This document shows positions 1 through 61,677 of a stretch of 61,677 nt of DNA, piece by piece (positions within the stretch are counted from its first letter, which is position 1; every line of letters begins with the position of its first letter). Location of the stretch: IMG/VR virus record IMGVR_UViG_3300038327_000229, positions 1 through 61,677 of that record; one strand, written 5' to 3'. Made by a program: the position numbers and the translations under genes. The notes below the pieces were generated by a model. It was not told the DNA's origin, ran no database searches, and was given only the letters and a program-made list of their open reading frames with translations. The stretch comes from a virus.

Positions 1-3000
1 ATAGAACGGGCGAATAAACTGAAAGCCGAGCAAGATCTCCTGACTCCAGAGGAGAAGGCAGCACAGAGGGCAAGCGAACGCGATCTTGTGGCCGAACATC
101 GCGAAAGGGTTAAGCGTGGCGAGGCTCTTCCGGAAATAGAGCAGCTGCGGCAACATAAGAAAAGACGACGAGAAGCGCAACAAGCCGCAGCCCAACAAGC
201 CGCAGCCCAACAAGCCGCAGGAGAGCAAGTCGCAGTGCAAAAAGCTGCAGCCGAGAAAGAGCTAGCCAAGAAAGCCGCAGCAAGCGCAAAGCGAACAGCA
301 ACAACAGCTACGGCAGCTACAGCGCGACAGGCTGGCTCAGTGGGAGCCTCATCAAGTTCCCCAGCCAGTGTGCAACAGGCTAGCTCAACAAGAACTTCAT
401 CTTCCCCAGCCTCACCGAGCTCACCAAGAGTAGTAGACAATCGAACTCCAGTAGCTGAACTTCCTATAGTAGATAGACAAAAAGCCTTACGGCAAAGACT
501 CAACAGTCTCGGTCGTGGATCCTCATCAAATCCGCTTAGATTTCTCTTTGATACTGAAGCAACAGATGTAGGATTCGCGCATAGAGAGAGGATCATAAAC
601 AAGGGCAAACTTGTAAAATATACTGGAAGAGATGGAGATCTGGGTACTAGGAGTGGGAATAAACCTATCATTCATGGGCAAACACAGTCTCAGAGAGCAG
701 TAGGAACTCAGATGCTACAGTTCTACGGAGGAACTGCTGATGAGATAGCAAACCAGACAGACACTATTTTTCAGAGACATATGGAGTTAGACATCCCTGA
801 CGCGATAAAAAGGGATCTAGGCAAGAGTCTTAGTTTTGATCTTCACGGCCGTGACGGCGAGGTTAAAAATACCTTTAACGCAGAACAAATACATCGAATC
901 ATGACTGACTCCAGTGACAGTCTTAGTGCTGACGATCTAGCAGCCAGAAAGGCGATGGGAGACCCAGGGGGACCTCAAGGAAAATTTCATATAACAGACC
1001 CAAAAGTATTAAAGAATATTACAGCAAGCAGATTGACAAATCCCACGGCCGGAATGGCCGGCGTTGGAGTTAATCTTGTAAACCATACTCTCAATCAAGT
1101 CGTAGGTAGAAGCGTATTTGAATCGAAGTATGGTCGTCCGGATACAGCTAGCTCTCAAAAGTTTGTCCAAGACTTTTTGAATAGAATGGTAAAGCTCCAG
1201 AAAGATGCTCCGGAAGGCGTCAGGCCACAAATAGAAGCATGGAATATTAACTATGACTTGATAAAAGCAGCAGAGCAAGTCGACATGTATGGGAAAGATT
1301 TAAAAATTGGGTTCCAGAATAAAATGCAATCTGCTAAAGATGTATTTAAGGCCCTATTCATTGGAACCGATGCACATAGCGCCGACTATCTAATAAAAGC
1401 AGTTGACGCAGCGGACAAAATAAAGGAAATAAGTTTTTGGAGATTAATAAACGATAATCAATATAATGTCCATAGTATAAATCACGAAGAGGTTGCAGCT
1501 GCGTTAGAAAACGGCCAAACAAAAGCACAGATACAGGACGCCGGAATAGAAGAGTTAAGGACTTCTAAAACTGGAGTTAAGACTAAATATATAAATCGCA
1601 ATACTGCGCTAAGAAAATTAGCTGATGATGTTGGAGGACAGAAGAACAGAGCGGCGCTAGCGGATGAATTTTATAATCGAATTTACGAAGGCGAAACTTA
1701 TAGTCGTAATGAGATTGAATCACACAAGAAAGGGAGAATAGGGCAGATAGTCGACGATGCAGTATCTATGACCCTAAAAATTAGGGAATCCTCTATCTCT
1801 CGAGACGGCAATATGATCGAAGCGTTGAGAAGGGGATCGAATTTATTGGCTAGTCAAGATGGTGGTGTGGATATCGCCAATAGAATATGGAGACCTACAG
1901 CAAAAACTTCCGGAATAATGGGTTTCGGGGTGGGTAAAGACGCCGAGTTCGCAGAAGGAACCGTCAAACAAATGATGTACGTGCTTGATAATTCTACGGG
2001 ATTTGATGGCGTTGGTGGATTCTCTCAAGGTGGATCGGGTAGAACAGTGGCGACCGGAAAGGGTGGAGCTATAGGGTCTCTGATATACGCTAAAGAGACA
2101 TACATGGAGACACATTCCGATAGCCAGCTATCTAATCATATGCGTGGATTATTCGAGAAGATAGATAAGGCAAGCAGGATAGGAGGGGCTGCCCACGATG
2201 CGAGTATAGATACTCGTCAAATGCACGCTATGATCAGCAGTGGAGGTATACTCGACGATATGGGGACACACGGGGCAACTACTGATATGATCGAGTTTAA
2301 CGGGATACTTACCGATGCTCGAGCTGCAGCAAGCTTTGAGGCAGGTGTAGATAGGTGGATGGTCAATGCCGACTTTGCTCCGCAAGGAAGCGGCGCTTCA
2401 GGAACAAGTAGCAATATACTCCAGGAAATTATTCCGGAGCCGCAAACAGCTGCTAATGCTGGCGACTTCTCAGGCAGAGGGCCACTGAATAGCGTAGAGC
2501 CTTTGGCGGGCAGACCTCGTGGATTAAAGGGAAGAGGAGGTGTTCTTGCCGGCGGCATATTGACGCTTGCAGGCTTAGCTCTTGTCGGCAATAGGAATGG
2601 TGGAATAAAACAGCCTGGGTCACAGTATAACTCGATTGAAGGAATGTCTCCTTCAGGAGATCCGCTTATCCATTCCTTTGGTTCAGGTAATGATAGCTTT
2701 GCTTCTCAGGCTATAACTAATTTAAAATACGGGACCGGATATGGTAGCAACACTCTTAGATCGTCCATGCTGGGTTATCGTGGAGACCGACTCAGGGACA
2801 TTCTGTTAGGTAGATCTTCTTTTGACGATTATACAAATTCTTCTGAGAAGGGCACCCTTGTACATAGTATCATAGAGGCAGAGTATTTAAAAAGAGACAT
2901 AGCCCAGTCTAGCGAGCATGTTGTACATAGCCCCGAGCTAGACGTAATGGGTCACATCGACTTGGTCTTGAACTCAGGAGTCCCTCTAGAGATAAAGTCT

Positions 3001-3588
3001 GTTGAAGATTTTGAAGCATTGGAAAACCTTAAGTCCCCCAAAGATGCGCACGTCTCACAGGCTAATTTCTATGCATATGCCCTGAAGCAGCCATACGCAT
3101 TAATTGGGTATGCTGCGAGAAATGATCCTAAAGGTAAAATAAAATATTTTAAAGTAAATACTGATATAAAGCGTGTGAGAGATGATGTTGAAGCCGTAAG
3201 AAGAATGATGGCAGACTTACGACGTCAAGGTTATAACACACAAAACTATTCTGCATATCAAGCAATGAAGGACGCGCGCTCTAGATTCACCCAAAATAAA
3301 TATCAGCAGAATGCTGCAGGCGCAGGTGCAGGGTTACCATCGGGGATGATCCCAGCGCCAGAAGACTATGGAGGGCATTCCGCTATAAAAGGACTAGGCG
3401 ATTATGGTAAATGGATGAAGAAGCTAGGATGGAGGCAAGAGAACAAGACACATCTCACTAATACACAGCAGTTTAAAAGCAAATCTAGGATAAGAGATCA
3501 GGGAAAACACGCAGCGTTGCATAGCAATGATGCGTTAAAATATAACGCACGTATCAGTCACCCTAATGGGTCTAGGCAAATAGCATAG
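1..3588 (+). CDS. Partial giant virion-region protein: coiled coil, DnaQ-like exonuclease signature, PD-(D/E)XK nuclease
   Basis: The frame is open from base 1. The first possible start, GTG at 88, has no ribosome binding site, so the gene probably begins upstream; at least 1195 aa are present. Numbering from the first codon, residues 1-110 are charged and Ala/Gln-rich, likely coiled coil. Around 184-186 lies D-T-E, and around 415-419 lies N-x-x-Y-D; these match motifs I and II of DEDD (DnaQ-type) exonucleases, but a convincing motif III is not seen. A Gly/Ala/Leu-rich hydrophobic helix lies near 847-864. The C-terminal domain is a clear Cas4/RecB-type PD-(D/E)XK nuclease: H955, D987 in GHIDLV, E997-x-K999 in LEIKS, and Q1020-x3-Y1024. 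It heads a run of hydrophobic protein genes just before the terminase. I infer a virion-associated DNA-degrading or DNA-processing protein. The nuclease call is firm, the exonuclease call moderate, the virion location inferred. Confidence 0.8.
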   Translation: MERANKLKAEQDLLTPEEKAAQRASERDLVAEHRERVKRGEALPEIEQLRQHKKRRREAQQAAAQQAAAQQAAGEQVAVQKAAAEKELAKKAAASAKRTATTATAATARQAGSVGASSSSPASVQQASSTRTSSSPASPSSPRVVDNRTPVAELPIVDRQKALRQRLNSLGRGSSSNPLRFLFDTEATDVGFAHRERIINKGKLVKYTGRDGDLGTRSGNKPIIHGQTQSQRAVGTQMLQFYGGTADEIANQTDTIFQRHMELDIPDAIKRDLGKSLSFDLHGRDGEVKNTFNAEQIHRIMTDSSDSLSADDLAARKAMGDPGGPQGKFHITDPKVLKNITASRLTNPTAGMAGVGVNLVNHTLNQVVGRSVFESKYGRPDTASSQKFVQDFLNRMVKLQKDAPEGVRPQIEAWNINYDLIKAAEQVDMYGKDLKIGFQNKMQSAKDVFKALFIGTDAHSADYLIKAVDAADKIKEISFWRLINDNQYNVHSINHEEVAAALENGQTKAQIQDAGIEELRTSKTGVKTKYINRNTALRKLADDVGGQKNRAALADEFYNRIYEGETYSRNEIESHKKGRIGQIVDDAVSMTLKIRESSISRDGNMIEALRRGSNLLASQDGGVDIANRIWRPTAKTSGIMGFGVGKDAEFAEGTVKQMMYVLDNSTGFDGVGGFSQGGSGRTVATGKGGAIGSLIYAKETYMETHSDSQLSNHMRGLFEKIDKASRIGGAAHDASIDTRQMHAMISSGGILDDMGTHGATTDMIEFNGILTDARAAASFEAGVDRWMVNADFAPQGSGASGTSSNILQEIIPEPQTAANAGDFSGRGPLNSVEPLAGRPRGLKGRGGVLAGGILTLAGLALVGNRNGGIKQPGSQYNSIEGMSPSGDPLIHSFGSGNDSFASQAITNLKYGTGYGSNTLRSSMLGYRGDRLRDILLGRSSFDDYTNSSEKGTLVHSIIEAEYLKRDIAQSSEHVVHSPELDVMGHIDLVLNSGVPLEIKSVEDFEALENLKSPKDAHVSQANFYAYALKQPYALIGYAARNDPKGKIKYFKVNTDIKRVRDDVEAVRRMMADLRRQGYNTQNYSAYQAMKDARSRFTQNKYQQNAAGAGAGLPSGMIPAPEDYGGHSAIKGLGDYGKWMKKLGWRQENKTHLTNTQQFKSKSRIRDQGKHAALHSNDALKYNARISHPNGSRQIA
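179..223 (+). repeat. Three tandem 15-bp repeats inside the first gene
   Basis: A 15-base unit encoding Gln-Gln-Ala-Ala-Ala occurs three times in a row, the last copy with a changed final codon. It forms part of the Ala/Gln-rich coiled-coil-like N-terminal region and looks like slippage expansion. Confidence 0.8.
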
Positions 3589-3597
3589 GAGGATAAA

Positions 3598-4152
3598 ATG
3601 GGACTACCAGGGTTGATCCAAAAATATGGCGGCCAAAAAATGGGGAGCTTCTTAACGAATATAGCCGATGACATTAACCCGATTCGATTACATGCGGGAA
3701 ACATGGCTCAAAAGGATCCAGATTTATATGGTCAGGCGAGAGGTGTAAAAGATCTAGTCAAACAAGGAATGAATCCTGACTCACCCAATGCGATGACCTT
3801 GTCTCAATACTTCAAAGGGAAGAAGATAGGTGCTAGGCTTTCAGAAGATCCAAAAACTCCGACAAGTTTTAGCGGATTCGTCGATGAAGAAGCTGATGCG
3901 ATCAGAGCATCAACAAGAACAGTCGCAGCTGGAACAATCGCTGCATTCGGATTAGCACCTATGGTTCTAGGTGAAGATAATTTTGTTAGTAGAACTATAG
4001 GAGCAGGGGCTACTGCTGGTATGCATATGGGTATAACAGCAGCAGCACTAAGATCTGGTAAAGGCAGTACTGCAGCAATGTTTGGTGTAGGCTACGGTGG
4101 ATTAGCTGCAGTAAACGCGATAAGGTCCGGCGATAATTTCGGCCCATTCTAG
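3598..4152 (+). CDS. Gly/Ala-rich hydrophobic protein, 184 aa
   Basis: I do not recognise a family. The start has a strong ribosome binding site (GGAG, 8 bases upstream) directly behind the TAG of the dual-nuclease gene. Residues 1-100 are polar. Residues 100-184 hold two or three Gly/Ala-rich hydrophobic stretches (starting near VAAGTIAAFGLAPMVLG) typical of membrane-inserting helices. The next gene and the C-terminal parts of the giant proteins downstream have similar segments. Placement suggests a minor virion protein that may be ejected and insert into the host membrane; this is inference. It could equally be an internal capsid protein. Confidence 0.6.
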   Translation: MGLPGLIQKYGGQKMGSFLTNIADDINPIRLHAGNMAQKDPDLYGQARGVKDLVKQGMNPDSPNAMTLSQYFKGKKIGARLSEDPKTPTSFSGFVDEEADAIRASTRTVAAGTIAAFGLAPMVLGEDNFVSRTIGAGATAGMHMGITAAALRSGKGSTAAMFGVGYGGLAAVNAIRSGDNFGPF

Positions 4153-4165
4153 ATAGGAAAATATT

Positions 4166-5401
4166 ATGTCTCTTGGGGGATTATTTTTGGGGGGTATGTT
4201 TTCTTCAGTTGCTAGGGTGACGAGAAACGCAGCGGCTGGCGCGAGGCAATACAGTAGGGCAAGACATGCAGCAGGTAGGGTCCGTACTAACCTGAATGCT
4301 GAAAACGCAGCTTTAGGACCACTGTCATCGAGAAGAGGTAGGCGTGGAGTTCGAGGAGCGCTAGATAGCGTACGGAACTCTCAGGCTCGCGGCCATAGAT
4401 CGCTAAATACTGCACATGATGATATAACAGCAGGGGTAGGTGGATTCGATAAAGGTACAAAGGCTGGAATGACCATGGGTCATCAGTTGACTAAGCTTGC
4501 TGCCATAGGTATTGGCGCGACTGCTGCTAATAAAAGTATATCATCATGGCAGGATGCATTTGGTGATAAGCAATCTGGCTTCACTAATTTTATGGCAGGC
4601 TTAACTAAATTTGGTATAACTGCTGCTGCGGGTGTTACAGGAGTAACTGCTATTGGCAGAACTGCGATATTGGCAAGCGGAAGATTCAGTAGTAAGACTG
4701 GTGGAGCCGCTGCAGTAAGCCGAATTAGAGATAGTATAAAAGGTGCAGCCTCGTCAGCGGACGATATGGCTCTGCTTGGCTCTGCATCTGGTTCTATAGG
4801 AAGATTAAGAAGGGTTAGGGCTGGAACGCGTAGAACATCTGCAGGTCGTCTAGCTCATCGTATGGGGGGACCCAATGCCTATCAGGGACTGCCAAGGCCA
4901 ACAGTAGGAGGAATGGGTGATTTGAGGAGTAGAGTTCAATCTCATAATAGACTCCTAAGCTCAGCCCAGCCTCTAGGCCGCCAAGCCAGAGAGGCAGTTA
5001 GGCGCGAGACGAGGATAGGCAATAAAGCTGCAAGGGCTGAAACTAGATTAGCGAAGAATGAAGAAAAGATAAGGATGTCGCACTCAATGAAGACTGCCAA
5101 GAATTTTGGCGCCTTTAAAAGTATACTATGGCCAGTGGGGAAATTTCCATTCGTGGCAGCGGGTGCTATGGTCGGACGTGGGTCTGTCTGGGGAAAAATA
5201 GATCCTACGATGACATATATGGGTGGAGCTATGGCTGCAGGAACATTAAGTGGTTTAGGCGTTGGAACGGCCGTAGGTATAGGATCTATCAAAAGAGGAA
5301 ATCTAAGAAGGACGCAAGAGGCGAGACCTCGGCCTCAAGAGAGAAGCTTCAGCAATATAAATTACAATGCAACACTCCATGCGCATAGAATGAATATGTA
5401 A
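4166..5401 (+). CDS. Basic, Gly/Ala-rich hydrophobic protein, 411 aa
   Basis: No family recognised. The N-terminus is short and hydrophobic, then Arg-rich (residues 15-90). Hydrophobic Gly/Ala segments follow near 108-122 and 148-175. After a basic middle part (210-300), a last pair of hydrophobic segments lies at 325-375. A ribosome binding site (AGGAAA) precedes the ATG. The alternation of Arg-rich stretches and small-residue helices matches the 184-aa neighbour and suggests related function, perhaps DNA-contacting virion proteins that enter the membrane during infection. Function is inferred from context only. Confidence 0.6.
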   Translation: MSLGGLFLGGMFSSVARVTRNAAAGARQYSRARHAAGRVRTNLNAENAALGPLSSRRGRRGVRGALDSVRNSQARGHRSLNTAHDDITAGVGGFDKGTKAGMTMGHQLTKLAAIGIGATAANKSISSWQDAFGDKQSGFTNFMAGLTKFGITAAAGVTGVTAIGRTAILASGRFSSKTGGAAAVSRIRDSIKGAASSADDMALLGSASGSIGRLRRVRAGTRRTSAGRLAHRMGGPNAYQGLPRPTVGGMGDLRSRVQSHNRLLSSAQPLGRQAREAVRRETRIGNKAARAETRLAKNEEKIRMSHSMKTAKNFGAFKSILWPVGKFPFVAAGAMVGRGSVWGKIDPTMTYMGGAMAAGTLSGLGVGTAVGIGSIKRGNLRRTQEARPRPQERSFSNINYNATLHAHRMNM

Positions 5402-5402
5402 T

Positions 5403-6170
5403 ATGCAATATAACCGACCAATAGATTCTCATGGATTCCAATTCATATCAACTGCATCTGACCATGAAAATATTGGTATAGGCAATTTAGTTGCCGACGT
5501 AACTCTGGCAATAACCATGGAGAGTCTTGGCGCCGGGCTCATAGGTAGACAAGGTATGGGCTCAGGGGGTAGGCCTCTGATGGGCATGATTCCTGGGATC
5601 TCGCCAGCAGGCTTTGAGAAGGGCGCCGGAAGATCTCTTCTAGAGTCAATAAATATAAGGGCAGGGACATGGAGGGGTACTCCTGGGTGGGGCCAGGGTG
5701 GTGGAGTACAAGGAGTTGTTACTGGATTTTCCCCGACCCATACTAATGTACAGCGTGTTTCATTAATACCAGGAGTCAGCGTCACTGGAAAGGGTGGTGA
5801 AAAGGCCTTACTTAACGCGTATAACGCAACTGCTGGTAGTCATAGGGGCCTTTGGGATACAATTGCCAGACCTAGAGATATAGCCAAAATGGGCTTTGGC
5901 TTGGGTCTTAAATCCTTATCCTCTGCATGGTTAATAAATGATCTCTTTGGTATGGGTTTTTCTGCTGCAAGTGGAGCGATACAAGGAATGTCTACATACT
6001 CTTATGACAGAAGGAACCAGGAGACGCCCGCGGAACATGACCTTGGTGACGGCTTCGCTCAGACAAGAGCGAGCTTCACACAAAGGCAAACTGCCATGGC
6101 CGCTATCCATAACTCACAAATGAACACCAGAGCAGCAATGGGTAACGAAGCGACGTTCATGCATGCCTGA
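5403..6170 (+). CDS. Gly-rich protein of unknown function, 255 aa
   Basis: No family recognised. The start lies one base after the stop of the previous gene (TAATATG) with only a weak ribosome binding site, so translation is probably coupled. The sequence is very rich in Gly and Met (residues 30-120), with a hydrophobic segment near 185-200. The C-terminus overlaps the start of the terminase gene by 8 bases. It belongs with the two preceding genes by position and composition. A virion or head-associated role is a guess. Confidence 0.55.
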   Translation: MQYNRPIDSHGFQFISTASDHENIGIGNLVADVTLAITMESLGAGLIGRQGMGSGGRPLMGMIPGISPAGFEKGAGRSLLESINIRAGTWRGTPGWGQGGGVQGVVTGFSPTHTNVQRVSLIPGVSVTGKGGEKALLNAYNATAGSHRGLWDTIARPRDIAKMGFGLGLKSLSSAWLINDLFGMGFSAASGAIQGMSTYSYDRRNQETPAEHDLGDGFAQTRASFTQRQTAMAAIHNSQMNTRAAMGNEATFMHA

Positions 6171-8202
6171 TAAAAAGAAGAATGAGATTAGGATTGAGGG
6201 CGAAAAGCCCATTAAAATAGGCATTGATTTTGGTGAAAAATATAGGCCAATGGATGACTATAAGGGATCCGACTATAAGCCTATGCTTGGTCGAGATTGT
6301 CATTTCTGCAGAAAGTGTATAGACTACTATCAAGATATGCATAGCAAGGGCTTTACTTCCGAACCATTTATACCTGCCTGTGACGGCGATTACCGACAGC
6401 TAGCTAAGAAGATGAAAAATCAAGGCTTATCTGACGAAGAGTTCGAGAACTATAAAATGCTACAAGATCCAGTTGCTTGGGCTAAGTTTGAATTTGACTG
6501 GGAGGCTAGATGGTATCAGAAAGAGGTCATGCGATGTTCATCTCAGTTTAAAGCCATTCGCGCAGGACGTCGTGTCGGCAAAACTGAAGCGATGAGTGTT
6601 CTTGCTCTTTGGAAATTGTTTACTAACGGCGGCCTTACTGATAGGCAGTTTGAAATACTTGTGCTTGCGCCATATCAGCCCCAAGTTGCAAAGATATTTG
6701 ATACTATGCGTGATTTTATAGGCAGATCCTCTACACTAAATATGCCAGGCATGATTAAGAGGAATGTCCTCAACCCACAAATGATTGAATTCAGCTCAGG
6801 TGGAGTTATTCGAGGCTGGTCTTCTGGTGCACATTCGGGCGCAAAATCCGATAAGGTTCGTGGTCAGGACGCAGATTTTATTATCATGGACGAAGTTGAT
6901 TATATCAATGACAGCGACATCGAAGTGATCATGGCGATAATGGCTTCTCACCCGACTTGCGAACTCATCGTCTCATCTACGCCTACTGGAATACGTAAAA
7001 AACTATATAACTGGTGTTGTGACAAGAGTCAAGGCTTTAAGGAGTTCTGGTTTATATCTGCGGAATCTCCTAGTTGGACTCCAAAAGTAGATCATATGTT
7101 TAAGCAGAACTACTCAAAGACTGGATACGAACGAGAGTTTCTTGCTGAGTTTGGTGACGAAGCTGAGGGTGTGTTTAGAAGCGAGGACGTTAACGCGTGC
7201 CTGGCTGACTACACTTATGAAGATTGCATCCCGCACGCAGAGTCTAAGTATGTTATAGGAGTAGACTGGGGTAAGACTACAGGTACGCACATAGTTGTTA
7301 CTGAGGCCATGAACGTAGATGGTCGACTCATGTATAAAACAGTAGACAAACATATAATACGAACTCAGGAATTTCAACAGATAGAAGCTATTAAGAAAAT
7401 AATGGAGCTTGACAAAGTATGGGGTAATCAAACTGCATACATCTATGTAGATGCTGGCTATGGACACGTCCAAGTTGAGATGATGTGGAAATATGACATG
7501 GATTATCCTAACGAACACACCAACTATAAAGAGCGTGTCAAGCCCATGACTATGAACTCTAATATAGAGATAACCGATCCAGTCAGCGGTATGCCTATCA
7601 AGAAACCAGTAAAACAGTTTATGGTAGATGCGTCATGTCGAACAATGGAGATGAAGCAGGTATTAATGCCTGTAGATGAAGATACGACCACAAGGATCGT
7701 ACCTAGCGAGATACCCTTCGCCAACATAGGTATTGTCCAACAGATAAGAGCATTCAAGATAGTTAAGTATAGTCCAAGCGGCGTACCTACGTATTCTCAA
7801 GACTATGAGCACACTGTTACCGCATGGATGCTATGTATTATGGGTCATATTTTAGAGTTTAGTGATATAAAAAAGATAGAACACGTTATGGATATTGCTT
7901 ATTCTATTGGTGTAGGTAGTGACCATGATAACGACTCACCATTTCCTGAGTTGAGTAATATCACTGAGCGTCAAATAGATTTAGAAGAGGCGAAGAAATT
8001 TAGTAAGAAAATGCAAAAAGATCTAAAGCCAGAGAAAAGGACAGATGAAGATAAAGAAACATTAGTAGGAGGAAACGACATAGGAGTGTATGTCGCTAGG
8101 AGACAGGCCACTAACAGATCTAGAGGAGATTCAGTTCAAGGTAGAACAAGATATCACGGTAACACTCCTAGGGGCAACCGGTTTGGTCGAGGTAACATCT
8201 GA
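6163..8202 (+). CDS. terL: Terminase large subunit (DNA packaging ATPase and nuclease)
   Basis: The packaging motor that pumps DNA into the prohead and cuts it. The ATPase domain shows Walker A GRRVGKT at residues 135-141, Walker B FIIMDE at 239-244 (D243, E244), and the coupling motif SSTPTG at 271-276. The RNase H-fold nuclease shows D368 in GVDWG, D430 in YVDAGYGH and a third acidic site near D547. At 679 aa it is somewhat longer than usual. An extra N-terminal cysteine cluster (C46, C49, C52, C73) could bind zinc, and the tail after residue 615 is basic and polar. The ATG overlaps the upstream gene. The stop forms TGATG with the next start, so the genes are coupled. No small subunit is recognised beside it. 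Confidence 0.97.
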   Translation: MPDKKKNEIRIEGEKPIKIGIDFGEKYRPMDDYKGSDYKPMLGRDCHFCRKCIDYYQDMHSKGFTSEPFIPACDGDYRQLAKKMKNQGLSDEEFENYKMLQDPVAWAKFEFDWEARWYQKEVMRCSSQFKAIRAGRRVGKTEAMSVLALWKLFTNGGLTDRQFEILVLAPYQPQVAKIFDTMRDFIGRSSTLNMPGMIKRNVLNPQMIEFSSGGVIRGWSSGAHSGAKSDKVRGQDADFIIMDEVDYINDSDIEVIMAIMASHPTCELIVSSTPTGIRKKLYNWCCDKSQGFKEFWFISAESPSWTPKVDHMFKQNYSKTGYEREFLAEFGDEAEGVFRSEDVNACLADYTYEDCIPHAESKYVIGVDWGKTTGTHIVVTEAMNVDGRLMYKTVDKHIIRTQEFQQIEAIKKIMELDKVWGNQTAYIYVDAGYGHVQVEMMWKYDMDYPNEHTNYKERVKPMTMNSNIEITDPVSGMPIKKPVKQFMVDASCRTMEMKQVLMPVDEDTTTRIVPSEIPFANIGIVQQIRAFKIVKYSPSGVPTYSQDYEHTVTAWMLCIMGHILEFSDIKKIEHVMDIAYSIGVGSDHDNDSPFPELSNITERQIDLEEAKKFSKKMQKDLKPEKRTDEDKETLVGGNDIGVYVARRQATNRSRGDSVQGRTRYHGNTPRGNRFGRGNI

Positions 8203-10136
8203 TGGGTATATTCTCTAAAAAACCAAAACCCTTTGAAAGAGAGCGGAGTCTTACTGAAGATCCTCCTAAGGGGTCGCCAGTAATTAATACGAATATAGAG
8301 GACGAAGCAGAAAAGGAAGTGCAGGAGATATTTAGTGATATAAAAGATAATATAATGTTATCTAATGAGTTGCTTAACTTATTAGATGAGAAGTGTAGGG
8401 CAACGCATGTCCCTGTAGATCCTATCGTGCAGGACGTAAGGGCCGCCGTAGCAAGAAAAGATCCATCGGAAGCGGATGGCGCAAGAATAAGTTTTCATTT
8501 ATTTCTTACTGCAGTAAAAAAGTATGAGCAGGTTCAACTTAATTACACTCTAACTATTTCTGAATCGATGACAGGTAATCCTAGTTTAGACTCTACTACT
8601 ACTAGGAGATTTAAATACAGGATTATTCATGGAATTTCCGATAATGATCTTTTAATGTTTGATTCAGTCTATTTATTGAATTATGCAATACATAAATTCC
8701 AAGATATATTTAATGTGCCAGAGATACTTAAAATATCTCCACCATCAGAACATCCAGAAGGAGCTGCGTATGGTGCAATGAAATTAGTCATTGCTATTGC
8801 TTTTGCCTCTGCGATAGATGTGCTAAACAAGGAGTTGATTCAGGCAATTCGTAATGTTGGTCGTGGTTCATCATCATCTTCTGTTTCTTCATCTGCCCCA
8901 GAAGAATTTACATTTAGTAGAATGGATGAGTTAGCCTTAGAGAAAATATCTCAAAATGATTATAAAATAATATTAGATTATGTGATTGGATATATCTATC
9001 CATCTTTAGATCCAAAGTATGATCTCTGGATAAACTATGTTGGTCTTAGGCAATCTAGAAATACATCGGTAGATATGTATAGGTATTATCCTACATATTC
9101 TCATGAAGCTAATATAAGACTGAATCTTGGAGACAAGTTACCTCGATCAGGCAATGAAGATTATGTATCAGACCATTTGAAGGATGAGTTTCTAGCAGCC
9201 TTTAAAAATAATTTTAAAAATATGTGTGCTACAACATCTCAATCCATGAGATTCAATTCTAATGAACAAAGAGCTCTTATAAACAACGTAGCACAAACTA
9301 GCGCCTATCGAGTTACTAAAGATCAGATATGCTGCTTATTCAGAATAATGGCTAAGCACGGTATCTCAGATAAAAAAACTATTAAGCTAATTAAGGTAGT
9401 TTTAAGAGCCGCGTCAAAAACGCTCTCTGTAAATTTATCCGCCAGGTACGCAAAGAAAACTGTTGCACAGCTATCTGGTGCAAATGCAGATTTTATGTAT
9501 ATAAAACATATAAAGCATAGGGTGATGGGCGTCATAGGAAGGATAAATGATTCTTGGTTTTCTAAAATGAATACACTTATAATGGAAAATCTTTATGTAA
9601 AATGCAAATTATTCCATGATATGTTTAAATCTATGTTAGATTTTGTCGAAGATATTGTTAGTGAAATAGGATCTAATGAGACAGATAGCGAAAAACAGCA
9701 GTCTATCATAGTATGGAGAAATATTGAGACCGTACAGACGAAATGGCAGCTAAGAGGACTAAGCCATATGGACATGATATTATCCTCTATATTAGAACAG
9801 TCTCTTGATGAATGCTATAATATGTCTGACGATGTTGTAGATAATATGATAGATGAGGTTGTAGGTGGGTTAAGTATACCGTCGAATCAGTATACAATTG
9901 ATATTCCTGATGATTTACGAGAAAGGTACTTTTCTGACAATAAGCCGATAAGAGTTAGTCAAAGCTCCAGCCTCTTTGGCTTGAGCAATACTACGACTAT
10001 TCCGGCTATTGATAAGTTTAATCAGCCAGAAACATCAGAAGAAGTGATAAGGAACATACTTAAGACTTGTAAAATGGAAATTAGCGACGAAGAGATTAAA
10101 AAGATGTTAAAGGAATCAGATGGGTCTTCTCGGTAG
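8202..10136 (+). CDS. Unrecognised 644-aa protein between terminase and portal
   Basis: Starts on the terminase stop (TGATG) and overlaps the portal start by 17 bases, so it is firmly part of the packaging and head operon. The sequence is largely helical in appearance and AT-rich in codon use. It has a Ser-rich linker near residues 225-237 (SSSSSVSSS) and charged ends. I see no catalytic motif or membrane segment. Position suggests a head or portal-associated structural protein. It could be a neck or internal head protein; no family assignment is made. Confidence 0.7.
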   Translation: MGIFSKKPKPFERERSLTEDPPKGSPVINTNIEDEAEKEVQEIFSDIKDNIMLSNELLNLLDEKCRATHVPVDPIVQDVRAAVARKDPSEADGARISFHLFLTAVKKYEQVQLNYTLTISESMTGNPSLDSTTTRRFKYRIIHGISDNDLLMFDSVYLLNYAIHKFQDIFNVPEILKISPPSEHPEGAAYGAMKLVIAIAFASAIDVLNKELIQAIRNVGRGSSSSSVSSSAPEEFTFSRMDELALEKISQNDYKIILDYVIGYIYPSLDPKYDLWINYVGLRQSRNTSVDMYRYYPTYSHEANIRLNLGDKLPRSGNEDYVSDHLKDEFLAAFKNNFKNMCATTSQSMRFNSNEQRALINNVAQTSAYRVTKDQICCLFRIMAKHGISDKKTIKLIKVVLRAASKTLSVNLSARYAKKTVAQLSGANADFMYIKHIKHRVMGVIGRINDSWFSKMNTLIMENLYVKCKLFHDMFKSMLDFVEDIVSEIGSNETDSEKQQSIIVWRNIETVQTKWQLRGLSHMDMILSSILEQSLDECYNMSDDVVDNMIDEVVGGLSIPSNQYTIDIPDDLRERYFSDNKPIRVSQSSSLFGLSNTTTIPAIDKFNQPETSEEVIRNILKTCKMEISDEEIKKMLKESDGSSR

Positions 10137-12294
10137 AATAGCGTCAGTGTTCTCTACTACTAAACCAGAGCAAGAGGATCTTAGGCTTGTCCGCAAGACT
10201 AAGCCTTCTAGCGTAGAGTCTACTGTTAAGGAATCTCCGCGACAAGCTGTATCTACGCTCTACTATAAAACGAGCCTAACAGCAAGAGGCTACCCCAGTC
10301 TAGGGGGAGACGGCAACTATATCACTCCAATGTACAACCTTGGGGAAATAGGCAAGACGCTAGATGTAGAATCGTTCTTTGCTGCTTCTGTTAGAAGGCA
10401 CAGAGAGCTATCCATGAAAGAAGGATGGCATCTGCACGGTAAAGATAAAGAAGCTATAGCGTATGTAAAAAAACGATTTGAAGAGATAGAGCTTATAACT
10501 GGCGAACCTATCTCTGCTATTGTAAGAGAGCTTTTAACTAACTTGATTGCCTACGGCAATGCTATCCTTGTAATAAAGAGAGACCCTCTTAGGTCTAGTG
10601 GTTCTCCTATTAGGATGTTCGGTAAAACGATGCAGCCTATCTCTGGATTATATCCAGCAGATCCTACTAGTATGGCAGTAAAAAAGAATGACTTTGGCAG
10701 GCCAGTAGAGTGGAAACAAAAGATATGGGACTCTGAGAAAACTAGAAAGTTCAGGGCTTCCGACGTTGTACACTTCCATTTGGATAGAAAGTCTGGCTTT
10801 ACCTTTGGTACACCATATATAGTGCCTGTTCTTGAAGACATCAGAGCTTTGAGAAGGCTAGAGGAACTAGCCGAGCTAGTAACCCACAAGCATACATTCC
10901 CTCTATTCCATGCCAAGGTAGGCTCAAAAGATAAGCCAGCTGGATATATAACATCTCCAGATGGACAGACACTCTCAGAGGTAGATGTTATTGGAGCACA
11001 AGTAGATGCATTGCCTCCAGAGGGCGGGCTAGTCACCTCTGAAAGAGTAGAGATAAACATGCTTGGCACAGAAGGCCAGGTATTAGATTTAGAACCCTAT
11101 CTCTCTCACTTTGAAAGTAGAGTTCTTGGCGGCCTGAGGTTATCTGGAATAGACCTAGGCAGAGGCGATACTGCGAATAAGGCTACTGCGCAGACGGTTA
11201 CAAAGAATTTAGTCGATGCATGTTCAGAAATACAGAATGTATTTTCTGAAATGTTCACCGCCAAGATAGTTGATATCATACTATTAGAGGGTGGATTTAA
11301 CCTAGTCAGCGATGTACGGGTCTCTCTGAGATTCCCAGACATAGATAGAGAAGAGGCTAGAGCTCATCAGAACCATGGTATTCAGCTATTTATGCAGAAT
11401 GCTATAACAGAGGATGAGCTAAGAACGGACTATCTCAATCGAGAACCGTATGCTGATGGAGATAGAAAGAATACTTTCCACGAGCTATATACTAAGCCAT
11501 TAGCCGAGATTGGTGCAATGAACGAACAGGGCCCAGGCAGTTCACAAGGATCCGCCAACACCGTCACCAATAAAGCTCGCCCGACTAACCAGCATGGTAC
11601 TGCCACTACTAAAAAATCAGTTGCTCAGAATAGTCTGATGATGAAAGAGCTATTCAATCAGTTCTCTTACTCATGGTCAGAAATGTGCGAGGATATCTGT
11701 GGCCTTAGCGCTAGAAACGGCAAGTACAATAAGGCCACTAGGTCTAATGATATAAAGAAAATATTAATATTAAAAACAGATGCAATGATGTCTGATGCAA
11801 AAAAGTACTTATTGCCTGAAATAGAGAGCGGAGCAAAGGAAGCACGCAAAGATATACATACCAATAAGCTAGTATCTAAGGACGATATCAGCCTATTTTT
11901 GTCTAAGCACATACGTATACCGTTGATAAAGCTCAATCGTAAGGCTATGATAATGTTGAAGATAGATTTAGATAATGAAGTAAAACTTGACTTAGACCCG
12001 GCTAAGGCGTCTAGCATCTTTGACGCATTAAAAGTTGAGTTAGATATGATGACAGTCCAAACCGCGGACTTTGCTTATAAGTACGGATACATGACTACGT
12101 TACAGAAGGCTGGTAGGAAGAATATCAGAATTATGTATAATAGCATTAGCGAAGATGGAACACTTGATCTAGAGAAAGAAGTGGTTATGCCGATTGCTTC
12201 GGTAAGCAAAAGAGATGTTTCTGGTCCACATATACGGTTAAATACCACATGTGTGATAGATGAAGATATAAATATCAACAAGGGAGATGAGTAA
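10120..12294 (+). CDS. Portal protein
   Basis: Forms the dodecameric ring at one capsid vertex through which DNA passes. The 724-aa sequence has the typical portal core. Residues 90-330 include a wing-region helix followed by GLYPADPTSM and FRASDVVHFHLDR, then FGTPYIVPVLEDIRAL. The stem and crown helices follow (RLSGIDLGRGDTANKATAQ, about residues 340-360). A polar linker near 455-505 precedes a helical C-terminal extension of about 200 aa. Start choice: ATG with AGGA upstream, inside the end of the previous gene. Placement directly before the prohead protease agrees. Confidence 0.9.
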   Translation: MGLLGRIASVFSTTKPEQEDLRLVRKTKPSSVESTVKESPRQAVSTLYYKTSLTARGYPSLGGDGNYITPMYNLGEIGKTLDVESFFAASVRRHRELSMKEGWHLHGKDKEAIAYVKKRFEEIELITGEPISAIVRELLTNLIAYGNAILVIKRDPLRSSGSPIRMFGKTMQPISGLYPADPTSMAVKKNDFGRPVEWKQKIWDSEKTRKFRASDVVHFHLDRKSGFTFGTPYIVPVLEDIRALRRLEELAELVTHKHTFPLFHAKVGSKDKPAGYITSPDGQTLSEVDVIGAQVDALPPEGGLVTSERVEINMLGTEGQVLDLEPYLSHFESRVLGGLRLSGIDLGRGDTANKATAQTVTKNLVDACSEIQNVFSEMFTAKIVDIILLEGGFNLVSDVRVSLRFPDIDREEARAHQNHGIQLFMQNAITEDELRTDYLNREPYADGDRKNTFHELYTKPLAEIGAMNEQGPGSSQGSANTVTNKARPTNQHGTATTKKSVAQNSLMMKELFNQFSYSWSEMCEDICGLSARNGKYNKATRSNDIKKILILKTDAMMSDAKKYLLPEIESGAKEARKDIHTNKLVSKDDISLFLSKHIRIPLIKLNRKAMIMLKIDLDNEVKLDLDPAKASSIFDALKVELDMMTVQTADFAYKYGYMTTLQKAGRKNIRIMYNSISEDGTLDLEKEVVMPIASVSKRDVSGPHIRLNTTCVIDEDININKGDE

Positions 12295-13961
12295 TGAACA
12301 GAGAAGTTCGATTTACCGATCTCTTTGGTATGCCAGAAAGATCCGATATATATACTGACGCTAACAATATTTTAGAAGATTTATATTCTTCTATTAATGC
12401 CCCTAGCTTCAGGGTAACTATTAAAGCAACTCACTCCGGCTACTTACTCAATAATCGTGTTTATCCTGGTAGTGGAGTAAAAGCAGGTGCATCTTCTTGG
12501 GTCTCCAAAGACAATGGAGGCACAGCTGGTTATGACAAACCATTCCTGAAGCATCACGATTCTAAATCTGAACCGATAGGTAGAATAGATTCGCAAAAAT
12601 TTGTACAGCTATGGGAAGATGATCGATTTAAGAACGATTGGAAGAATCCAGATCATGGTACAAATCCGGGATCTGGATATATCGTTATAAGTGGAACTGT
12701 TTCTGATAAAGATGCACAACAAAAGATACTAGACGGACGATATAAAACTGTTTCTACTGGACAAAGCAGCAACAAGGCATATTGCTCCATATGTGGCCAT
12801 GATTGGCTAAGTGATACTGACGAAGAAGAAGTCTGTAATCACAGACCAGGAAGAGTCTACGACCTAGAAGGAGTAAAATATAGAGCTTATCTTGTTACAG
12901 GTAAGATGAAATATATGGAATGCTCATTTGTGAACCACCCCGCCAATGAACTCGCAGGAATATTAAGCGCAGATTTTGATAGCGCTATAGTTCCAGAATC
13001 AAAAGAACAAACAGTAGAAGTTGTTACCGCAGATACTCTTGGTGGAGTCTGCTCAATAGTGCTAGCGGACTCAGAAGGCAGGGTGACAGAATTGATTAGA
13101 TCTCCAGACGATAAAGATGAAATTCCTTATGGGCAAGATAACGCAAAGCGTGCTGTAAGGGTTGCTGTTCCTGAAGGATTCGATATGGATAAAGATGGGT
13201 CACGCAGCAAAAAATTAGATTGGCCTAAGTCTCTTGGTCTAGGCGACACAAACGCCAACTACAATATAGAGGAGATGGCTGCCAGCATTAAAAATATGCT
13301 AAAACATGAAGTAATTAAGGAGCTGGCCGGCAGTTCATTAACAAGTAATTCAAAAATCAATACCGATAAACAATCAGGAGAATTAAATGATCCTGAAGGT
13401 GGGAAGGATGCTCAAAATATTATGAGTACCAAGAAAGAGAACGAGATTAAAGATACCGATGTTGCGAAAAATACGGATGATACGGATAAGCCTCTAGATA
13501 GGACAGTTGTTGTCTTGGAAAAGGCTTTAGAAGATAGTCAGTCTAGAACTGCAGAACTTGAAGCAGAACTAGCGAAGGCAAAGCAGTTGTACGACACTAA
13601 GATAAGTGAGTACAATTGCTTAATGGATGAGAATGCTGCCATTACTGAGGAATTCAAAAAGCAGCTCGCCTCTCAACTGGTCACTATGCAAATGCAACTC
13701 CATAAGCCGCAGGTGAAATCGGTAGCCGATCACCAAAGCTTCGGAGAGGCAGTGACTCATGTTGCAGCGAGAAGTGTTGAAAGCCTTAGAGATAGCATTG
13801 AGGATCTAGTGCCTGAGCTAGCAAGTAGTTTCAAGTCTAATGGATTACCATCTTTCATAAAAGATAGGGTTGAGGAGAAACCTCCTGTGGCCAAATCTGT
13901 GAAAGAGGAAAATGTATCGACTATCAAGAAAACAGACATTGATCCAATGGATCAAATTTAG
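12294..13961 (+). CDS. Prohead protease fused to scaffold-like coiled coil
   Basis: Likely matures the capsid by cleaving scaffold and capsid N-termini. The N-terminal half (residues 40-225) resembles phage prohead serine proteases: a His pair H87/H88 in FLKHHD and a Ser in KTVSTG (S154), followed by a C-x2-C...C-x-H cluster (C164, C167, C181, H183) and the stretch MECSFVNHPANE. The C-terminal half (about 370-555) is acidic and Lys-rich with a coiled coil (residues 400-470), as expected of scaffolding. A protease-scaffold fusion fits its place between portal and capsid. Start by TAATG overlap with a good ribosome binding site (AGGGAG). Protease family is inferred from motif pattern. Confidence 0.75.
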   Translation: MNREVRFTDLFGMPERSDIYTDANNILEDLYSSINAPSFRVTIKATHSGYLLNNRVYPGSGVKAGASSWVSKDNGGTAGYDKPFLKHHDSKSEPIGRIDSQKFVQLWEDDRFKNDWKNPDHGTNPGSGYIVISGTVSDKDAQQKILDGRYKTVSTGQSSNKAYCSICGHDWLSDTDEEEVCNHRPGRVYDLEGVKYRAYLVTGKMKYMECSFVNHPANELAGILSADFDSAIVPESKEQTVEVVTADTLGGVCSIVLADSEGRVTELIRSPDDKDEIPYGQDNAKRAVRVAVPEGFDMDKDGSRSKKLDWPKSLGLGDTNANYNIEEMAASIKNMLKHEVIKELAGSSLTSNSKINTDKQSGELNDPEGGKDAQNIMSTKKENEIKDTDVAKNTDDTDKPLDRTVVVLEKALEDSQSRTAELEAELAKAKQLYDTKISEYNCLMDENAAITEEFKKQLASQLVTMQMQLHKPQVKSVADHQSFGEAVTHVAARSVESLRDSIEDLVPELASSFKSNGLPSFIKDRVEEKPPVAKSVKEENVSTIKKTDIDPMDQI

Positions 13962-13974
13962 AAGAGGTAATTAA

Positions 13975-14907
13975 ATGGCTATTCGAACTGGAAGAGGCTA
14001 TGGGAAAATTCATCACCCATACCAAGAACTTTACGAAGGTGTACGTCCTTCGATTCAAGGCCTCAGGGCTGCGAACTTTCTCCCTGTCGCGATGTTAGAC
14101 AAGTTGCATGATGATGACCCCATCGTCCTGCTTCCTGGAACATTCGTTGGTAGGTTAAATGAGACTAATGGTCTTAGCGCAACCGATTCATTCTCGGATG
14201 CAGAAGAAGCTGCTAGGGCTGTTGTTCCTGCCTTTTATGGCACATACAAGGTAACATACGGAACACATGATAGTGATTTTGGCACTCCAGACATAGATGC
14301 TAATGGTGCCAATATTGTCGCAGCTACCGAGGGTGCGAGCACGGAAGTTGTAGGACCTGTTAGACCTTTAGGCGTTTTAACCGCTCCGGTTTATTCTAAC
14401 GCGCTCAAGACTAAGTACACGAATTACAGTCGTGATTTGATGCCTTCTGTATTAATGGGTAATTACTCTGTTGTTATTCCTGCAATGACTGCTGGAGAAC
14501 ATGCCATTGAGCCAGGGGACCTTGTCAGGGTGGGCGGAGCTAACGCTCTTGGAGAGAACTGGACTCCTCTATCCCCCAACACGGGTGTAGCTTCACCAGG
14601 CCGGCTAATCGCCTACGATGGTGCTGTAGCTACTGCTAGCTATGTCGTTGGTCGGTGTATTGACAAGTACGTTGTTGGTAGTATCGCTGGTGCTGACAAT
14701 ACCAAAGTAAGCACATTACTCGCTGCTGGTGGAACTATAAGTAGTCAGAATACAGATCATCAGTTTAACACCCTTAAGAAGGTGCAGACTGTGCCTGGTT
14801 TAGGTTTGAGTGGTTCTGGTACTCAGGGAATTCCTGCAATGTTTGAGCATGCTACAATTGATAGCGCTGATAATTTCTATGCTCTTGTAATCAAAGTGGA
14901 TCTTTAA
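13975..14907 (+). CDS. Probable capsid-associated (decoration-type) protein, 310 aa
   Basis: Lies between the protease-scaffold and the major capsid gene, each start with its own strong ribosome binding site (GAGGT here). The sequence is beta-rich with many Gly, Ala, Val and Thr and no membrane segment. A short stretch reads MTAGEHAIEPGDLVRVGG, typical of small beta-barrel head proteins. Codon use resembles that of the capsid gene and is less ATA/AGA-rich than the surrounding genes, suggesting high expression. I infer a head decoration or stabilisation protein; the family is not recognised. Confidence 0.55.
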   Translation: MAIRTGRGYGKIHHPYQELYEGVRPSIQGLRAANFLPVAMLDKLHDDDPIVLLPGTFVGRLNETNGLSATDSFSDAEEAARAVVPAFYGTYKVTYGTHDSDFGTPDIDANGANIVAATEGASTEVVGPVRPLGVLTAPVYSNALKTKYTNYSRDLMPSVLMGNYSVVIPAMTAGEHAIEPGDLVRVGGANALGENWTPLSPNTGVASPGRLIAYDGAVATASYVVGRCIDKYVVGSIAGADNTKVSTLLAAGGTISSQNTDHQFNTLKKVQTVPGLGLSGSGTQGIPAMFEHATIDSADNFYALVIKVDL

Positions 14908-14916
14908 GGAGAAAAA

Positions 14917-16377
14917 ATGAGTCAAGATAGGTTAATTGGCGTTGACGAAGATGCTATTGAGCAGAACTTCGATGAGGGGCAAAAGAATACGATTCTTCGC
15001 CTTGTTGAAGATACTGAGAATGGTATCACCAACGCCGTAGACGGTGCTTTAGCTGAAAAGCTAGAAGAAGAAGGGTTGGATAGTCAGGCTATTAAAGCGC
15101 TCAAGCGTTTTACTGACGAACAACCAAAGAAACGCGAATTCGATGATAAGTTTGACCGAATGCATAGCATTTGGAAAAACAATGGTGTGCTGCCTGGCTC
15201 ACCTTCTCATCGGTTTAGTTTAGATGACTTGATCCAGGCTGACCAGAAGCGTAAGTCTTCCTTTGAGGCTGGCAAAATCAAGAAGGATGAGTTTTACGAT
15301 ACGCAGTTTGCGTTTGAGCAGCCAATGCTCATACCAAAAGTTGTTTCTCAGATTGTTAGGGATGCGATTGAACCAACAATTGCTCTTACTCCCCTGCTTC
15401 AGAGGATTAACTTTCAGGTTGGAACTAGTTTAACCTTCCCGGCTATGGGCGCATTCGCTGCTGCTGATATCCCAGAGGGTGGGGAATACCCAGAACAGAC
15501 GATGGAATTCGCAGGTCAAGTGACTGCGACCATCGGAAAGTCGGGTGTTGCCGTCAAGTTCACTGATGAGATGCTTAGGTACTCCTTGTTTGATGTAATG
15601 AGTATGCATCTGCGTGCAGCAGGTCGTGCCCTGATTCGTCATAAGGAGCAAAAAGTTGCCAACATGATTACTACTGCTGGAACCACATATATAGATAATA
15701 CGGCTAGCTCTGGTGCTTTAATGAGTACAGGCCGTGGTATCGATGGTGTTAGGAATGGTACGATTACCATCGAAGACATCTTCCGTATGTACGCCAGCAT
15801 GGTCGATGATGGTTATGTGCCAAACGCAATCATCATGCATCCATTTGGATGGCTTACCTTCGCACTTAACCCCCAGTTGCGTGCATTTGGATTTGCCAAC
15901 AACGGCGAAATGTTCCAAAACTATGCTGGTAGCCCCGGTTCAGGTGGAGAATTCCGTGTTGGAGGATTAAATCAGGAAACTAAGTTGACTGATCCTTCTG
16001 CTATTGCTACTACTTCGTCAAGGCTTCCGGCAGGATTCCCTGCTTCACTCAACATCATTGTTAGCCCTTTTGTCCCCTACGACGCTACTAACAATAAGAC
16101 TGAGTTCTGGATGGTCGACACTAATGAGCTCGGCGTTCTCGTAGTAGACGAAGATGTTGTGACTGAGGAGTTTGATGATCCGGCACGTGATATTCGCAAG
16201 ATCAAATTGCGCGAACGTTATGCTGTCGAAAACATCAATAATGGTCAAGCCATTAGGACTGCTAAAGGCATAGTCATTGATAAGTCGATAGATCCTGAAT
16301 CGACTCCAGTGCTTCAATTTGGTACTGGTGCCGTGACTACTGCCCTCTACACTGGTGGTGCTTACAGTCCTAGCTAG
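14917..16377 (+). CDS. Major capsid protein, HK97 fold
   Basis: Main shell protein. 486 aa with a helical charged N-terminal region (residues 1-125, possibly cleaved by the protease upstream). The HK97-fold core follows: the hinge QPMLIPKVVSQIVRDAIEP, then LTFPAMGAFAA, IPEGGEYPEQ and VAVKFTDEMLRYSLFDVMS (around 210-230). The A-domain segment is DGYVPNAIIMHPFGWLTF. Strong ribosome binding site AAGGAG. Codon use is the least biased to rare codons in the window. It is followed by a strong hairpin that would separate it from weaker downstream expression. Confidence 0.93.
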   Translation: MSQDRLIGVDEDAIEQNFDEGQKNTILRLVEDTENGITNAVDGALAEKLEEEGLDSQAIKALKRFTDEQPKKREFDDKFDRMHSIWKNNGVLPGSPSHRFSLDDLIQADQKRKSSFEAGKIKKDEFYDTQFAFEQPMLIPKVVSQIVRDAIEPTIALTPLLQRINFQVGTSLTFPAMGAFAAADIPEGGEYPEQTMEFAGQVTATIGKSGVAVKFTDEMLRYSLFDVMSMHLRAAGRALIRHKEQKVANMITTAGTTYIDNTASSGALMSTGRGIDGVRNGTITIEDIFRMYASMVDDGYVPNAIIMHPFGWLTFALNPQLRAFGFANNGEMFQNYAGSPGSGGEFRVGGLNQETKLTDPSAIATTSSRLPAGFPASLNIIVSPFVPYDATNNKTEFWMVDTNELGVLVVDEDVVTEEFDDPARDIRKIKLRERYAVENINNGQAIRTAKGIVIDKSIDPESTPVLQFGTGAVTTALYTGGAYSPS

Positions 16378-16403
16378 GATTGTTTGTTAAGTTGAGCTGA
16401 TTA

Positions 16404-16429
16404 GCCCGGGGGCTTCCTCGCCCCCGGGC
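16404..16429 (+). terminator. GC-rich hairpin after the major capsid gene
   Basis: A perfect 10-bp inverted repeat of G and C pairs (left arm 16404-16413, loop 16414-16419, right arm 16420-16429). It sits 26 bases after the capsid stop in the only sizeable gap of the head module (16378-16448). The following bases are only moderately T-rich, so it may be a partial terminator, or a 3' end stabiliser for capsid mRNA. Confidence 0.75.
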
Positions 16430-16448
16430 CTAGATTTAAGTAGGTAAA

Positions 16449-17033
16449 ATGGCAATAAAGATTTCAGATGAGGCAGAGTCTCCGACAGGATTGAAGCCAA
16501 TTAAAACTAATACCTATGTCTCATTAAATATGAAGACCAGGCAGTTTTATGCGGTTGACAATTTTGTTTTAACTGCAGACAGTCCTACTGCTAAAGTCAC
16601 TGCAGAGGTCTCCAAGGCAGATAGAGAGATAATTCAAAAGTCCATAGATATGGGATTCTTGGTTCAGTCTAAAATTCACATTCCGTTTGTAGACAAGCCA
16701 GTAGACCTTATTGATGATCTCAAGGAGAAGATAAAATCTTCTAAGAACATCAAAGAGCTGCATCCTCATATAGTTCCAGTCGTTTCTGGCAAAATAGCCA
16801 AAGACTATGGTGCAAGAGTGGTGCTAGATGAACTACTTGAGTACGAAAAAAACAGCCAGGCTAGAGCGAGATTCATAGAATACTTCGAATACGCATTGAA
16901 TAATATACCTGGCCCTGGAAAAATAATAGATTCAATCGTTGGTAAAAGAACGATAGATGTTGGGCATAAGACAGTAGATGTAGGAATGCGTGTTGGAGCC
17001 GAAACATCACCAAAAAATAAAGATCTAATTTAG
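16449..17033 (+). CDS. Unrecognised 194-aa protein after the capsid gene
   Basis: First gene behind the capsid hairpin, with AGGT four bases before ATG. The N-terminal part (1-85) is beta-rich (TNTYVSLNMKTRQFYAV). The C-terminal part is helical and charged (DLKEKIKSSKNIKEL), ending in a Val/Gly-rich tail. No membrane segment or catalytic motif is seen. Position suggests a head completion or neck component. This is inference from gene order only. Confidence 0.55.
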   Translation: MAIKISDEAESPTGLKPIKTNTYVSLNMKTRQFYAVDNFVLTADSPTAKVTAEVSKADREIIQKSIDMGFLVQSKIHIPFVDKPVDLIDDLKEKIKSSKNIKELHPHIVPVVSGKIAKDYGARVVLDELLEYEKNSQARARFIEYFEYALNNIPGPGKIIDSIVGKRTIDVGHKTVDVGMRVGAETSPKNKDLI

Positions 17034-17042
17034 GGGTATGTT

Positions 17043-18416
17043 GTGGCAGCACCAGTCTTTTCCGCGTCTACCCCTGCAGATGGTGCTACCAACGTATACC
17101 TCAATCAAAAATTAGAGGTAACTTTTAATACTAGCTTAGATGCTACTTCAGTGTCCGGGGCTACAGTGGTACTTAGATCTGTGGCTCTGGATACTGTTGT
17201 TGATGCTACTCTTAGTGTTTCCGGCACTAAAATAACAATAGTTCCATATACCTTACTTATATCTAACTCCATATATAGGCTGACTTTAATAGGAAGCGAC
17301 CTGGCTCTTTCTACTGGGGCTATAAAATCCGACACTAGCCATAGTCTAGTCACGACTAGCGTCCTTTCCTTTCAAACAGGAAGCCAGTTAGATACAACCT
17401 CTGTTGCTAGAACCGCAGAGGAGATTACACTTGGTGGAGACCTTAATCTTCCAGGAGATGTTAACTTAACTTCGACTTCTCTCACATTGGCGTCTAGTCT
17501 TCCTACCAATCATGCCTTCGGCGTCGACATCACTACGGACACGATAAAGCTGACTTTTTCAGCTGCGATTGATGCGACTACTGTAACTAATGATAGTGTA
17601 CAGGTAGTACAGTACGCATTCCTGGATGAAGAACACCTGTTGGCAACAGGCAGTGTCTTCTATGCTAATAATACCGGTGGCAATTATTCAGATCTATCGA
17701 TAGGGACTCTAGGCACAGCAGGTAAGGTAATAACTATTACACCAGATGCTGCTAGAGACTGGCCTAATAATATGACAGTAGAGGTGCATATTGCTGCAGC
17801 CGTAGCAGATACGGGTGGCAATACCCTAGGATCTGCGCAAAAGATTACGTTCCATACTGAGCCCTATCCTAATCTAGTCGGAGTCAGAGTAGTTAAGAAT
17901 GAACTGGGAACGATGATTCCTAATACATACTTAGATGATTATATCGGACTTAGAGCATGGGCTAACACTATAGATGTATATGAGAGTTTGGGCGCAAATA
18001 TAAATATAACTAAATTTTCTAAGAATAGATCATTTCGTGAATATGTAAAGTGCAAGACTGCAATGGATATACTTCATGATGTGAGAGGAACTAAGGATCT
18101 AGCCGCTGGAACCAGTAAAGAACTAGGTGACTTTAGAATATCATATTTCCCTGCTGGTGCAGATATAGCTACTCAAAAAGAGCGAGCACTACAGGTAAGA
18201 ATGAATACCGCTATGGCGGCCCTGGTCGGCTATATGAACAGGCCAAGATCGGCTACTAGAGATGTAGGGTCGGTAGTCAAACGTGGATCTAGACAGGTCA
18301 GGGGACCCTTCCTGTTTAATCCACAAAGGAATCTCTATGTATCTGACCCAATACCGGCAGCGAATACCGCCAGAGAAAGAAACAGCTTAATACCCGGTAT
18401 TATAGATACGGAGTAG
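17043..18416 (+). CDS. Ig-like domain protein, probable head-tail connector or decorated neck protein
   Basis: 457 aa, GTG start with GGGG upstream. Residues 1-115 match the bacterial Ig-like (SbsA/Big_5) pattern: PVFSASTPADGATNVYLNQ, LEVTFNTSLDATSV, and a closing beta strand before FQTGS. A second copy lies at about 150-275 (IKLTFSAAIDATTVT, EVHIAAAVADTGGNTL). The C-terminal 180 residues are different. They contain a helical segment and LGDFRISYFPAG, reminiscent of small head-tail connector proteins, and end in a basic tail. I infer a neck or connector protein with surface Ig domains. Ig domains are well supported, the connector role is not. Confidence 0.6.
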   Translation: MAAPVFSASTPADGATNVYLNQKLEVTFNTSLDATSVSGATVVLRSVALDTVVDATLSVSGTKITIVPYTLLISNSIYRLTLIGSDLALSTGAIKSDTSHSLVTTSVLSFQTGSQLDTTSVARTAEEITLGGDLNLPGDVNLTSTSLTLASSLPTNHAFGVDITTDTIKLTFSAAIDATTVTNDSVQVVQYAFLDEEHLLATGSVFYANNTGGNYSDLSIGTLGTAGKVITITPDAARDWPNNMTVEVHIAAAVADTGGNTLGSAQKITFHTEPYPNLVGVRVVKNELGTMIPNTYLDDYIGLRAWANTIDVYESLGANINITKFSKNRSFREYVKCKTAMDILHDVRGTKDLAAGTSKELGDFRISYFPAGADIATQKERALQVRMNTAMAALVGYMNRPRSATRDVGSVVKRGSRQVRGPFLFNPQRNLYVSDPIPAANTARERNSLIPGIIDTE

Positions 18417-18420
18417 GAGC

Positions 18421-18756
18421 GTGGCTAATAATGGAGAATCAGGGGCCAGAGCTTTCGGTAGCCTGGCTGCCGTAATAGCTTTAATCGGAGGTATGTGGGG
18501 GCTGCTTAACCAGCAGGAGTTAAGTCTACAGAGACAGATTGCTCCAATAAGGATTAACCAGGAAATTATGTTAAATGATTTACAAAAACTTGAAGAAAGA
18601 CTTCAAAATCATGTAAATGATGGACATCCTGAGGCCTTGGAGTTGTTGCTAAAGGGTGATATAAAGAATATACAAAAAGAGATAGATAACATGAGAGTTT
18701 CGCTCAATGAATTAGGCAGAAAGTTGTCTTCTCTGGAAGTAAGAAAGTCTCAGTAA
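18421..18756 (+). CDS. Small membrane protein with coiled coil, i-spanin-like
   Basis: 111 aa, GTG start. The ribosome binding site GGAG overlaps the stop of the upstream gene. Residues 11-29 form one hydrophobic helix (FGSLAAVIALIGGMWGLL). Residues 40-108 form a charged amphipathic region with heptad character (LQKLEERLQNHV, IKNIQKEIDNMRVSL). One N-terminal membrane helix plus a periplasmic coiled coil is the architecture of inner-membrane spanins, which disrupt the outer membrane at lysis. It is followed by an overlapping tiny lipoprotein gene, as i-spanin and o-spanin genes often are. Alternatives are a holin-associated or tail membrane protein. Confidence 0.5.
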   Translation: MANNGESGARAFGSLAAVIALIGGMWGLLNQQELSLQRQIAPIRINQEIMLNDLQKLEERLQNHVNDGHPEALELLLKGDIKNIQKEIDNMRVSLNELGRKLSSLEVRKSQ

Positions 18757-18884
18757 TGATGTTTCTATCTATACTAGGATTAAGTATAATCTGCTTAATA
18801 GGGTGCAATAATCCTAGAGTGATAATGAACCATTGGGTACATTGGATTTATCCACAGTACGAGCCTTACGAGGAGGAAGAATGA
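18756..18884 (+). CDS. 42-aa lipoprotein, o-spanin-like
   Basis: A short gene starting on the previous stop (TAATG; a second ATG follows at 18759) and ending inside the next start (ATGA). Residues 1-17 are a signal peptide ending in the lipobox L-I-G-C with Cys17 as lipidation site. The mature part is only 25 residues, aromatic, with two prolines and an acidic end (EEEE). Size, lipobox, and placement right after an N-terminally anchored coiled-coil protein fit an outer-membrane spanin partner. The overlap pattern and lipobox make a real gene likely; the function is inferred. Confidence 0.6.
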   Translation: MMFLSILGLSIICLIGCNNPRVIMNHWVHWIYPQYEPYEEEE

Positions 18885-19186
18885 AAATAGTTAGTATCTC
18901 TTTGTTATGTTTAGCAATATCCGGTTGTGCAATTTTTGGCCAGCCAGCATCGGAACTTGAAACAGATGCGTTTGTTAGGCCGCTAGATATCGTTGGCGAG
19001 GGAACAGACGCTGTAGTAGTCGAAACCGGAGAACTGGCAAGTGCTGAAAAAATAGCCCCACTGGCTGCACCATTTCTCGCTCAGTGGGGTACTCTAGTTG
19101 TTGGGGTGGTAGGCATTTTAGCAGGCTGGTATACTAGAAAAAGAAAAGAAGAGCTCGAGATCTCTTTGAAGGGGACTAATCTATGA
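18881..19186 (+). CDS. Lipoprotein with C-terminal membrane helix, u-spanin-like
   Basis: 101 aa from ATG 18881, chosen over an upstream TTG because an excellent ribosome binding site (GGAGG) sits 5-6 bases before it and the protein then begins with a perfect lipoprotein signal peptide (Cys16 in A-I-S-G-C). Residues 17-60 are a short acidic exported stretch. Residues 66-84 form a membrane helix (WGTLVVGVVGILAGWY) followed by RKRKEE. A lipidated N-terminus plus C-terminal membrane helix is the design of one-piece spanins such as phage T1 gp11, linking outer and inner membrane. The exported span is short. Another membrane role is possible. Confidence 0.6.
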   Translation: MKIVSISLLCLAISGCAIFGQPASELETDAFVRPLDIVGEGTDAVVVETGELASAEKIAPLAAPFLAQWGTLVVGVVGILAGWYTRKRKEELEISLKGTNL

Positions 19187-19392
19187 AATTTTTAACTTCG
19201 TTGCTTCCGTTTAGTGGAGCAGAATCTAAGAAATCGCAGGCCTTTGTATTGGCCGCGATCCTTATCGTAACAGGCAAGCTTTTTGGTTTATCGGAAGAAG
19301 CTATGAAAGATACATTGTATCTTACAATTGCTTACCTCGGAGGCCAAGGCTTAGCAGACTTCGGCAAAGAAGCAAAAAAGGAGTCTAAGTAA
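19183..19392 (+). CDS. Holin-like small membrane protein, 69 aa
   Basis: Starts by ATGA overlap with the previous gene. Two hydrophobic segments, residues 19-37 (QAFVLAAILIVTGKLFGL) and 43-58 (TLYLTIAYLGGQGLA), end in the charged tail FGKEAKKESK. Size, two helices, and a Lys-rich C-terminus fit a small holin that would open the inner membrane. No endolysin is seen in this window. The stop overlaps the start of the next gene (TAATG). Confidence 0.55.
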   Translation: MKFLTSLLPFSGAESKKSQAFVLAAILIVTGKLFGLSEEAMKDTLYLTIAYLGGQGLADFGKEAKKESK

Positions 19393-19862
19393 TGGCAACT
19401 ACTGGAGCAAAAACTGCTGAATTTGAAAGAATACTTCTAAATTATTTGTTTGATGATGGTGCTGCGCCGATGGCTGGCACAGAGAATACTGATCTTTACA
19501 TTGGGCTAGTTACAGGCGATCCTGCTGTAAATGATAACGCGGCATCAGCCTGGCATAGCACCCATGAAGTTGCTGCCTCGGCTGGTTATAGTAGAGTACG
19601 ACTTACTGCTGCTTCTATGAATGCTGCGTCCACTGCGGCCGGCGATCCCTTTGCAACAACTATTGATAACGTCAATGAGATTAATTTTGGCACGTCTACT
19701 GTTGCATCATGGGGTGATGTAACTGGATTTATCATTGCTACCAGTAGTGTAATAGCTGAAACTGGTACATACTACTATGGTATTTTTGATACTCCAAAGA
19801 GCGTGGCAGATGGAGATTCAGTTAGGATAACGGCTGGTAACCTATCAATAGAAGAGCGTTAA
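19392..19862 (+). CDS. Fibre or tail-associated structural protein, 156 aa
   Basis: The pattern LYIGLVTGDP near residue 30, AGYSRVRLT near 65, INFGTSTVASWGDVTGFII at about 97-115 and TYYYGIFDTPKSV fits a widespread small phage structural family found beside fibre genes. It opens the first fibre and adhesin cassette. Translation is coupled to the holin-like gene by TAATG. Exact virion location is unknown. Confidence 0.6.
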   Translation: MATTGAKTAEFERILLNYLFDDGAAPMAGTENTDLYIGLVTGDPAVNDNAASAWHSTHEVAASAGYSRVRLTAASMNAASTAAGDPFATTIDNVNEINFGTSTVASWGDVTGFIIATSSVIAETGTYYYGIFDTPKSVADGDSVRITAGNLSIEER

Positions 19863-19881
19863 TAACTAGTTTAGGTTAATC

Positions 19882-20205
19882 GTGGCAATAATGACCTTTG
19901 TGGCGGATCCTACTGGGTCGAATGATCCAGTAACTGATCCGCCGCTTTCTTTACCAGCGTCGGTGGTTACTTCGGTGCTTGATGGTATGTCCATTAGCAG
20001 TATCAGAGTATCCAGAGTTGGGGGTACAGACTCCACGATAATGATACAGAAGAATAAGGTAGATATGTACGCCACCGCGATAGACATAACTACTTCAGTA
20101 GTAGACCATTCTGTTGATCTGGATTTTGCTACTGGGGGAATTATGGATATAGTCATAAGTAGTTCTGATCAGGCGGGAATAATAGATATAGAATTAACCT
20201 ACTGA
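19882..20205 (+). CDS. Small beta-rich protein in the fibre cassette, 107 aa
   Basis: GTG start with a weak ribosome binding site, 19 bases after the previous gene, ending on the next start (TGATG). It is all-beta in appearance, rich in Val, Ile, Ser, Thr and Asp, with no membrane segment. No family recognised. Likely a fibre accessory or adaptor by location. Confidence 0.5.
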   Translation: MAIMTFVADPTGSNDPVTDPPLSLPASVVTSVLDGMSISSIRVSRVGGTDSTIMIQKNKVDMYATAIDITTSVVDHSVDLDFATGGIMDIVISSSDQAGIIDIELTY

Positions 20206-20858
20206 TGGCTATTATAGCCCATGTCCAGTCTGGTTCTACTTCAGGCAGCGGGACTACTTCTATAACAGCAACCCTGGCCTCCTCTCCTACTAAAGGTAAC
20301 TTACTAGTCCTGGGGCTCATGGGTAGACTAGGTTCTAGCGAGGATCCATCAAGTACATCTAACGGATCGTGGACAGAGATAGCAACTGTATCGAACGGAT
20401 CAGATGCTAGATCTGTGCTGTGGTATAAAGTTGCCGATGGTACTGAATCTACATCATTCACGGTTACTTTTGGTGACAGACAACAATATAATGTATTTGT
20501 GTCGGAATTTTCTGGGACTAGATCTAGGTTAGTTGCGGATAAGGCTAGTTCAAGTAGCAGTAGCAGCTCGGGTGAGACAATTACTTTTCCATCTATCTCT
20601 CCTGAGCTTTCTGGAAGACTAATAGTATTAGCCGCCTGTCATACTAATGACCCTGACTGGACTACCCCAAGTGGGTATACTCAGTTGACTACAGTAGGAA
20701 ATGCATGTTCCCTGTGGGCTGGGTATAAGATCACTTCCGGCAAAGGGTCGCATAGTGGTTCAGGATCAGTGGATAGAGATGATGAAGAATGGTCTTCTAT
20801 CACGGCATCCTTTTTTGATTGGCAAGGCACAAGATGTAGAGTTAGGAGAATGGGATGA
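20205..20858 (+). CDS. Beta-sandwich adhesin-like fibre protein, 217 aa
   Basis: Coupled start (TGATG) and overlapping end (ATGA). The sequence has the rhythm of a jelly-roll domain often found in phage and bacterial surface proteins: ATLASSPTKGNLLVLGLMG, then NGSWTEIATVSN, SVLWYKVADG, YNVFVSEFSG and PSGYTQL. A Ser run (SSSSSSSSS) lies near residues 114-122. It probably binds surface glycans or forms a fibre knob. No catalytic site seen. Confidence 0.55.
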   Translation: MAIIAHVQSGSTSGSGTTSITATLASSPTKGNLLVLGLMGRLGSSEDPSSTSNGSWTEIATVSNGSDARSVLWYKVADGTESTSFTVTFGDRQQYNVFVSEFSGTRSRLVADKASSSSSSSSGETITFPSISPELSGRLIVLAACHTNDPDWTTPSGYTQLTTVGNACSLWAGYKITSGKGSHSGSGSVDRDDEEWSSITASFFDWQGTRCRVRRMG

Positions 20859-21442
20859 ATCCTATTCAGAGAAAATATGGTGAAGCTACCACGGTATACT
20901 TTCCTATATATACCGCAGCAGGAGATGAGTTATATGGAGTATCAACCATTCCGACTGGGGATATAAGTATCTCAATGGATGGAGATACTGAAGACGCGTC
21001 TAATGCAGGTGGTCTAACCGTAGTTAAATGGAGCAATAGCCTAATTGGAATGTACAAGATGGCATTGCCTGCTACTGAAATGACGGGATCTCATATAGCG
21101 ATAAGAATAGAAGACAAGACCAGCCCAAAAGTATACTTAGATACTGTTGTATCAATAGAAACCTATGGCCACGCCAACGCCCAACACCAGATGGATATGG
21201 ACTTCCCAACTCTTGCAAAGAGTTTTACTACGACTGCTGCAGGGACTTTAACTACTCTTGTTTGTAGTGATCTAGGTTCTACGAATAGTACATGGGTCGA
21301 TAGAACAGTCCTATTCCATGGCGGAAATCTAGATGGAAGAATTGCTTTCATAGAAGCCTACGATACAGGAGTGGCAAATACGTTAACAATAAGCCAGATA
21401 CATACTGCTTCTCTTAGCGGGCAAGCATTCTACATATTATAG
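20855..21442 (+). CDS. Fibre adaptor-like beta protein, 195 aa
   Basis: ATGA overlap with the previous gene. Residues 1-105 resemble the Ig-like N-terminal domain of baseplate upper and fibre proteins: YFPIYTAAGDELYG, GDISISMDGD, MYKMALPATEMTGSH and DTVVSIETYG. Residues 125-195 are a second beta domain (FHGGNLDGRIAFIEAY). I infer a protein that joins fibres to the virion. The domain call is by pattern only. Confidence 0.5.
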   Translation: MNPIQRKYGEATTVYFPIYTAAGDELYGVSTIPTGDISISMDGDTEDASNAGGLTVVKWSNSLIGMYKMALPATEMTGSHIAIRIEDKTSPKVYLDTVVSIETYGHANAQHQMDMDFPTLAKSFTTTAAGTLTTLVCSDLGSTNSTWVDRTVLFHGGNLDGRIAFIEAYDTGVANTLTISQIHTASLSGQAFYIL

Positions 21443-21451
21443 GAGAGCACT

Positions 21452-22078
21452 ATGGCCAGAAGAGTATTAACCTCTATCTCTGTCATGGGAACTCCTAACT
21501 CTCATATAGGTATGCCCAGAAATAATGGTGCATATCTGTCTTCTGAAGTACCTGTGAGTAGTGAGAGTATCGTTTTATCTAGTGGGATAACCCTTCCTTT
21601 TACTGGATATTTTTCGCCGCAACCTGTCTCTTACTTTGAGGATACGTTTTATAGAATATTTAATTCTGATAGCGGCATAGACAGCTCATTAGATATCGAT
21701 GGATATGTCGAGTGGACAGCCAGTGTTGCTCCCACTGGACAGGATCTAGAGGATGATGATTCTGTTACTGGAGCTGTATGGTCCAGTGCCTATATTCAGG
21801 GTAATCAAGAGGATGTGATTCAGGAGGGTTTGGACGGGGGAATAACTATATTTGATATAAAAGATACGATTCTGCAGTCGCAGGGTGCAACTATGACTAG
21901 ACTAAGATTAATTGTTACTAAAGAATCTACTATCACTAGTTCAGTACAGATCACATGTGAATTCTGGGCTAGTGCTAATAGCGTAGCATCGGTATCTAAT
22001 CCTTATAGCAATGGCTCCGCTATTAATATAAGAAAAAATGCTAGAAGAAAAGATACCAAGACTGACAGGAAGATATAA
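21452..22078 (+). CDS. Unrecognised fibre-cassette protein, 208 aa
   Basis: Strong ribosome binding site (AGGAG). Beta-rich, acidic, no membrane segment, with a basic Arg/Lys C-terminus (RKNARRKDTKTDRK). It ends on the start of the lectin-like gene (TAATG). The pairing with that gene suggests a structural or assembly partner. No family recognised. Confidence 0.45.
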   Translation: MARRVLTSISVMGTPNSHIGMPRNNGAYLSSEVPVSSESIVLSSGITLPFTGYFSPQPVSYFEDTFYRIFNSDSGIDSSLDIDGYVEWTASVAPTGQDLEDDDSVTGAVWSSAYIQGNQEDVIQEGLDGGITIFDIKDTILQSQGATMTRLRLIVTKESTITSSVQITCEFWASANSVASVSNPYSNGSAINIRKNARRKDTKTDRKI

Positions 22079-23604
22079 TGCCTACAGGCTCATATGATCC
22101 ATATCATCTCGGAGACACGGGGCATACTACCGCAACTCGGGGTGCAGGTGCGTATCTTGGCTGGTGGCTAGAGAGTCACCAGGCTCATGGGCTATTCCCT
22201 CAAACGCAGTCAGAGTTAGACGGTATGTGGGCTAGCAAAATCGGTGTTACATGTATAGAAACATTTTTTTATATTTCACGTTTTGATAATTCAGGTACGA
22301 ATTACCAGTTTGCTGTAGATATAAGGCAACAGTCGAATTCTAAAATCTGCGGATATCAGTTACGGCTAAGAAATAACAACGCACTAAGGATAAGATTTGG
22401 ATATGTTCGGGGAAATACTGGCACTAACGGCTGGTCCGGTAATGTAGCCCTGGAGACAGCCGACGTAAATAACTGGATGAGTCCAGATGAGTGGTATCAC
22501 TCTGTTCTTAGGTACAACAGTACAGATAGTCAGTGGGAATGGCTAGTCGGCAGATTGGGTAAAAATTCTGATGGAACTGATGCAGGTGGAACAGTAGATA
22601 GTCTTAATGGTACTTTTTGGGGTCCACAGGAGGGTGATACTACTCATACGCCTGGTAAGTATTTTAGAATGATCAGGGGTGAAACTGATCCAGCGAATGG
22701 GCCAATCTTGGTATTTATACACAGACAGCTAGATAATAATGATAATTCTATGTTAGGTACTTCAGGTCTTGCTGGATTCTTCGGTACGCAACAGAATAAT
22801 AGCCCTTCTAGCAAACTAAATAGGAGTTGGCCTGGCGGACACTGCGAGCATAGATTTTGGAAGTCAGATATGGCTTCTGTTATAAACTACGGAAAGTTAG
22901 AGAGTCTTAAGACTGTACCTGTCGATGGAGATCAACATGCTGACTTAGTTCATTGTTTCAGATTGAATGAGACTGGCGCCAGTCTCTCAGTAGCCGACTA
23001 CGAAGATGTAGGAGTGCTTAATGGAACCTTTGAATCCGCTGTTTCTAATATAAGTAGTACCTCTCCTGATTCAGGTTATCCATATGATATAGTAGGCCAG
23101 GGTCCTTCAGGCCCAACAGATCATAAAGTCAGTGCGACTATAGCCGGCCAATCAACTATATATGATTTCTACGGTAGACCATTTGGTGTGGATGGTGATG
23201 GGAATACTGTGTATAGAGAAAAGTTATTTATTGCTGAGAGAAGTATAAATTCGCAGTTAGATGTGAATGGAGACCTTGATCAACTTCAGGCTGATGGTTT
23301 AAGAATAGCAGTAACAGACTATTATAACGGTAAAACTTATCTTTTACCCGGATTAGCAACTATAAATGAGGACACTGAGGATGGCTCAGACTTCTATCTC
23401 TCATTGAGTGGAACTTTTATATGTAACTCAGGTCAAGATGTAGTTTTCTCGAATTACTATCTAGTTGAAAATGATCCGTTATATGAGGTAGACCCGGCTA
23501 ATAATTTACCTAGTGTGAGTTACTACCTATCTACTAATCAGGGACCAAGCCACTATGTCGGATCTGAGACTGGGAATATTTTTGTTGGAGTTACTCTAGA
23601 CTAA
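22078..23604 (+). CDS. Fibre protein with concanavalin A/LamG-like lectin domains, 508 aa
   Basis: Two regions have the LamG-like signature: residues 50-260, with WYHSVLRYNSTDSQWEWLVG near 140-160, and a second around 280-320, with HADLVHCFRLNE followed by a small Gly/Asn-rich turn. The C-terminal 200 residues are beta-rich and acidic. LamG-type jelly rolls bind sugars, so this is a good candidate receptor-binding protein. Start on the upstream stop (TAATG) with AGGA before it. Confidence 0.65.
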   Translation: MPTGSYDPYHLGDTGHTTATRGAGAYLGWWLESHQAHGLFPQTQSELDGMWASKIGVTCIETFFYISRFDNSGTNYQFAVDIRQQSNSKICGYQLRLRNNNALRIRFGYVRGNTGTNGWSGNVALETADVNNWMSPDEWYHSVLRYNSTDSQWEWLVGRLGKNSDGTDAGGTVDSLNGTFWGPQEGDTTHTPGKYFRMIRGETDPANGPILVFIHRQLDNNDNSMLGTSGLAGFFGTQQNNSPSSKLNRSWPGGHCEHRFWKSDMASVINYGKLESLKTVPVDGDQHADLVHCFRLNETGASLSVADYEDVGVLNGTFESAVSNISSTSPDSGYPYDIVGQGPSGPTDHKVSATIAGQSTIYDFYGRPFGVDGDGNTVYREKLFIAERSINSQLDVNGDLDQLQADGLRIAVTDYYNGKTYLLPGLATINEDTEDGSDFYLSLSGTFICNSGQDVVFSNYYLVENDPLYEVDPANNLPSVSYYLSTNQGPSHYVGSETGNIFVGVTLD

Positions 23605-23616
23605 AAGGGGAGTTAA

Positions 23617-26600
23617 GTGGCCAGCGAGATAGGTACAGTACTAGCCACCGGGGCCGTGCTCGGTTCAATGACTACTATATCTCCGCAAGGTGTTGGCCCA
23701 GGTTCTACAGCTACTCAAGCCACTTTTATATATACTGGCTCAGATGATTTTATCCTATTTACACATATACAAGACGAAGGGGAAAGATTACGTCCTGGTG
23801 ATGGTAATCATAGGCTTCAATGGCGTAACGCTGATGGTGGCACTTACGCAACAGTCGATGCAACTGCTGGCGATGAAATACATCTAGTTAATGTAGATGC
23901 ACTTACAAACGCAGGCACAGTTAGTGATGGCAATAGGGCTACTACAGCAGCTGGAGGTGGTGGCACTTATGTAGCAGGGCTTAGACAATTTGATACTGAG
24001 GGAACTCAAGATGTAGCTGCAGAGATCAGAAATACTCATTCCGAGGGTGCTTGGTCTATAGGCATAGACCAAGCGGTAGAGGGTAGAACTTATCAATTCA
24101 GAGTTACTGCAGAAGGTAAGAATGGCAATTGGAACGTAGGCCCATTAGCTATACAATTCCAGATGGCAGCCTCTGCTCCTGCTGGTGTCAACCATCTTGC
24201 TACAGGCACTATCATTGGTGTAGCTGACAGCCAGGGAGTCATTAGTGTTCTTACAGATGTAAGAGGATCGGTAGTTTCCGATAGTGTTATATCCAGTAAT
24301 GCTGGAGTAGTTACAGATGTAATAGGGGCGATTCAGTCAGATGCGGTTGCCTCCAGCGATGTTCAGGTTGCCAGACAGCTAGCTGCTTCCATAGTCACTG
24401 AAGGTATTGCTGCAAGCAATATATCTGTTGTTACAGATCTAAGAGCTTCAATTTCTCTGCCGGCGGTTACAGAAAGCAGCATCTCGGTTATCACCGATCT
24501 CGCTGCTTCAATCTCTGCTACAGGTGTTACCACTAGTAGCCTTAGCGTGGTTACCGATCTTGTCGCAACCACGACCTCCACGAGCGTTACGACCAGCACC
24601 CTCAGTGTGGTTACCGACCTTGTTGCAACCACTACCTCTACTAGCGTCACCACCAGCGCACTCAGTGTGGTCACTGACCTCGTTGCAACCACAACTTCCA
24701 CCAGCGTTACCACTAGCGCACTCAGCGTGGTTACCGATCTCAGAGGCTCGATAGTCACTGAGGGAACCACAGTGAGTGCCACACTGGTAGACACAACTCT
24801 TGTTGCAACCACAACTTCTACCTCTGTCACCACCAGTGCGCTCAGCGTAGTCACCGACCTTCGAGGCTCCATCGTAACTGAGGGAACCACGGTAAGTGCC
24901 ACACTGGTAGTCACTGATCTTATTGCGTCTATTAGTTCTACCTCTGTTGCTGAAAGTAGTATTAGTGTTGTTACTGATCTTGCAGCTGAGCTTATCAGTA
25001 GGACAATAATTTCATCTAACTTCACTAAAGCTATGGACAGGCAACTTACTGGATCTACTATCGGATCTGTGAGTATATCTTCTGCGATAGAAGTTATAAC
25101 ATATGTTGCTGCAACGACAACTTCTACTAGCGTTACCACCAGTGCACTCAGCGTGGTCACCGATCTTAGAGGCTCTATAATTACAGAGGGAACCACAGTA
25201 AGCGCCACATTGGTGGACACGGCCCTCACTGCAACCGTAACCTCTACCTCTGTTACCACTAGCGCACTCAGTGTGGTCACTGACCCCGTTGCGACCACAA
25301 CCTCCACCTCTGTTACCACCAGCGCACTCAGCGTGGTTACCGACCTCAGAGGCTCCATAATCACAGAGGGCACCACAGTGAGTGCCACACTGGTAGACAC
25401 AACTCTTGTCGCAGCTGTTAGTTCTACCAGCGTTACCGCTAGTGCACTCAGCGTGGTCACAGCTCTTACTGCAACTACAACCTCTACCGCTGTTACTACC
25501 AGTGCCCTTAGTGTAGTTACCGACCTGGCTGCCACTGCTTCTGGAGAAGCTACTGCTACTGGCAGCGCTGTTGCCTCCTACTCTTCTGTTGGAGTATCTG
25601 TAGGTACAGCTGTTGCTACATCCATGCTAACTATGGATTACAGCTGTGTAGCTGAGTCTGTAGGAATATGTAATATTTCAGCAGCACTAACAGAATCAGG
25701 AGTAGCAGAGTTTTCTGGATCCGCCATAGGAACTACAGTTACTCAGCTGGCTACAGTCGTAGATTATGTTGTAGTTGCTGATATTACAGGACTGACAGTT
25801 GCTACTTCTGCTGTAACAGCAGATGCTTTCGTCGTTGCCAGTACTATCGGATCTTCTAGTTCTAGCAGTAGTATAAGCGTGGTTACCGACCTCAGAGGTT
25901 CGATAATCACAGAGGGAACCACAGTAAGCGCCACATTAGTGGACACAACTCTTGTCGCATCTGTTAGCTCTACTAGCGTTACCACCAGCGCTCTCAGTGT
26001 GGTCACCGACCTGAGGGGCTCCATAGTCACAGAGGGAACTGCGATAAGTGCCACACTCGTGGATACGGCTCTCACTGCGACTGTTACTTCGACTAGCGTT
26101 GTTACAGGTGTGCTCAACCTCGTCGCTGACTTGAGTGCATCTTCTTCAGGTTTGGCAGTAGTTTCAGCAGCATTACCTACTTCTGAAAGTGTAGGGTCTA
26201 TCAGAGGTACTGCAGTATCTGTTGGTAGCGTTAGCGTTACATACGCTATTGCTGCTTCAATAGTAAGTGTAGCTGTTTCTACTAGTTCTACTAGCGTAGC
26301 GACTTATGTTTCCGGATCTATCTCGAGTGAGTCAGTAGCTACTTCAGAACAGCAGCTAGGTGTAGGATTAGAATTAGCTGTATCAAGTGAGACTGTAGTC
26401 GAGGCCGACACACTCCTGGTTCACGGTGTATCTGCAGCTGCAACGGGAAGTGCAATTAGCACTGCTACTATTTCTACTGTATCAAGTGTTTCCGGAACTG
26501 CTGTTGGAGAATGTACTGTTTCTTCAAGCATGTCTATAGCAGGAGACAAGGTTCTATCTGCAGAGACTGTAGGCTCTAGTGTAACTTCGGCTTCTCTATC

Positions 26601-26997
26601 GCTCAGTAGTGATCTATCTGGACAGATTTCTGGGGAAACTATAACCATAGCTGGGGCAGAGAAAGTTATACTCTTATCTGGATCGGTTTCTTCGGAAGGA
26701 GTTACTTCTGCCAGACTGATAGTTCCCATTGTTGGCAATGTAGTGTCTAGTGCGCTATCCAGCGCAGCAATCTCTCTGGACTTTACTGAAAGCGCTCGTA
26801 TCTTCCTGGATTCTGTTATCAGTTCAAGTCTGGATGTAACGGTTAGGCTGGTTCCTGCACTAAAAGACAGCGTATCCCAAGGTGTTATATCCGACAAAGA
26901 TCCCAGAATATCGGCAACCGACACACAGATATCTAGACCAGCATCTGATAAAATAAGTGGTACGCATGCTAGCGATAATCTATGGGGAGATGGATAA
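23617..26997 (+). CDS. Long repetitive fibre protein, 1126 aa, about 45 repeats of 20 residues
   Basis: GTG start with a strong ribosome binding site (AGGGGAG). Residues 1-195 form a separate N-terminal beta domain ending in an FN3-like strand (TYQFRVTAEGKNGNW). From residue 196 to about 1090 the protein is built of 20-residue units rich in Ser, Thr, Val and Ala. Two unit types alternate in the centre: ATTTSTSVTTSALSVVTDLV and GSIVTEGTTVSATLVDTTLV. The regular spacing of hydrophobic residues suggests a beta-solenoid or beta-helix shaft. The last 40 residues are charged (RPASDKISGTHASDNLWGDG). Likely a virion fibre shaft. Antisense frames over it are open only because of the repeat. Confidence 0.75.
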   Translation: MASEIGTVLATGAVLGSMTTISPQGVGPGSTATQATFIYTGSDDFILFTHIQDEGERLRPGDGNHRLQWRNADGGTYATVDATAGDEIHLVNVDALTNAGTVSDGNRATTAAGGGGTYVAGLRQFDTEGTQDVAAEIRNTHSEGAWSIGIDQAVEGRTYQFRVTAEGKNGNWNVGPLAIQFQMAASAPAGVNHLATGTIIGVADSQGVISVLTDVRGSVVSDSVISSNAGVVTDVIGAIQSDAVASSDVQVARQLAASIVTEGIAASNISVVTDLRASISLPAVTESSISVITDLAASISATGVTTSSLSVVTDLVATTTSTSVTTSTLSVVTDLVATTTSTSVTTSALSVVTDLVATTTSTSVTTSALSVVTDLRGSIVTEGTTVSATLVDTTLVATTTSTSVTTSALSVVTDLRGSIVTEGTTVSATLVVTDLIASISSTSVAESSISVVTDLAAELISRTIISSNFTKAMDRQLTGSTIGSVSISSAIEVITYVAATTTSTSVTTSALSVVTDLRGSIITEGTTVSATLVDTALTATVTSTSVTTSALSVVTDPVATTTSTSVTTSALSVVTDLRGSIITEGTTVSATLVDTTLVAAVSSTSVTASALSVVTALTATTTSTAVTTSALSVVTDLAATASGEATATGSAVASYSSVGVSVGTAVATSMLTMDYSCVAESVGICNISAALTESGVAEFSGSAIGTTVTQLATVVDYVVVADITGLTVATSAVTADAFVVASTIGSSSSSSSISVVTDLRGSIITEGTTVSATLVDTTLVASVSSTSVTTSALSVVTDLRGSIVTEGTAISATLVDTALTATVTSTSVVTGVLNLVADLSASSSGLAVVSAALPTSESVGSIRGTAVSVGSVSVTYAIAASIVSVAVSTSSTSVATYVSGSISSESVATSEQQLGVGLELAVSSETVVEADTLLVHGVSAAATGSAISTATISTVSSVSGTAVGECTVSSSMSIAGDKVLSAETVGSSVTSASLSLSSDLSGQISGETITIAGAEKVILLSGSVSSEGVTSARLIVPIVGNVVSSALSSAAISLDFTESARIFLDSVISSSLDVTVRLVPALKDSVSQGVISDKDPRISATDTQISRPASDKISGTHASDNLWGDG
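24205..26890 (+). repeat. Tandem 60-bp coding repeats in the fibre gene
   Basis: The 20-residue protein units correspond to 60-bp DNA units. Copies are highly similar at DNA level in three blocks (about 24541-24960, 25105-25530 and 25876-26130) and diverged between and around them, which indicates recent duplication or gene conversion in the blocks. Confidence 0.85.
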
Positions 26998-26999
26998 TC

Positions 27000-27467
27000 A
27001 TGACTCAAATGAGATTAGAGTTTGAGAAGTTTGTAAAAGAGAATGGGTACTGGATCGCGCTTAGAAAAGTGCTGCTTAGTCCTAGCTCTCCCAACGTAGA
27101 TAGTCCCACTGGTGAAGGCTTGACTGCTGCACCAGATACGACCACGTCTGGACATACATATACAGATCACATTACTAAGGCCAGGAAGAGTCCTGTAGGA
27201 ATGTCAGGTGGATCTGATGAGCTAGGAACTCCAATAGGATTAATAACTGTACCCAAGTATATCTTTTATCTTAGGTATAGTATGAATCCGAGGGAGCTAG
27301 ATTGGATAGTGGAACTAGCTATAGACGAAGCTACATTAGAGCCGATAAAGCCCTTCAAGATAACTAAGTACTACGACATACAGGATGTGAGCGAGCAGCG
27401 TGGAATTAATGGTAAAATAATATACTACAGGTGTTTATGTGAAGAGAGTGTGTGGAATGTCAATTAG
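27000..27467 (+). CDS. Neck or tail-completion candidate, 155 aa
   Basis: The ATG at 27000 is preferred to one at 26982, because GGGGAG lies a suitable distance upstream and the earlier start would overlap the previous gene. The 155-aa protein has a helical N-terminus (RLEFEKFVKENGYWIALRK), then a beta-rich part with VPKYIFYLRYSMNPRELDWIVEL near residues 80-105. It is the first gene of the tail module before the sheath, where neck and tail terminator genes usually lie. Function inferred. Confidence 0.5.
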   Translation: MTQMRLEFEKFVKENGYWIALRKVLLSPSSPNVDSPTGEGLTAAPDTTTSGHTYTDHITKARKSPVGMSGGSDELGTPIGLITVPKYIFYLRYSMNPRELDWIVELAIDEATLEPIKPFKITKYYDIQDVSEQRGINGKIIYYRCLCEESVWNVN

Positions 27468-28626
27468 AAATGATAAGTCCGGCGATCCTATCCTTGAGGA
27501 TTTTGACGAACTAACACTACAGTATTTTAATACTTCCCCTATAGCAAGAAATATAATACTTGGTATTACTGAGAAAGAAGATTTCCTTAGACCGCCTAGG
27601 TCTATGGCTGACAGATCTGCAAATGTGCAAGATATATATGATATGATAGATAAATTGCTGCCTAAATATCAAATGTATTTTACTGTTTCTAAGAAAAATC
27701 CATTTTTAATTGTATTCCCATTCATGATAGTAGAGCCTAAATTTGGGGATAAGATACGAAATATAAATACATCAGAAATATACACAGTTAAATATGTACC
27801 CAAAACGCCAGACAATAGGTTCTATGGAGCAGTCCTTCTCGAGACAGGGATTACTGGGCCAATAGATGGTAATAGGCTAGAGTTTATTAATCCAGATGGA
27901 ATAGGAGCAGAATCTGCTAAACTTGTAAGATTCCTGCATGCTTACCCAGATACGCCTGGCACAGACATGTCAGATAGCTCGGGAGACATAGGGGTCTCTC
28001 AGGCTGAGCCGTTTACTCCAACGATATCGGTAGAGCTCATGCGGCAAGAGCCCGGGACTGTAGGCAAGAGACCGTTTGACATGATGAAAGAAATCAAGCC
28101 TAGGATTAGAGAAATCTATAAGCATCCCGACGACCCACAAAACTACTCGATCCAGGTACGTGGACAATGGTACGATAATATATTAAGATTTACTTGTTAC
28201 AGTAGCACTCATTTTGGTGCCGAAAAGTTAATAAGTTGGTTTAACAGTTTCTTGTATAAGTATGCTTGGGTCTTAAAAAAGAATGGTGTCCAAGAGTTAC
28301 TATATTGGCAGAGGCGAGCAGATCAAAAGATTAAGGTGTGGCGAGACGACATAGTAGGATACACCGTAGAGTGGTACTTCAGAACCGAAGAACATACAGT
28401 AGAAGTCATTCATAATGTAACTTCTATAAATTTGTCGAGTAGAACAGCTTGGAGCGACAGTGCAGTTAGCCCGCCCACTGGCCAAAGTCCCCTATCCGCA
28501 GGTGCGGTAATGGGGCCATTCGGAGATAGGTTCGCAACAATTTTTGATGCATTTCATGACACAAGTGGAAATTACTTGTATGGAGACTACAGCGCAGTAG
28601 ACCAGAGATTCACAGATTCAGGTTAA
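27439..28626 (+). CDS. Tail terminator or neck candidate, 395 aa
   Basis: GTG 27439 has AGGTG five bases upstream; ATG 27457 is an alternative giving 389 aa. The gene overlaps its predecessor. It is mixed alpha/beta with long charged segments; HFGAEKLISWFNSFLYKYAWVL is an amphipathic helix near residues 255-280. The C-terminal 70 residues are low in complexity. It is placed immediately before the tail sheath. I infer a role in capping or joining the tail; no family is recognised. Confidence 0.5.
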   Translation: MKRVCGMSIRNDKSGDPILEDFDELTLQYFNTSPIARNIILGITEKEDFLRPPRSMADRSANVQDIYDMIDKLLPKYQMYFTVSKKNPFLIVFPFMIVEPKFGDKIRNINTSEIYTVKYVPKTPDNRFYGAVLLETGITGPIDGNRLEFINPDGIGAESAKLVRFLHAYPDTPGTDMSDSSGDIGVSQAEPFTPTISVELMRQEPGTVGKRPFDMMKEIKPRIREIYKHPDDPQNYSIQVRGQWYDNILRFTCYSSTHFGAEKLISWFNSFLYKYAWVLKKNGVQELLYWQRRADQKIKVWRDDIVGYTVEWYFRTEEHTVEVIHNVTSINLSSRTAWSDSAVSPPTGQSPLSAGAVMGPFGDRFATIFDAFHDTSGNYLYGDYSAVDQRFTDSG

Positions 28627-28641
28627 TGGAGGTAAGAAAAA

Positions 28642-30192
28642 ATGGTAAGTGGAATTACTAATAGTGACAGTCTACCAACTGTCAACGTTACTATCAATGA
28701 TTTTGGACTCAGGATTGCCCCGCCTAGTCCTGGACCCAAGTTAACTATCATTGGTGGTTTTAAAGATACTGGCGGATTAATCCCAATGAACGAGCCATTG
28801 CTGATAGATAATATCGGTGTGGCTATGCGTAGTTTGAGGAATTCAGATGGTTCACCATCTGAACTCACTCTTGCGATAGAAGAGGCAATGGGTGCGGGCA
28901 CCAATAGCATTGAAGTAGTAGTAACCGACACCAGTACTGCCACACCATTCAGTGGGGCTGTTAGCGGCACTTACGCCACAGATCTATATAATGCGCTCGC
29001 AACTACTTACAGTAAGCTCCAGCATCATGAAGTAGATATCGTGTATGTCGCAGGAGCATATGCGGACGGATGTTTCACCGGTAATGCAACTAGTACTGGT
29101 GGAGATTTACTTGGTTCGACCACTAGCTTTGTTGCTCAACTCGGAGAGTTTTGCTATCAGCAGACCAAAGAAAGCAATAGCGCATTTGGTGTCATTGGTG
29201 TTACTCCAATAGGACATGTGGCCAAACAGCTCGAATGGAAAGACGCCAGCGCTACCGCTGTCTCAGACTTCACTTCAACTGCAGGTGCCTGGTTCATGAC
29301 GCCTAGTCTTACTCTTGTTAATGAATATGTAAAATATCTTACACATGAGACTGGAGACTTTGCTACATACAGTGGTGTTGCTGAGAGCTACCGTGGTGCA
29401 CCATTCGCTTCCTCTGCCTGGAATGACTATCTCAAAGGATCTGCAGTGAACACTACTGATCCGGCTTTGCCTGATAATAGCTATATCGATCTCATGCGTC
29501 CAAATAACACCGATGGCACCCCTGCTACTGACAACGATGGAAACAAAGTAGATGCTGGTGCATATATCAGTGTGATCGGAGGCGTAGCCAGAGCATTTGG
29601 CGCTGAGGCGAAGAGGTTTGCTGTAGCAAAAGGCGCTGGTACGGTTTCCTATGTAAACAGTAATGGTGCTGCTGCATACGCTGGAATGCTTACTACAACT
29701 CCATCCTACATAGGTGTAACGAATAGATCCCTACCTCCTCTTGCGCAAGCAAGAAGCATTAGTGGGGCTCAAGCCAAGACGCTGCTTCAACATAGGATAG
29801 TCGCGTTACTGCAAAAAACAGGTGGCTATGTAATTACTTCTGGAATAACTGGAGCATTTAATGCTGGAGTCAACTCAAGATCCGATTATACTAGGGTAAC
29901 TACGATAAGAACGACTCAAGCAATGGCCGAAGTAGTGAGGGATGCGGGTGAGGCATTTATTGGTAAACCAATTAGTGGTCCGTTCCTCGCGGCATTAGAA
30001 AGTGCAATAGATACAAATCTTCAAAGAGCGCTAAAGAGAGGTGCGGTAAGGTCTTACGATTTCGCGATATCATCTACTCCAGACCAGCAGGTTCTAGGGG
30101 AAGTGACAATTGACTTGAGTATGGTACCTGCATTCGAATTGGTCACGATTAATACAACGATATCTCTGGCTAAGGGAGAGGGGTTAGGATAA
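28642..30192 (+). CDS. Contractile tail sheath protein
   Basis: 516 aa, preceded by a near-perfect ribosome binding site (GGAGGT). The C-terminal half matches the conserved sheath domain: GGYVITSGITGAF, then SRSDYTRVTTIRTTQAM, VRDAGEAFIGKPISG, SAIDTNLQRALKRGAVRSYDF, and a closing strand VTIDLSMVPAFELVTINT. The N-terminal part is a variable outer domain, with GPKLTIIGGF near the start. This gene shows that the tail is contractile, so the phage is a myovirus. It ends on the tube gene start (TAATG). Confidence 0.92.
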   Translation: MVSGITNSDSLPTVNVTINDFGLRIAPPSPGPKLTIIGGFKDTGGLIPMNEPLLIDNIGVAMRSLRNSDGSPSELTLAIEEAMGAGTNSIEVVVTDTSTATPFSGAVSGTYATDLYNALATTYSKLQHHEVDIVYVAGAYADGCFTGNATSTGGDLLGSTTSFVAQLGEFCYQQTKESNSAFGVIGVTPIGHVAKQLEWKDASATAVSDFTSTAGAWFMTPSLTLVNEYVKYLTHETGDFATYSGVAESYRGAPFASSAWNDYLKGSAVNTTDPALPDNSYIDLMRPNNTDGTPATDNDGNKVDAGAYISVIGGVARAFGAEAKRFAVAKGAGTVSYVNSNGAAAYAGMLTTTPSYIGVTNRSLPPLAQARSISGAQAKTLLQHRIVALLQKTGGYVITSGITGAFNAGVNSRSDYTRVTTIRTTQAMAEVVRDAGEAFIGKPISGPFLAALESAIDTNLQRALKRGAVRSYDFAISSTPDQQVLGEVTIDLSMVPAFELVTINTTISLAKGEGLG

Positions 30193-30845
30193 TGAATAAT
30201 GGATCAGCAGTAACACAAACATACAATTCATTCAGTGGTGTTGACATGATTGTCACATTCGGAAATGTAACTGTAGGAGAAGTTCAAGGAGTTTCCTATA
30301 CGGTTACAAGAGAGAAAGCGCCGCTTTATACAATGGGCTCTGCAAACCCACGTTCTTTCTCTAGGGGCAAGCGAGGAATCGCAGGGTCATTAATCTTCTT
30401 AGTTTTTGATAGATCTGCTCTGTTGGATATTTCCCAAAAGGTTGACCTTAAAGATAATAATGGTAAGGTCATACTAAAAAAGACCGAATTGACTAAAGGT
30501 CAGATGGGCACCCTTGCTACTTCAACTGAGAAGAATAATGTGATAGACGCAGTAACTGGATCAAAATCAGAAACATCTCAGAATAGCCCAAAAGCAGTAT
30601 TGGATTTCATGGGATTGAAAAGGGTAGGCGCAACATATCATGACCAGTTGCCTCCATTCAATATAACCATATCCGCTGCTAATGAGTATGGGCATGTAGC
30701 TAGGATGCAAATTAAGAATGTTGAAATAATGAATGCAGGTAGCGGTATGTCTATTGATGACATAACTACAGATGAAAGCTGTACATTCGTTGCTACGGAA
30801 GTTGATCCTTGGTTTGCGCAGGGGCCCATTGGAGCACTCCTTTAA
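30192..30845 (+). CDS. Tail tube protein
   Basis: 217 aa, directly after the sheath. The tube fold signature is present: VGEVQGVSYTVTREKAPLY, then GSANPRSFSRGKRGIAGSL at about residues 49-67, and a closing strand CTFVATEVDPW. An insertion at 105-145 is polar. Hexameric rings of this protein form the inner tube through which DNA leaves. Two paralogous genes follow downstream. Confidence 0.88.
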   Translation: MNNGSAVTQTYNSFSGVDMIVTFGNVTVGEVQGVSYTVTREKAPLYTMGSANPRSFSRGKRGIAGSLIFLVFDRSALLDISQKVDLKDNNGKVILKKTELTKGQMGTLATSTEKNNVIDAVTGSKSETSQNSPKAVLDFMGLKRVGATYHDQLPPFNITISAANEYGHVARMQIKNVEIMNAGSGMSIDDITTDESCTFVATEVDPWFAQGPIGALL

Positions 30846-30875
30846 TAAATAGTCTCACTTAATACTTAGAATTGA

Positions 30876-30922
30876 GAGGTGGGGGAGAGATTGGTCTATT
30901 CAATCTCTCCCTAATTCTTATG
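30876..30922 (+). promoter_or_regulatory. Hairpin that bridges a distant ribosome binding site to its start codon
   Basis: A strong ribosome binding site (GAGGTG, 30876-30881) lies 38 bases before ATG 30920, too far to act directly. Between them is a perfect 11-bp stem (30883-30893 with 30901-30911) and a 7-base loop. Folding leaves 1 + 8 unpaired bases between the site and the ATG, an ideal spacing. Phage T4 gene 25 uses such a device. It could also act as an attenuator behind the tube gene. Confidence 0.6.
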
Positions 30923-32035
30923 CCAAATGAACCAGCCTGGGACCTACTTGAAGACTGTCACTCATTTCCTAGATGCCGAACTGGCTGGAGTATATCTCCT
31001 GCTGTAGACTATGCAAAGGATATTTATTCACGCCTAGGGGTGATGCGCGACAGTGCGCACAGCGCGATTGGTTCTGCTAATGAATTAAGTCAGATACGTG
31101 ATGGGAAAGATTACCTTGGAAATAGCAGCGCTCCTGAAACATTCTCATATGCCGGATCTGATATCCTATGTACGATGTATGTACCAAGCCACACTTCTGA
31201 GAGTTCAACGGATCCAGGCTTCATAGAAGTTGAAGATCAACTACAGACAATAACAGTTTCTTCTGCAAGAAGCGTTATGCCAGTGAGAAGATTGGGAGAG
31301 ACTAATCCAGCCGCTTACGCTCGTGGATCTAGGACAATAGCTGGATCAATGGTATTTACAACGGGGCTTAAGGATGCATTTGTAAAAATGCTAGCTAAGT
31401 CTTTCAAGGATGGAGAGCCGAGGAACGAGGCTACTCTGTTCGTAGATCAGATACCTAAGTTTAGTATGATATTTGATTGCCATAACGAGCTAGGAGGCGC
31501 GTCAAGTGCAATGCTGGTAAATATTACGTTGACTAATTTTGGTACTACATTTTCCGTAGACGATATCTATACAGAGTCTACTTTTACATATGTAGCTGAG
31601 CAGTATTTCCCAATAACTAATCACGGAGATAGGAAATGGATATCGACCCGCCTATCTAAAATCGTGGGCCAAGTGTTCGAAGAGTCTATTGAATCGCTAA
31701 TGGCAGCGGGGAATAGCGCGCTGAATAGCGCGAGAGAGGAATATTCGAGGCGTCAATTCGACGTAGATAAGTATGACGCACTACATTCTCCTTATAGAGA
31801 GGAGATGGGGCGGGAGGGTGTAAGACAGCGAATAGCGCGGCTCGATTGGGAGGAAGCTTATAGGGAGGAACAGGAGGCAATGAGAGCCTTTCTGGGTGAG
31901 AGCCCCTCACGTCACGGTAGCATAGATCTCAGAGCCTATCAAAGAGACCTCGACAGACGTTGGAGAGGGCTTAGACGTCGGAGGGAACCTGAAGGGCCAC
32001 TGCGGCACTGGTTCCGTAGTTCATCCTACCGTTGA
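30920..32035 (+). CDS. Tail-tube paralogue with charged C-terminal extension (baseplate tube candidate)
   Basis: 371 aa from ATG 30920. The frame continues up to TTG 30872, but that codon has no ribosome binding site of its own and the hairpin explains the ATG. Residues 85-245 repeat the tube fold of the preceding gene: ITVSSARSVMPVRRLGETNP, AYARGSRTIAGSMVF, FSMIFDCHNELGG and VDDIYTESTFTYVAEQ. The last ~110 residues are a different, very charged and Arg-rich tail (DLDRRWRGLRRRREPEG). Tube-fold proteins after the main tube usually start or cap the tube at the baseplate, like T4 gp48 and gp54. That role is inferred. Confidence 0.65.
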   Translation: MPNEPAWDLLEDCHSFPRCRTGWSISPAVDYAKDIYSRLGVMRDSAHSAIGSANELSQIRDGKDYLGNSSAPETFSYAGSDILCTMYVPSHTSESSTDPGFIEVEDQLQTITVSSARSVMPVRRLGETNPAAYARGSRTIAGSMVFTTGLKDAFVKMLAKSFKDGEPRNEATLFVDQIPKFSMIFDCHNELGGASSAMLVNITLTNFGTTFSVDDIYTESTFTYVAEQYFPITNHGDRKWISTRLSKIVGQVFEESIESLMAAGNSALNSAREEYSRRQFDVDKYDALHSPYREEMGREGVRQRIARLDWEEAYREEQEAMRAFLGESPSRHGSIDLRAYQRDLDRRWRGLRRRREPEGPLRHWFRSSSYR

Positions 32036-32121
32036 GTACTCTAAACATGCTACACAGGGAATCTGAGATACAAGGGCCATTCCGTTGGAATAATATGGCT
32101 TAGGGGCCAGCAGGAGAGTGA

Positions 32122-32820
32122 ATGTCAGACAGATACTACACTCCATGTAATGTCGGTATATATATCGGCGGATATAAATTATCCGATGCGTTTAGAGTTG
32201 ACTGGGATGCAAGAGATTCCAAAACACCCCTATACGGTTGGGCAGATGATACCTTTTCTGCAGTTACTAATGGTAGGAAGATAGTTAGTGGAAGACTAGT
32301 TGTAAACTATAAGCATGCAGGATATTTAGCTACTGCAATAGATCTGTTTAACCAAAACATTTATCCGCGAAGAGATGATAGAAAAGTAGTAGATGACTTA
32401 AAAAGATATATGGAGTTAGATACAACAGAGCGGGTAAAGTTTTTAGCGCACATCGCTTCTAAGAATTATGGAAATACCCAGCTATCTGATGCTGCGGGAG
32501 CAAGGGGAGGTTCTATTTCCAGCTTAGCAATAGAAGCATATAAGCAAGAAAGTACATTCGATATACTTATTTCGTATGGTGATATTACAATGGATTCTCA
32601 TATAGAAACTATTATTAAAAATGCATATATAGTTGGCCAATCTCAAGTTATATCTGCTTCTGCTACTGGTGGCGGAGACGTATCTTCTTCTGGGTCTCCT
32701 ATTTATGAGATATATAGCTTTTTTGCCAAAGAAATACTTGAAAATGGTGTTGGGCCACGTAGAATGGACAATGTTCCTCAAAGAGGAGATACACTGAGCA
32801 ATAGTGTCTCAGGTAATTAG
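32122..32820 (+). CDS. Third tail-tube-fold protein
   Basis: 232 aa, with AGGAG before ATG. The N-terminal 75 residues again follow the tube pattern: VGIYIGGYKLSDAFRVDW, KTPLYGWADDTFSAVTNGRK and IVSGRLVVNYKHAGYL. The closing half has FDILISYGDITMDSH. A Ser/Gly linker precedes the C-terminal 40 residues. Probably a tube initiation or baseplate hub tube component. The 86-base gap before it (32036-32121) holds a small imperfect stem-loop (near 32080-32102) and an 18-codon frame without a ribosome binding site. Confidence 0.6.
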   Translation: MSDRYYTPCNVGIYIGGYKLSDAFRVDWDARDSKTPLYGWADDTFSAVTNGRKIVSGRLVVNYKHAGYLATAIDLFNQNIYPRRDDRKVVDDLKRYMELDTTERVKFLAHIASKNYGNTQLSDAAGARGGSISSLAIEAYKQESTFDILISYGDITMDSHIETIIKNAYIVGQSQVISASATGGGDVSSSGSPIYEIYSFFAKEILENGVGPRRMDNVPQRGDTLSNSVSGN

Positions 32821-32834
32821 ATCAAGGAGAGACA

Positions 32835-33314
32835 TTGGAAACTGTAGCAGAGAAAAAGAGCAAAGCTGAACCCAAGCTCAAAAATATGGACGAGAAAATT
32901 CCAGGGTTAGATATCACATGGCAGCAAGCCAAAGATCTTGAGTGGGACGAAGAGTTTATCTCTGTCATACAAGCTGCCAAAAAGCAATTTAGCAATGTCA
33001 ATGTTCTTAATTGTGCCGATGAGTGGTTTATCATTAGGAGCTTGAACCGTCGAGAGTACCGTAGTCTAGTCCAGACGCAGGCCGAAGCTATGGCTAAGGA
33101 AGTAGATGCTGCAGCAGATTCGGCTAATCCTGAAGGGGTAAGAGCTACACTTAATATGATGAGTGAAGAAGCTATTGCTTCTCAGGGCACCGTTTATCCT
33201 CCACTGGAGTTGGATGATATAAGGAGTAGAGCTTCAGGTGTAGCTACTACACTTCATGATTCTATTCTTGCAATCTCGGGATATCAAAGTGCGCCTACTC
33301 CAATTAAGGTTTAG
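32835..33314 (+). CDS. Tail assembly chaperone candidate 1, 159 aa
   Basis: TTG start with AAGGAG six bases upstream. Charged helical N-terminus. It has DEWFIIRSLNRREYRSLVQ near residues 56-75, YPPLELDDIRSR near 120-130 and DSILAISGYQS near the end. This order (R-x-L/M-x-R-x-E, Pro-containing loop, S-G-[YF] end) is shared with the next gene and typical of tail assembly chaperones, which act between the tube genes and tape measure. It is in the same frame as the next gene, separated by one TAG. Confidence 0.6.
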   Translation: METVAEKKSKAEPKLKNMDEKIPGLDITWQQAKDLEWDEEFISVIQAAKKQFSNVNVLNCADEWFIIRSLNRREYRSLVQTQAEAMAKEVDAAADSANPEGVRATLNMMSEEAIASQGTVYPPLELDDIRSRASGVATTLHDSILAISGYQSAPTPIKV

Positions 33315-33317
33315 GAT

Positions 33318-33989
33318 GTGTTTCTTGATCCACGACTTAAAACGAGGATACCTGAATTAAGGAGAATCCATAAAGAGATCTTTCTGATTGATCTCTCTAA
33401 TCAACCTGGCGAGTCTAAGGTGTCTAGCATATTGGTTAGACCCATGACTCGCCAGGAGTTTTTATTCCTACAGCAAGATGTCGAGCTAGAATGCGATCCC
33501 ACGGAACAAATACTCCAGTCCTGTATGATCTGGCCAGAGCTTGATTGGGTCGATACGGACAAAAATCCGCTATACGACCTACCATGCATGTGTCTTGAAA
33601 TGCTTAGTAAATGTATAATAGACGTATCAGGCTTTAGCTCCAACGAGGAGATAGCGAAGTACTTCAGTGATGCTAGAGTCGCAATTAATTCCCTAGACTC
33701 AGTAATGATGACTGTAATAACTAGGCATTTTCATGCGATCAAGCCATGTGAGCTAGAAGATATGACATTGTCTGAATTGACTAGACTCTTTGCTATTGCA
33801 GAAACTTCGCTAGAGCAACCAATAGATCTAAGAATGTTCTTAGATGACGAATATGCCGAAAAGCAAGTTGCTAAAGAGATGAGAAAACAGAGGAAGCAGA
33901 TAGGGAGAGTTCCAGGCAAGATGATGCCCGGATCCTATAGGGTACCACAGCCTCCTGAAGGTTGGAATTCAGCACAATCTATGGAGTAA
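33318..33989 (+). CDS. Tail assembly chaperone candidate 2, 223 aa
   Basis: GTG start six bases after the preceding gene's last sense codon, in the same reading frame. SILVRPMTRQEFLFLQQDVE lies at about 37-56, then EQILQSCMIWPELDW and CIIDVSGFSSNE near 98-109. These match the first chaperone candidate and the general family pattern. A helical part with LEDMTLSELTRLF follows, then a basic Pro-rich end (VPQPPEGWNSAQ). It lies directly before the giant genes, one of which must be the tape measure. It could be made alone or, by amber readthrough, as a fusion. Confidence 0.65.
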   Translation: MFLDPRLKTRIPELRRIHKEIFLIDLSNQPGESKVSSILVRPMTRQEFLFLQQDVELECDPTEQILQSCMIWPELDWVDTDKNPLYDLPCMCLEMLSKCIIDVSGFSSNEEIAKYFSDARVAINSLDSVMMTVITRHFHAIKPCELEDMTLSELTRLFAIAETSLEQPIDLRMFLDDEYAEKQVAKEMRKQRKQIGRVPGKMMPGSYRVPQPPEGWNSAQSME

Positions 33990-33992
33990 GTA

Positions 33993-36900
33993 ATGCCGTC
34001 AGAAAGAAATAGGTCCGATCTACCTAGAGAATATAGCTTCCATAGGGATCTTATTCAAGATTCAGACAGGCTCAGAGACAGAATCCCCGCATCAAGAGAC
34101 GATGAGCCTCTATTCAACGAAGAAAAAATATTAAGAGAAAACTACGCTACTAGCGATATGGTAGCAAAATTCGCGTTAGTGACTTCAGCTGCTAGTTTAC
34201 TGTCTAAACGCCCCCTCGGTAAGCTAGGCATGGAAATAGCGGGCAAGCTTACTAACATGCTGAACAAGGGACAGAGAACGGCCTCAAAAGCATATTCGAG
34301 ATATGCTGCTGAGGTCGGAGATGTAACTTCTCAGATTAATGCTAACGCATCTGACGCGCTAAGAATAGGCTCGGGCGACACACCACTGATAGCCCACCTA
34401 AAAATATTCGAAGATCTTGATACAAATCTAGATAATTTGAATAGACTAGATCTAGATGGGAGCCTATGGAAAGCCACGGGACCCGATGCAACTTTAAGCG
34501 ACAGTGCGAAACATATTGCGAATCAGATGCGAGACAGTCTGAGAGAGAGATATTCCAGGCAATTCAATTCCTCTGAGGGTATTGAAGATCTTACTGTAGA
34601 CAAACTTCTTGCGATGTCTACAGACAATATACAACGAGAGAAGATCGTAGATCTATTTGGTAAAAAGCAGATTGATCAATTAGAAGACATGAAGAGGATA
34701 GGACTACTCCACGGTGAGCAACGATTAGATGAAAGACTATTCCTTGACACGGCAGCTAAGGAGATAATAGATACAAGAGTACTAAGCGGCCAATATCTCG
34801 GTGGAATGATTGAAAGATCTCTTAGTCAATTCCAGCTCCCTTTCGTCAATTTAAAATTTACAGATATATTCGCTGCACCTATGAAACATCTTCTTGGTAA
34901 AGGTGAAGCTTCAGGCATAGTAAGAGCCCCTGACGCGGCTGAAACTACGGCCAGGAGACTAGTAATAGGTGAAGACCTGTTTAGGATTATTCCTAAAAAG
35001 GAGGCAGCAGATGGTGCTTTTGGATTAGAACATCTTGCTTCTGGTTACCGTGCTAGAAGCACAGATAAGATAGGTGAAGCAGTAATAGCCAGAAGAGGGC
35101 AGCTGCGTAGTCAGGTCAGACAAACACGAGAAGACATTGAGGCGACATCATCGAATCCTTTAGTCCATTTAGCTCATGCTGTTATGGAGGATGCCGGGAT
35201 TGGCAGGAGGTATGCCACACAAGAATCTTTGCTTTGGCAAGCTACAACGAATGTTGTAAAAAGGAGAACTCGCGGAACTCCTGTCCTAAAAGAGACTACT
35301 GAATTAGATGAAGTGACAGAAGAGATAGTAAGAAGAACAGGAACCTCTAAGGTTGATTATTCCGAATTGAATGCAGTAGAAAGATCGATACAGAGAGTCC
35401 AACGAGAGTCTAAGCCAGACATTGAACATGAAAAGCTTGGGTTTTTTCCCAAAAAACGAAGAGAAGTATTAGCTGCATTAGGTGATGAATCTAGGATACA
35501 GTATTTACAAAAAAATCGTCAAACCGGAAAAATGGAACCGGTTGTAAAGCCTGTCCGCGGTACGTCTGAAGCGGACTTTGGCTTACGCCAAGCATCTGTC
35601 ACTGAAAAAATAAAAAAGAATATAGTAGATGTTGCACCCGACCAATCCGAACATAAAAAATGGCTCCCAATGGAATCATTTACTTATGAGTCGGACCTAG
35701 GCAGCAGACTATTAGACACCGCTAACTTTATGACGACTCGCCTTAACGATCTTATCGGTGCTACGATGGGTATCGGATTTAGGCCTACTCCCGGGATGTA
35801 CGGTTTTGCAGGTAACACCACAAAGATATTTGGCATGGCTGCAGGAGGCGTTCTAGCCCTAGAGGGTCTCAAGTATGCTGACTATCTAACAGGAGTTCCT
35901 ACTGGCGGATATAAGGCGTCCAACCTGATTCTCGACACATATGGCGCAGCTAAGATATCGGCACAGTTCCTAAGAGAATTTACTGGTCTATCTCCTGCTG
36001 CCAGGTACATGGAAGATCTTATGCCGGGCTCAATAGAGAGTTCTGCTTCTGATTTCGTAAGAACATTAGCTCCATTTATTATTGCACTGAAAACTGCTCC
36101 CACTAAAGCCAACATTTTACTAGCTACAGGTATCTCGGCTTTTGCTGGAGAAATGCCATTCCCCGGTATAACAGAAACTCCAGAAGAAACCATTGATATA
36201 CTATCAGGAGAACAGCAAGTTCCTATGAGATCTGGTAGATACTGGATGCTTGGTAAGCAGCCATTTGGTGGAGGTAGGGTTAGTTACTTCGCTCCGGGTA
36301 TGTTTGCTAGAATGCGATCCGAATATAAATATACCGATACGCTGTATGGCTCACAAGCAGAGTACTTTAAAAATGTAAGTTTTTTACCAACTCCGAGTAA
36401 CATGTTCAGAATACCTGAGCTAGTCGGAAATGTTCTTAGTCCAGTTACAAACTTACCTTTCGTAGGATCCCTAATAGAACATGCCCCCGTAATAGGGGCA
36501 ATGTTCGATCCTCAGGGAGCTGAGTTCTTAGCAGAAAAACATAGATTCGATAGACCGTATCCTACTGCATTTGGAATAGAGCAACTAGCCAATAGGACAA
36601 TAGGCAAGATGGGTGTTCCTGGAGGAAACTCTCCAGGAGTAAGATCGTACCAAACACCGGGTGAGTCTGTAATAGAAATGGGCATGGATCCATACCCAAC
36701 TCGATCCGAGATGTCATTCGCGGTAAAAAAGCCTACGTTGTCTAGCGGCCTAGCCCACATGAGCGAACTCTCTGGTATATACAAATTTGCGTTATGGGAC
36801 CTAGGACTCAAGACTAGCGCTCCGACTAGTCCCGAGTTAGCTGATCCTGGGTTCATGAGTTCCATAACAAGATCGTTCTATGATGAAAGCGTTGGTGGCC

Positions 36901-38636
36901 TGATGGGCCATACTGAGCTTCTTCGTAGATTTGTGATGGTAGACTATCTCAAAGCCCAGAGGCAAGCGGCTAATACGATTCCCAATACTATGCCATCATG
37001 GTTGCCTGGATCTAGGTCTAACTTTACAGGGAAAACCGCAATGGGGGTTTTCCCAGGAGATACAAATTATCATATAGATTTTAGTACAGGTGACCCATAT
37101 GCGAAGATACCCCATGGTGAATTAAGGCTGCCAGGAACTGCTCGAGAAATTGCGTTTAGATTACATAGCGGCTCCCCCGGTATATATGATGCAGTTGATA
37201 GATTTATGGTTCTATCGGATGTTGCACCGCACTCTGAGGCTTATAAGCACTACAAGATACTAGTCGACTCGTTGCTCAAGTCCGGAACAGTAGATGAATA
37301 CTGGACCAATAAGATTACCAAGACTAATGAAGGCGTTAAACAAAAGCTAGAACGCTACCAGACTTATTCCAGGAAATTTAATAGTGTTAAGCCACAGCTT
37401 ACAACGATACTTGACCAGGCGAAAAATGAAGAGAATCAAGAGGGAATGAGAACATACTACACTATGCCAGAGCAAATGATCGGCTCAGCATGGGAAGTAT
37501 TCAGTCACGACATAGTAGCTAGAGCTGGTATTACTGTTCCGATACTAGGTCCCCTTCTATCTAACAAACTATTGCCCATAAGAGATGAGCTAGAGGGCTA
37601 TCTCAAGCGAGAAGTATACGATACAGATGAATATGATTGGGCTAAACCATATTCCACTATACTAAGACCAATGGCAGAACAGCTTAAGGCTACAGATCCA
37701 TTTACGGCAACTATGGGTGGATTTATAACCGGCACTCTCATGGGTGCAAATCCTGTAGCCAAGGTAGTTATGTCTACTGCTGGAGCAATGTACTTTGGAT
37801 CTTCTTCAGCAATGAGAGGTATTAGCACTGGCAAATTAACCGGTGGATATATTCCAGGATATGTCACGGAGAGAAGAAGAGCGGATGAATATTTTGATAA
37901 CCTAGAGTATCTAAAAATGCGTCGGCTAGAGAATAAAGCGAAAAGCGAAGGCATACATGATCTCGCCAATCATTTCATAGATCTTAAGGGTAGAACGGTC
38001 GCTTCTCTCGATTTCTCATTGGGTGCGAAACAGTTTGTAAGAAATTCGTTAATAGCATTACCTACTCGAGAGAAGCAGCTATTCATGAGCTCCATGGATG
38101 CTTCTACGAGTAGACGAAAACAAATATTAGAGTATGTACCTGAATATTTAAAACCGGTGTATCGGGCTGCTTGGGCCAAGCAGGGAGACAACGCATTTGA
38201 CTATAGTAATGTAAGAAAAGCTCCTGACGCTAGACTTGCAGAATATTTTGCAGGTCACGGTATGCCTGATCCAACCTGGGCTGGATTTCATCCAGATGTT
38301 CCAATGGATGCTGTTAGAGTTAAAACAATGGATTCAGTATGGGGCTCTGTGTCTAACGACTTGCATAGATCTGGTGTTTTCGGGAATGTTGCAGCCAAAT
38401 TAAGGACAGAATTTCCTTCACCAGATTTAAGTGTGTTTAATTTTTACAATAGATCAGGGTTAGATGCTGCAGCCAGGCAACAACTGGAAGCGGAACTAAT
38501 GCAGTCTGGTCTTACAGACTATACTATTGACGAAAATCTAGGTTCAGGATTAGAAAACATCGTGCATTACGATATGTCTTCAAGGAGCGGTTTAGAGAAT
38601 TTCTTTGCAATAGCAACAGATATATTACGGAGTTAA
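33993..38636 (+). CDS. Giant 1547-aa virion protein, tape-measure position
   Basis: GGAG seven bases before ATG. It follows the chaperones, where tape measure genes lie. At the usual 0.15 nm per residue it would set a tail of about 230 nm. However, it is not a typical coiled-coil tape measure. Residues 1-520 are charged and helical; 590-760 hold Gly/Ala hydrophobic segments (IFGMAAGGVLALEGLKY). The middle has many aromatic and Gly-Pro motifs (RSGRYWMLGKQPFGGGRVSY near 743-762, ELRLPGTAREI near 1045). A late hydrophobic helix lies near 1240-1275. No enzyme motif recognised. Either tape measure or an ejected internal protein. Confidence 0.6.
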   Translation: MPSERNRSDLPREYSFHRDLIQDSDRLRDRIPASRDDEPLFNEEKILRENYATSDMVAKFALVTSAASLLSKRPLGKLGMEIAGKLTNMLNKGQRTASKAYSRYAAEVGDVTSQINANASDALRIGSGDTPLIAHLKIFEDLDTNLDNLNRLDLDGSLWKATGPDATLSDSAKHIANQMRDSLRERYSRQFNSSEGIEDLTVDKLLAMSTDNIQREKIVDLFGKKQIDQLEDMKRIGLLHGEQRLDERLFLDTAAKEIIDTRVLSGQYLGGMIERSLSQFQLPFVNLKFTDIFAAPMKHLLGKGEASGIVRAPDAAETTARRLVIGEDLFRIIPKKEAADGAFGLEHLASGYRARSTDKIGEAVIARRGQLRSQVRQTREDIEATSSNPLVHLAHAVMEDAGIGRRYATQESLLWQATTNVVKRRTRGTPVLKETTELDEVTEEIVRRTGTSKVDYSELNAVERSIQRVQRESKPDIEHEKLGFFPKKRREVLAALGDESRIQYLQKNRQTGKMEPVVKPVRGTSEADFGLRQASVTEKIKKNIVDVAPDQSEHKKWLPMESFTYESDLGSRLLDTANFMTTRLNDLIGATMGIGFRPTPGMYGFAGNTTKIFGMAAGGVLALEGLKYADYLTGVPTGGYKASNLILDTYGAAKISAQFLREFTGLSPAARYMEDLMPGSIESSASDFVRTLAPFIIALKTAPTKANILLATGISAFAGEMPFPGITETPEETIDILSGEQQVPMRSGRYWMLGKQPFGGGRVSYFAPGMFARMRSEYKYTDTLYGSQAEYFKNVSFLPTPSNMFRIPELVGNVLSPVTNLPFVGSLIEHAPVIGAMFDPQGAEFLAEKHRFDRPYPTAFGIEQLANRTIGKMGVPGGNSPGVRSYQTPGESVIEMGMDPYPTRSEMSFAVKKPTLSSGLAHMSELSGIYKFALWDLGLKTSAPTSPELADPGFMSSITRSFYDESVGGLMGHTELLRRFVMVDYLKAQRQAANTIPNTMPSWLPGSRSNFTGKTAMGVFPGDTNYHIDFSTGDPYAKIPHGELRLPGTAREIAFRLHSGSPGIYDAVDRFMVLSDVAPHSEAYKHYKILVDSLLKSGTVDEYWTNKITKTNEGVKQKLERYQTYSRKFNSVKPQLTTILDQAKNEENQEGMRTYYTMPEQMIGSAWEVFSHDIVARAGITVPILGPLLSNKLLPIRDELEGYLKREVYDTDEYDWAKPYSTILRPMAEQLKATDPFTATMGGFITGTLMGANPVAKVVMSTAGAMYFGSSSAMRGISTGKLTGGYIPGYVTERRRADEYFDNLEYLKMRRLENKAKSEGIHDLANHFIDLKGRTVASLDFSLGAKQFVRNSLIALPTREKQLFMSSMDASTSRRKQILEYVPEYLKPVYRAAWAKQGDNAFDYSNVRKAPDARLAEYFAGHGMPDPTWAGFHPDVPMDAVRVKTMDSVWGSVSNDLHRSGVFGNVAAKLRTEFPSPDLSVFNFYNRSGLDAAARQQLEAELMQSGLTDYTIDENLGSGLENIVHYDMSSRSGLENFFAIATDILRS

Positions 38637-38640
38637 TAAA

Positions 38641-41600
38641 ATGGCAACACCAGACGAAAATGTTTCCGATCAGTTACGTAGGTTACTTGAGCAGTCAGGA
38701 TCTACAGAATCCAAGTTAACTAGATTCTCAGGCTACACAGATAAAATTAAGCTACAGACAGCAAAAGTAGCAGCTGGAATAAAAAGTGAGTCTTTTCGTA
38801 AGTCGATAGAGGCAGTAGACAGCTCCATAGCTCCCCTTTCGAAACTAGTAGGGAAACTTTGGGACGATTATAGACTGAGAGGCGACCAATCTCTTCGGGG
38901 AGATCTACCTATTTTTGAATATAGAGTTACTGCCAAGGCAATCTCTTCGGGGGGATCTACCTACAAGGGTATTGTAAAAGAAACTGGACTGGAAAGCGAG
39001 CTTGCTAAACAAGTAAGAGATCGATTTGGAGTAAAGTTTGCTCCGGATATACACGATAGTGCTGGTACATACCGGGCGCATAGGCTGCTTACAGATTCCG
39101 GGAAAGCTACTGATGTATCGGAAATAATGCGACACCTAGACTATCTCAGCCCGACTATGAGAAAAAAGATAGAAGGCTGGGCAGAGCTTCGTGAAATAGA
39201 AAAGATTAATAAGAAAGGTAAGAAATACACAAAGGTAACCCAGCAGCTTGAGCTGGCGATGACTAAGCTAGTTGAAGAAGATATAAGACACCAGAGAAGA
39301 GGGATAGAATACCGCTGGGATCAATCAGATCTAGCAATGGCCAATAGAGCAGATAGGGCTAAGCTAGGCAGAATGAAAACCCTTGAAAGAGCCGTAGTAG
39401 CCCCAGGAGGGTCATTCAATCCTACTCTACGTAATTATGAGCAAGAGTTATCTAGGGCAACTAGACTTGTCTCCGAGGAGAAATTTAACACAATCGTCTT
39501 TGGTGGCGAAAAGATAACACCTAGTCGAATAACTCCTGAATTTGGTTCGTTGATTGGCAGTGATGGGGAACCGATTGGAAGGCCTTTAACGGGGGCAAGA
39601 GGGAAGCCATTAACTACTCAGGAAAAACGGCTAGCTAAGTTAATAGAAGGACCTGTTGGGAGTAGGCCTAGCAACATAGGTATGTACCGAGAAACTAGAA
39701 TTGGATTAGCTAGAGAAGAATTTCAATCCACAGGAAATCTTATTAGTGAGCTAGAGTCTCGAGGCTATAGCACAGGGGGCTTAGATAAGTTACTTAGTAA
39801 AGTTGTTGGTAGAGAAGATACGATATCGATCGTAGGTAATGAACTCGCTATTAAATCGGCGCCCGATGCCAAAAGAGGATGGTCCAAACCAATCTCTATA
39901 CCTCTATTTTCTAATGCTATAAACCCATCTGGGGCGCGTAGTGCTGCGAACTTGGGGGTATCTGAATATATGTTCAAGGGCGGTACTACATATAGTACAC
40001 CGTCTGGCGTAGGTGTGACAAATCGGCGTGGTGAACTATCTGAGATTAAGAAGTTTTCTAGAGTAATATATGAGGAGATAGCTGAAGGTATTGACAGAAA
40101 TACGATTAGATCTACTAAAGATTATAATTTTATACTGAACAGAGCATTAGGTGCGCAAGAGAGCATATTCGATCCGATCCTGCCATGGGACGAACGAGTA
40201 AAAAATACTGCAGGACTTATTGATCCCGTAAGCTATTCAGGTAGACCAAAATTAGGTAGGCACCTTCTGGGAGCCTCCCAGCAAATGGCTCTAGAAGTAC
40301 TTCCAGGCACCTCGCTGCATAATCTGCTTGTAGAAGAACAAGAGATAAGAAAACAATACCAGATGGGTATGACGAGGGAGGGAACGGACGGGACAGGTAA
40401 ACGAAACGCAGCTCTTAAAGCCAAGCAACTTAAAGACGCACAAGAAGCTATCATGAAGCATCTTAGAGAAACGACGTTTAAGGGCGCGAGCGGTGATGCA
40501 CCTGCTTTAGGTGGAGTAAGAAACTTTGACGATCTTAATCTTGCTTGGGCTCCTCAAAGTGGAGAATCTATTTTCCGGCCAAATATTTTAGATGAGAATA
40601 GAGCCGCAGAGAGAGTATATATAAAAGCGACTACTGCTAATGTTAAAAACCTAGCGCTACTTCCTAGTCAAGTTCCGTGGAAAAAGGGTCAACAATTTCA
40701 GCTCTCCAGAGATGCCATTCGGATAGGAAGCATAAGCGAGCTGCCTACTGCAGTCGCAGGTATCATGGGTTACGACGGAGAGGTAACTACGGCTTTAAGA
40801 AATGAAATCCGTAGTTTAGACCCGGGAGCAAAAGCCTTTGATCAGACCCATGTCGCCTTTGGCAGAAAAACAGTAGGGCTGCAGTTTCTCGATAAAGAGT
40901 TGAACCGGCTTATCTTTGGAGACTCTGGCGTAGTCATGTCTGGCGGCTTGGTTAAACAACTGGATGTTGATCCGATTAGCGGATTATCGAGACATACATT
41001 CACACATACAATCAATTTGAAATCATCTAAAGCGCTGGGAGATCTGTCTTTTACTGGATTACTTAGAAGCGATCTTCACGCAGCGATTCAAGCACATCAA
41101 CATATGCTTGAACGGGGTAGCAGGCAAATTAGATTTAAGCCCGGACAAGAGATTCAGCTGCAGGTGCTTCAAGAGCATCAGTCTATGTCTGGCATACCCG
41201 GCGGAGTTAATTATGCTGAGCCAGCGATTCCGATGGATCCCACAAAGAGAGGGATGGCAGTAATAGGAGAAGGAACGAAGGCTCTAGAAGAAATTGGCAA
41301 AGAAGACCTACGTCACGCACATGACTTACAGCGCGCTGTGCAGAAGCGTGGTTTCGATCCCAGTAAAACTGTCATAACAGGGGTAAGAATGCTGGCGGGA
41401 TCTTCCGGGTTAGAACTGACTATGGCGGAAAAAGGAGCACCCATCGCGGTAGACGCGGGGTATATCCTCGATCACCAAAGGGTAAGTGTTGGCCAAGTTA
41501 TAGATGATACAGCTGTACGTAAGATATTTGGGTTAGCTGGCGTAAAAGGCATCGAGGCTGGTGCAGGTCTGGTGCTAGGAGACTTAGGTCTTGAAACAGT

Positions 41601-44600
41601 AGAAAATAAAATGGTACGCGGGGTCCTAGAAGAAACGCCATCCTATGGACGTAATCTCACTCTTATGCGAAACCTGGCTGAACTTATTAGCAGAAAAGCA
41701 AAAGGAGATGTAGGCCACAAGGATGTTAAAACACTTATAGCAGAGCTGGGTGGCGAAGTTAAAAAGATAACTGGCCCGGATGGAACTGCTATTCAGTTCC
41801 AGAATCTAGGTACGAGTGAAAAGTTCCATAATATAAGCGACCAAGACTTTATGCGTAGAATTGAAGAGGTAGCCAAAAAGACAATTGGAAAGGATACACT
41901 ACGAAAGGAAACCTTCAAGAAGGTAAAGATTCAAGATATTCTGGACCAACTTCCTGCTTATAAAACTGCGGATGCAGCAGAACGAAAGCGAATGGAAGCG
42001 GGGTTCAAGGCTTCAGGTGCCTCTGGCTCAACTGCAGCAATTCTAAAAGATTCGAGGCTTGCAAGTAATGAAGTATGGATGGTCAAAAGCATAGCTGCAG
42101 AACTTGCCATTAGAGGAGAAGAACCTCTAGTCAAGCTAGGTCGTGACGCAGTAAATGTTAAATTAAGAGATATCTCTATGCTTGGTGAGGCGATAGATTT
42201 CGCTAGAGAAGGGCAGACATCTACTACAAATTTATCTGAGATATTAAAAGCAAAGAAAAAAATCGTTGGTAGTCTTATCGACTCTAATCCTGAATTGCTC
42301 CAAGTAAACAATGAAAATAGTTTAATCAATCAGCAACGTAAATGGTTTGAAAAACAAGCCGGTGGATTTGGAGAGATAGAGAGGGCTCTCGCTGATGAAA
42401 AAGTAGGCCAACTAAAGATACTTAAAAAAGCCGAACAGATTGGATCGGGTGGAAGGGGAGGAGTATCTACCGGTGAGTACAAGGCAGCTGGAGCACTCAT
42501 CGAAAGTATCACTGTAGAAGATGGTAAAGCTTCTTTTGCCGAGATTGGAGAAACTCTACTTGGTAAAAAGGCAAATGGAATAGTACAGATATCTGATCAA
42601 GCCATACTAGTCAAAGGTCCAAATGGCCCTATGATTATACCGTCAGCTAAGATGATGGGATTCGCCAAAGAGGATGGATTCGTCAGGATCCCAGGAACAA
42701 GAGGAAGATTTGAGGAGCATACCGCAGAAGCATTTGCTCACCTTAAGAAAGGCAGAGTGGCGAATAAGCAAGCTCAGTCCATGTACCTAGATATATTGCG
42801 GGATGTCGAGAACTTAAACCTATTGGAGGGGGAGCGTCGGATCCAAGATACCGTAAAGATAGAAAGTAGGTTAGACAGCCTATACCGAGTTATGGCGATG
42901 AACTCCTTGTCAAAACAAGGCCTAGCTTACTCTTCTACGGTAGATCCTTCAGCAATAAAATTTGGTGGCCGACTCAGACTACAAACGAATGCGCAGGTAG
43001 GTAAATTCGAAGTTGGTATAACGGAAGATGCTCTTAGGAATATGTCTTTTGGAGGAAAGCATACAGAGATAGAAAGGATAATTGCTCAAGCAAAAAAGGG
43101 CGAGCTATACACAACTGCGGTAAGAGAGCCAGCCGCCGGGGGACGTCAGATGTTCCAGCTGAAAGTAAAGCTCTTAGAGAAGAGTGCGCTCGCAAGCGAG
43201 AGCATCACTAAGGACTTTAAGTTCAGTAGTACAGCGTTCCTGAATACCTCAATGATTCAATATGGAATGGAAGGTGACTTAGACAAGGATACTATCTCAC
43301 TATACAGACTTAACTCAATGGATGATGAGGTCATGGGAAAAATGCATCGGGGTCAGATGGCCTCGATGGATAACGCATTATCTAAGCTAGGAGAAGCACC
43401 AGAGACAATAGCTGGACGTAGGATTAGAAATTACGGAGATTTAAGCGGACTTATATCTAGTATGAACGAAGGCGCAGAAGGTGTATTTCGGTCTAGTGCT
43501 CTTAGGGATGAAACTTTTCGATCACTGATAGATGTAGTTGGACCCAAACATGCTACTCCTCTCTATGAAGGACATCTCCGAGGTAGATCATATGTAGATC
43601 ATATGGTCGGTCAAATTGTAGATATGCAAACAGACGGTGAAGGACGAGCCGTTCTTCAAGCTAATCTTAAAGAACGGTTAGATGAGAGTGGCCAACAAAG
43701 GATAGGCGCTCTCCTAGATGATATGGCTGACATAATGAAAGGATCTGGTCCTGGAACGAGAGGCGGACGCGCAGCCACATATCAATATACTGATGCAAGA
43801 AATCTTATCAAGTATATGCAACTTAAAAAAGTAGCGCATGGAAGAGATGACGTACTAGCCTCTGACGTGATATACGACACATTGAGAGCAGCAGGAGATC
43901 AAGCAAAAGCAGATATCGACGCTGGCAAATCTCATTTTGCGCAAGGAATATTAGACCGCCAGCCTGGAGGTACTTCTAAAGCGCAGGCAATGATAAGCAC
44001 ATTATCTGAGAATCTACTGGTAGGTGCACGAATCGCACAAGACGATAAGATGTATATGAATAACCTAAGCGAGGTTAATCCTAACACCTTTAGTCTTATA
44101 CATAACTTATCAGGAGGAGATGACGCAGCAAAACGATATGCTGAGAACCTCGCAAAAAGATTTTTGCTAATAGAAGTAATGGGCGAGGAATTTAAACATG
44201 GGACCAGAGGTACAGCTCTTGGTATGCCTTTCGAATCGACTCTTAGAGACATGAAAGCACTAGCACAAAGCTTGGTCGAGAGTGGAGTAATATCGGCCGA
44301 GGGGCCCGCAGCGCTGCAGCTTGCAGACATACAAGGCATGGGTGGAGAAGCTGATGCTATTATAGGTAGGAACATCCGAGATAGTATAGAAGGAGTAAGG
44401 GTTGACACCCAGCAGAGAAGAAGAGTACAAAATGCAGACAAGGCCAGAGGCGCACTATTCCAATCTGGTAATGTTGAAGTTCCTACAAGTAGCTACAGAA
44501 ATGCCATGTTCACTGGTGAATTTTTTGCCAAGCTCAGTCAGACTAAGTATTTCAAGCCTGCTGCTGCAATAGTAGGAGGATTAGCAGGGATTGAAACAAT

Positions 44601-44958
44601 TAGATCTGCCATGAGTGGATTCTCTCCAGGTAGTGTACCTGCCTCTGGCTATAACTCTGCTAATACTATGCCTCCGCCTCCAATGATGTCGAGCCCGCAT
44701 GATCCTACTTTTCATCCAGATGCTATGCCTAATACCAGAATAGCTCGTGTAGCAAGGTCTCAGGGGGCAAGAAGCTCCTTGAACATATCAGGCAAGATGG
44801 GCGCTCCCCCAGACTTTAGAGGTATGACCAATCAATTCGGATTAAATAATGGCTATGTCCCCAACATTCAGGGTTCTTTTAGATCCGAGTTGAATGATAC
44901 AATGTCTCGTACAGAAATTTCTCAGCACATCAGCAACAGATTAGATTCGGTGTTTTAA
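38641..44958 (+). CDS. Giant 2105-aa protein with RNA polymerase-like catalytic barrel (putative virion RNA polymerase)
   Basis: GGAG nine bases before ATG. Landmarks of the catalytic (beta'-type) double-psi barrel appear in order: GGRLRL (1442-1447), VGITEDALRN (1458-1467), GELYTTAVREPAAGGRQMF (1487-1505; R1495, P1497), then GDLDKDTISLY with D1546, D1548 and D1550. Cellular beta' reads SGRSVI, CGLPKxMALEL, GKVVLLNRAPTLH and DFDGD. The D-x-D-x-D triad binds catalytic magnesium. A candidate first-barrel region with lysines is at 1305-1340 (GKKANGIVQIS, K1325, K1337); this is weak. The helical C-terminus ends in a Gly/Ala hydrophobic helix (about 1970-1990) and a Pro/Met-rich tail. Placement in the tail module suggests packaging in the virion and delivery with DNA, as for crAss-like phages. 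It could alternatively be only structural. Confidence 0.6.
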   Translation: MATPDENVSDQLRRLLEQSGSTESKLTRFSGYTDKIKLQTAKVAAGIKSESFRKSIEAVDSSIAPLSKLVGKLWDDYRLRGDQSLRGDLPIFEYRVTAKAISSGGSTYKGIVKETGLESELAKQVRDRFGVKFAPDIHDSAGTYRAHRLLTDSGKATDVSEIMRHLDYLSPTMRKKIEGWAELREIEKINKKGKKYTKVTQQLELAMTKLVEEDIRHQRRGIEYRWDQSDLAMANRADRAKLGRMKTLERAVVAPGGSFNPTLRNYEQELSRATRLVSEEKFNTIVFGGEKITPSRITPEFGSLIGSDGEPIGRPLTGARGKPLTTQEKRLAKLIEGPVGSRPSNIGMYRETRIGLAREEFQSTGNLISELESRGYSTGGLDKLLSKVVGREDTISIVGNELAIKSAPDAKRGWSKPISIPLFSNAINPSGARSAANLGVSEYMFKGGTTYSTPSGVGVTNRRGELSEIKKFSRVIYEEIAEGIDRNTIRSTKDYNFILNRALGAQESIFDPILPWDERVKNTAGLIDPVSYSGRPKLGRHLLGASQQMALEVLPGTSLHNLLVEEQEIRKQYQMGMTREGTDGTGKRNAALKAKQLKDAQEAIMKHLRETTFKGASGDAPALGGVRNFDDLNLAWAPQSGESIFRPNILDENRAAERVYIKATTANVKNLALLPSQVPWKKGQQFQLSRDAIRIGSISELPTAVAGIMGYDGEVTTALRNEIRSLDPGAKAFDQTHVAFGRKTVGLQFLDKELNRLIFGDSGVVMSGGLVKQLDVDPISGLSRHTFTHTINLKSSKALGDLSFTGLLRSDLHAAIQAHQHMLERGSRQIRFKPGQEIQLQVLQEHQSMSGIPGGVNYAEPAIPMDPTKRGMAVIGEGTKALEEIGKEDLRHAHDLQRAVQKRGFDPSKTVITGVRMLAGSSGLELTMAEKGAPIAVDAGYILDHQRVSVGQVIDDTAVRKIFGLAGVKGIEAGAGLVLGDLGLETVENKMVRGVLEETPSYGRNLTLMRNLAELISRKAKGDVGHKDVKTLIAELGGEVKKITGPDGTAIQFQNLGTSEKFHNISDQDFMRRIEEVAKKTIGKDTLRKETFKKVKIQDILDQLPAYKTADAAERKRMEAGFKASGASGSTAAILKDSRLASNEVWMVKSIAAELAIRGEEPLVKLGRDAVNVKLRDISMLGEAIDFAREGQTSTTNLSEILKAKKKIVGSLIDSNPELLQVNNENSLINQQRKWFEKQAGGFGEIERALADEKVGQLKILKKAEQIGSGGRGGVSTGEYKAAGALIESITVEDGKASFAEIGETLLGKKANGIVQISDQAILVKGPNGPMIIPSAKMMGFAKEDGFVRIPGTRGRFEEHTAEAFAHLKKGRVANKQAQSMYLDILRDVENLNLLEGERRIQDTVKIESRLDSLYRVMAMNSLSKQGLAYSSTVDPSAIKFGGRLRLQTNAQVGKFEVGITEDALRNMSFGGKHTEIERIIAQAKKGELYTTAVREPAAGGRQMFQLKVKLLEKSALASESITKDFKFSSTAFLNTSMIQYGMEGDLDKDTISLYRLNSMDDEVMGKMHRGQMASMDNALSKLGEAPETIAGRRIRNYGDLSGLISSMNEGAEGVFRSSALRDETFRSLIDVVGPKHATPLYEGHLRGRSYVDHMVGQIVDMQTDGEGRAVLQANLKERLDESGQQRIGALLDDMADIMKGSGPGTRGGRAATYQYTDARNLIKYMQLKKVAHGRDDVLASDVIYDTLRAAGDQAKADIDAGKSHFAQGILDRQPGGTSKAQAMISTLSENLLVGARIAQDDKMYMNNLSEVNPNTFSLIHNLSGGDDAAKRYAENLAKRFLLIEVMGEEFKHGTRGTALGMPFESTLRDMKALAQSLVESGVISAEGPAALQLADIQGMGGEADAIIGRNIRDSIEGVRVDTQQRRRVQNADKARGALFQSGNVEVPTSSYRNAMFTGEFFAKLSQTKYFKPAAAIVGGLAGIETIRSAMSGFSPGSVPASGYNSANTMPPPPMMSSPHDPTFHPDAMPNTRIARVARSQGARSSLNISGKMGAPPDFRGMTNQFGLNNGYVPNIQGSFRSELNDTMSRTEISQHISNRLDSVF
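38887..38962 (+). repeat. 24-bp direct repeat in two reading frames
   Basis: The same 24-base sequence (one mismatch) occurs at 38887-38910 and 38939-38962, 52 bases apart and therefore in different reading frames of the 2105-aa gene. Protein constraint cannot explain it. Confidence 0.8.
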
Positions 44959-47900
44959 ATGCCCATTACCGCCAGTACTCACAGCCTGTCTAAAACACTC
45001 GAAGCCATTGGAGAAAGCCAGGAAGACTTTTTTATCAAGGCGTTGGCCAAGAAGGCAGGCGTCGATACAGTTCCTAATTTCCAGACATATTTCAATACTC
45101 TGTTACAGAAAATTAATGACCTACCCGTTTCTGCTTTCAGCGAACCAGATAAACATAAGATGAAAGGCACATTACATAACTATAATACAACGCTGGTGGG
45201 AGAGGACAGCGAGAGTCATCTACCTGAGCAAGGGGAAGCGAAGCTAAAACTAATTGGCCAAAAAACCCGAGAGACGATGGAGAGAATAATATCATCAAGT
45301 GACGATATATCTCAGATTGGATTCTATAGAATACCAGAATCGGATAGTGATACTGACTTCCCTAGAGTAGTTCCCAGCTCGATAAATATACAGGAGCACT
45401 TACTTAATCAACCAGTGCCAACGGTGAGGTCAAAATCAGTAGGAGTTATACCTAACCATACCTCAAAACATATTGTCTCCATAGATATAATCTTTCCTAG
45501 CTTTGAAATATTCTCATCCACAGAAGAAGATTATCCCAGCTTTATAAATCTATATAATATGTTTAAATTTATGCCAATAAATTCTATATATTCCTCTGCT
45601 CTATGCACTGCATTTGTCTCTGAATACACATATCCCAGGCTGATTGAACTTATCGGCCAGAGCCATGTCGCCGACCAATTCGATAAAGTGAAAGGTGATA
45701 CGGCTTTAGAAAGGCTAACCTCTTTTGCTAAAGACCTAAAAGGAGTAAATAGCAAGGACGACCTTATCGGTATTCTAGGGGGTCAAGGATCTGAACTAGA
45801 TCTCGGATGGAAATCTGCGATAGAATACATCTCTGGCGATCAAACCATAGGCGGCTTAGGCTATGATTGGATGGCTAGTGAATACGATTCCGGCGGGCAA
45901 GATAATGGTATTGCCAGATTTCCTGTCCCCGTATGTTTTAAAGGCGCAAGTCTCCAGACATTGCAAGATATGCCCGGAGCCATACTGGGTCGATTCAGCT
46001 TTGGAATAGTGAGCTCCCCTGCTTTTCCTCACGGCACTATAATGTACAGAGACGAAGAGGGTGAACCTACCATGGACCCCAACAGATGTAAGTGGGGTAA
46101 GAGATACGTCTCATTAGCATCAAAAAAAATCATGGGACAGTTAGAGATAGACAAAAATCTGCTGATGGGCGCAAGGGGTACAGCCAGCGTTCCTCAGCTA
46201 ACTCACAACGATATAAGGCTGTACTATTTTGATATAGTGCATGGACCAATTGTCTTTGATACCACCTCAGATATATATGATAGAACAGAGACACAGGCAC
46301 CAGTCATACTGGAAAAAGTGTCCGGAGCATTTAACTCTAAAACGATAGATATACCGTTGATGGGATCTAAGTTTCCGAGTTGCCAATATATGGGAATGAA
46401 TTCTAGTTCTTTCCAAATGATATTCGCTGTTACAGACAAGAAAATAATAAGTGACTTCATGGCTATGAAGGCCAAGATAGTTGACGCTGAAAAATCTCAG
46501 CATATGTTCAGTTCTTTTGGTATTATAGAAAATCCACTTATTAACTCCTTTGGAATAACTAGAGTTACACCTCAGTCCGTCACAATAGAGTCTGATCCAG
46601 ATTCCCCGGATTTATACAGGCTAATAATTAACTTTGTTGAAAACTATCAAGATTTAGCCGATGAAAAGCTCCAGCTAGAAAAGGGAGCTGTTGCCTTAGA
46701 CCCATTGAAAGGTACATGGGAGTATTTCTATGATCTATATAAGATATGGGCTACGATATATATGAAAAATTATTATTTATATAGTGGAAACTTAGAAGTA
46801 ATTAGCTCAGAACATGCTAATCAACTTAACGATCTTATGCGAGCAATTGGCATAAGTACTGATGAAGAAGGTACAATACTTAACCCAGGCAGAGGGGGGA
46901 TAAAAGACGCGCATAGCGTACCATATGGTCCAGTATTGATGGGAATAATGGATCAGAGACTTCAGCTAAAGAATAACACCCCCCCGGAAAGTACACGGGT
47001 GTCCGGATATATCCAACAGGATCTTCCCGAACTAGAATACTATCCGGTAAACAGATCTGATGCCGCTCTCTCGGACTTCGCAGGCCCGCCAGATCGAGAG
47101 GTGGCATCGATAAGTCCGAGAATCGCAAGGGCCTTAGTCCAAATTGCACATGGTGCGATAAGAGCAGATAAACATACAAAGGATCTGTCGTCTTTCTCGG
47201 TATTTGAAACACAAAATGAACATACAAACCAAAGAATATTTCATTCACCCGAACTGCATCAGCTATTCTATGGGGTGCTTGGCGTATCTCCATTCATTCC
47301 AATATTTGAGGACGAGGATGGAGACTATAACCAAGGTAACATTTTTGATTATGGAGTAGACCCAACCGAGAATAAATACTATAAATTGCATAGGGAATTA
47401 AATACTTGGACGGTTAGGGACACGAATTGGTTCACGACAGATGATAATGTATATAGTGCACGATCTCGCCATGGATCAGATGCTACATTCCGCGCTAAAA
47501 ACCTTGTAGATATATGGCATAGTCAGGGGAAGATACTTCCTAAACCACTATGGGATAGTATATTTAAATGTATTAGTCGCCGGTTAAGCAGCAAGGGGCC
47601 TGATATATTCGTAAGCTCAAGGAATATGGATAAATCCATTAACCATTTCATGGATTTGATTTCAAAATATTCTAGCCTATATAAATTCAATATAGTTAAT
47701 AGGAATGAGCGTGAATACTCAAGACTGGTATGGATCTCGATCAGGCAACAAAATCTGAATAATATTAATGACCACGACACTGTGTTCTTGAATAGGTTAT
47801 CGGCTACTACCTTCAAAGATTTCCCGAATCGTCGCAAGGAGGCAGGCATTGTCGCAGAGTATGATATAACCAGAGAAAAGGAACTAGCAAAAGAAGTTGC

Positions 47901-50900
47901 TTCATTCAATAATGTCATAATTGATTTATACCCAGATCTATATCTACCAACATACAGCGAGTTATTCAATGAATCAGAAAATGTTGAGAATCCCACCGAT
48001 GCTTTGAATAATTTTAAAAAATTGTTAAAGAAATTTGCTCCAAAATGCGGAGATCGAGGAGTGACACCAGGTAGAGACAGCGATGGGAATCGTATATCAC
48101 ACGCTAACTTAATGGGGATGACGATAGCCGACATCTCTGATGCCGCTGCAGCAGGTCCGGATGAATATATCGACCCAGACATCTTCTATTATCGATCTAG
48201 AGATAAACAAAACATGGCTGCGTACAGTGACGCAAATCCTCTTGTTGATAGCAATGCTGCCAAAGACCTAAAAAGTAAAACTCTTATTTTCCCACTTACA
48301 GGCAAGAAGATAATAGATAAACTAAAAGAGAAGGCAATTAGCGCAGGCAATAAATATGAACTAGAATCTCTTAACAGCACTTTGGGTAGGGGAAAGATTA
48401 ACCAGATATTCAAAGATGAGATTCTACCGCTGATTATGACTAGTTATAGAAGTTATTCTAGTGAGACTGAAGGCAGGAAGGATGCCCAGGCTCAAGCCTT
48501 GGCAGAGGACTTAAATGAATGGCTCGGAGAGCCTATCAAAGAAGGAATAGGATCATTCGATGTGGGTTATACACGGAAGTTGCTAGCTCTAGTGGAGGAC
48601 AAATTCATAAATATAGAGTTTGTAAATCCGGAGGGCACAGTCATAGGCATAATGGATAGGAAATCCGACAGTACCGGGTATGAGGCAGTTGACATAGGAA
48701 CACATACAGAGCCGAAAGGTTTTAACAGTACAACCAGTATGACTGTTGTTCATAGTAACATAGAAAATATTAATGCCATAGATCAACAACAAATAGTCCA
48801 TATGCCCGATTTTACTGAGTCCTTATTGAGAAGTTTTCCCACGATAAGACTCTATTTTATAGAAGAAGATCGTGAACAAGAAAATCGACTAGATGACTTT
48901 TATGGATTTAGAGATATACTAGAATGTTCTATCTCTTCCCATATGTATGACAACGATATATGTACTATGAAGCTATCGAATATGAGTGGTGTATTATCTA
49001 CAATGGCCTTTTCTGATTATGTTACTACTAAGAAGATAAAAAGAGCTCCCGATAAGGACAACGGACCAGACAAAGCACACTCCGCTACTAATACTCAGGA
49101 TTCAATAAGCGTGACAGACGACGAAGGGGAAAGATTTCTCACAAAGATTATGCTAAGACCTGGTATACATATCATGATAAAAATGGGCTATGGGAATAAT
49201 ATAGAGCATTTAAAAACTGTATTTACTGGAGAAATATCAGAAGTAAAGAATGGAAATATTGTTGAGATTATAGCTCAAGGTTATCAAACTGAATTACAAA
49301 ATGACTTTGGAGGATTTTATGACGAGAGTACTTGGGATCTGTTTAAAGGTCTGTTGCCCGATTTCTTTAGACCGGAATCACAGCATATCCAAAATAAGTA
49401 CTCTTTTTTAGATATTATAAATTATATAATACTAAGCAATACAAATATGACTGAGAAGAATGGAAAAGGTATGACTCATCTCGGTGAGGTCATCGAGGTA
49501 GCCCCTTATCGCAAAGGAGGTCCTTGGTCACAAAAGGATCCAATGTATGGATACGATAATAAGGATGGTAGTAACGCCATAGCCAAGATACTCGGAGAGG
49601 ATACAGTGCAAGCGTTCCTGTCTAAAGGAGACAACTTTTCATTCTTCGATGAGTATATGGAATACCAGTTTTATGGATTCAGTGGCTATGACATAGGAAG
49701 GAATATATACACCTCGATTTCTAATAGTTCAGAAATTAACATAACTAAAGAGTGGCTAACCGTTACCGGTCCTATCATAGATGGACTAAGAGAAGTTACA
49801 AGATATATGCCTAACTTCATTGCTACAGTAGTTCCCTACCAGCAAGATGCAACCCTGTTCATTGGTGATCCATCTTCGGTGTATGAGTATCGACCTGCTA
49901 CCAGCGAAGAAAAGAAATTTTTAGTTAAATATAATACGGGATCAGCAGATAAGGTTCAAAAAGCAGCGGAAGATCGCAATACCACATATATGCAGCTTTT
50001 TCAGCATATAAATAGGCTAAGCATAGCAACAAGAACTCGAGTGAAACAGTATAATATCAGGAGAATATATAATTACTTTGAGTCGCCTCCACTAGTAGCA
50101 GAAGGGATCCACGTCGAAGGTGTTGACCAAAACGGCCAAGATTTTGATGGCCGTAGACTGAATCGTACTCAGGGTAACTCATTTAAGGAGAATCCTACAC
50201 CTGAAGATCTAGACCTGGAGGAATTGGTTTATGGAGTTTACTATAACGCGATTAGTGACGCTGATTTTGATGCGATACGTCACGCGGTCGGAGATCTCCT
50301 AGGTCACTATTTAAACTTGAGCAAAGAACAGATAAGTGAGAATCACGGGGACCTTACCGATCTCGCAAAGACTATATCAGAATTCTATATTCCGAGCAGT
50401 TTATATAATAAGAACTTTTCTGTGAAAGTGGGTGATATTACTGTCAGAGTCAGTAACGCTGGACCAGCGACGGGCGGCTGGGAGATAAACGGAGTGAGCG
50501 TGGATGCGGCGCTCCGGGCAGGCGATGGTGCCCTCTTCGCAAAGAAGCGCGATAGTATGTTCGGGCCTAGCCTGCTGGTGGGTTCATTAGACGACAAAAA
50601 TAGGCGATACTATGCAACAAAACGGGTAACAGGTAATATTGACCTAAGTATACTAAATCACTTTAGGGAGATACTTGAGTCTAACTATGAAAACCCCGAA
50701 CATCCTGCCCAAAAAATTAGCTTTGAGTCATTTATTCAGGACATCCGCCATACTGGTTCCGGTTATTTAAATTCCCCTCGTGCTACAGTCGAAGGCGACT
50801 TCCTTGCAAATCCCGGGGTGAAAAAGACGCCGAAGAATAGGGTACGAGCTTTTGGACTTCGGCGATCCCTGGCCGAGGAGATCGAAGAGTTTCTCACACC

Positions 50901-52437
50901 TTCACAGAACTATAATAATAACCACCACGCTCTGGCCGCTATTATCAATGATGTGATCCTACCATTCAAGCAGATCTTATTGCTAGCTCATGAAATTCTG
51001 AGCGGCGATAATCCAGATGAGATAGATGATGCTATACGGGAACTTATGTCCGAAGAACCTGGGAGCAGACCTACTATACCATTTAACTATAAAGTATTTA
51101 GAGACTACCATGCGGTAACTACTACTCACGATTTGATTGCAAATAATATAGCTGCGTCAGAATCCGACATGTGGAGTGCTGTTAAGCTTCTGGTTCCCAC
51201 GGATACGACTGATGCAACGGCTGGATGGGCGAATTACCAGATGGCTGACTGGGGTATCTACGAGGGGGGCGTAGATGTAGGCAGCAATGTATTCCGTATA
51301 GATTCGAGCCAAGGTTTTGCGTCATGGCCAATTAAAAGTTCAGCTGGAATGAACTATAGGGGATTAACCCCAAGTCCAAGAGATATAACAGAAACATTTA
51401 CCGAGATAAATTCAACTACCCCAAATTTAGCCAACCACGCCTTAACTTTTAGAATAGCACAAGGAATGTCTAAAATGTATCGTGGCAATATTATAATGGT
51501 AGGTCGCAATATAAAACCGTATGACGCGATACTCTTAGGCGATGATGTAAATAAGATGTATGGAACTTTTATGGCAGAAAGAGTAATACAAAATTTTAGC
51601 GCAGTTAACGGGTGGACAACTACAGTAGTTCCCTGTGGTTTAACTCGAGTGAATTCTATTACCGGTACATACGGGGCGAGTGGCTGGCAAAAATTATGGT
51701 ATACAATTGGAGAAGGGCGAGGTTTTGAAACAGCGCTTAATATCGCGATGCTCGCTAGTCTCTTCGTTCCTATATTAGGTGGCTTTTCTTTAGCGGCAAG
51801 AGTGGTTCTTGGCGCAGTCCTTCGAGGTAGCTGGGGCATAGTACGTACGGCGGGTTCCCTAACTCCTTGGATAGGTAAAAAACTTGGACTGAATGCATGG
51901 AAAATTATAAGTGAAACCGCCGTAAGCATTGGGTATAGACATGGCGCCTCCGGCGCGATCGGAAGGTTAGCTTTACCTGGAGCATGGCAAGCAGCAACTA
52001 GCGTCGGCGGATTCGGATCTATTGTGCGAAGAGGAGCAGGTGTTACAGCCGGTGAAATAATAGGGATGCGCTTTGCTGCCGGAGCTGGCTGGATTATTCC
52101 AGAAGTGTTGATTGGAAAACTAGGAATGAAGGGGGGGGCAGGTATTGTTAGTCAGTTTATGAATCCAACTTTCTCTCAATCAAGCGTTTTACGCAAAGGA
52201 GAGAATGACACCTTTAGTGTTAAGGGGTATAAGCCTGCTAAAATGGAATTGCTAAGATATAATGGGGCTCCCTTCGTGGCGGGGCTAGAGGATATGTATG
52301 AGTCGATACAAAATCATGGAGGTTGGGCGGATACTATGATCGATGTAGGATACATGCTTAGAGAATTCTTCGCTTCAACTGCTTCGTCAAACCATTTTAT
52401 TCTTGATGGGGAAATGCCGGAGGACAGTAATGAGTAG
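44959..52437 (+). CDS. Giant 2492-aa protein with hub-like (late control D type) segment
   Basis: Begins directly after the previous stop with no ribosome binding site, so it is probably translated by coupling. Residues 130-165 have PSSINIQEHLLNQPVPTVRS followed by hydrophobic beta strands. Residues about 1290-1440 resemble tail hub proteins of the gpD/gp27 type: RLYFIEEDREQENRLDDFYG, then LRPGIHIMIKMGYGNN and KTVFTGEISEVKNGNIVEI. A similar beta segment (GNIIMVGRNIKPYDAILLG) lies near 2173-2191. A long hydrophobic stretch follows at about 2258-2300. I infer a giant baseplate hub or central spike-associated protein. The intervening 1000 residues are unassigned. Confidence 0.6.
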   Translation: MPITASTHSLSKTLEAIGESQEDFFIKALAKKAGVDTVPNFQTYFNTLLQKINDLPVSAFSEPDKHKMKGTLHNYNTTLVGEDSESHLPEQGEAKLKLIGQKTRETMERIISSSDDISQIGFYRIPESDSDTDFPRVVPSSINIQEHLLNQPVPTVRSKSVGVIPNHTSKHIVSIDIIFPSFEIFSSTEEDYPSFINLYNMFKFMPINSIYSSALCTAFVSEYTYPRLIELIGQSHVADQFDKVKGDTALERLTSFAKDLKGVNSKDDLIGILGGQGSELDLGWKSAIEYISGDQTIGGLGYDWMASEYDSGGQDNGIARFPVPVCFKGASLQTLQDMPGAILGRFSFGIVSSPAFPHGTIMYRDEEGEPTMDPNRCKWGKRYVSLASKKIMGQLEIDKNLLMGARGTASVPQLTHNDIRLYYFDIVHGPIVFDTTSDIYDRTETQAPVILEKVSGAFNSKTIDIPLMGSKFPSCQYMGMNSSSFQMIFAVTDKKIISDFMAMKAKIVDAEKSQHMFSSFGIIENPLINSFGITRVTPQSVTIESDPDSPDLYRLIINFVENYQDLADEKLQLEKGAVALDPLKGTWEYFYDLYKIWATIYMKNYYLYSGNLEVISSEHANQLNDLMRAIGISTDEEGTILNPGRGGIKDAHSVPYGPVLMGIMDQRLQLKNNTPPESTRVSGYIQQDLPELEYYPVNRSDAALSDFAGPPDREVASISPRIARALVQIAHGAIRADKHTKDLSSFSVFETQNEHTNQRIFHSPELHQLFYGVLGVSPFIPIFEDEDGDYNQGNIFDYGVDPTENKYYKLHRELNTWTVRDTNWFTTDDNVYSARSRHGSDATFRAKNLVDIWHSQGKILPKPLWDSIFKCISRRLSSKGPDIFVSSRNMDKSINHFMDLISKYSSLYKFNIVNRNEREYSRLVWISIRQQNLNNINDHDTVFLNRLSATTFKDFPNRRKEAGIVAEYDITREKELAKEVASFNNVIIDLYPDLYLPTYSELFNESENVENPTDALNNFKKLLKKFAPKCGDRGVTPGRDSDGNRISHANLMGMTIADISDAAAAGPDEYIDPDIFYYRSRDKQNMAAYSDANPLVDSNAAKDLKSKTLIFPLTGKKIIDKLKEKAISAGNKYELESLNSTLGRGKINQIFKDEILPLIMTSYRSYSSETEGRKDAQAQALAEDLNEWLGEPIKEGIGSFDVGYTRKLLALVEDKFINIEFVNPEGTVIGIMDRKSDSTGYEAVDIGTHTEPKGFNSTTSMTVVHSNIENINAIDQQQIVHMPDFTESLLRSFPTIRLYFIEEDREQENRLDDFYGFRDILECSISSHMYDNDICTMKLSNMSGVLSTMAFSDYVTTKKIKRAPDKDNGPDKAHSATNTQDSISVTDDEGERFLTKIMLRPGIHIMIKMGYGNNIEHLKTVFTGEISEVKNGNIVEIIAQGYQTELQNDFGGFYDESTWDLFKGLLPDFFRPESQHIQNKYSFLDIINYIILSNTNMTEKNGKGMTHLGEVIEVAPYRKGGPWSQKDPMYGYDNKDGSNAIAKILGEDTVQAFLSKGDNFSFFDEYMEYQFYGFSGYDIGRNIYTSISNSSEINITKEWLTVTGPIIDGLREVTRYMPNFIATVVPYQQDATLFIGDPSSVYEYRPATSEEKKFLVKYNTGSADKVQKAAEDRNTTYMQLFQHINRLSIATRTRVKQYNIRRIYNYFESPPLVAEGIHVEGVDQNGQDFDGRRLNRTQGNSFKENPTPEDLDLEELVYGVYYNAISDADFDAIRHAVGDLLGHYLNLSKEQISENHGDLTDLAKTISEFYIPSSLYNKNFSVKVGDITVRVSNAGPATGGWEINGVSVDAALRAGDGALFAKKRDSMFGPSLLVGSLDDKNRRYYATKRVTGNIDLSILNHFREILESNYENPEHPAQKISFESFIQDIRHTGSGYLNSPRATVEGDFLANPGVKKTPKNRVRAFGLRRSLAEEIEEFLTPSQNYNNNHHALAAIINDVILPFKQILLLAHEILSGDNPDEIDDAIRELMSEEPGSRPTIPFNYKVFRDYHAVTTTHDLIANNIAASESDMWSAVKLLVPTDTTDATAGWANYQMADWGIYEGGVDVGSNVFRIDSSQGFASWPIKSSAGMNYRGLTPSPRDITETFTEINSTTPNLANHALTFRIAQGMSKMYRGNIIMVGRNIKPYDAILLGDDVNKMYGTFMAERVIQNFSAVNGWTTTVVPCGLTRVNSITGTYGASGWQKLWYTIGEGRGFETALNIAMLASLFVPILGGFSLAARVVLGAVLRGSWGIVRTAGSLTPWIGKKLGLNAWKIISETAVSIGYRHGASGAIGRLALPGAWQAATSVGGFGSIVRRGAGVTAGEIIGMRFAAGAGWIIPEVLIGKLGMKGGAGIVSQFMNPTFSQSSVLRKGENDTFSVKGYKPAKMELLRYNGAPFVAGLEDMYESIQNHGGWADTMIDVGYMLREFFASTASSNHFILDGEMPEDSNE

Positions 52438-53167
52438 ACAAACTTTTCTTAAGAAGACAACTGATTATGCTAAACAAGATGAGCTTATTGGATTAAGCAA
52501 TCATACAAAGAGAATTACTGCCGTTGTATACAGGGGCCCATACCTCGATCCCAAGAAGAACATATCTAGTTCAGTGCCCATTTGTACTGGAGAAATTCCA
52601 TCTGGCCTAGAGATAGAAGTCGTATTAATCGAGAGGGCATTAGCTCAATCCACCTCAGGCTACGTCCAATCCGATAAAGACATATCTCGTCCAAGTCCAT
52701 CCATTCAGGGTCGAGCCAATGCCAGCGGATCTACCGCACATGCCATGATAGAATCCTTTCCCGAAGAGTCTACTCCGGCTGACGATCAAACAGTACGTAT
52801 CGGCCATTGGGCATATCGTAATACATACAGGCTGCCTAAATCAGTCATGGGGTCACATAAGATTGACTTTACAAAATTACCTAGCCCTATAGTCATCTTA
52901 GATATATCTATGGCAAGAAGCAGGGGCCCTAAATCTATGTCGCATATATCTGTAGTAGCGGTACTATATAAAGATCCTCATGATATGAGAGGTACGGATA
53001 TAGTTCCTAATGGAGTATCTGCTCATATAAAAAATGCCGATGTCGGCGATACTAACTCTCTAGCTAGAAATATGCAAAATGGTATAGGCGCTATATTAAA
53101 TGATGATTGCCACAAAAGAACGATAGAGCTACGTAGGAAAGATGCGATATCTAATCCGCGACGGTAG
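52430..53167 (+). CDS. Baseplate-region protein, 245 aa
   Basis: ATG 52430 is chosen over 52403 because GGAGG lies six bases upstream and the resulting overlap with the giant gene is only 8 bases. Basic N-terminus, then a beta domain (KRITAVVYRGPYLDPKKN), a polar Ser/Pro-rich middle and a basic C-terminus. No family recognised. Located between the hub-like giant and the wedge genes. Confidence 0.5.
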   Translation: MSRQTFLKKTTDYAKQDELIGLSNHTKRITAVVYRGPYLDPKKNISSSVPICTGEIPSGLEIEVVLIERALAQSTSGYVQSDKDISRPSPSIQGRANASGSTAHAMIESFPEESTPADDQTVRIGHWAYRNTYRLPKSVMGSHKIDFTKLPSPIVILDISMARSRGPKSMSHISVVAVLYKDPHDMRGTDIVPNGVSAHIKNADVGDTNSLARNMQNGIGAILNDDCHKRTIELRRKDAISNPRR

Positions 53168-53194
53168 ATTACCATAGTAGAAAGGACTTGAATA

Positions 53195-53632
53195 ATGTCG
53201 ATTGAGCCTTCTTCTCACCAAATACCAGTAAATTTTCTGGCTGATGGCGATGAAAACATAGGACCATTAACCTGGAATCTTACTAAAGGAAAGCTAAACC
53301 TCTCTCCGGGTATGGGCGTAGGTAGTGATAAATGGGGAATGACCATAGATCAAGACATGACCAGGATAGGATCAGATGGCGTTCAGATTGATGCTGCGCC
53401 AGAATCTGTAAGTTTTGGCGGGAACTCGATTAACAAATTAACTACTGAAGTTCCACCAACCAGCCTGACTCCGTTCTCTATCTTAAGCCCAGATAACAGC
53501 AAATACTTGTTTCTATTTGCTTTAGGATCTGAGATAATGAATGGTCTTAATGAGATAGATAGAGACGAATATAATACAGACATCAAATACGTATATCAGG
53601 TATTTGATTATGATTCATTTCAACCGGAGTAG
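53195..53632 (+). CDS. Baseplate-region protein, 145 aa
   Basis: Ribosome binding site AAGGA before ATG. A small, acidic, beta-rich protein with repeated Gly-Asp turns (GIQ-like patterns in GSDGVQIDAAP) and no membrane segment. It lies directly upstream of the gp25-like gene. It may be a small baseplate or spike component. No family assignment. Confidence 0.45.
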   Translation: MSIEPSSHQIPVNFLADGDENIGPLTWNLTKGKLNLSPGMGVGSDKWGMTIDQDMTRIGSDGVQIDAAPESVSFGGNSINKLTTEVPPTSLTPFSILSPDNSKYLFLFALGSEIMNGLNEIDRDEYNTDIKYVYQVFDYDSFQPE

Positions 53633-53636
53633 ATAG

Positions 53637-54065
53637 ATGTACGGCAATAGAGATATAAGTACTACTGAGAATGGAGATCTGGTAGTAGATAATGGCGATT
53701 TAGCTATATCTACTGCGTCTGAGTCTCTTTTGAGAACTGTCAATTTTTGTTTGTTAACCAATTACTCAGGGTATAAGCCGGAGAGACACTTTGGAGCTAG
53801 CCCTGATAAGTTTATAGGTCAACAAAATAACTCAAACACGAGAAATGAGATAAGACTACATATAGACTACTACCTTAAAAATCAAGGATTACTGATGGGA
53901 GCGACACATAGCTTGAATGTAGTACCGGTTGGTAACCATGAGATCGCAGTCATTCTAAAAATTAATACTCTAATAATAGAGAGTTCTACTGAAGCTAGTC
54001 CTCAGGAAATGATAATAGCATATAAGTACGATTTCAATAACGGGACGTTAGAAGCGGTAGCATAA
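53637..54065 (+). CDS. Baseplate wedge protein, gp25/gpW-like
   Basis: 142 aa with the family pattern STTENGDLVVDNGDLAIST at residues 8-26, then LLRTVNFCLLTNYSGYKPER and HFGASPDKFIGQQ. A C-terminal beta part follows. This lysozyme-like-fold wedge protein nucleates sheath assembly at the baseplate. Ribosome binding site GGAG overlaps the stop of the upstream gene. Followed immediately by the J-like gene, the usual order. Confidence 0.8.
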   Translation: MYGNRDISTTENGDLVVDNGDLAISTASESLLRTVNFCLLTNYSGYKPERHFGASPDKFIGQQNNSNTRNEIRLHIDYYLKNQGLLMGATHSLNVVPVGNHEIAVILKINTLIIESSTEASPQEMIIAYKYDFNNGTLEAVA

Positions 54066-55204
54066 TGCCAAAGAAAAGAAAAACGTTTGGAGCGTTCCAA
54101 GCAGAAAGTATAAACTATCTGCTAGCGAATACCCCGTTCAATAATGCTGTTGCGGGAAGTTCAGCAAGAAGTATAACTGATATAATGAATACTCAGATGG
54201 CTGAGATGTCTTCCCATATGGCAAGAGCGTCTGCTATGGTTTATCTAGATACAGCATCTGGGTATTATCTCGATCTGATAGGATCCTTATTCGGTATATC
54301 TAGAGACGCTCCTACGTCGTATAAAACAACTGCCGGAGATAAAAATATTAAGTTCTATGTTACAGGAGTTAAAACACTGAAAGGAGTTTTAGGAACTAAC
54401 TCGATTCCCAATGGAACGACTATCCAGAATACTAGCTCCGGTGCTACTTTGACCACAACTTCTTTGATCAACTTTAATGACACAGACACATTCGTCTTTG
54501 TTAGCGCAACTTTGCTCAGCGAAAAATCCATAGTCATTGGCCCGAGCACCATGACTGTACATAGCTTAGGCGTGCCAGACCTCCTTGTTACTAACACATC
54601 TAGCATAACTCACTCTCTCGTACAAGAGAGTGACCTCTCGTTCAGGGATAGAATAGCTTCTGCCTCTGTCGCATCAGAAGGTGCGAATAGCTCGCGAATA
54701 CTATCTTCAATTCAGCAGTTCCAGGATATTGCAAGTGTCGATATACGGGCAGGTATTTCTGGATCTGGAAGCTATGATGTATATCTGGTTCCGGTTGGTA
54801 ATAGAATATCTCAAGCGACTATAGCGGCTATAGCTAGAATTCTATCGAGTACCTCAGGATTTGGCATAGCCTTTAATATACGAGAATTCGATTACATACC
54901 TGTTAAGATTGAGATACAGGTCAAGTTTACTAACTCAACTAATGATTCTTTTAAAGAATCTACTATCAACATTGCAGAGTCTAGGGTTCGATCGTTAATC
55001 GGCTCCCTCAGACCAGGAGATGAACTAGCAATGAATCGTATTATCTCTGAAGTTATTAATACCGATAATAGTATTTCAAATGCAGAAGTTATATTTCTCT
55101 GTATAAATAAGAGAGTTCAGGCGATAAGAGACCTAAGACTAGAAGAGGACGAGCTCTTCGTTCCTGACGAAGATGAGATTAACCCAATAATGGTGAGGCA
55201 ATAA
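54065..55204 (+). CDS. Baseplate J-like wedge protein
   Basis: 379 aa, coupled start (TAATG). Order of features fits Baseplate_J/gp6 proteins: a helical N-terminus ending in YYLDLIGSLFGISRDAPT (about residues 67-84), a beta domain with GTNSIPNGTTIQN, then SDLSFRDRIASASVASEGAN and SSIQQFQDIASVDI. The closing part is IEIQVKFTN followed by RSLIGSLRPGDELAMNRI. It forms the baseplate ring that joins hub and fibres. Confident by pattern and neighbours. Confidence 0.85.
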   Translation: MPKKRKTFGAFQAESINYLLANTPFNNAVAGSSARSITDIMNTQMAEMSSHMARASAMVYLDTASGYYLDLIGSLFGISRDAPTSYKTTAGDKNIKFYVTGVKTLKGVLGTNSIPNGTTIQNTSSGATLTTTSLINFNDTDTFVFVSATLLSEKSIVIGPSTMTVHSLGVPDLLVTNTSSITHSLVQESDLSFRDRIASASVASEGANSSRILSSIQQFQDIASVDIRAGISGSGSYDVYLVPVGNRISQATIAAIARILSSTSGFGIAFNIREFDYIPVKIEIQVKFTNSTNDSFKESTINIAESRVRSLIGSLRPGDELAMNRIISEVINTDNSISNAEVIFLCINKRVQAIRDLRLEEDELFVPDEDEINPIMVRQ

Positions 55205-55680
55205 TGGCACTTAATGTAGCTTTTTACCAGTCTGCGAATTGGAATATAAGTAGTCCTCCAGACAATAATACCGTTGGTGGTGCAGCAACAAGTACGCTAA
55301 TAGGAGCTACACTTAGTGATGTTTTTCCAGAAGGAGTTAGCGATTATATTGGTCAAGATGCTCGGGTAAGGTATCAAAAGATTTGGGTAGAGAACACGTC
55401 GGGTGTTGAAATCAAAAACGTAAAAATGTTTCTAAATAATGTTAAACACCCTGGACAGATTCAAATAGCTCTAGGTGTTGGGGATGATCTCGTATCTACT
55501 CCAACAACTTCACCTAGCCTAACCTTTCTTGAACCTATTGGACTTGCAAATTCAGTTACGGTCACAACCAGCCTAGATGACGGCGTTTCCTTCAGTATTT
55601 GGATCAAGCAATCTATTTCAGCTAACCTTCCTTCAGAGGTTGGTGCGTCTACTACAATAGGCATCATCGGGGAAGTCTAG
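55204..55680 (+). CDS. Small baseplate-fibre junction protein, 158 aa
   Basis: Coupled start (TAATG). The stretch RYQKIWVENTSGVEIKNVKM at about 60-79 is typical of small beta-sandwich proteins found beside fibre genes in large phages. No membrane or catalytic motif. Likely attaches the fibres that follow. Confidence 0.55.
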   Translation: MALNVAFYQSANWNISSPPDNNTVGGAATSTLIGATLSDVFPEGVSDYIGQDARVRYQKIWVENTSGVEIKNVKMFLNNVKHPGQIQIALGVGDDLVSTPTTSPSLTFLEPIGLANSVTVTTSLDDGVSFSIWIKQSISANLPSEVGASTTIGIIGEV

Positions 55681-55684
55681 TTGA

Positions 55685-57490
55685 ATGGCAGATTATAAAA
55701 CCCTAAAGGTTACGTATGCCTACAACAGAGTAGAGTATAACGAGCTCACTTTAAGGTATAGCTATCTGCCGGTATCTGTCCAGACCAATGAATTAGATCT
55801 AGTATATAGCTTTGATGTGTCTACTGGCAGTTCATTCGATAGACTAGTAGGACATTGGTCCGACCACACACAAATCATCTGCAATTCCTTACCCTTCTGG
55901 CATGCAGGTAGGCAAGAAGAAACAAGCAACTATCAAAGTTTTATCAATAGTATGTCAATGAGCGCAGAGCATATATACGATCAGTTTGTGTCGTTTCGAA
56001 AAAATAGTTTCTTAGATGTAGTTGAAAGTGATCTCGCCTTTTCCGGATTTATTTCAGACTATCCTGCAATAAAATCAGATGCTTCCGATAGACAATCCAA
56101 TAATTTATTATATAACTCTGATTTTTCTATCCCAGGAAGAGCTATATCTGATTACCCTTGCCTATGGATTGTAGACCGGTCTACTGGCGCGATCCTTTCT
56201 GTCGATAAGGATAACGGATTAAGCGCCGGAGGTGCATTATCTATTCGTACTGACACCGGTGAGTATGCTGTGATATATCAGTCATATAATGCGAGATATC
56301 CAGCTGGACAAGACCTTGTTTTATCTGCAATGGTCAATGTCCCCAATAACATACTATACGCTGATTCAAATTCATCAGGTAATGCAGCAATGCATATCGA
56401 TGTGATATATGTGGACGGCTCTGTGGACCAATCATACGTAGACATACCCATATCTACAACCGAAGAAGGTGTCCTAGACGATAATACTACGGGACAGATA
56501 GCACACTGGAAGAGAATACACACGTCGATATCACTTTCTAAGCCATCAGCAAATATAAAATGCCATATAAAATCAAATTGTACTAATAGCACAAGCAGCA
56601 TTCTATTCTATTCTGATTGCCTTCAGCTAGAAAACGGAACTATACCTACTAGATGGAAAAAATATCCAGGAGACGTTCCCCCGTGGTTGCCTGCTTCGCC
56701 GCAGTCCTATGATATTTATTCCAATGATACGTCTACATATGCTCAGTCTCCTATAACGCTGAACTCTAATACTTCCTATGTCAATAATAGACCTAAAACA
56801 AAGATATATAACAGCACTACAGAAGATCTATTCTACGACAGCGCTATACCTACGAGGCTGAGATCAATATCGGAAACGATTAATGCAGGTGCTAATCTTA
56901 ATATTAAAGGAGTAGTAACTAACCCTCATGATATATTGATCTCTAACGTTGAATGGAAACTAGATCTAGCTGATTCCAGCAAGATCAGAAAATCCTCTCT
57001 TGAGCTTAACGACGACCACGGATCCTTCGCAATAGCCGAGAGAGACTATTTCGGAGACGATACAAATAAGTATACTGTTATAAAAGATCACATGAGTTCT
57101 GGAGCAGAGACGTACACTTTAGCGATAAGAGCCATTACTATTGATCATGACTATTTAATAGCTTTTTGTAGAGAGTCTCTAGGTGCTGGAGTATACTATA
57201 CATTTAAGTTTATATCCCCGAAAAGGGGACCTCAGGGGACCTATCTCGAATGCGTGCAAGACTTTAAAGTTCCAGACGCAACCGCGAATTTGTTCGATAC
57301 TGGAGTTGAGACAGGAAGTACCTTGTTTAGCCAAATAGGCAAAGTTGAGGGCAGTAGATCCAAGTTTGTCATAGAAACGAATGACGGAGTAACTAAGTAT
57401 GAAACCGATTTTGCATATGACTATTACATAAATGCTGGCGACGGGCAGTTCTTTACCAGAGAGAAATACGATCAAATTTGCGTGACATAG
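55685..57490 (+). CDS. Fibre or baseplate protein with carbohydrate-binding-like domain, 601 aa
   Basis: The N-terminal 140 residues include a helical part (YQSFINSMSMSAEHIYDQF) common in baseplate-linked fibre proteins. Residues 145-330 resemble a jelly-roll carbohydrate-binding module: NLLYNSDFSIPGRAI, then GGALSIRTDTGEYAVIYQS, LVLSAMVNVPNN and SDCLQLENGTIPTRWKKYPG. The C-terminal 250 residues are beta-rich. Probably recognises host surface sugars or supports a fibre. Confidence 0.6.
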   Translation: MADYKTLKVTYAYNRVEYNELTLRYSYLPVSVQTNELDLVYSFDVSTGSSFDRLVGHWSDHTQIICNSLPFWHAGRQEETSNYQSFINSMSMSAEHIYDQFVSFRKNSFLDVVESDLAFSGFISDYPAIKSDASDRQSNNLLYNSDFSIPGRAISDYPCLWIVDRSTGAILSVDKDNGLSAGGALSIRTDTGEYAVIYQSYNARYPAGQDLVLSAMVNVPNNILYADSNSSGNAAMHIDVIYVDGSVDQSYVDIPISTTEEGVLDDNTTGQIAHWKRIHTSISLSKPSANIKCHIKSNCTNSTSSILFYSDCLQLENGTIPTRWKKYPGDVPPWLPASPQSYDIYSNDTSTYAQSPITLNSNTSYVNNRPKTKIYNSTTEDLFYDSAIPTRLRSISETINAGANLNIKGVVTNPHDILISNVEWKLDLADSSKIRKSSLELNDDHGSFAIAERDYFGDDTNKYTVIKDHMSSGAETYTLAIRAITIDHDYLIAFCRESLGAGVYYTFKFISPKRGPQGTYLECVQDFKVPDATANLFDTGVETGSTLFSQIGKVEGSRSKFVIETNDGVTKYETDFAYDYYINAGDGQFFTREKYDQICVT

Positions 57491-57497
57491 GATAAAA

Positions 57498-59618
57498 ATG
57501 GCATATACAACTCATTCAGATAGTTCGCCTGATAAGAACACTTCTTTTATCAATACTAGCCTGAATAGGCTAGTACAGAATAATCCATATCATCCAGCTG
57601 CGCCAAACATACTCTGGCCTACATATTATGATGTCTTTGTCAATAAGACAGACGATCAACAAGTTTCTGTATCTGTCAGCGACGAGAAGCATCTAACCGG
57701 CGACATAGATGTATCTAATAATAACGCTTTGTATATGAACCATAAGCCTCGACTAGGAAGCACAGTAGCATCTACCTTTGGTACACTTGATACGGGGCTC
57801 ACTGATTATAACCATGGGGTAGTGTATTTTAGTGCTCTCCCTGCTAGCGACTTTACTCTAACTTATCTTGCTGATCCTGATAAATACTATGGTGAATATC
57901 TAAGTCAGATGCAAGATGTATTGCATAAGCTAGAGATATGGGCGGGCGCAGGATCTACAAAGAATGAAGGTGTAAGATCCGCAGAGGTACTAGTCAAGAG
58001 CACAAATGCTAAGATCGATAGTAAACTTCCCAAGAGAATACATGTTCAGGGATTAGCTGAAGACATCTCTTTTAAATCCCTAGATGGGCAGCCAGGCCAT
58101 ACTATCACTTTAGGGAATTCTAATGATGTAGTTGAGATTAACGCGAATGAGTTCAAGGTATACTGCGGCTCATTCGAGGGTGGTAGTGCTCTTGACCCTA
58201 TGACTGGCACTATAACAGACCATACTGGCGATATCCTTAATATGATAGGTCTCGTAAGTATGTCTCCTACGGGCACTACAAGATCTACCGGAATTACCGA
58301 TGCAGCTGTCACAACTGCAATGTTCACTACTGAATCAGGCAGAGATGAAGGCCTCAATGACGCGCTGCGTGTTTTTGGTAATACCTATATCGCAGGTAAC
58401 TTATTCACTTTAGGTGGTCATACTGTCATAAATTCGCAAGCTGAAATTCAAGTGAATACCTTCCAAGAAGATCTTCAAGTAAACGGTGATGCATATCTCG
58501 GCAACGGATCTGCGGATAAAGTTTATATCGCTGGAGATTTAACAGTTAGCGGTAGAATAGATCAGGTTGGTAGTACTACTGAGCATGATGTAACTATTAA
58601 TAGAGATATTATTTTGAATAACCATGGCGGAACAACCCCCTCCTTGGTAGATGGATTAGATCCATCATACATTGCCAATAGGCATAAGTATATGCGTCCT
58701 GCTGGACCTGACTGGTGCGGCGATACTGTCAATATATGTTCTATTGGTCAAATGGCAGAGGATGGAACTTTAACCGGAGGGGCGGCTAGCACTGCCACTC
58801 AAGACTCTACTACAGGTGATCTAGTCGTAGATACTACGATATCCAGTAACGCTTTACTCGTTAATATTGCCGGAGGTGGCCTATACTATACAGATAGATT
58901 CAACGATGGCACATGGATATTTGATATCCGCAGTGGGCCAAGCGCAGGAGAAAAGATTCCCATAGCTGCATACAACAGTGCGACTACTAGCTGGCAGTTG
59001 TCAAGGACACTCAGCTCCCTGCCTGCATCTGGTATGTCCTATAGGATATATAACCCATATTTCTGTAATCCTGATTTTGTCGCACTCAATGGCAATGATT
59101 TTGATATTACTGCTAGCACTACTAACCCAGTAGTAGCCGATGTCAGAGGTATAGTAAAGTCTAATGTTAATGCCGATACTGCTTCTGTCAATTCAGCTGA
59201 TGCTGGTACTAAGTACTTATCTATAGCCAATGAGAACAGTGTTGCATCTGCGGGACTAGAATCTGACGGAGTATGGTATGGATCCGACTATGGAGTTCCT
59301 AGTGACCAAAGTATTCTAGTTGCAGAAGCGGAGCATAACGGCAGTACTTTTAATCAACTCACTACCTATAGGCCAGCCGGTAAGTATGACTCTACGTGGA
59401 GGCAGTTTGCCTCAACCACTCCTACTATATATCATAATTTAGGTGGAGATTTTAGAGCTCAGGATTATAAGGTAACTGTTCATACAGCAGGCACTGGAGG
59501 TACTCCTGGAACTGTAACTCAAGTAACAGATCCTATTATCTCTGCGATAGATAGGAAAACAGCTACTATTACAGTACCTAGCACAAATACCTGGGTCCGT
59601 ATTAAAATAGAGGTTTAG
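57498..59618 (+). CDS. Tail fibre protein, 706 aa
   Basis: Ribosome binding site GGA before ATG. N-terminal part with a short helix (YLSQMQDVLHKLEIWAG near 135-151). The central shaft has repeats of the type seen in trimeric fibres: LRVFGNTYIAGNLFTLGGHT, then LQVNGDAYLGNGS and VYIAGDLTVSGRIDQ (about 290-360). A C-terminal beta-rich head ends in VPSTNTWVRIKIEV. A short-range binding fibre attached to the baseplate. Confidence 0.7.
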   Translation: MAYTTHSDSSPDKNTSFINTSLNRLVQNNPYHPAAPNILWPTYYDVFVNKTDDQQVSVSVSDEKHLTGDIDVSNNNALYMNHKPRLGSTVASTFGTLDTGLTDYNHGVVYFSALPASDFTLTYLADPDKYYGEYLSQMQDVLHKLEIWAGAGSTKNEGVRSAEVLVKSTNAKIDSKLPKRIHVQGLAEDISFKSLDGQPGHTITLGNSNDVVEINANEFKVYCGSFEGGSALDPMTGTITDHTGDILNMIGLVSMSPTGTTRSTGITDAAVTTAMFTTESGRDEGLNDALRVFGNTYIAGNLFTLGGHTVINSQAEIQVNTFQEDLQVNGDAYLGNGSADKVYIAGDLTVSGRIDQVGSTTEHDVTINRDIILNNHGGTTPSLVDGLDPSYIANRHKYMRPAGPDWCGDTVNICSIGQMAEDGTLTGGAASTATQDSTTGDLVVDTTISSNALLVNIAGGGLYYTDRFNDGTWIFDIRSGPSAGEKIPIAAYNSATTSWQLSRTLSSLPASGMSYRIYNPYFCNPDFVALNGNDFDITASTTNPVVADVRGIVKSNVNADTASVNSADAGTKYLSIANENSVASAGLESDGVWYGSDYGVPSDQSILVAEAEHNGSTFNQLTTYRPAGKYDSTWRQFASTTPTIYHNLGGDFRAQDYKVTVHTAGTGGTPGTVTQVTDPIISAIDRKTATITVPSTNTWVRIKIEV

Positions 59619-59619
59619 G

Positions 59620-61677
59620 ATGGCACATGTCCACTCAGGAGCCCCTTTCGATGGATTCACTCAGCCTTTCGGTGCCATTAATGTTGGTGTCGGTAGCCAA
59701 GTCCTACCTAGACCAGAAATTCCAGCGGATTATAACTCAGTAACAAGATCCTATAGCGACTTAACGTATTATTGGCAGAGCTCATTCGCTGATATGATAG
59801 AGACTACTACTGGAGTTGTTTATACGGGAATAGGCGGTCTTGAGCTTACGGGGTATGAAGGTGTTCCTATCGAGGCAGAAATGCCATCTAGTTATATACT
59901 TGAGATAACTCCAGATCTCGGCAAAGAAAATTTAGATGATAACTTTGAGCCGTTTATACTAGACCAGCAGGTCAAGTCTAACCCCCTCTTAAAGCAGTTT
60001 ACTAATCTCGTTGTAGGATCTAACGTTGTATCTGATATAGACTACGAAACGCCGCTAAAGCAAAAGCTCTCATATACTATAGATCTTATAGATATGATTG
60101 AACTAGTTAATGCCGAATATCATAAATATCTATGGCGAGTCATACCTGTAGCGGAGAATGGATCTAGAGGATTCCCTTCTCAGGTACAGTTCTTTGAACC
60201 AAAGACAATCATATTCGATTATTCATGGAGCATAGATAGATACGATCAAAAGGTCAATGGTATAACAACTACGATCGCTGGTAGCAAAGCTCCAGATATC
60301 TCTAGTATAGAGATAAATGGGTCCACTAGAAATACGACTATACTTAGTTCTACCGCATGGTCTGCGGAAGTACCGGCTCATAATATAAGAGAGAAGGTAC
60401 TGGTCAGGGCAATAGATAAGAAAGGAACCTATTCTAGATATAAAATAATACATATAGATATAAACACATCCGAACAAAGACACCATCAGTTTTATAATAT
60501 ATTTGATAAGTTTGGTTACTTGCTCGGACTAGAAAGAATACCAAAAGAAGACAATATCAACTACAGGCGTAGGCTTTTTGATGTCTATAAACATAGAGGA
60601 GGTACAAACTATCTCCCCTTACTTAACTCTGTAATAAGAGAACTTGATATTACCTTTGACGATGCGGCGTTAACTTTAATTCCGCATGCAGACTTTGCCA
60701 AGGATTATCCGAATAGCACAGCCAACATAGCTATAGTCTCTGATAAGGTACAAATATTTTGTGATTTATTCTATGTAAAACACGAGCGACATAAGATAGA
60801 TCCATTTGATTGGACTATTGAATTAAAAAAGATGCCTACCTCTACTGCTATAAAAATAGAATCGCCTGTAGGTAATGAAATACCCAATAAAAGTAACTGG
60901 TATTCTAAAAAAGACAAGATACACTTTAAGAATAACTTACTGTTAGAAAGCCCTATATTCATATCATATTCATATGCAGAATCTTTATCTAAAAAAGGAA
61001 AGACATTTAAAGATGCCGCTGATTTTATAACGAATATGGCAATAGACAGTACGCCTCTGTTCTCTGTAATAACAGGGTCTACTGTTGATACTGGATCTCC
61101 AGTAGATTATCTGCAGAAAATAGGTAGAGCAGCTGTCCTGGATAGATTGTCAGTTAATAATGGTGGGAATGAAGTGACTGGATTGCCTATTAAATGGGCT
61201 AACTGTAATATAGAAGCACTTCAAGATGAAGGCTTCTACGGCCAGTATGTCAACCAGCACAACAATTACTTTGGCACTAAGATAAACACCTATGCAGATA
61301 ACCTATCTGCCAAGTTCAAAATACAGTGGGGCCTTGCAGTAGCAGATAGAAGTGTATGGCAAACAGACAAGAATGAAGCGATCGGTAGAACATCTCTTCC
61401 AACGAACTACGACTTTACGTATGGATATTGGGCTCAACAGAACTCTGGGTTTATAACTCCACTAAGCAGCAACGAAGCATACGCCTATAACTACTCTAAC
61501 ATTATTGACGGCTCAGAGCTCAACTACATTGGAGTAGATCCAGATCAGCTCAAAAGCGGCATAGGTGCGAACACGGACTTGCTCGTGACTGTTAGAGAAA
61601 AGTCTACTCGAGTTATCCCAGTGACAGCCCCGCTTCAAACTACCCGAATCATTTCCCAGACTGCCTCTAGTGCTCCT
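59620..61677 (+). CDS. Baseplate or fibre protein, partial at the window end
   Basis: ATG with GAGG upstream, directly after the previous stop. It is open to the last base, at least 686 aa. Beta-rich first 230 residues. Residues about 302-325 have LGLERIPKEDNINYRRRLFD, a pattern frequent in baseplate and fibre proteins that contact the wedge. The rest is rich in aromatic residues and Asn. The 3' end lies outside the window. Likely a large baseplate-attached fibre or collar protein. Confidence 0.65.
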   Translation, partial: MAHVHSGAPFDGFTQPFGAINVGVGSQVLPRPEIPADYNSVTRSYSDLTYYWQSSFADMIETTTGVVYTGIGGLELTGYEGVPIEAEMPSSYILEITPDLGKENLDDNFEPFILDQQVKSNPLLKQFTNLVVGSNVVSDIDYETPLKQKLSYTIDLIDMIELVNAEYHKYLWRVIPVAENGSRGFPSQVQFFEPKTIIFDYSWSIDRYDQKVNGITTTIAGSKAPDISSIEINGSTRNTTILSSTAWSAEVPAHNIREKVLVRAIDKKGTYSRYKIIHIDINTSEQRHHQFYNIFDKFGYLLGLERIPKEDNINYRRRLFDVYKHRGGTNYLPLLNSVIRELDITFDDAALTLIPHADFAKDYPNSTANIAIVSDKVQIFCDLFYVKHERHKIDPFDWTIELKKMPTSTAIKIESPVGNEIPNKSNWYSKKDKIHFKNNLLLESPIFISYSYAESLSKKGKTFKDAADFITNMAIDSTPLFSVITGSTVDTGSPVDYLQKIGRAAVLDRLSVNNGGNEVTGLPIKWANCNIEALQDEGFYGQYVNQHNNYFGTKINTYADNLSAKFKIQWGLAVADRSVWQTDKNEAIGRTSLPTNYDFTYGYWAQQNSGFITPLSSNEAYAYNYSNIIDGSELNYIGVDPDQLKSGIGANTDLLVTVREKSTRVIPVTAPLQTTRIISQTASSAP

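Follow-up and report, generated by a model that had tools for sequence, protein, structure and literature searches.

The window analysed here, a linear IMG/VR fragment of 61,677 nucleotides (IMGVR_UViG_3300038327_000229), begins inside a gene for a large protein predicted to carry two nucleases (Table 1). The reading frame is open from base 1, and the 5' end of the gene thus lies outside the window. On two contigs from other metagenomes (L002 and L003), the same ORF was found complete, at 99-100% identity. Residue 1 of the window protein corresponds approximately to residue 606 of the L002 copy, and the start codon of the full-length gene overlaps the stop codon of a 254-aa gene. The reconstructed gene order is as follows: putative TerS, the nuclease protein, three hydrophobic proteins (B, C, and D), TerL, an unknown gene, portal, a protease-like gene, and capsid. 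The genes share one strand with TerL, portal, and capsid, and touch or overlap. TerS was assigned from position, size, and conservation, with no database match. The location of the nuclease gene beside packaging genes, pointed out in the initial annotation, is also kept in distant phages.

Two further genes of these contigs were recognized. Within the head-gene region of the window, positions 19392-19862 matched Pfam Gp80 (podophage GP4 fibre protein; E 2.6e-15), and in L002 a B12-dependent ribonucleotide reductase (L002:3-1646, + strand; phrog_367, E 4e-125) lies just upstream of the putative TerS.

Table 1. Positions of the genes, predicted domains, and motifs discussed in the text (window coordinates unless a contig is given).
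Feature	Position	Strand	Remarks
Two-nuclease protein, ORF	1..3588	+	5'-truncated by window start; C-terminal 1195 of about 1795 residues
Full-length copies, 1795 aa	L002:2688-8075; L003:997-6384
HAD-like domain, N-terminal extension of the same protein	L002:3399-3986	+	upstream of window start; D-x-D-S-T, T, K, D
Predicted DEDDh 3'-5' exonuclease domain	511..2286	+	aa 171 to about 762; alignments A5, A7; fold from homologue L096
Exonuclease motif I, D184-T185-E186	550..558	+	alignments
Exonuclease motif II, W414-N-I-N-Y-D419	1240..1257	+	alignments
Exonuclease motif III, H732-D-A-S-I-D737 (H732-x4-D737)	2194..2211	+	absent from initial annotation
Hydrophobic helix, possible single membrane span	2536..2589	+	aa 846-863, between nucleases
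PD-(D/E)XK domain, RecB/Cas4/lambda-exonuclease type	2737..3237	+	aa 913-1079; H955, D987, E997, K999, Q1020, Y1024
Hydrophobic protein B, 184 aa	3598..4152	+	conserved C-terminal tail, ends GDNFGPF
Hydrophobic Gly/Ala-rich protein C, 411 aa	4166..5401	+	
Hydrophobic protein D, 255 aa	5403..6170	+	tail TQRQ..A...IHNS...TRAAMGNEA in all groups compared
Terminase large subunit (TerL)	6163..8202	+	
Portal protein	10120..12294	+	
Major capsid protein	14917..16377	+	
SbcD-like phosphoesterase between TerL and portal	L005:9924-10817 (KLEB27-3 gp012); L004:2677-3537 (MTATph1)

Domains of the two-nuclease protein

The predicted domain order of the full protein, as shown by sequence and models combined, is a HAD-like domain, a DEDDh exonuclease, a hydrophobic helix, and a nuclease of the Cas4/lambda-exonuclease fold; each domain is a member of a known superfamily. 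The initial annotation had proposed that two nucleases are joined in a single protein with a hydrophobic stretch between them; motifs, conservation, and structure models bear out the pairing, and the hydrophobic stretch is present.

The six active-site residues of the C-terminal domain lie at the positions first reported. This domain matched phrog_1706 (E 2e-13; PHROGs label 'CRISPR/Cas system associated') and the PADLOC Cas4 models (E 5e-6 to 8e-5). Among eight homologues, GxxD, E-I-K, and Q-x3-Y were present in all eight and the upstream H in seven, L097 being the one without it. It was also the best modelled part of the window segment in AlphaFold (pLDDT mostly 70-87). When model residues 743-909, which correspond to window aa 913-1079, were compared by VIA-align, the matches included Cas4 SSO0001 and the Cas4 of the Cas4/Cas1/Cas2 complex (both Z 12.4), LHK-Exo (12.1), lambda exonuclease (10.8), and MGME1 (10.4). 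Cas4 proper holds an Fe-S cluster with four cysteines; there is no cysteine in aa 913-1079, so the domain is not an Fe-S Cas4. Thus, of the earlier description as a 'Cas4/RecB-type nuclease', the fold and the active-site residues stand but the Cas4 cysteines are absent, and 'RecB/lambda-exonuclease-like' is the safer name for what sequence and model suggest.

A second, DEDD-type nuclease had been proposed from two motifs, D184-T185-E186 and N415-x-x-Y418-D419, and both were confirmed at these positions. Comparison of homologues, recommended at that stage as a check for a conserved third motif, revealed the pattern H-x-[AS]-x-x-D at aa 732-737, in which H and D are invariant; it falls outside residues 170-600, the interval then proposed for structure prediction. 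GRIGQIVDDA, our first guess for motif III, was unconserved and was dropped. An alignment of 15 relatives from all groups (about 18% identity; members 15-29% identical to the first member) contained six invariant columns: D, E, G, D, H, and D. Five of these are the catalytic residues D, E, D, H, and D, which define the DEDDh class, and the window protein has motif I (D-x-E), the D of motif II, and motif III (H-x4-D), all in order. All 947 ORFs of 200 aa or more in the collected loci, 682 of them distinct, were scanned with a crude ordered three-motif pattern; of its 14 matches, 13 were proteins at this position. Because of the invariant columns and the specificity of the pattern, the motif set is more than chance. 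Whole-profile comparison of the two groups of relatives gave a weak match; its three best local matches (P 0.0038, 0.0064, and 0.034) each cover one catalytic motif, aligned with the corresponding motif of the other group, and follow the motif order.

The DEDD part of the window segment modelled poorly (mean pLDDT 48), and a homologue with a deeper alignment, L096, was therefore chosen. Its AlphaFold model, built on the 15-sequence alignment, reached pLDDT 76 and pTM 0.76. In a VIA-align comparison with the PDB, the best 50 entries were all DEDDh exonucleases, and 104 chains scored at Z of at least 8. The DinG exonuclease domain and RNase T (both 11.9) were followed by DnaQ (11.6), epsilon (11.2), ExoI (11.1), and TREX2 (10.8), with oligoribonucleases and others also among the best 50. 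Foldseek with the same DEDD model returned RNase T as its top match, at an E of 0.5, below significance. The RNase H-like fold expected by the initial annotation was thus obtained in a homologue but not from the window protein's own poorly modelled DEDD part, and for the window protein the fold rests on homology. The insertion between motifs II and III, about 310 residues, is longer in the window protein than in L096. Taken together, motifs and homologue model support a DEDDh 3'-5' exonuclease domain in the window protein, with predicted activity.

Upstream of the window start, the N-terminal part of the full protein appears HAD-like. The motif residues D8, D10, T77, K148, and D161 (alignment A8) occur in order in three lineages and are invariant in L002, L011, and L006; the Pfam match is weak (0.078). 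L015 and L096 have no HAD-like domain, and their proteins begin near exonuclease motif I. A 3'-phosphatase acting in DNA-end processing is a candidate role for this domain. The helix between the nucleases has a hydropathy of 1.6 over 19 residues, borderline for a membrane span; across the family the corresponding values range from 0.7 to 1.7.

Relatives of the gene and its position

Homologues were gathered two ways, via the terminase and via the C-terminal nuclease profile, and every collected locus was scanned with profiles of TerS, TerL, D, and the exonuclease. Of 36 distinct IMG/VR contigs in which both TerS and TerL were seen, 35 carry a DEDDh protein between them; the count includes many close relatives, not independent of one another, and 15 sequences had seeded the exonuclease profile. 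The exception, L031, keeps TerS, D, and TerL without a DEDDh protein. As the alignments showed, almost every relative retains the predicted catalytic residues of both nucleases. An exonuclease between the terminase genes is thus conserved in many large phages from the environment and has apparently not been described before. A jumbo-phage survey, in its section on virion maturation, and the polyvalent-protein paper (PMC5512222), in the available part, mention neither the two-nuclease chain nor a conserved DEDDh gene flanked by TerS and TerL.

The architecture at this position is highly variable. The PD-(D/E)XK domain is fused in 10 of the 35, which constitute the window's own family, and proteins with this second nuclease span 906-1796 aa. 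A large second group (888-1311 aa) combines the DEDDh domain with an extended central region, a hydrophobic helix, and a tail that hardly varies. The simplest form, L025, has 427 aa, comprising DEDDh and helix (Pfam DNA_pol_B_exo1, E 8e-8; PHROGs, E 2e-10); besides this protein, the contig carries a phosphoesterase-like gene immediately ahead of TerL (8907-9941). Two separate contigs (L033:2078-6110 and L085:3865-7495) have the DEDDh gene broken into two overlapping frames, at different places between motifs II and III, as a frameshift, a sequencing error, or decay could produce.

A tblastn search of about 50,700 phage records with the window, L015, L025, and L081 proteins found no match; the L096 protein gave one weak match, to a phage exonuclease. 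The nuclease-profile search of genome contigs yielded no confirmed case, and PDB sequence searches returned nothing relevant.

Among cultured phages, Acinetobacter phage ME3 encodes ME3_11, a protein with a C-terminal helix and a domain resembling exonucleases (phrog_192, E 5e-5). Directly before it lies ME3_10, a 'head completion' nuclease like T4 gp4, with a TnsA-like domain (Tn7_TnsA-like_N, E 5e-14). ME3_11 resembles the window protein in its DEDDh-like N-terminus, its C-terminal hydrophobic helix, and its location two genes before TerL; it differs in its length of 529 aa, in having no PD-(D/E)XK domain, and in a motif II of N-x-x-F-E instead of N-x-x-F-D. In Bacillus phage KLEB27-3 and Moorella phage MTATph1, TerS, the D tail, and small hydrophobic genes are retained, but the profile search found no DEDDh protein at this position in either. 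KLEB27-3 has a 257-aa helix-and-tail protein without a nuclease.

The C-terminal tails of these proteins are much better conserved than the remainder. In group-2 exonuclease proteins the last 36 aa are 72% conserved versus 32% overall, in B the tail is 74% conserved versus 44%, and in D 46% versus 24%. The end of KLEB27-3 gp006 resembles the group-2 tail in the absence of any nuclease; the window protein does not have that tail. Such tails would suit attachment to a shared partner, for example scaffold or portal.

Several known systems invite comparison. With the DEDDh 3'-5' exonucleases (RNase T, DnaQ epsilon, ExoI, TREX1/2, and the DinG exonuclease domain), the window protein shares the five catalytic residues, the motif order, and, by homology, the RNase H-like fold; it differs in the stretch of about 310 residues that separates motifs II and III, in the fused second nuclease, and in its location between TerS and TerL. 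The likeness to the RecB/Cas4/lambda-exonuclease branch (Cas4 SSO0001, LHK-Exo, lambda exonuclease, and MGME1) lies in the fold and in H, D, E-x-K, and Q-x3-Y. Unlike Cas4, the window domain has no cysteines, hence no Fe-S cluster, and is part of a larger protein, and no cas1/cas2 or recombination partner occurs near the gene. The T4 gp4 'head completion' nuclease is likewise a PD-(D/E)XK nuclease tied to head and packaging genes, and its type occurs beside the ME3 exonuclease. However, gp4 belongs to a TnsA-like family, the window protein is far larger, and neither it nor its full-length copy matched Tn7_TnsA-like_N at E up to 1.

Possible roles in packaging and delivery

A DNA-degrading enzyme encoded between the terminase genes presents a puzzle, as it would be made just as heads fill with DNA. 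We infer, with confidence just short of even, that the protein is a late, membrane-associated nuclease that is loaded into the virion and delivered with the genome. The proposed order of events is as follows: the protein would be made late and loaded into the prohead along with its hydrophobic partners, their conserved tails being a possible loading signal. It would then exit the virion with the DNA and, at the cell membrane, degrade DNA ends, 3'-5' by the DEDDh domain and probably 5'-3' by the other, the latter being the direction of degradation by lambda exonuclease. Likely targets would be host DNA, resident competitors, or defence intermediates. The nuclease would be cargo on a conserved helix-and-tail scaffold, with the second nuclease and the HAD domain as lineage-specific additions.

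Delivery is favoured because variable enzyme domains on a helix-and-tail scaffold, missing in some relatives, fit a delivered effector. In its favour we also count both nuclease folds, the invariant DEDDh residues, the kept TerS-TerL position, the late-gene operon, and the better-conserved C-terminal tails. Polyvalent phage proteins, thought to be packaged and injected, offer a published parallel (PMC5512222). They too are large multi-enzyme proteins among the late genes of portal-terminase phages; however, the available part of their description presents no DEDDh plus RecB-type architecture, and virion packaging of the window protein is a prediction. Counted against delivery are the borderline helix, the missing group-2 tail in the window protein, and the location inside the terminase pair, which would be equally expected of a packaging factor. 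A more specific version, possible although we lean against it, would make the exonuclease part of a conserved, hitherto undescribed delivery module with its three hydrophobic partners: a membrane-associated DEDDh enzyme, in some lineages fused to a nuclease of opposite polarity, would be loaded into the head along with those partners by way of C-terminal tails, leave it with the DNA, and act in a complex that destroys DNA ends at the site of entry.

The main alternative, in keeping with the location between TerS and TerL, is that the protein processes DNA for packaging or head completion, trimming overhangs or clearing branched DNA for TerS/TerL, or acting in head closure; the helix would then anchor the nuclease at the prohead assembly site, with no injection. 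Such a role is conceivable, if in our estimate doubtful. ME3_11 adjoins a nuclease of the T4 gp4 type, and the DNase activity of T4 gp4 is reportedly required for packaging (PMC7824862). Moreover, KLEB27-3 and MTATph1, which have no DEDDh protein, carry an SbcD-like phosphoesterase between TerL and portal. Yet the exonuclease is missing from those two phages and from L031, all of which keep TerS, D, and TerL; this type of packaging is therefore possible in its absence. Nor does a packaging role call for a membrane helix, a HAD domain, or such variation in size.

If instead the enzyme broke down host DNA or recycled nucleotides late in the infected cell, its place in the operon would be accidental. 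The ribonucleotide reductase gene of L002 would suit that role, but the TerS-TerL position is kept in lineages without recognisable shared replication genes nearby, and free DNA degradation during packaging would damage the phage's own genome; we regard this explanation as improbable. Least probable of all is that the nuclease domains are inactive and serve only as DNA-binding structural parts. The incomplete PD-(D/E)XK site of L097 and an irregular motif III in L095 are in keeping with inactivity, whereas the metal-binding residues are otherwise the family's most conserved positions, which is hard to explain without catalysis.

Should the nuclease travel in the virion, many uncultured large phages would carry an undescribed anti-host or anti-competitor weapon; should it act in packaging, there would be an extra DNA-end processing step beyond the terminase. 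Delivery and packaging are distinguishable in ME3, a cultured phage. The ME3 record declares homology to Bacillus phage 0305phi8-36, the virion proteome of which has reportedly been published.

Follow-up and report, generated by a model that had tools for sequence, protein, structure and literature searches.

A hairpin behind the tail-tube gene of a phage family and its possible second use as a ribosome-binding-site bridge in one clade

Behind the tail-tube gene of a large phage family, most of whose members are uncultured, there is nearly always an RNA hairpin. In one clade of that family this hairpin separates a Shine-Dalgarno (SD)-like word from the start codon of the next gene, a predicted tube paralogue. 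The virus record examined here, a stretch of 61,677 bases (hereafter, the window), belongs to this clade. As an explanation of the whole, we lean, without great confidence, towards a family-wide hairpin that closes the tube mRNA and that in the window's clade would also bridge the SD to the ATG. Within the clade itself, a split ribosome-binding site resembling that of T4 gene 25 is favoured, though not proven, because the stem pairs survive and the flank carrying the SD is nearly invariant at a fourfold-site divergence of 33-50%, and because the next branch of the clade repeats the same order.

On the plus strand of the window, a sheath gene (28642-30192) is followed by the tail-tube gene (30192-30845, 217 aa; PHROG 9206, E 1.4e-49, with a homologue annotated as tail tube protein in Bacillus phage KLEB27-3), a gene for a tube-fold paralogue (30920-32035, 371 aa) and a third gene (32122-32820), which has no more than a weak match to the tube family. 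The 74 nt between the tube stop and the paralogue start hold the SD-like GAGGTG (30876-30881; -12.0 kcal/mol to the anti-SD by stacking energies), a perfect 11-bp hairpin (30883-30911) and an 8-nt T-rich spacer, TAATTCTT (30912-30919). The hairpin arms, GGGAGAGATTG (30883-30893) and CAATCTCTCCC (30901-30911), were 100% complementary in an inverted-repeat search of the window and enclose a 7-nt loop (30894-30900); with a G-U pair added at either end, the stem can grow to 13 bp with a 5-nt loop. As an earlier note made from the sequence had stated, GAGGTG ends 38 nt ahead of ATG 30920, and folding of the 29-nt hairpin leaves 1 + 8 = 9 nt by plain count (11 nt by an alternative anchor). The region folds with a z-score of -2.59 (3 of 200 shuffles fold equally well), and in a 161-nt context the pair probabilities of the hairpin are 0.94-1.0. 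Since a second perfect 11-bp hairpin, with a 4-nt loop, is present at 24049-24074 within the ORF 23617-26997, stem length alone is not decisive, and it is position and conservation, rather than length, that carry weight for the hairpin at 30883-30911. No further copies of the element beyond chance were seen within the window, and no Rfam family scored above its gathering score (three matches, E 0.22-0.43, all fell below).

The same note had called the downstream gene a tube paralogue, and the protein data agree. Its product matches the window's tube protein (BLASTP E 3e-12) and PHROG 9206 (E 3e-18), and in an AF2 model with a mean pLDDT of 67.5 the confident core spans approximately residues 80-235; searched against the PDB, this core matches proteins of the tail-tube fold (best E 4.5e-7). 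Judged by sequence and by this model, it is a tube paralogue with an N-terminal extension of about 75 aa and a C-terminal helical part.

Most genes of the window have an SD where one is expected. When 40 window ORFs of at least 80 codons, picked by length and with alternative starts allowed, were surveyed, a near SD preceded the start in 36. The four that lacked one were the ORFs at 6163, 17043 and 20205 and the paralogue; the first three overlap the upstream ORF or begin no more than 10 nt from its stop. No SD was found in the spacer TAATTCTT or nearer to ATG 30920, in keeping with what the note had claimed, and the frequency of strong SD words on the plus strand of the window is about 0.012 per 14 nt. 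The junction thus shares with a split ribosome-binding site of the T4 gene 25 type an SD beyond functional distance, the lack of a nearer SD and a stable hairpin that leaves 9 nt.

There is a precedent for this geometry, and the T4 case to which the note had appealed is real. As described in the review PMC3014915, a hairpin between a distant SD and the AUG cuts the distance from 27 to 11 nt in T4 gene 25, and from 22 to 5 nt in T4 gene 38 (work of Nivinskas 1999 and Malys and Nivinskas 2009, as cited there). The window resembles both in that the SD is too distant from the AUG and an intervening RNA hairpin shortens the gap, and gene 25 moreover in that the gene encodes a tail part. It differs from the two, as that source presents them, in having no detected gene relationship, a longer stem and a hairpin that belongs to a family-wide post-tube class, and it is known here from sequence alone. 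Worked examples of hairpin-bridged ribosome-binding sites are few in the literature covered, T4 genes 25 and 38 being those encountered, and the present junction adds a candidate from a different phage family. In the portions of the open PMC literature on split ribosome-binding sites, T4 gene 25 and tail-tube or phage terminators that were covered, we found no report of a tube-paralogue hairpin junction. Bacillus phage 0305phi8-36, which the record of Acinetobacter phage ME3 names as a homologue of its tube, has hairpin terminators mentioned in PMC2147016, in sections that do not discuss the tube junction.

The clade consists of the window (its contig is identical to L001, L004 and L044, and L044 represents it in all counts), its two closest relatives L045 and L046, and L047, the next branch in the tube tree. 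All four keep the order SD, hairpin, ATG, with the next start codon 8-12 nt past the hairpin, and the SD and hairpin come in two unrelated sequence versions. A scan of DNA with the SD-plus-arm word returned ten viral-contig stretches, three of them on clade contigs. In L045 and L046 all 13 pairs are retained despite four stem substitutions, which amount to one compensatory and two one-sided changes, so that pairing is preserved in 39/39 cells across the three sequences (30882-30894 with 30900-30912). The check for compensatory changes that the note had suggested thus came out in part: the pairs are kept and one change is compensatory, but the covariation score, drawn from three sequences, which is few, was equalled by 165 of 500 shuffles. 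More telling than stem covariation, as far as sequence comparison can indicate, is the conservation of the 16-nt flank TTAGAATTGAGAGGTG (30866-30881) that ends in GAGGTG; it is identical in the window and L046 and has a single difference in L045. By contrast, the tube gene has diverged at its fourfold-degenerate sites by 50% (window-L045), 35% (window-L046) and 33% (L045-L046). The L047 junction has neither its hairpin nor its SD sequence in common with the window, and reads AAGGAGG, a 13-pair hairpin, 9 nt and ATG. The L047 protein opens almost at the conserved tube domain, which leaves hardly any room for a start further 3'. Counting against bridging, the effective SD spacing in the clade would be 10-15 nt, compared with 2-10 nt in relatives whose start codon lies further from the hairpin.

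The hairpin itself reaches far beyond the clade. Relatives were collected by several tube-protein scans of IMG/VR, with four more in GTDB genomes; several of the scans each found 427 relatives, of which the best 80 were taken. The 321 loci that went in yielded 131 junctions after removal of 170 repeats, six loci with no readable stop, four with no next ORF, two with a gap below 20 nt and eight with weak hairpins, of which at least two (L110 and L140) have a stem that is visible by eye but escaped the script. Within the first set, a folding energy of -15 kcal/mol or lower was reached by 74 of 76 tube junctions compared with 10 of 67 other gaps (35-150 nt), a comparison that a -5 kcal/mol prefilter on the junction rows tilts towards the tube junctions (3 of 84 were removed by it). 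Hairpin sequences diverge widely across the family while their location stays constant, and many relatives carry a U-tract after the stem. The hairpin is also present in KLEB27-3, Moorella phage MTATph1 and ME3, which share with the window the series sheath, tube, hairpin and tube-like or structural gene (with one gene between in MTATph1) but differ from it in that, as read by eye, an SD-like word of the next gene lies 3' of the hairpin, which is the ordinary arrangement. In MTATph1 (L129) the post-tube hairpin is separated from the second tube-like gene by a gene annotated as S-adenosylmethionine decarboxylase (3151-3507), an order that links the hairpin to the tube gene's 3' end. Among the tube junctions, L124 and L177 have no hairpin; in L124 stop and start overlap (TAATG), and in L177 the gap is 15 nt and contains AAGGA.

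The window's capsid gene (PHROG major head protein) is likewise followed by a strong, perfect 10-bp hairpin (16404-16429) with an SD-like TAGGT behind it. A post-capsid hairpin was seen in 8/8 related records examined, a set that includes one record identical to the window, and each has by eye an SD-like word on the 3' side. From its position, the frequent U-tracts and this capsid parallel, we infer that the hairpin ends or protects the tube mRNA; its general role is probably that of a terminator or mRNA 3' end, with bridging a local second use. Because the hairpin is general behind the tube gene and a normal SD mostly follows it, it cannot have evolved only for bridging a ribosome-binding site. 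The reading offered in the note consequently holds up for the clade, where 4/4 members keep the order, the SD flank is conserved and stem changes preserve pairing, but not as the hairpin's sole purpose, given a family-wide and often terminator-like element.

It is conceivable, though we think it the lesser likelihood, that the window's hairpin does no more than partly terminate the tube mRNA or stabilise its 3' end, that GAGGTG is incidental and that the paralogue starts without an SD or by re-initiation after the tube gene. The strong excess of hairpins at tube junctions, the U-tracts of many relatives, the capsid hairpin and the MTATph1 gene order all fit this, as do several junctions that have no SD at all next to a start codon close behind the hairpin. 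The window hairpin is also the top terminator-like site in the 20 kb scanned and qualifies as a GC-rich stem-loop. Like an intrinsic terminator or attenuator, it lies right behind an abundant structural gene and has a stable GC-rich stem, and in many relatives a T-rich tail. It differs from an intrinsic terminator in its weak T-tract (AATTCTTATG; calculated T-tail score 1.79), in the conserved SD word that precedes the stem and in a start codon 8 nt past it. The spacer TAATTCTT has the 5 T in 8 that the scan asks for, yet its T run is broken, and the other clade members have similar T-tracts after the stem. Termination alone would also leave unexplained the near-invariant SD flank of the clade and the AAGGAGG of L047.

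One may also ask whether SD words shift to the 5' side wherever the start codon abuts the hairpin. We called junctions tight when the hairpin ends at most 12 nt from the ATG and loose when it ends more than 12 nt away; these cut-offs (12 nt, together with 14 nt and the SD energies) were chosen after the first list had been seen. At the same threshold, an SD word is present in the hairpin-ATG spacer in 78 of 99 loose and 0 of 32 tight junctions, the latter being partly built in, as short spacers leave little room for an SD. Immediately 5' of the hairpin, 13 of 32 tight junctions carry an SD word, compared with 11 of 99 loose ones (p 5e-4, relatedness ignored); a strong word (-12 kcal/mol or stronger) is there in 5/32 and 0/99. 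In the first set the counts were 13/27 vs 4/54 (p 5e-5), but none of five tight junctions among later loci had an SD 5' of the hairpin, and the first-set association was not replicated. Independent pairs on the tube tree gave a median p of 0.625, and with L045 and L046 excluded the observed counts were reached by 7.5%, 6.6% and 1.45% of shuffles at three thresholds. We do not use these association statistics as proof of bridging. Furthermore, 11 of the 27 first-set tight junctions have no SD at usable spacing on either side, and therefore a start that abuts a hairpin can do without bridging; in such junctions another mode of start must act. The U content after the stem did not differ between tight and loose junctions of the first set.

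On the tube tree, 15 switches between the tight and the loose state are needed, of which at least 10 fall on well-supported branches, and therefore the state switches often. L024, for example, has its SD 3' of the hairpin, whereas its relatives L026 and L028 have it on the 5' side. Relatives with the SD before or after the hairpin could serve as a natural series for how a structured spacer replaces sequence distance.

Returning to the combined explanation, in which the hairpin closes the tube mRNA and in the clade also bridges, the family-wide hairpin class would form the end of the abundant tail-tube transcript by partial termination, 3' protection or both. On read-through transcripts the folded hairpin would bring GAGGTG near ATG 30920, and a 30S subunit could contact SD and AUG together while the hairpin is looped out, in the manner of T4 genes 25 and 38. 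Ribosomal use of GAGGTG, read-through and a paralogue output below that of the tube are the steps we infer. Judging from their junctions, a local bridging layer may perhaps also exist in L048, L051, L090, L026 and L028. A more specific version, which we put forward only tentatively, gives one hairpin two jobs: it would end most tube transcripts and, on read-through, bridge the SD to the paralogue AUG, the family having switched repeatedly to and from an SD after the hairpin. If true, terminator and ribosome bridge would be the same RNA element at a stoichiometry switch. For gene finding, the candidate junction is a caution that a terminator-like hairpin need not end an expression unit and that the SD actually used may lie on the side of the hairpin away from the start codon.

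An unlikely alternative is that the structure represses, with an outer GAGAG/UUCUU pairing that hides SD and start until something opens it. In the minimum-energy fold UGAGAG does pair with UUCUUA, so that the SD is partly paired, a point that also counts against bridging, and the first SD bases have a predicted probability of being unpaired of 0.01-0.16. However, freeing the SD from these weak outer pairs would cost only about 4 kcal/mol, compared with a gain of about 12 from SD-16S rRNA pairing (by stacking values), and the outer pairs vary among the window, L045 and L046. When SD and AUG were forced open, an outer helix AGAATT/AATTCT with the SD in a bulge appeared in the folds of the window and L046 and was absent from that of L045; we build no claim on it. 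Least probable is a start at the in-frame TTG at 30872, which would make the hairpin coding: the frame is open from there, but no SD lies ahead of it and L045, L046 and L047 have no listed in-frame start 5' of the hairpin.

Two further features of the post-tube hairpins may be mentioned. Over 81 junctions the 5' arms are G-rich (450 G, 178 C), with G exceeding C in 63 arms and C exceeding G in 14. In L055 (4628-4675) an SD-like GGAGGTGAT lies within the hairpin's own 5' arm, and, from its sequence, the opened hairpin might itself be a ribosome-binding site.
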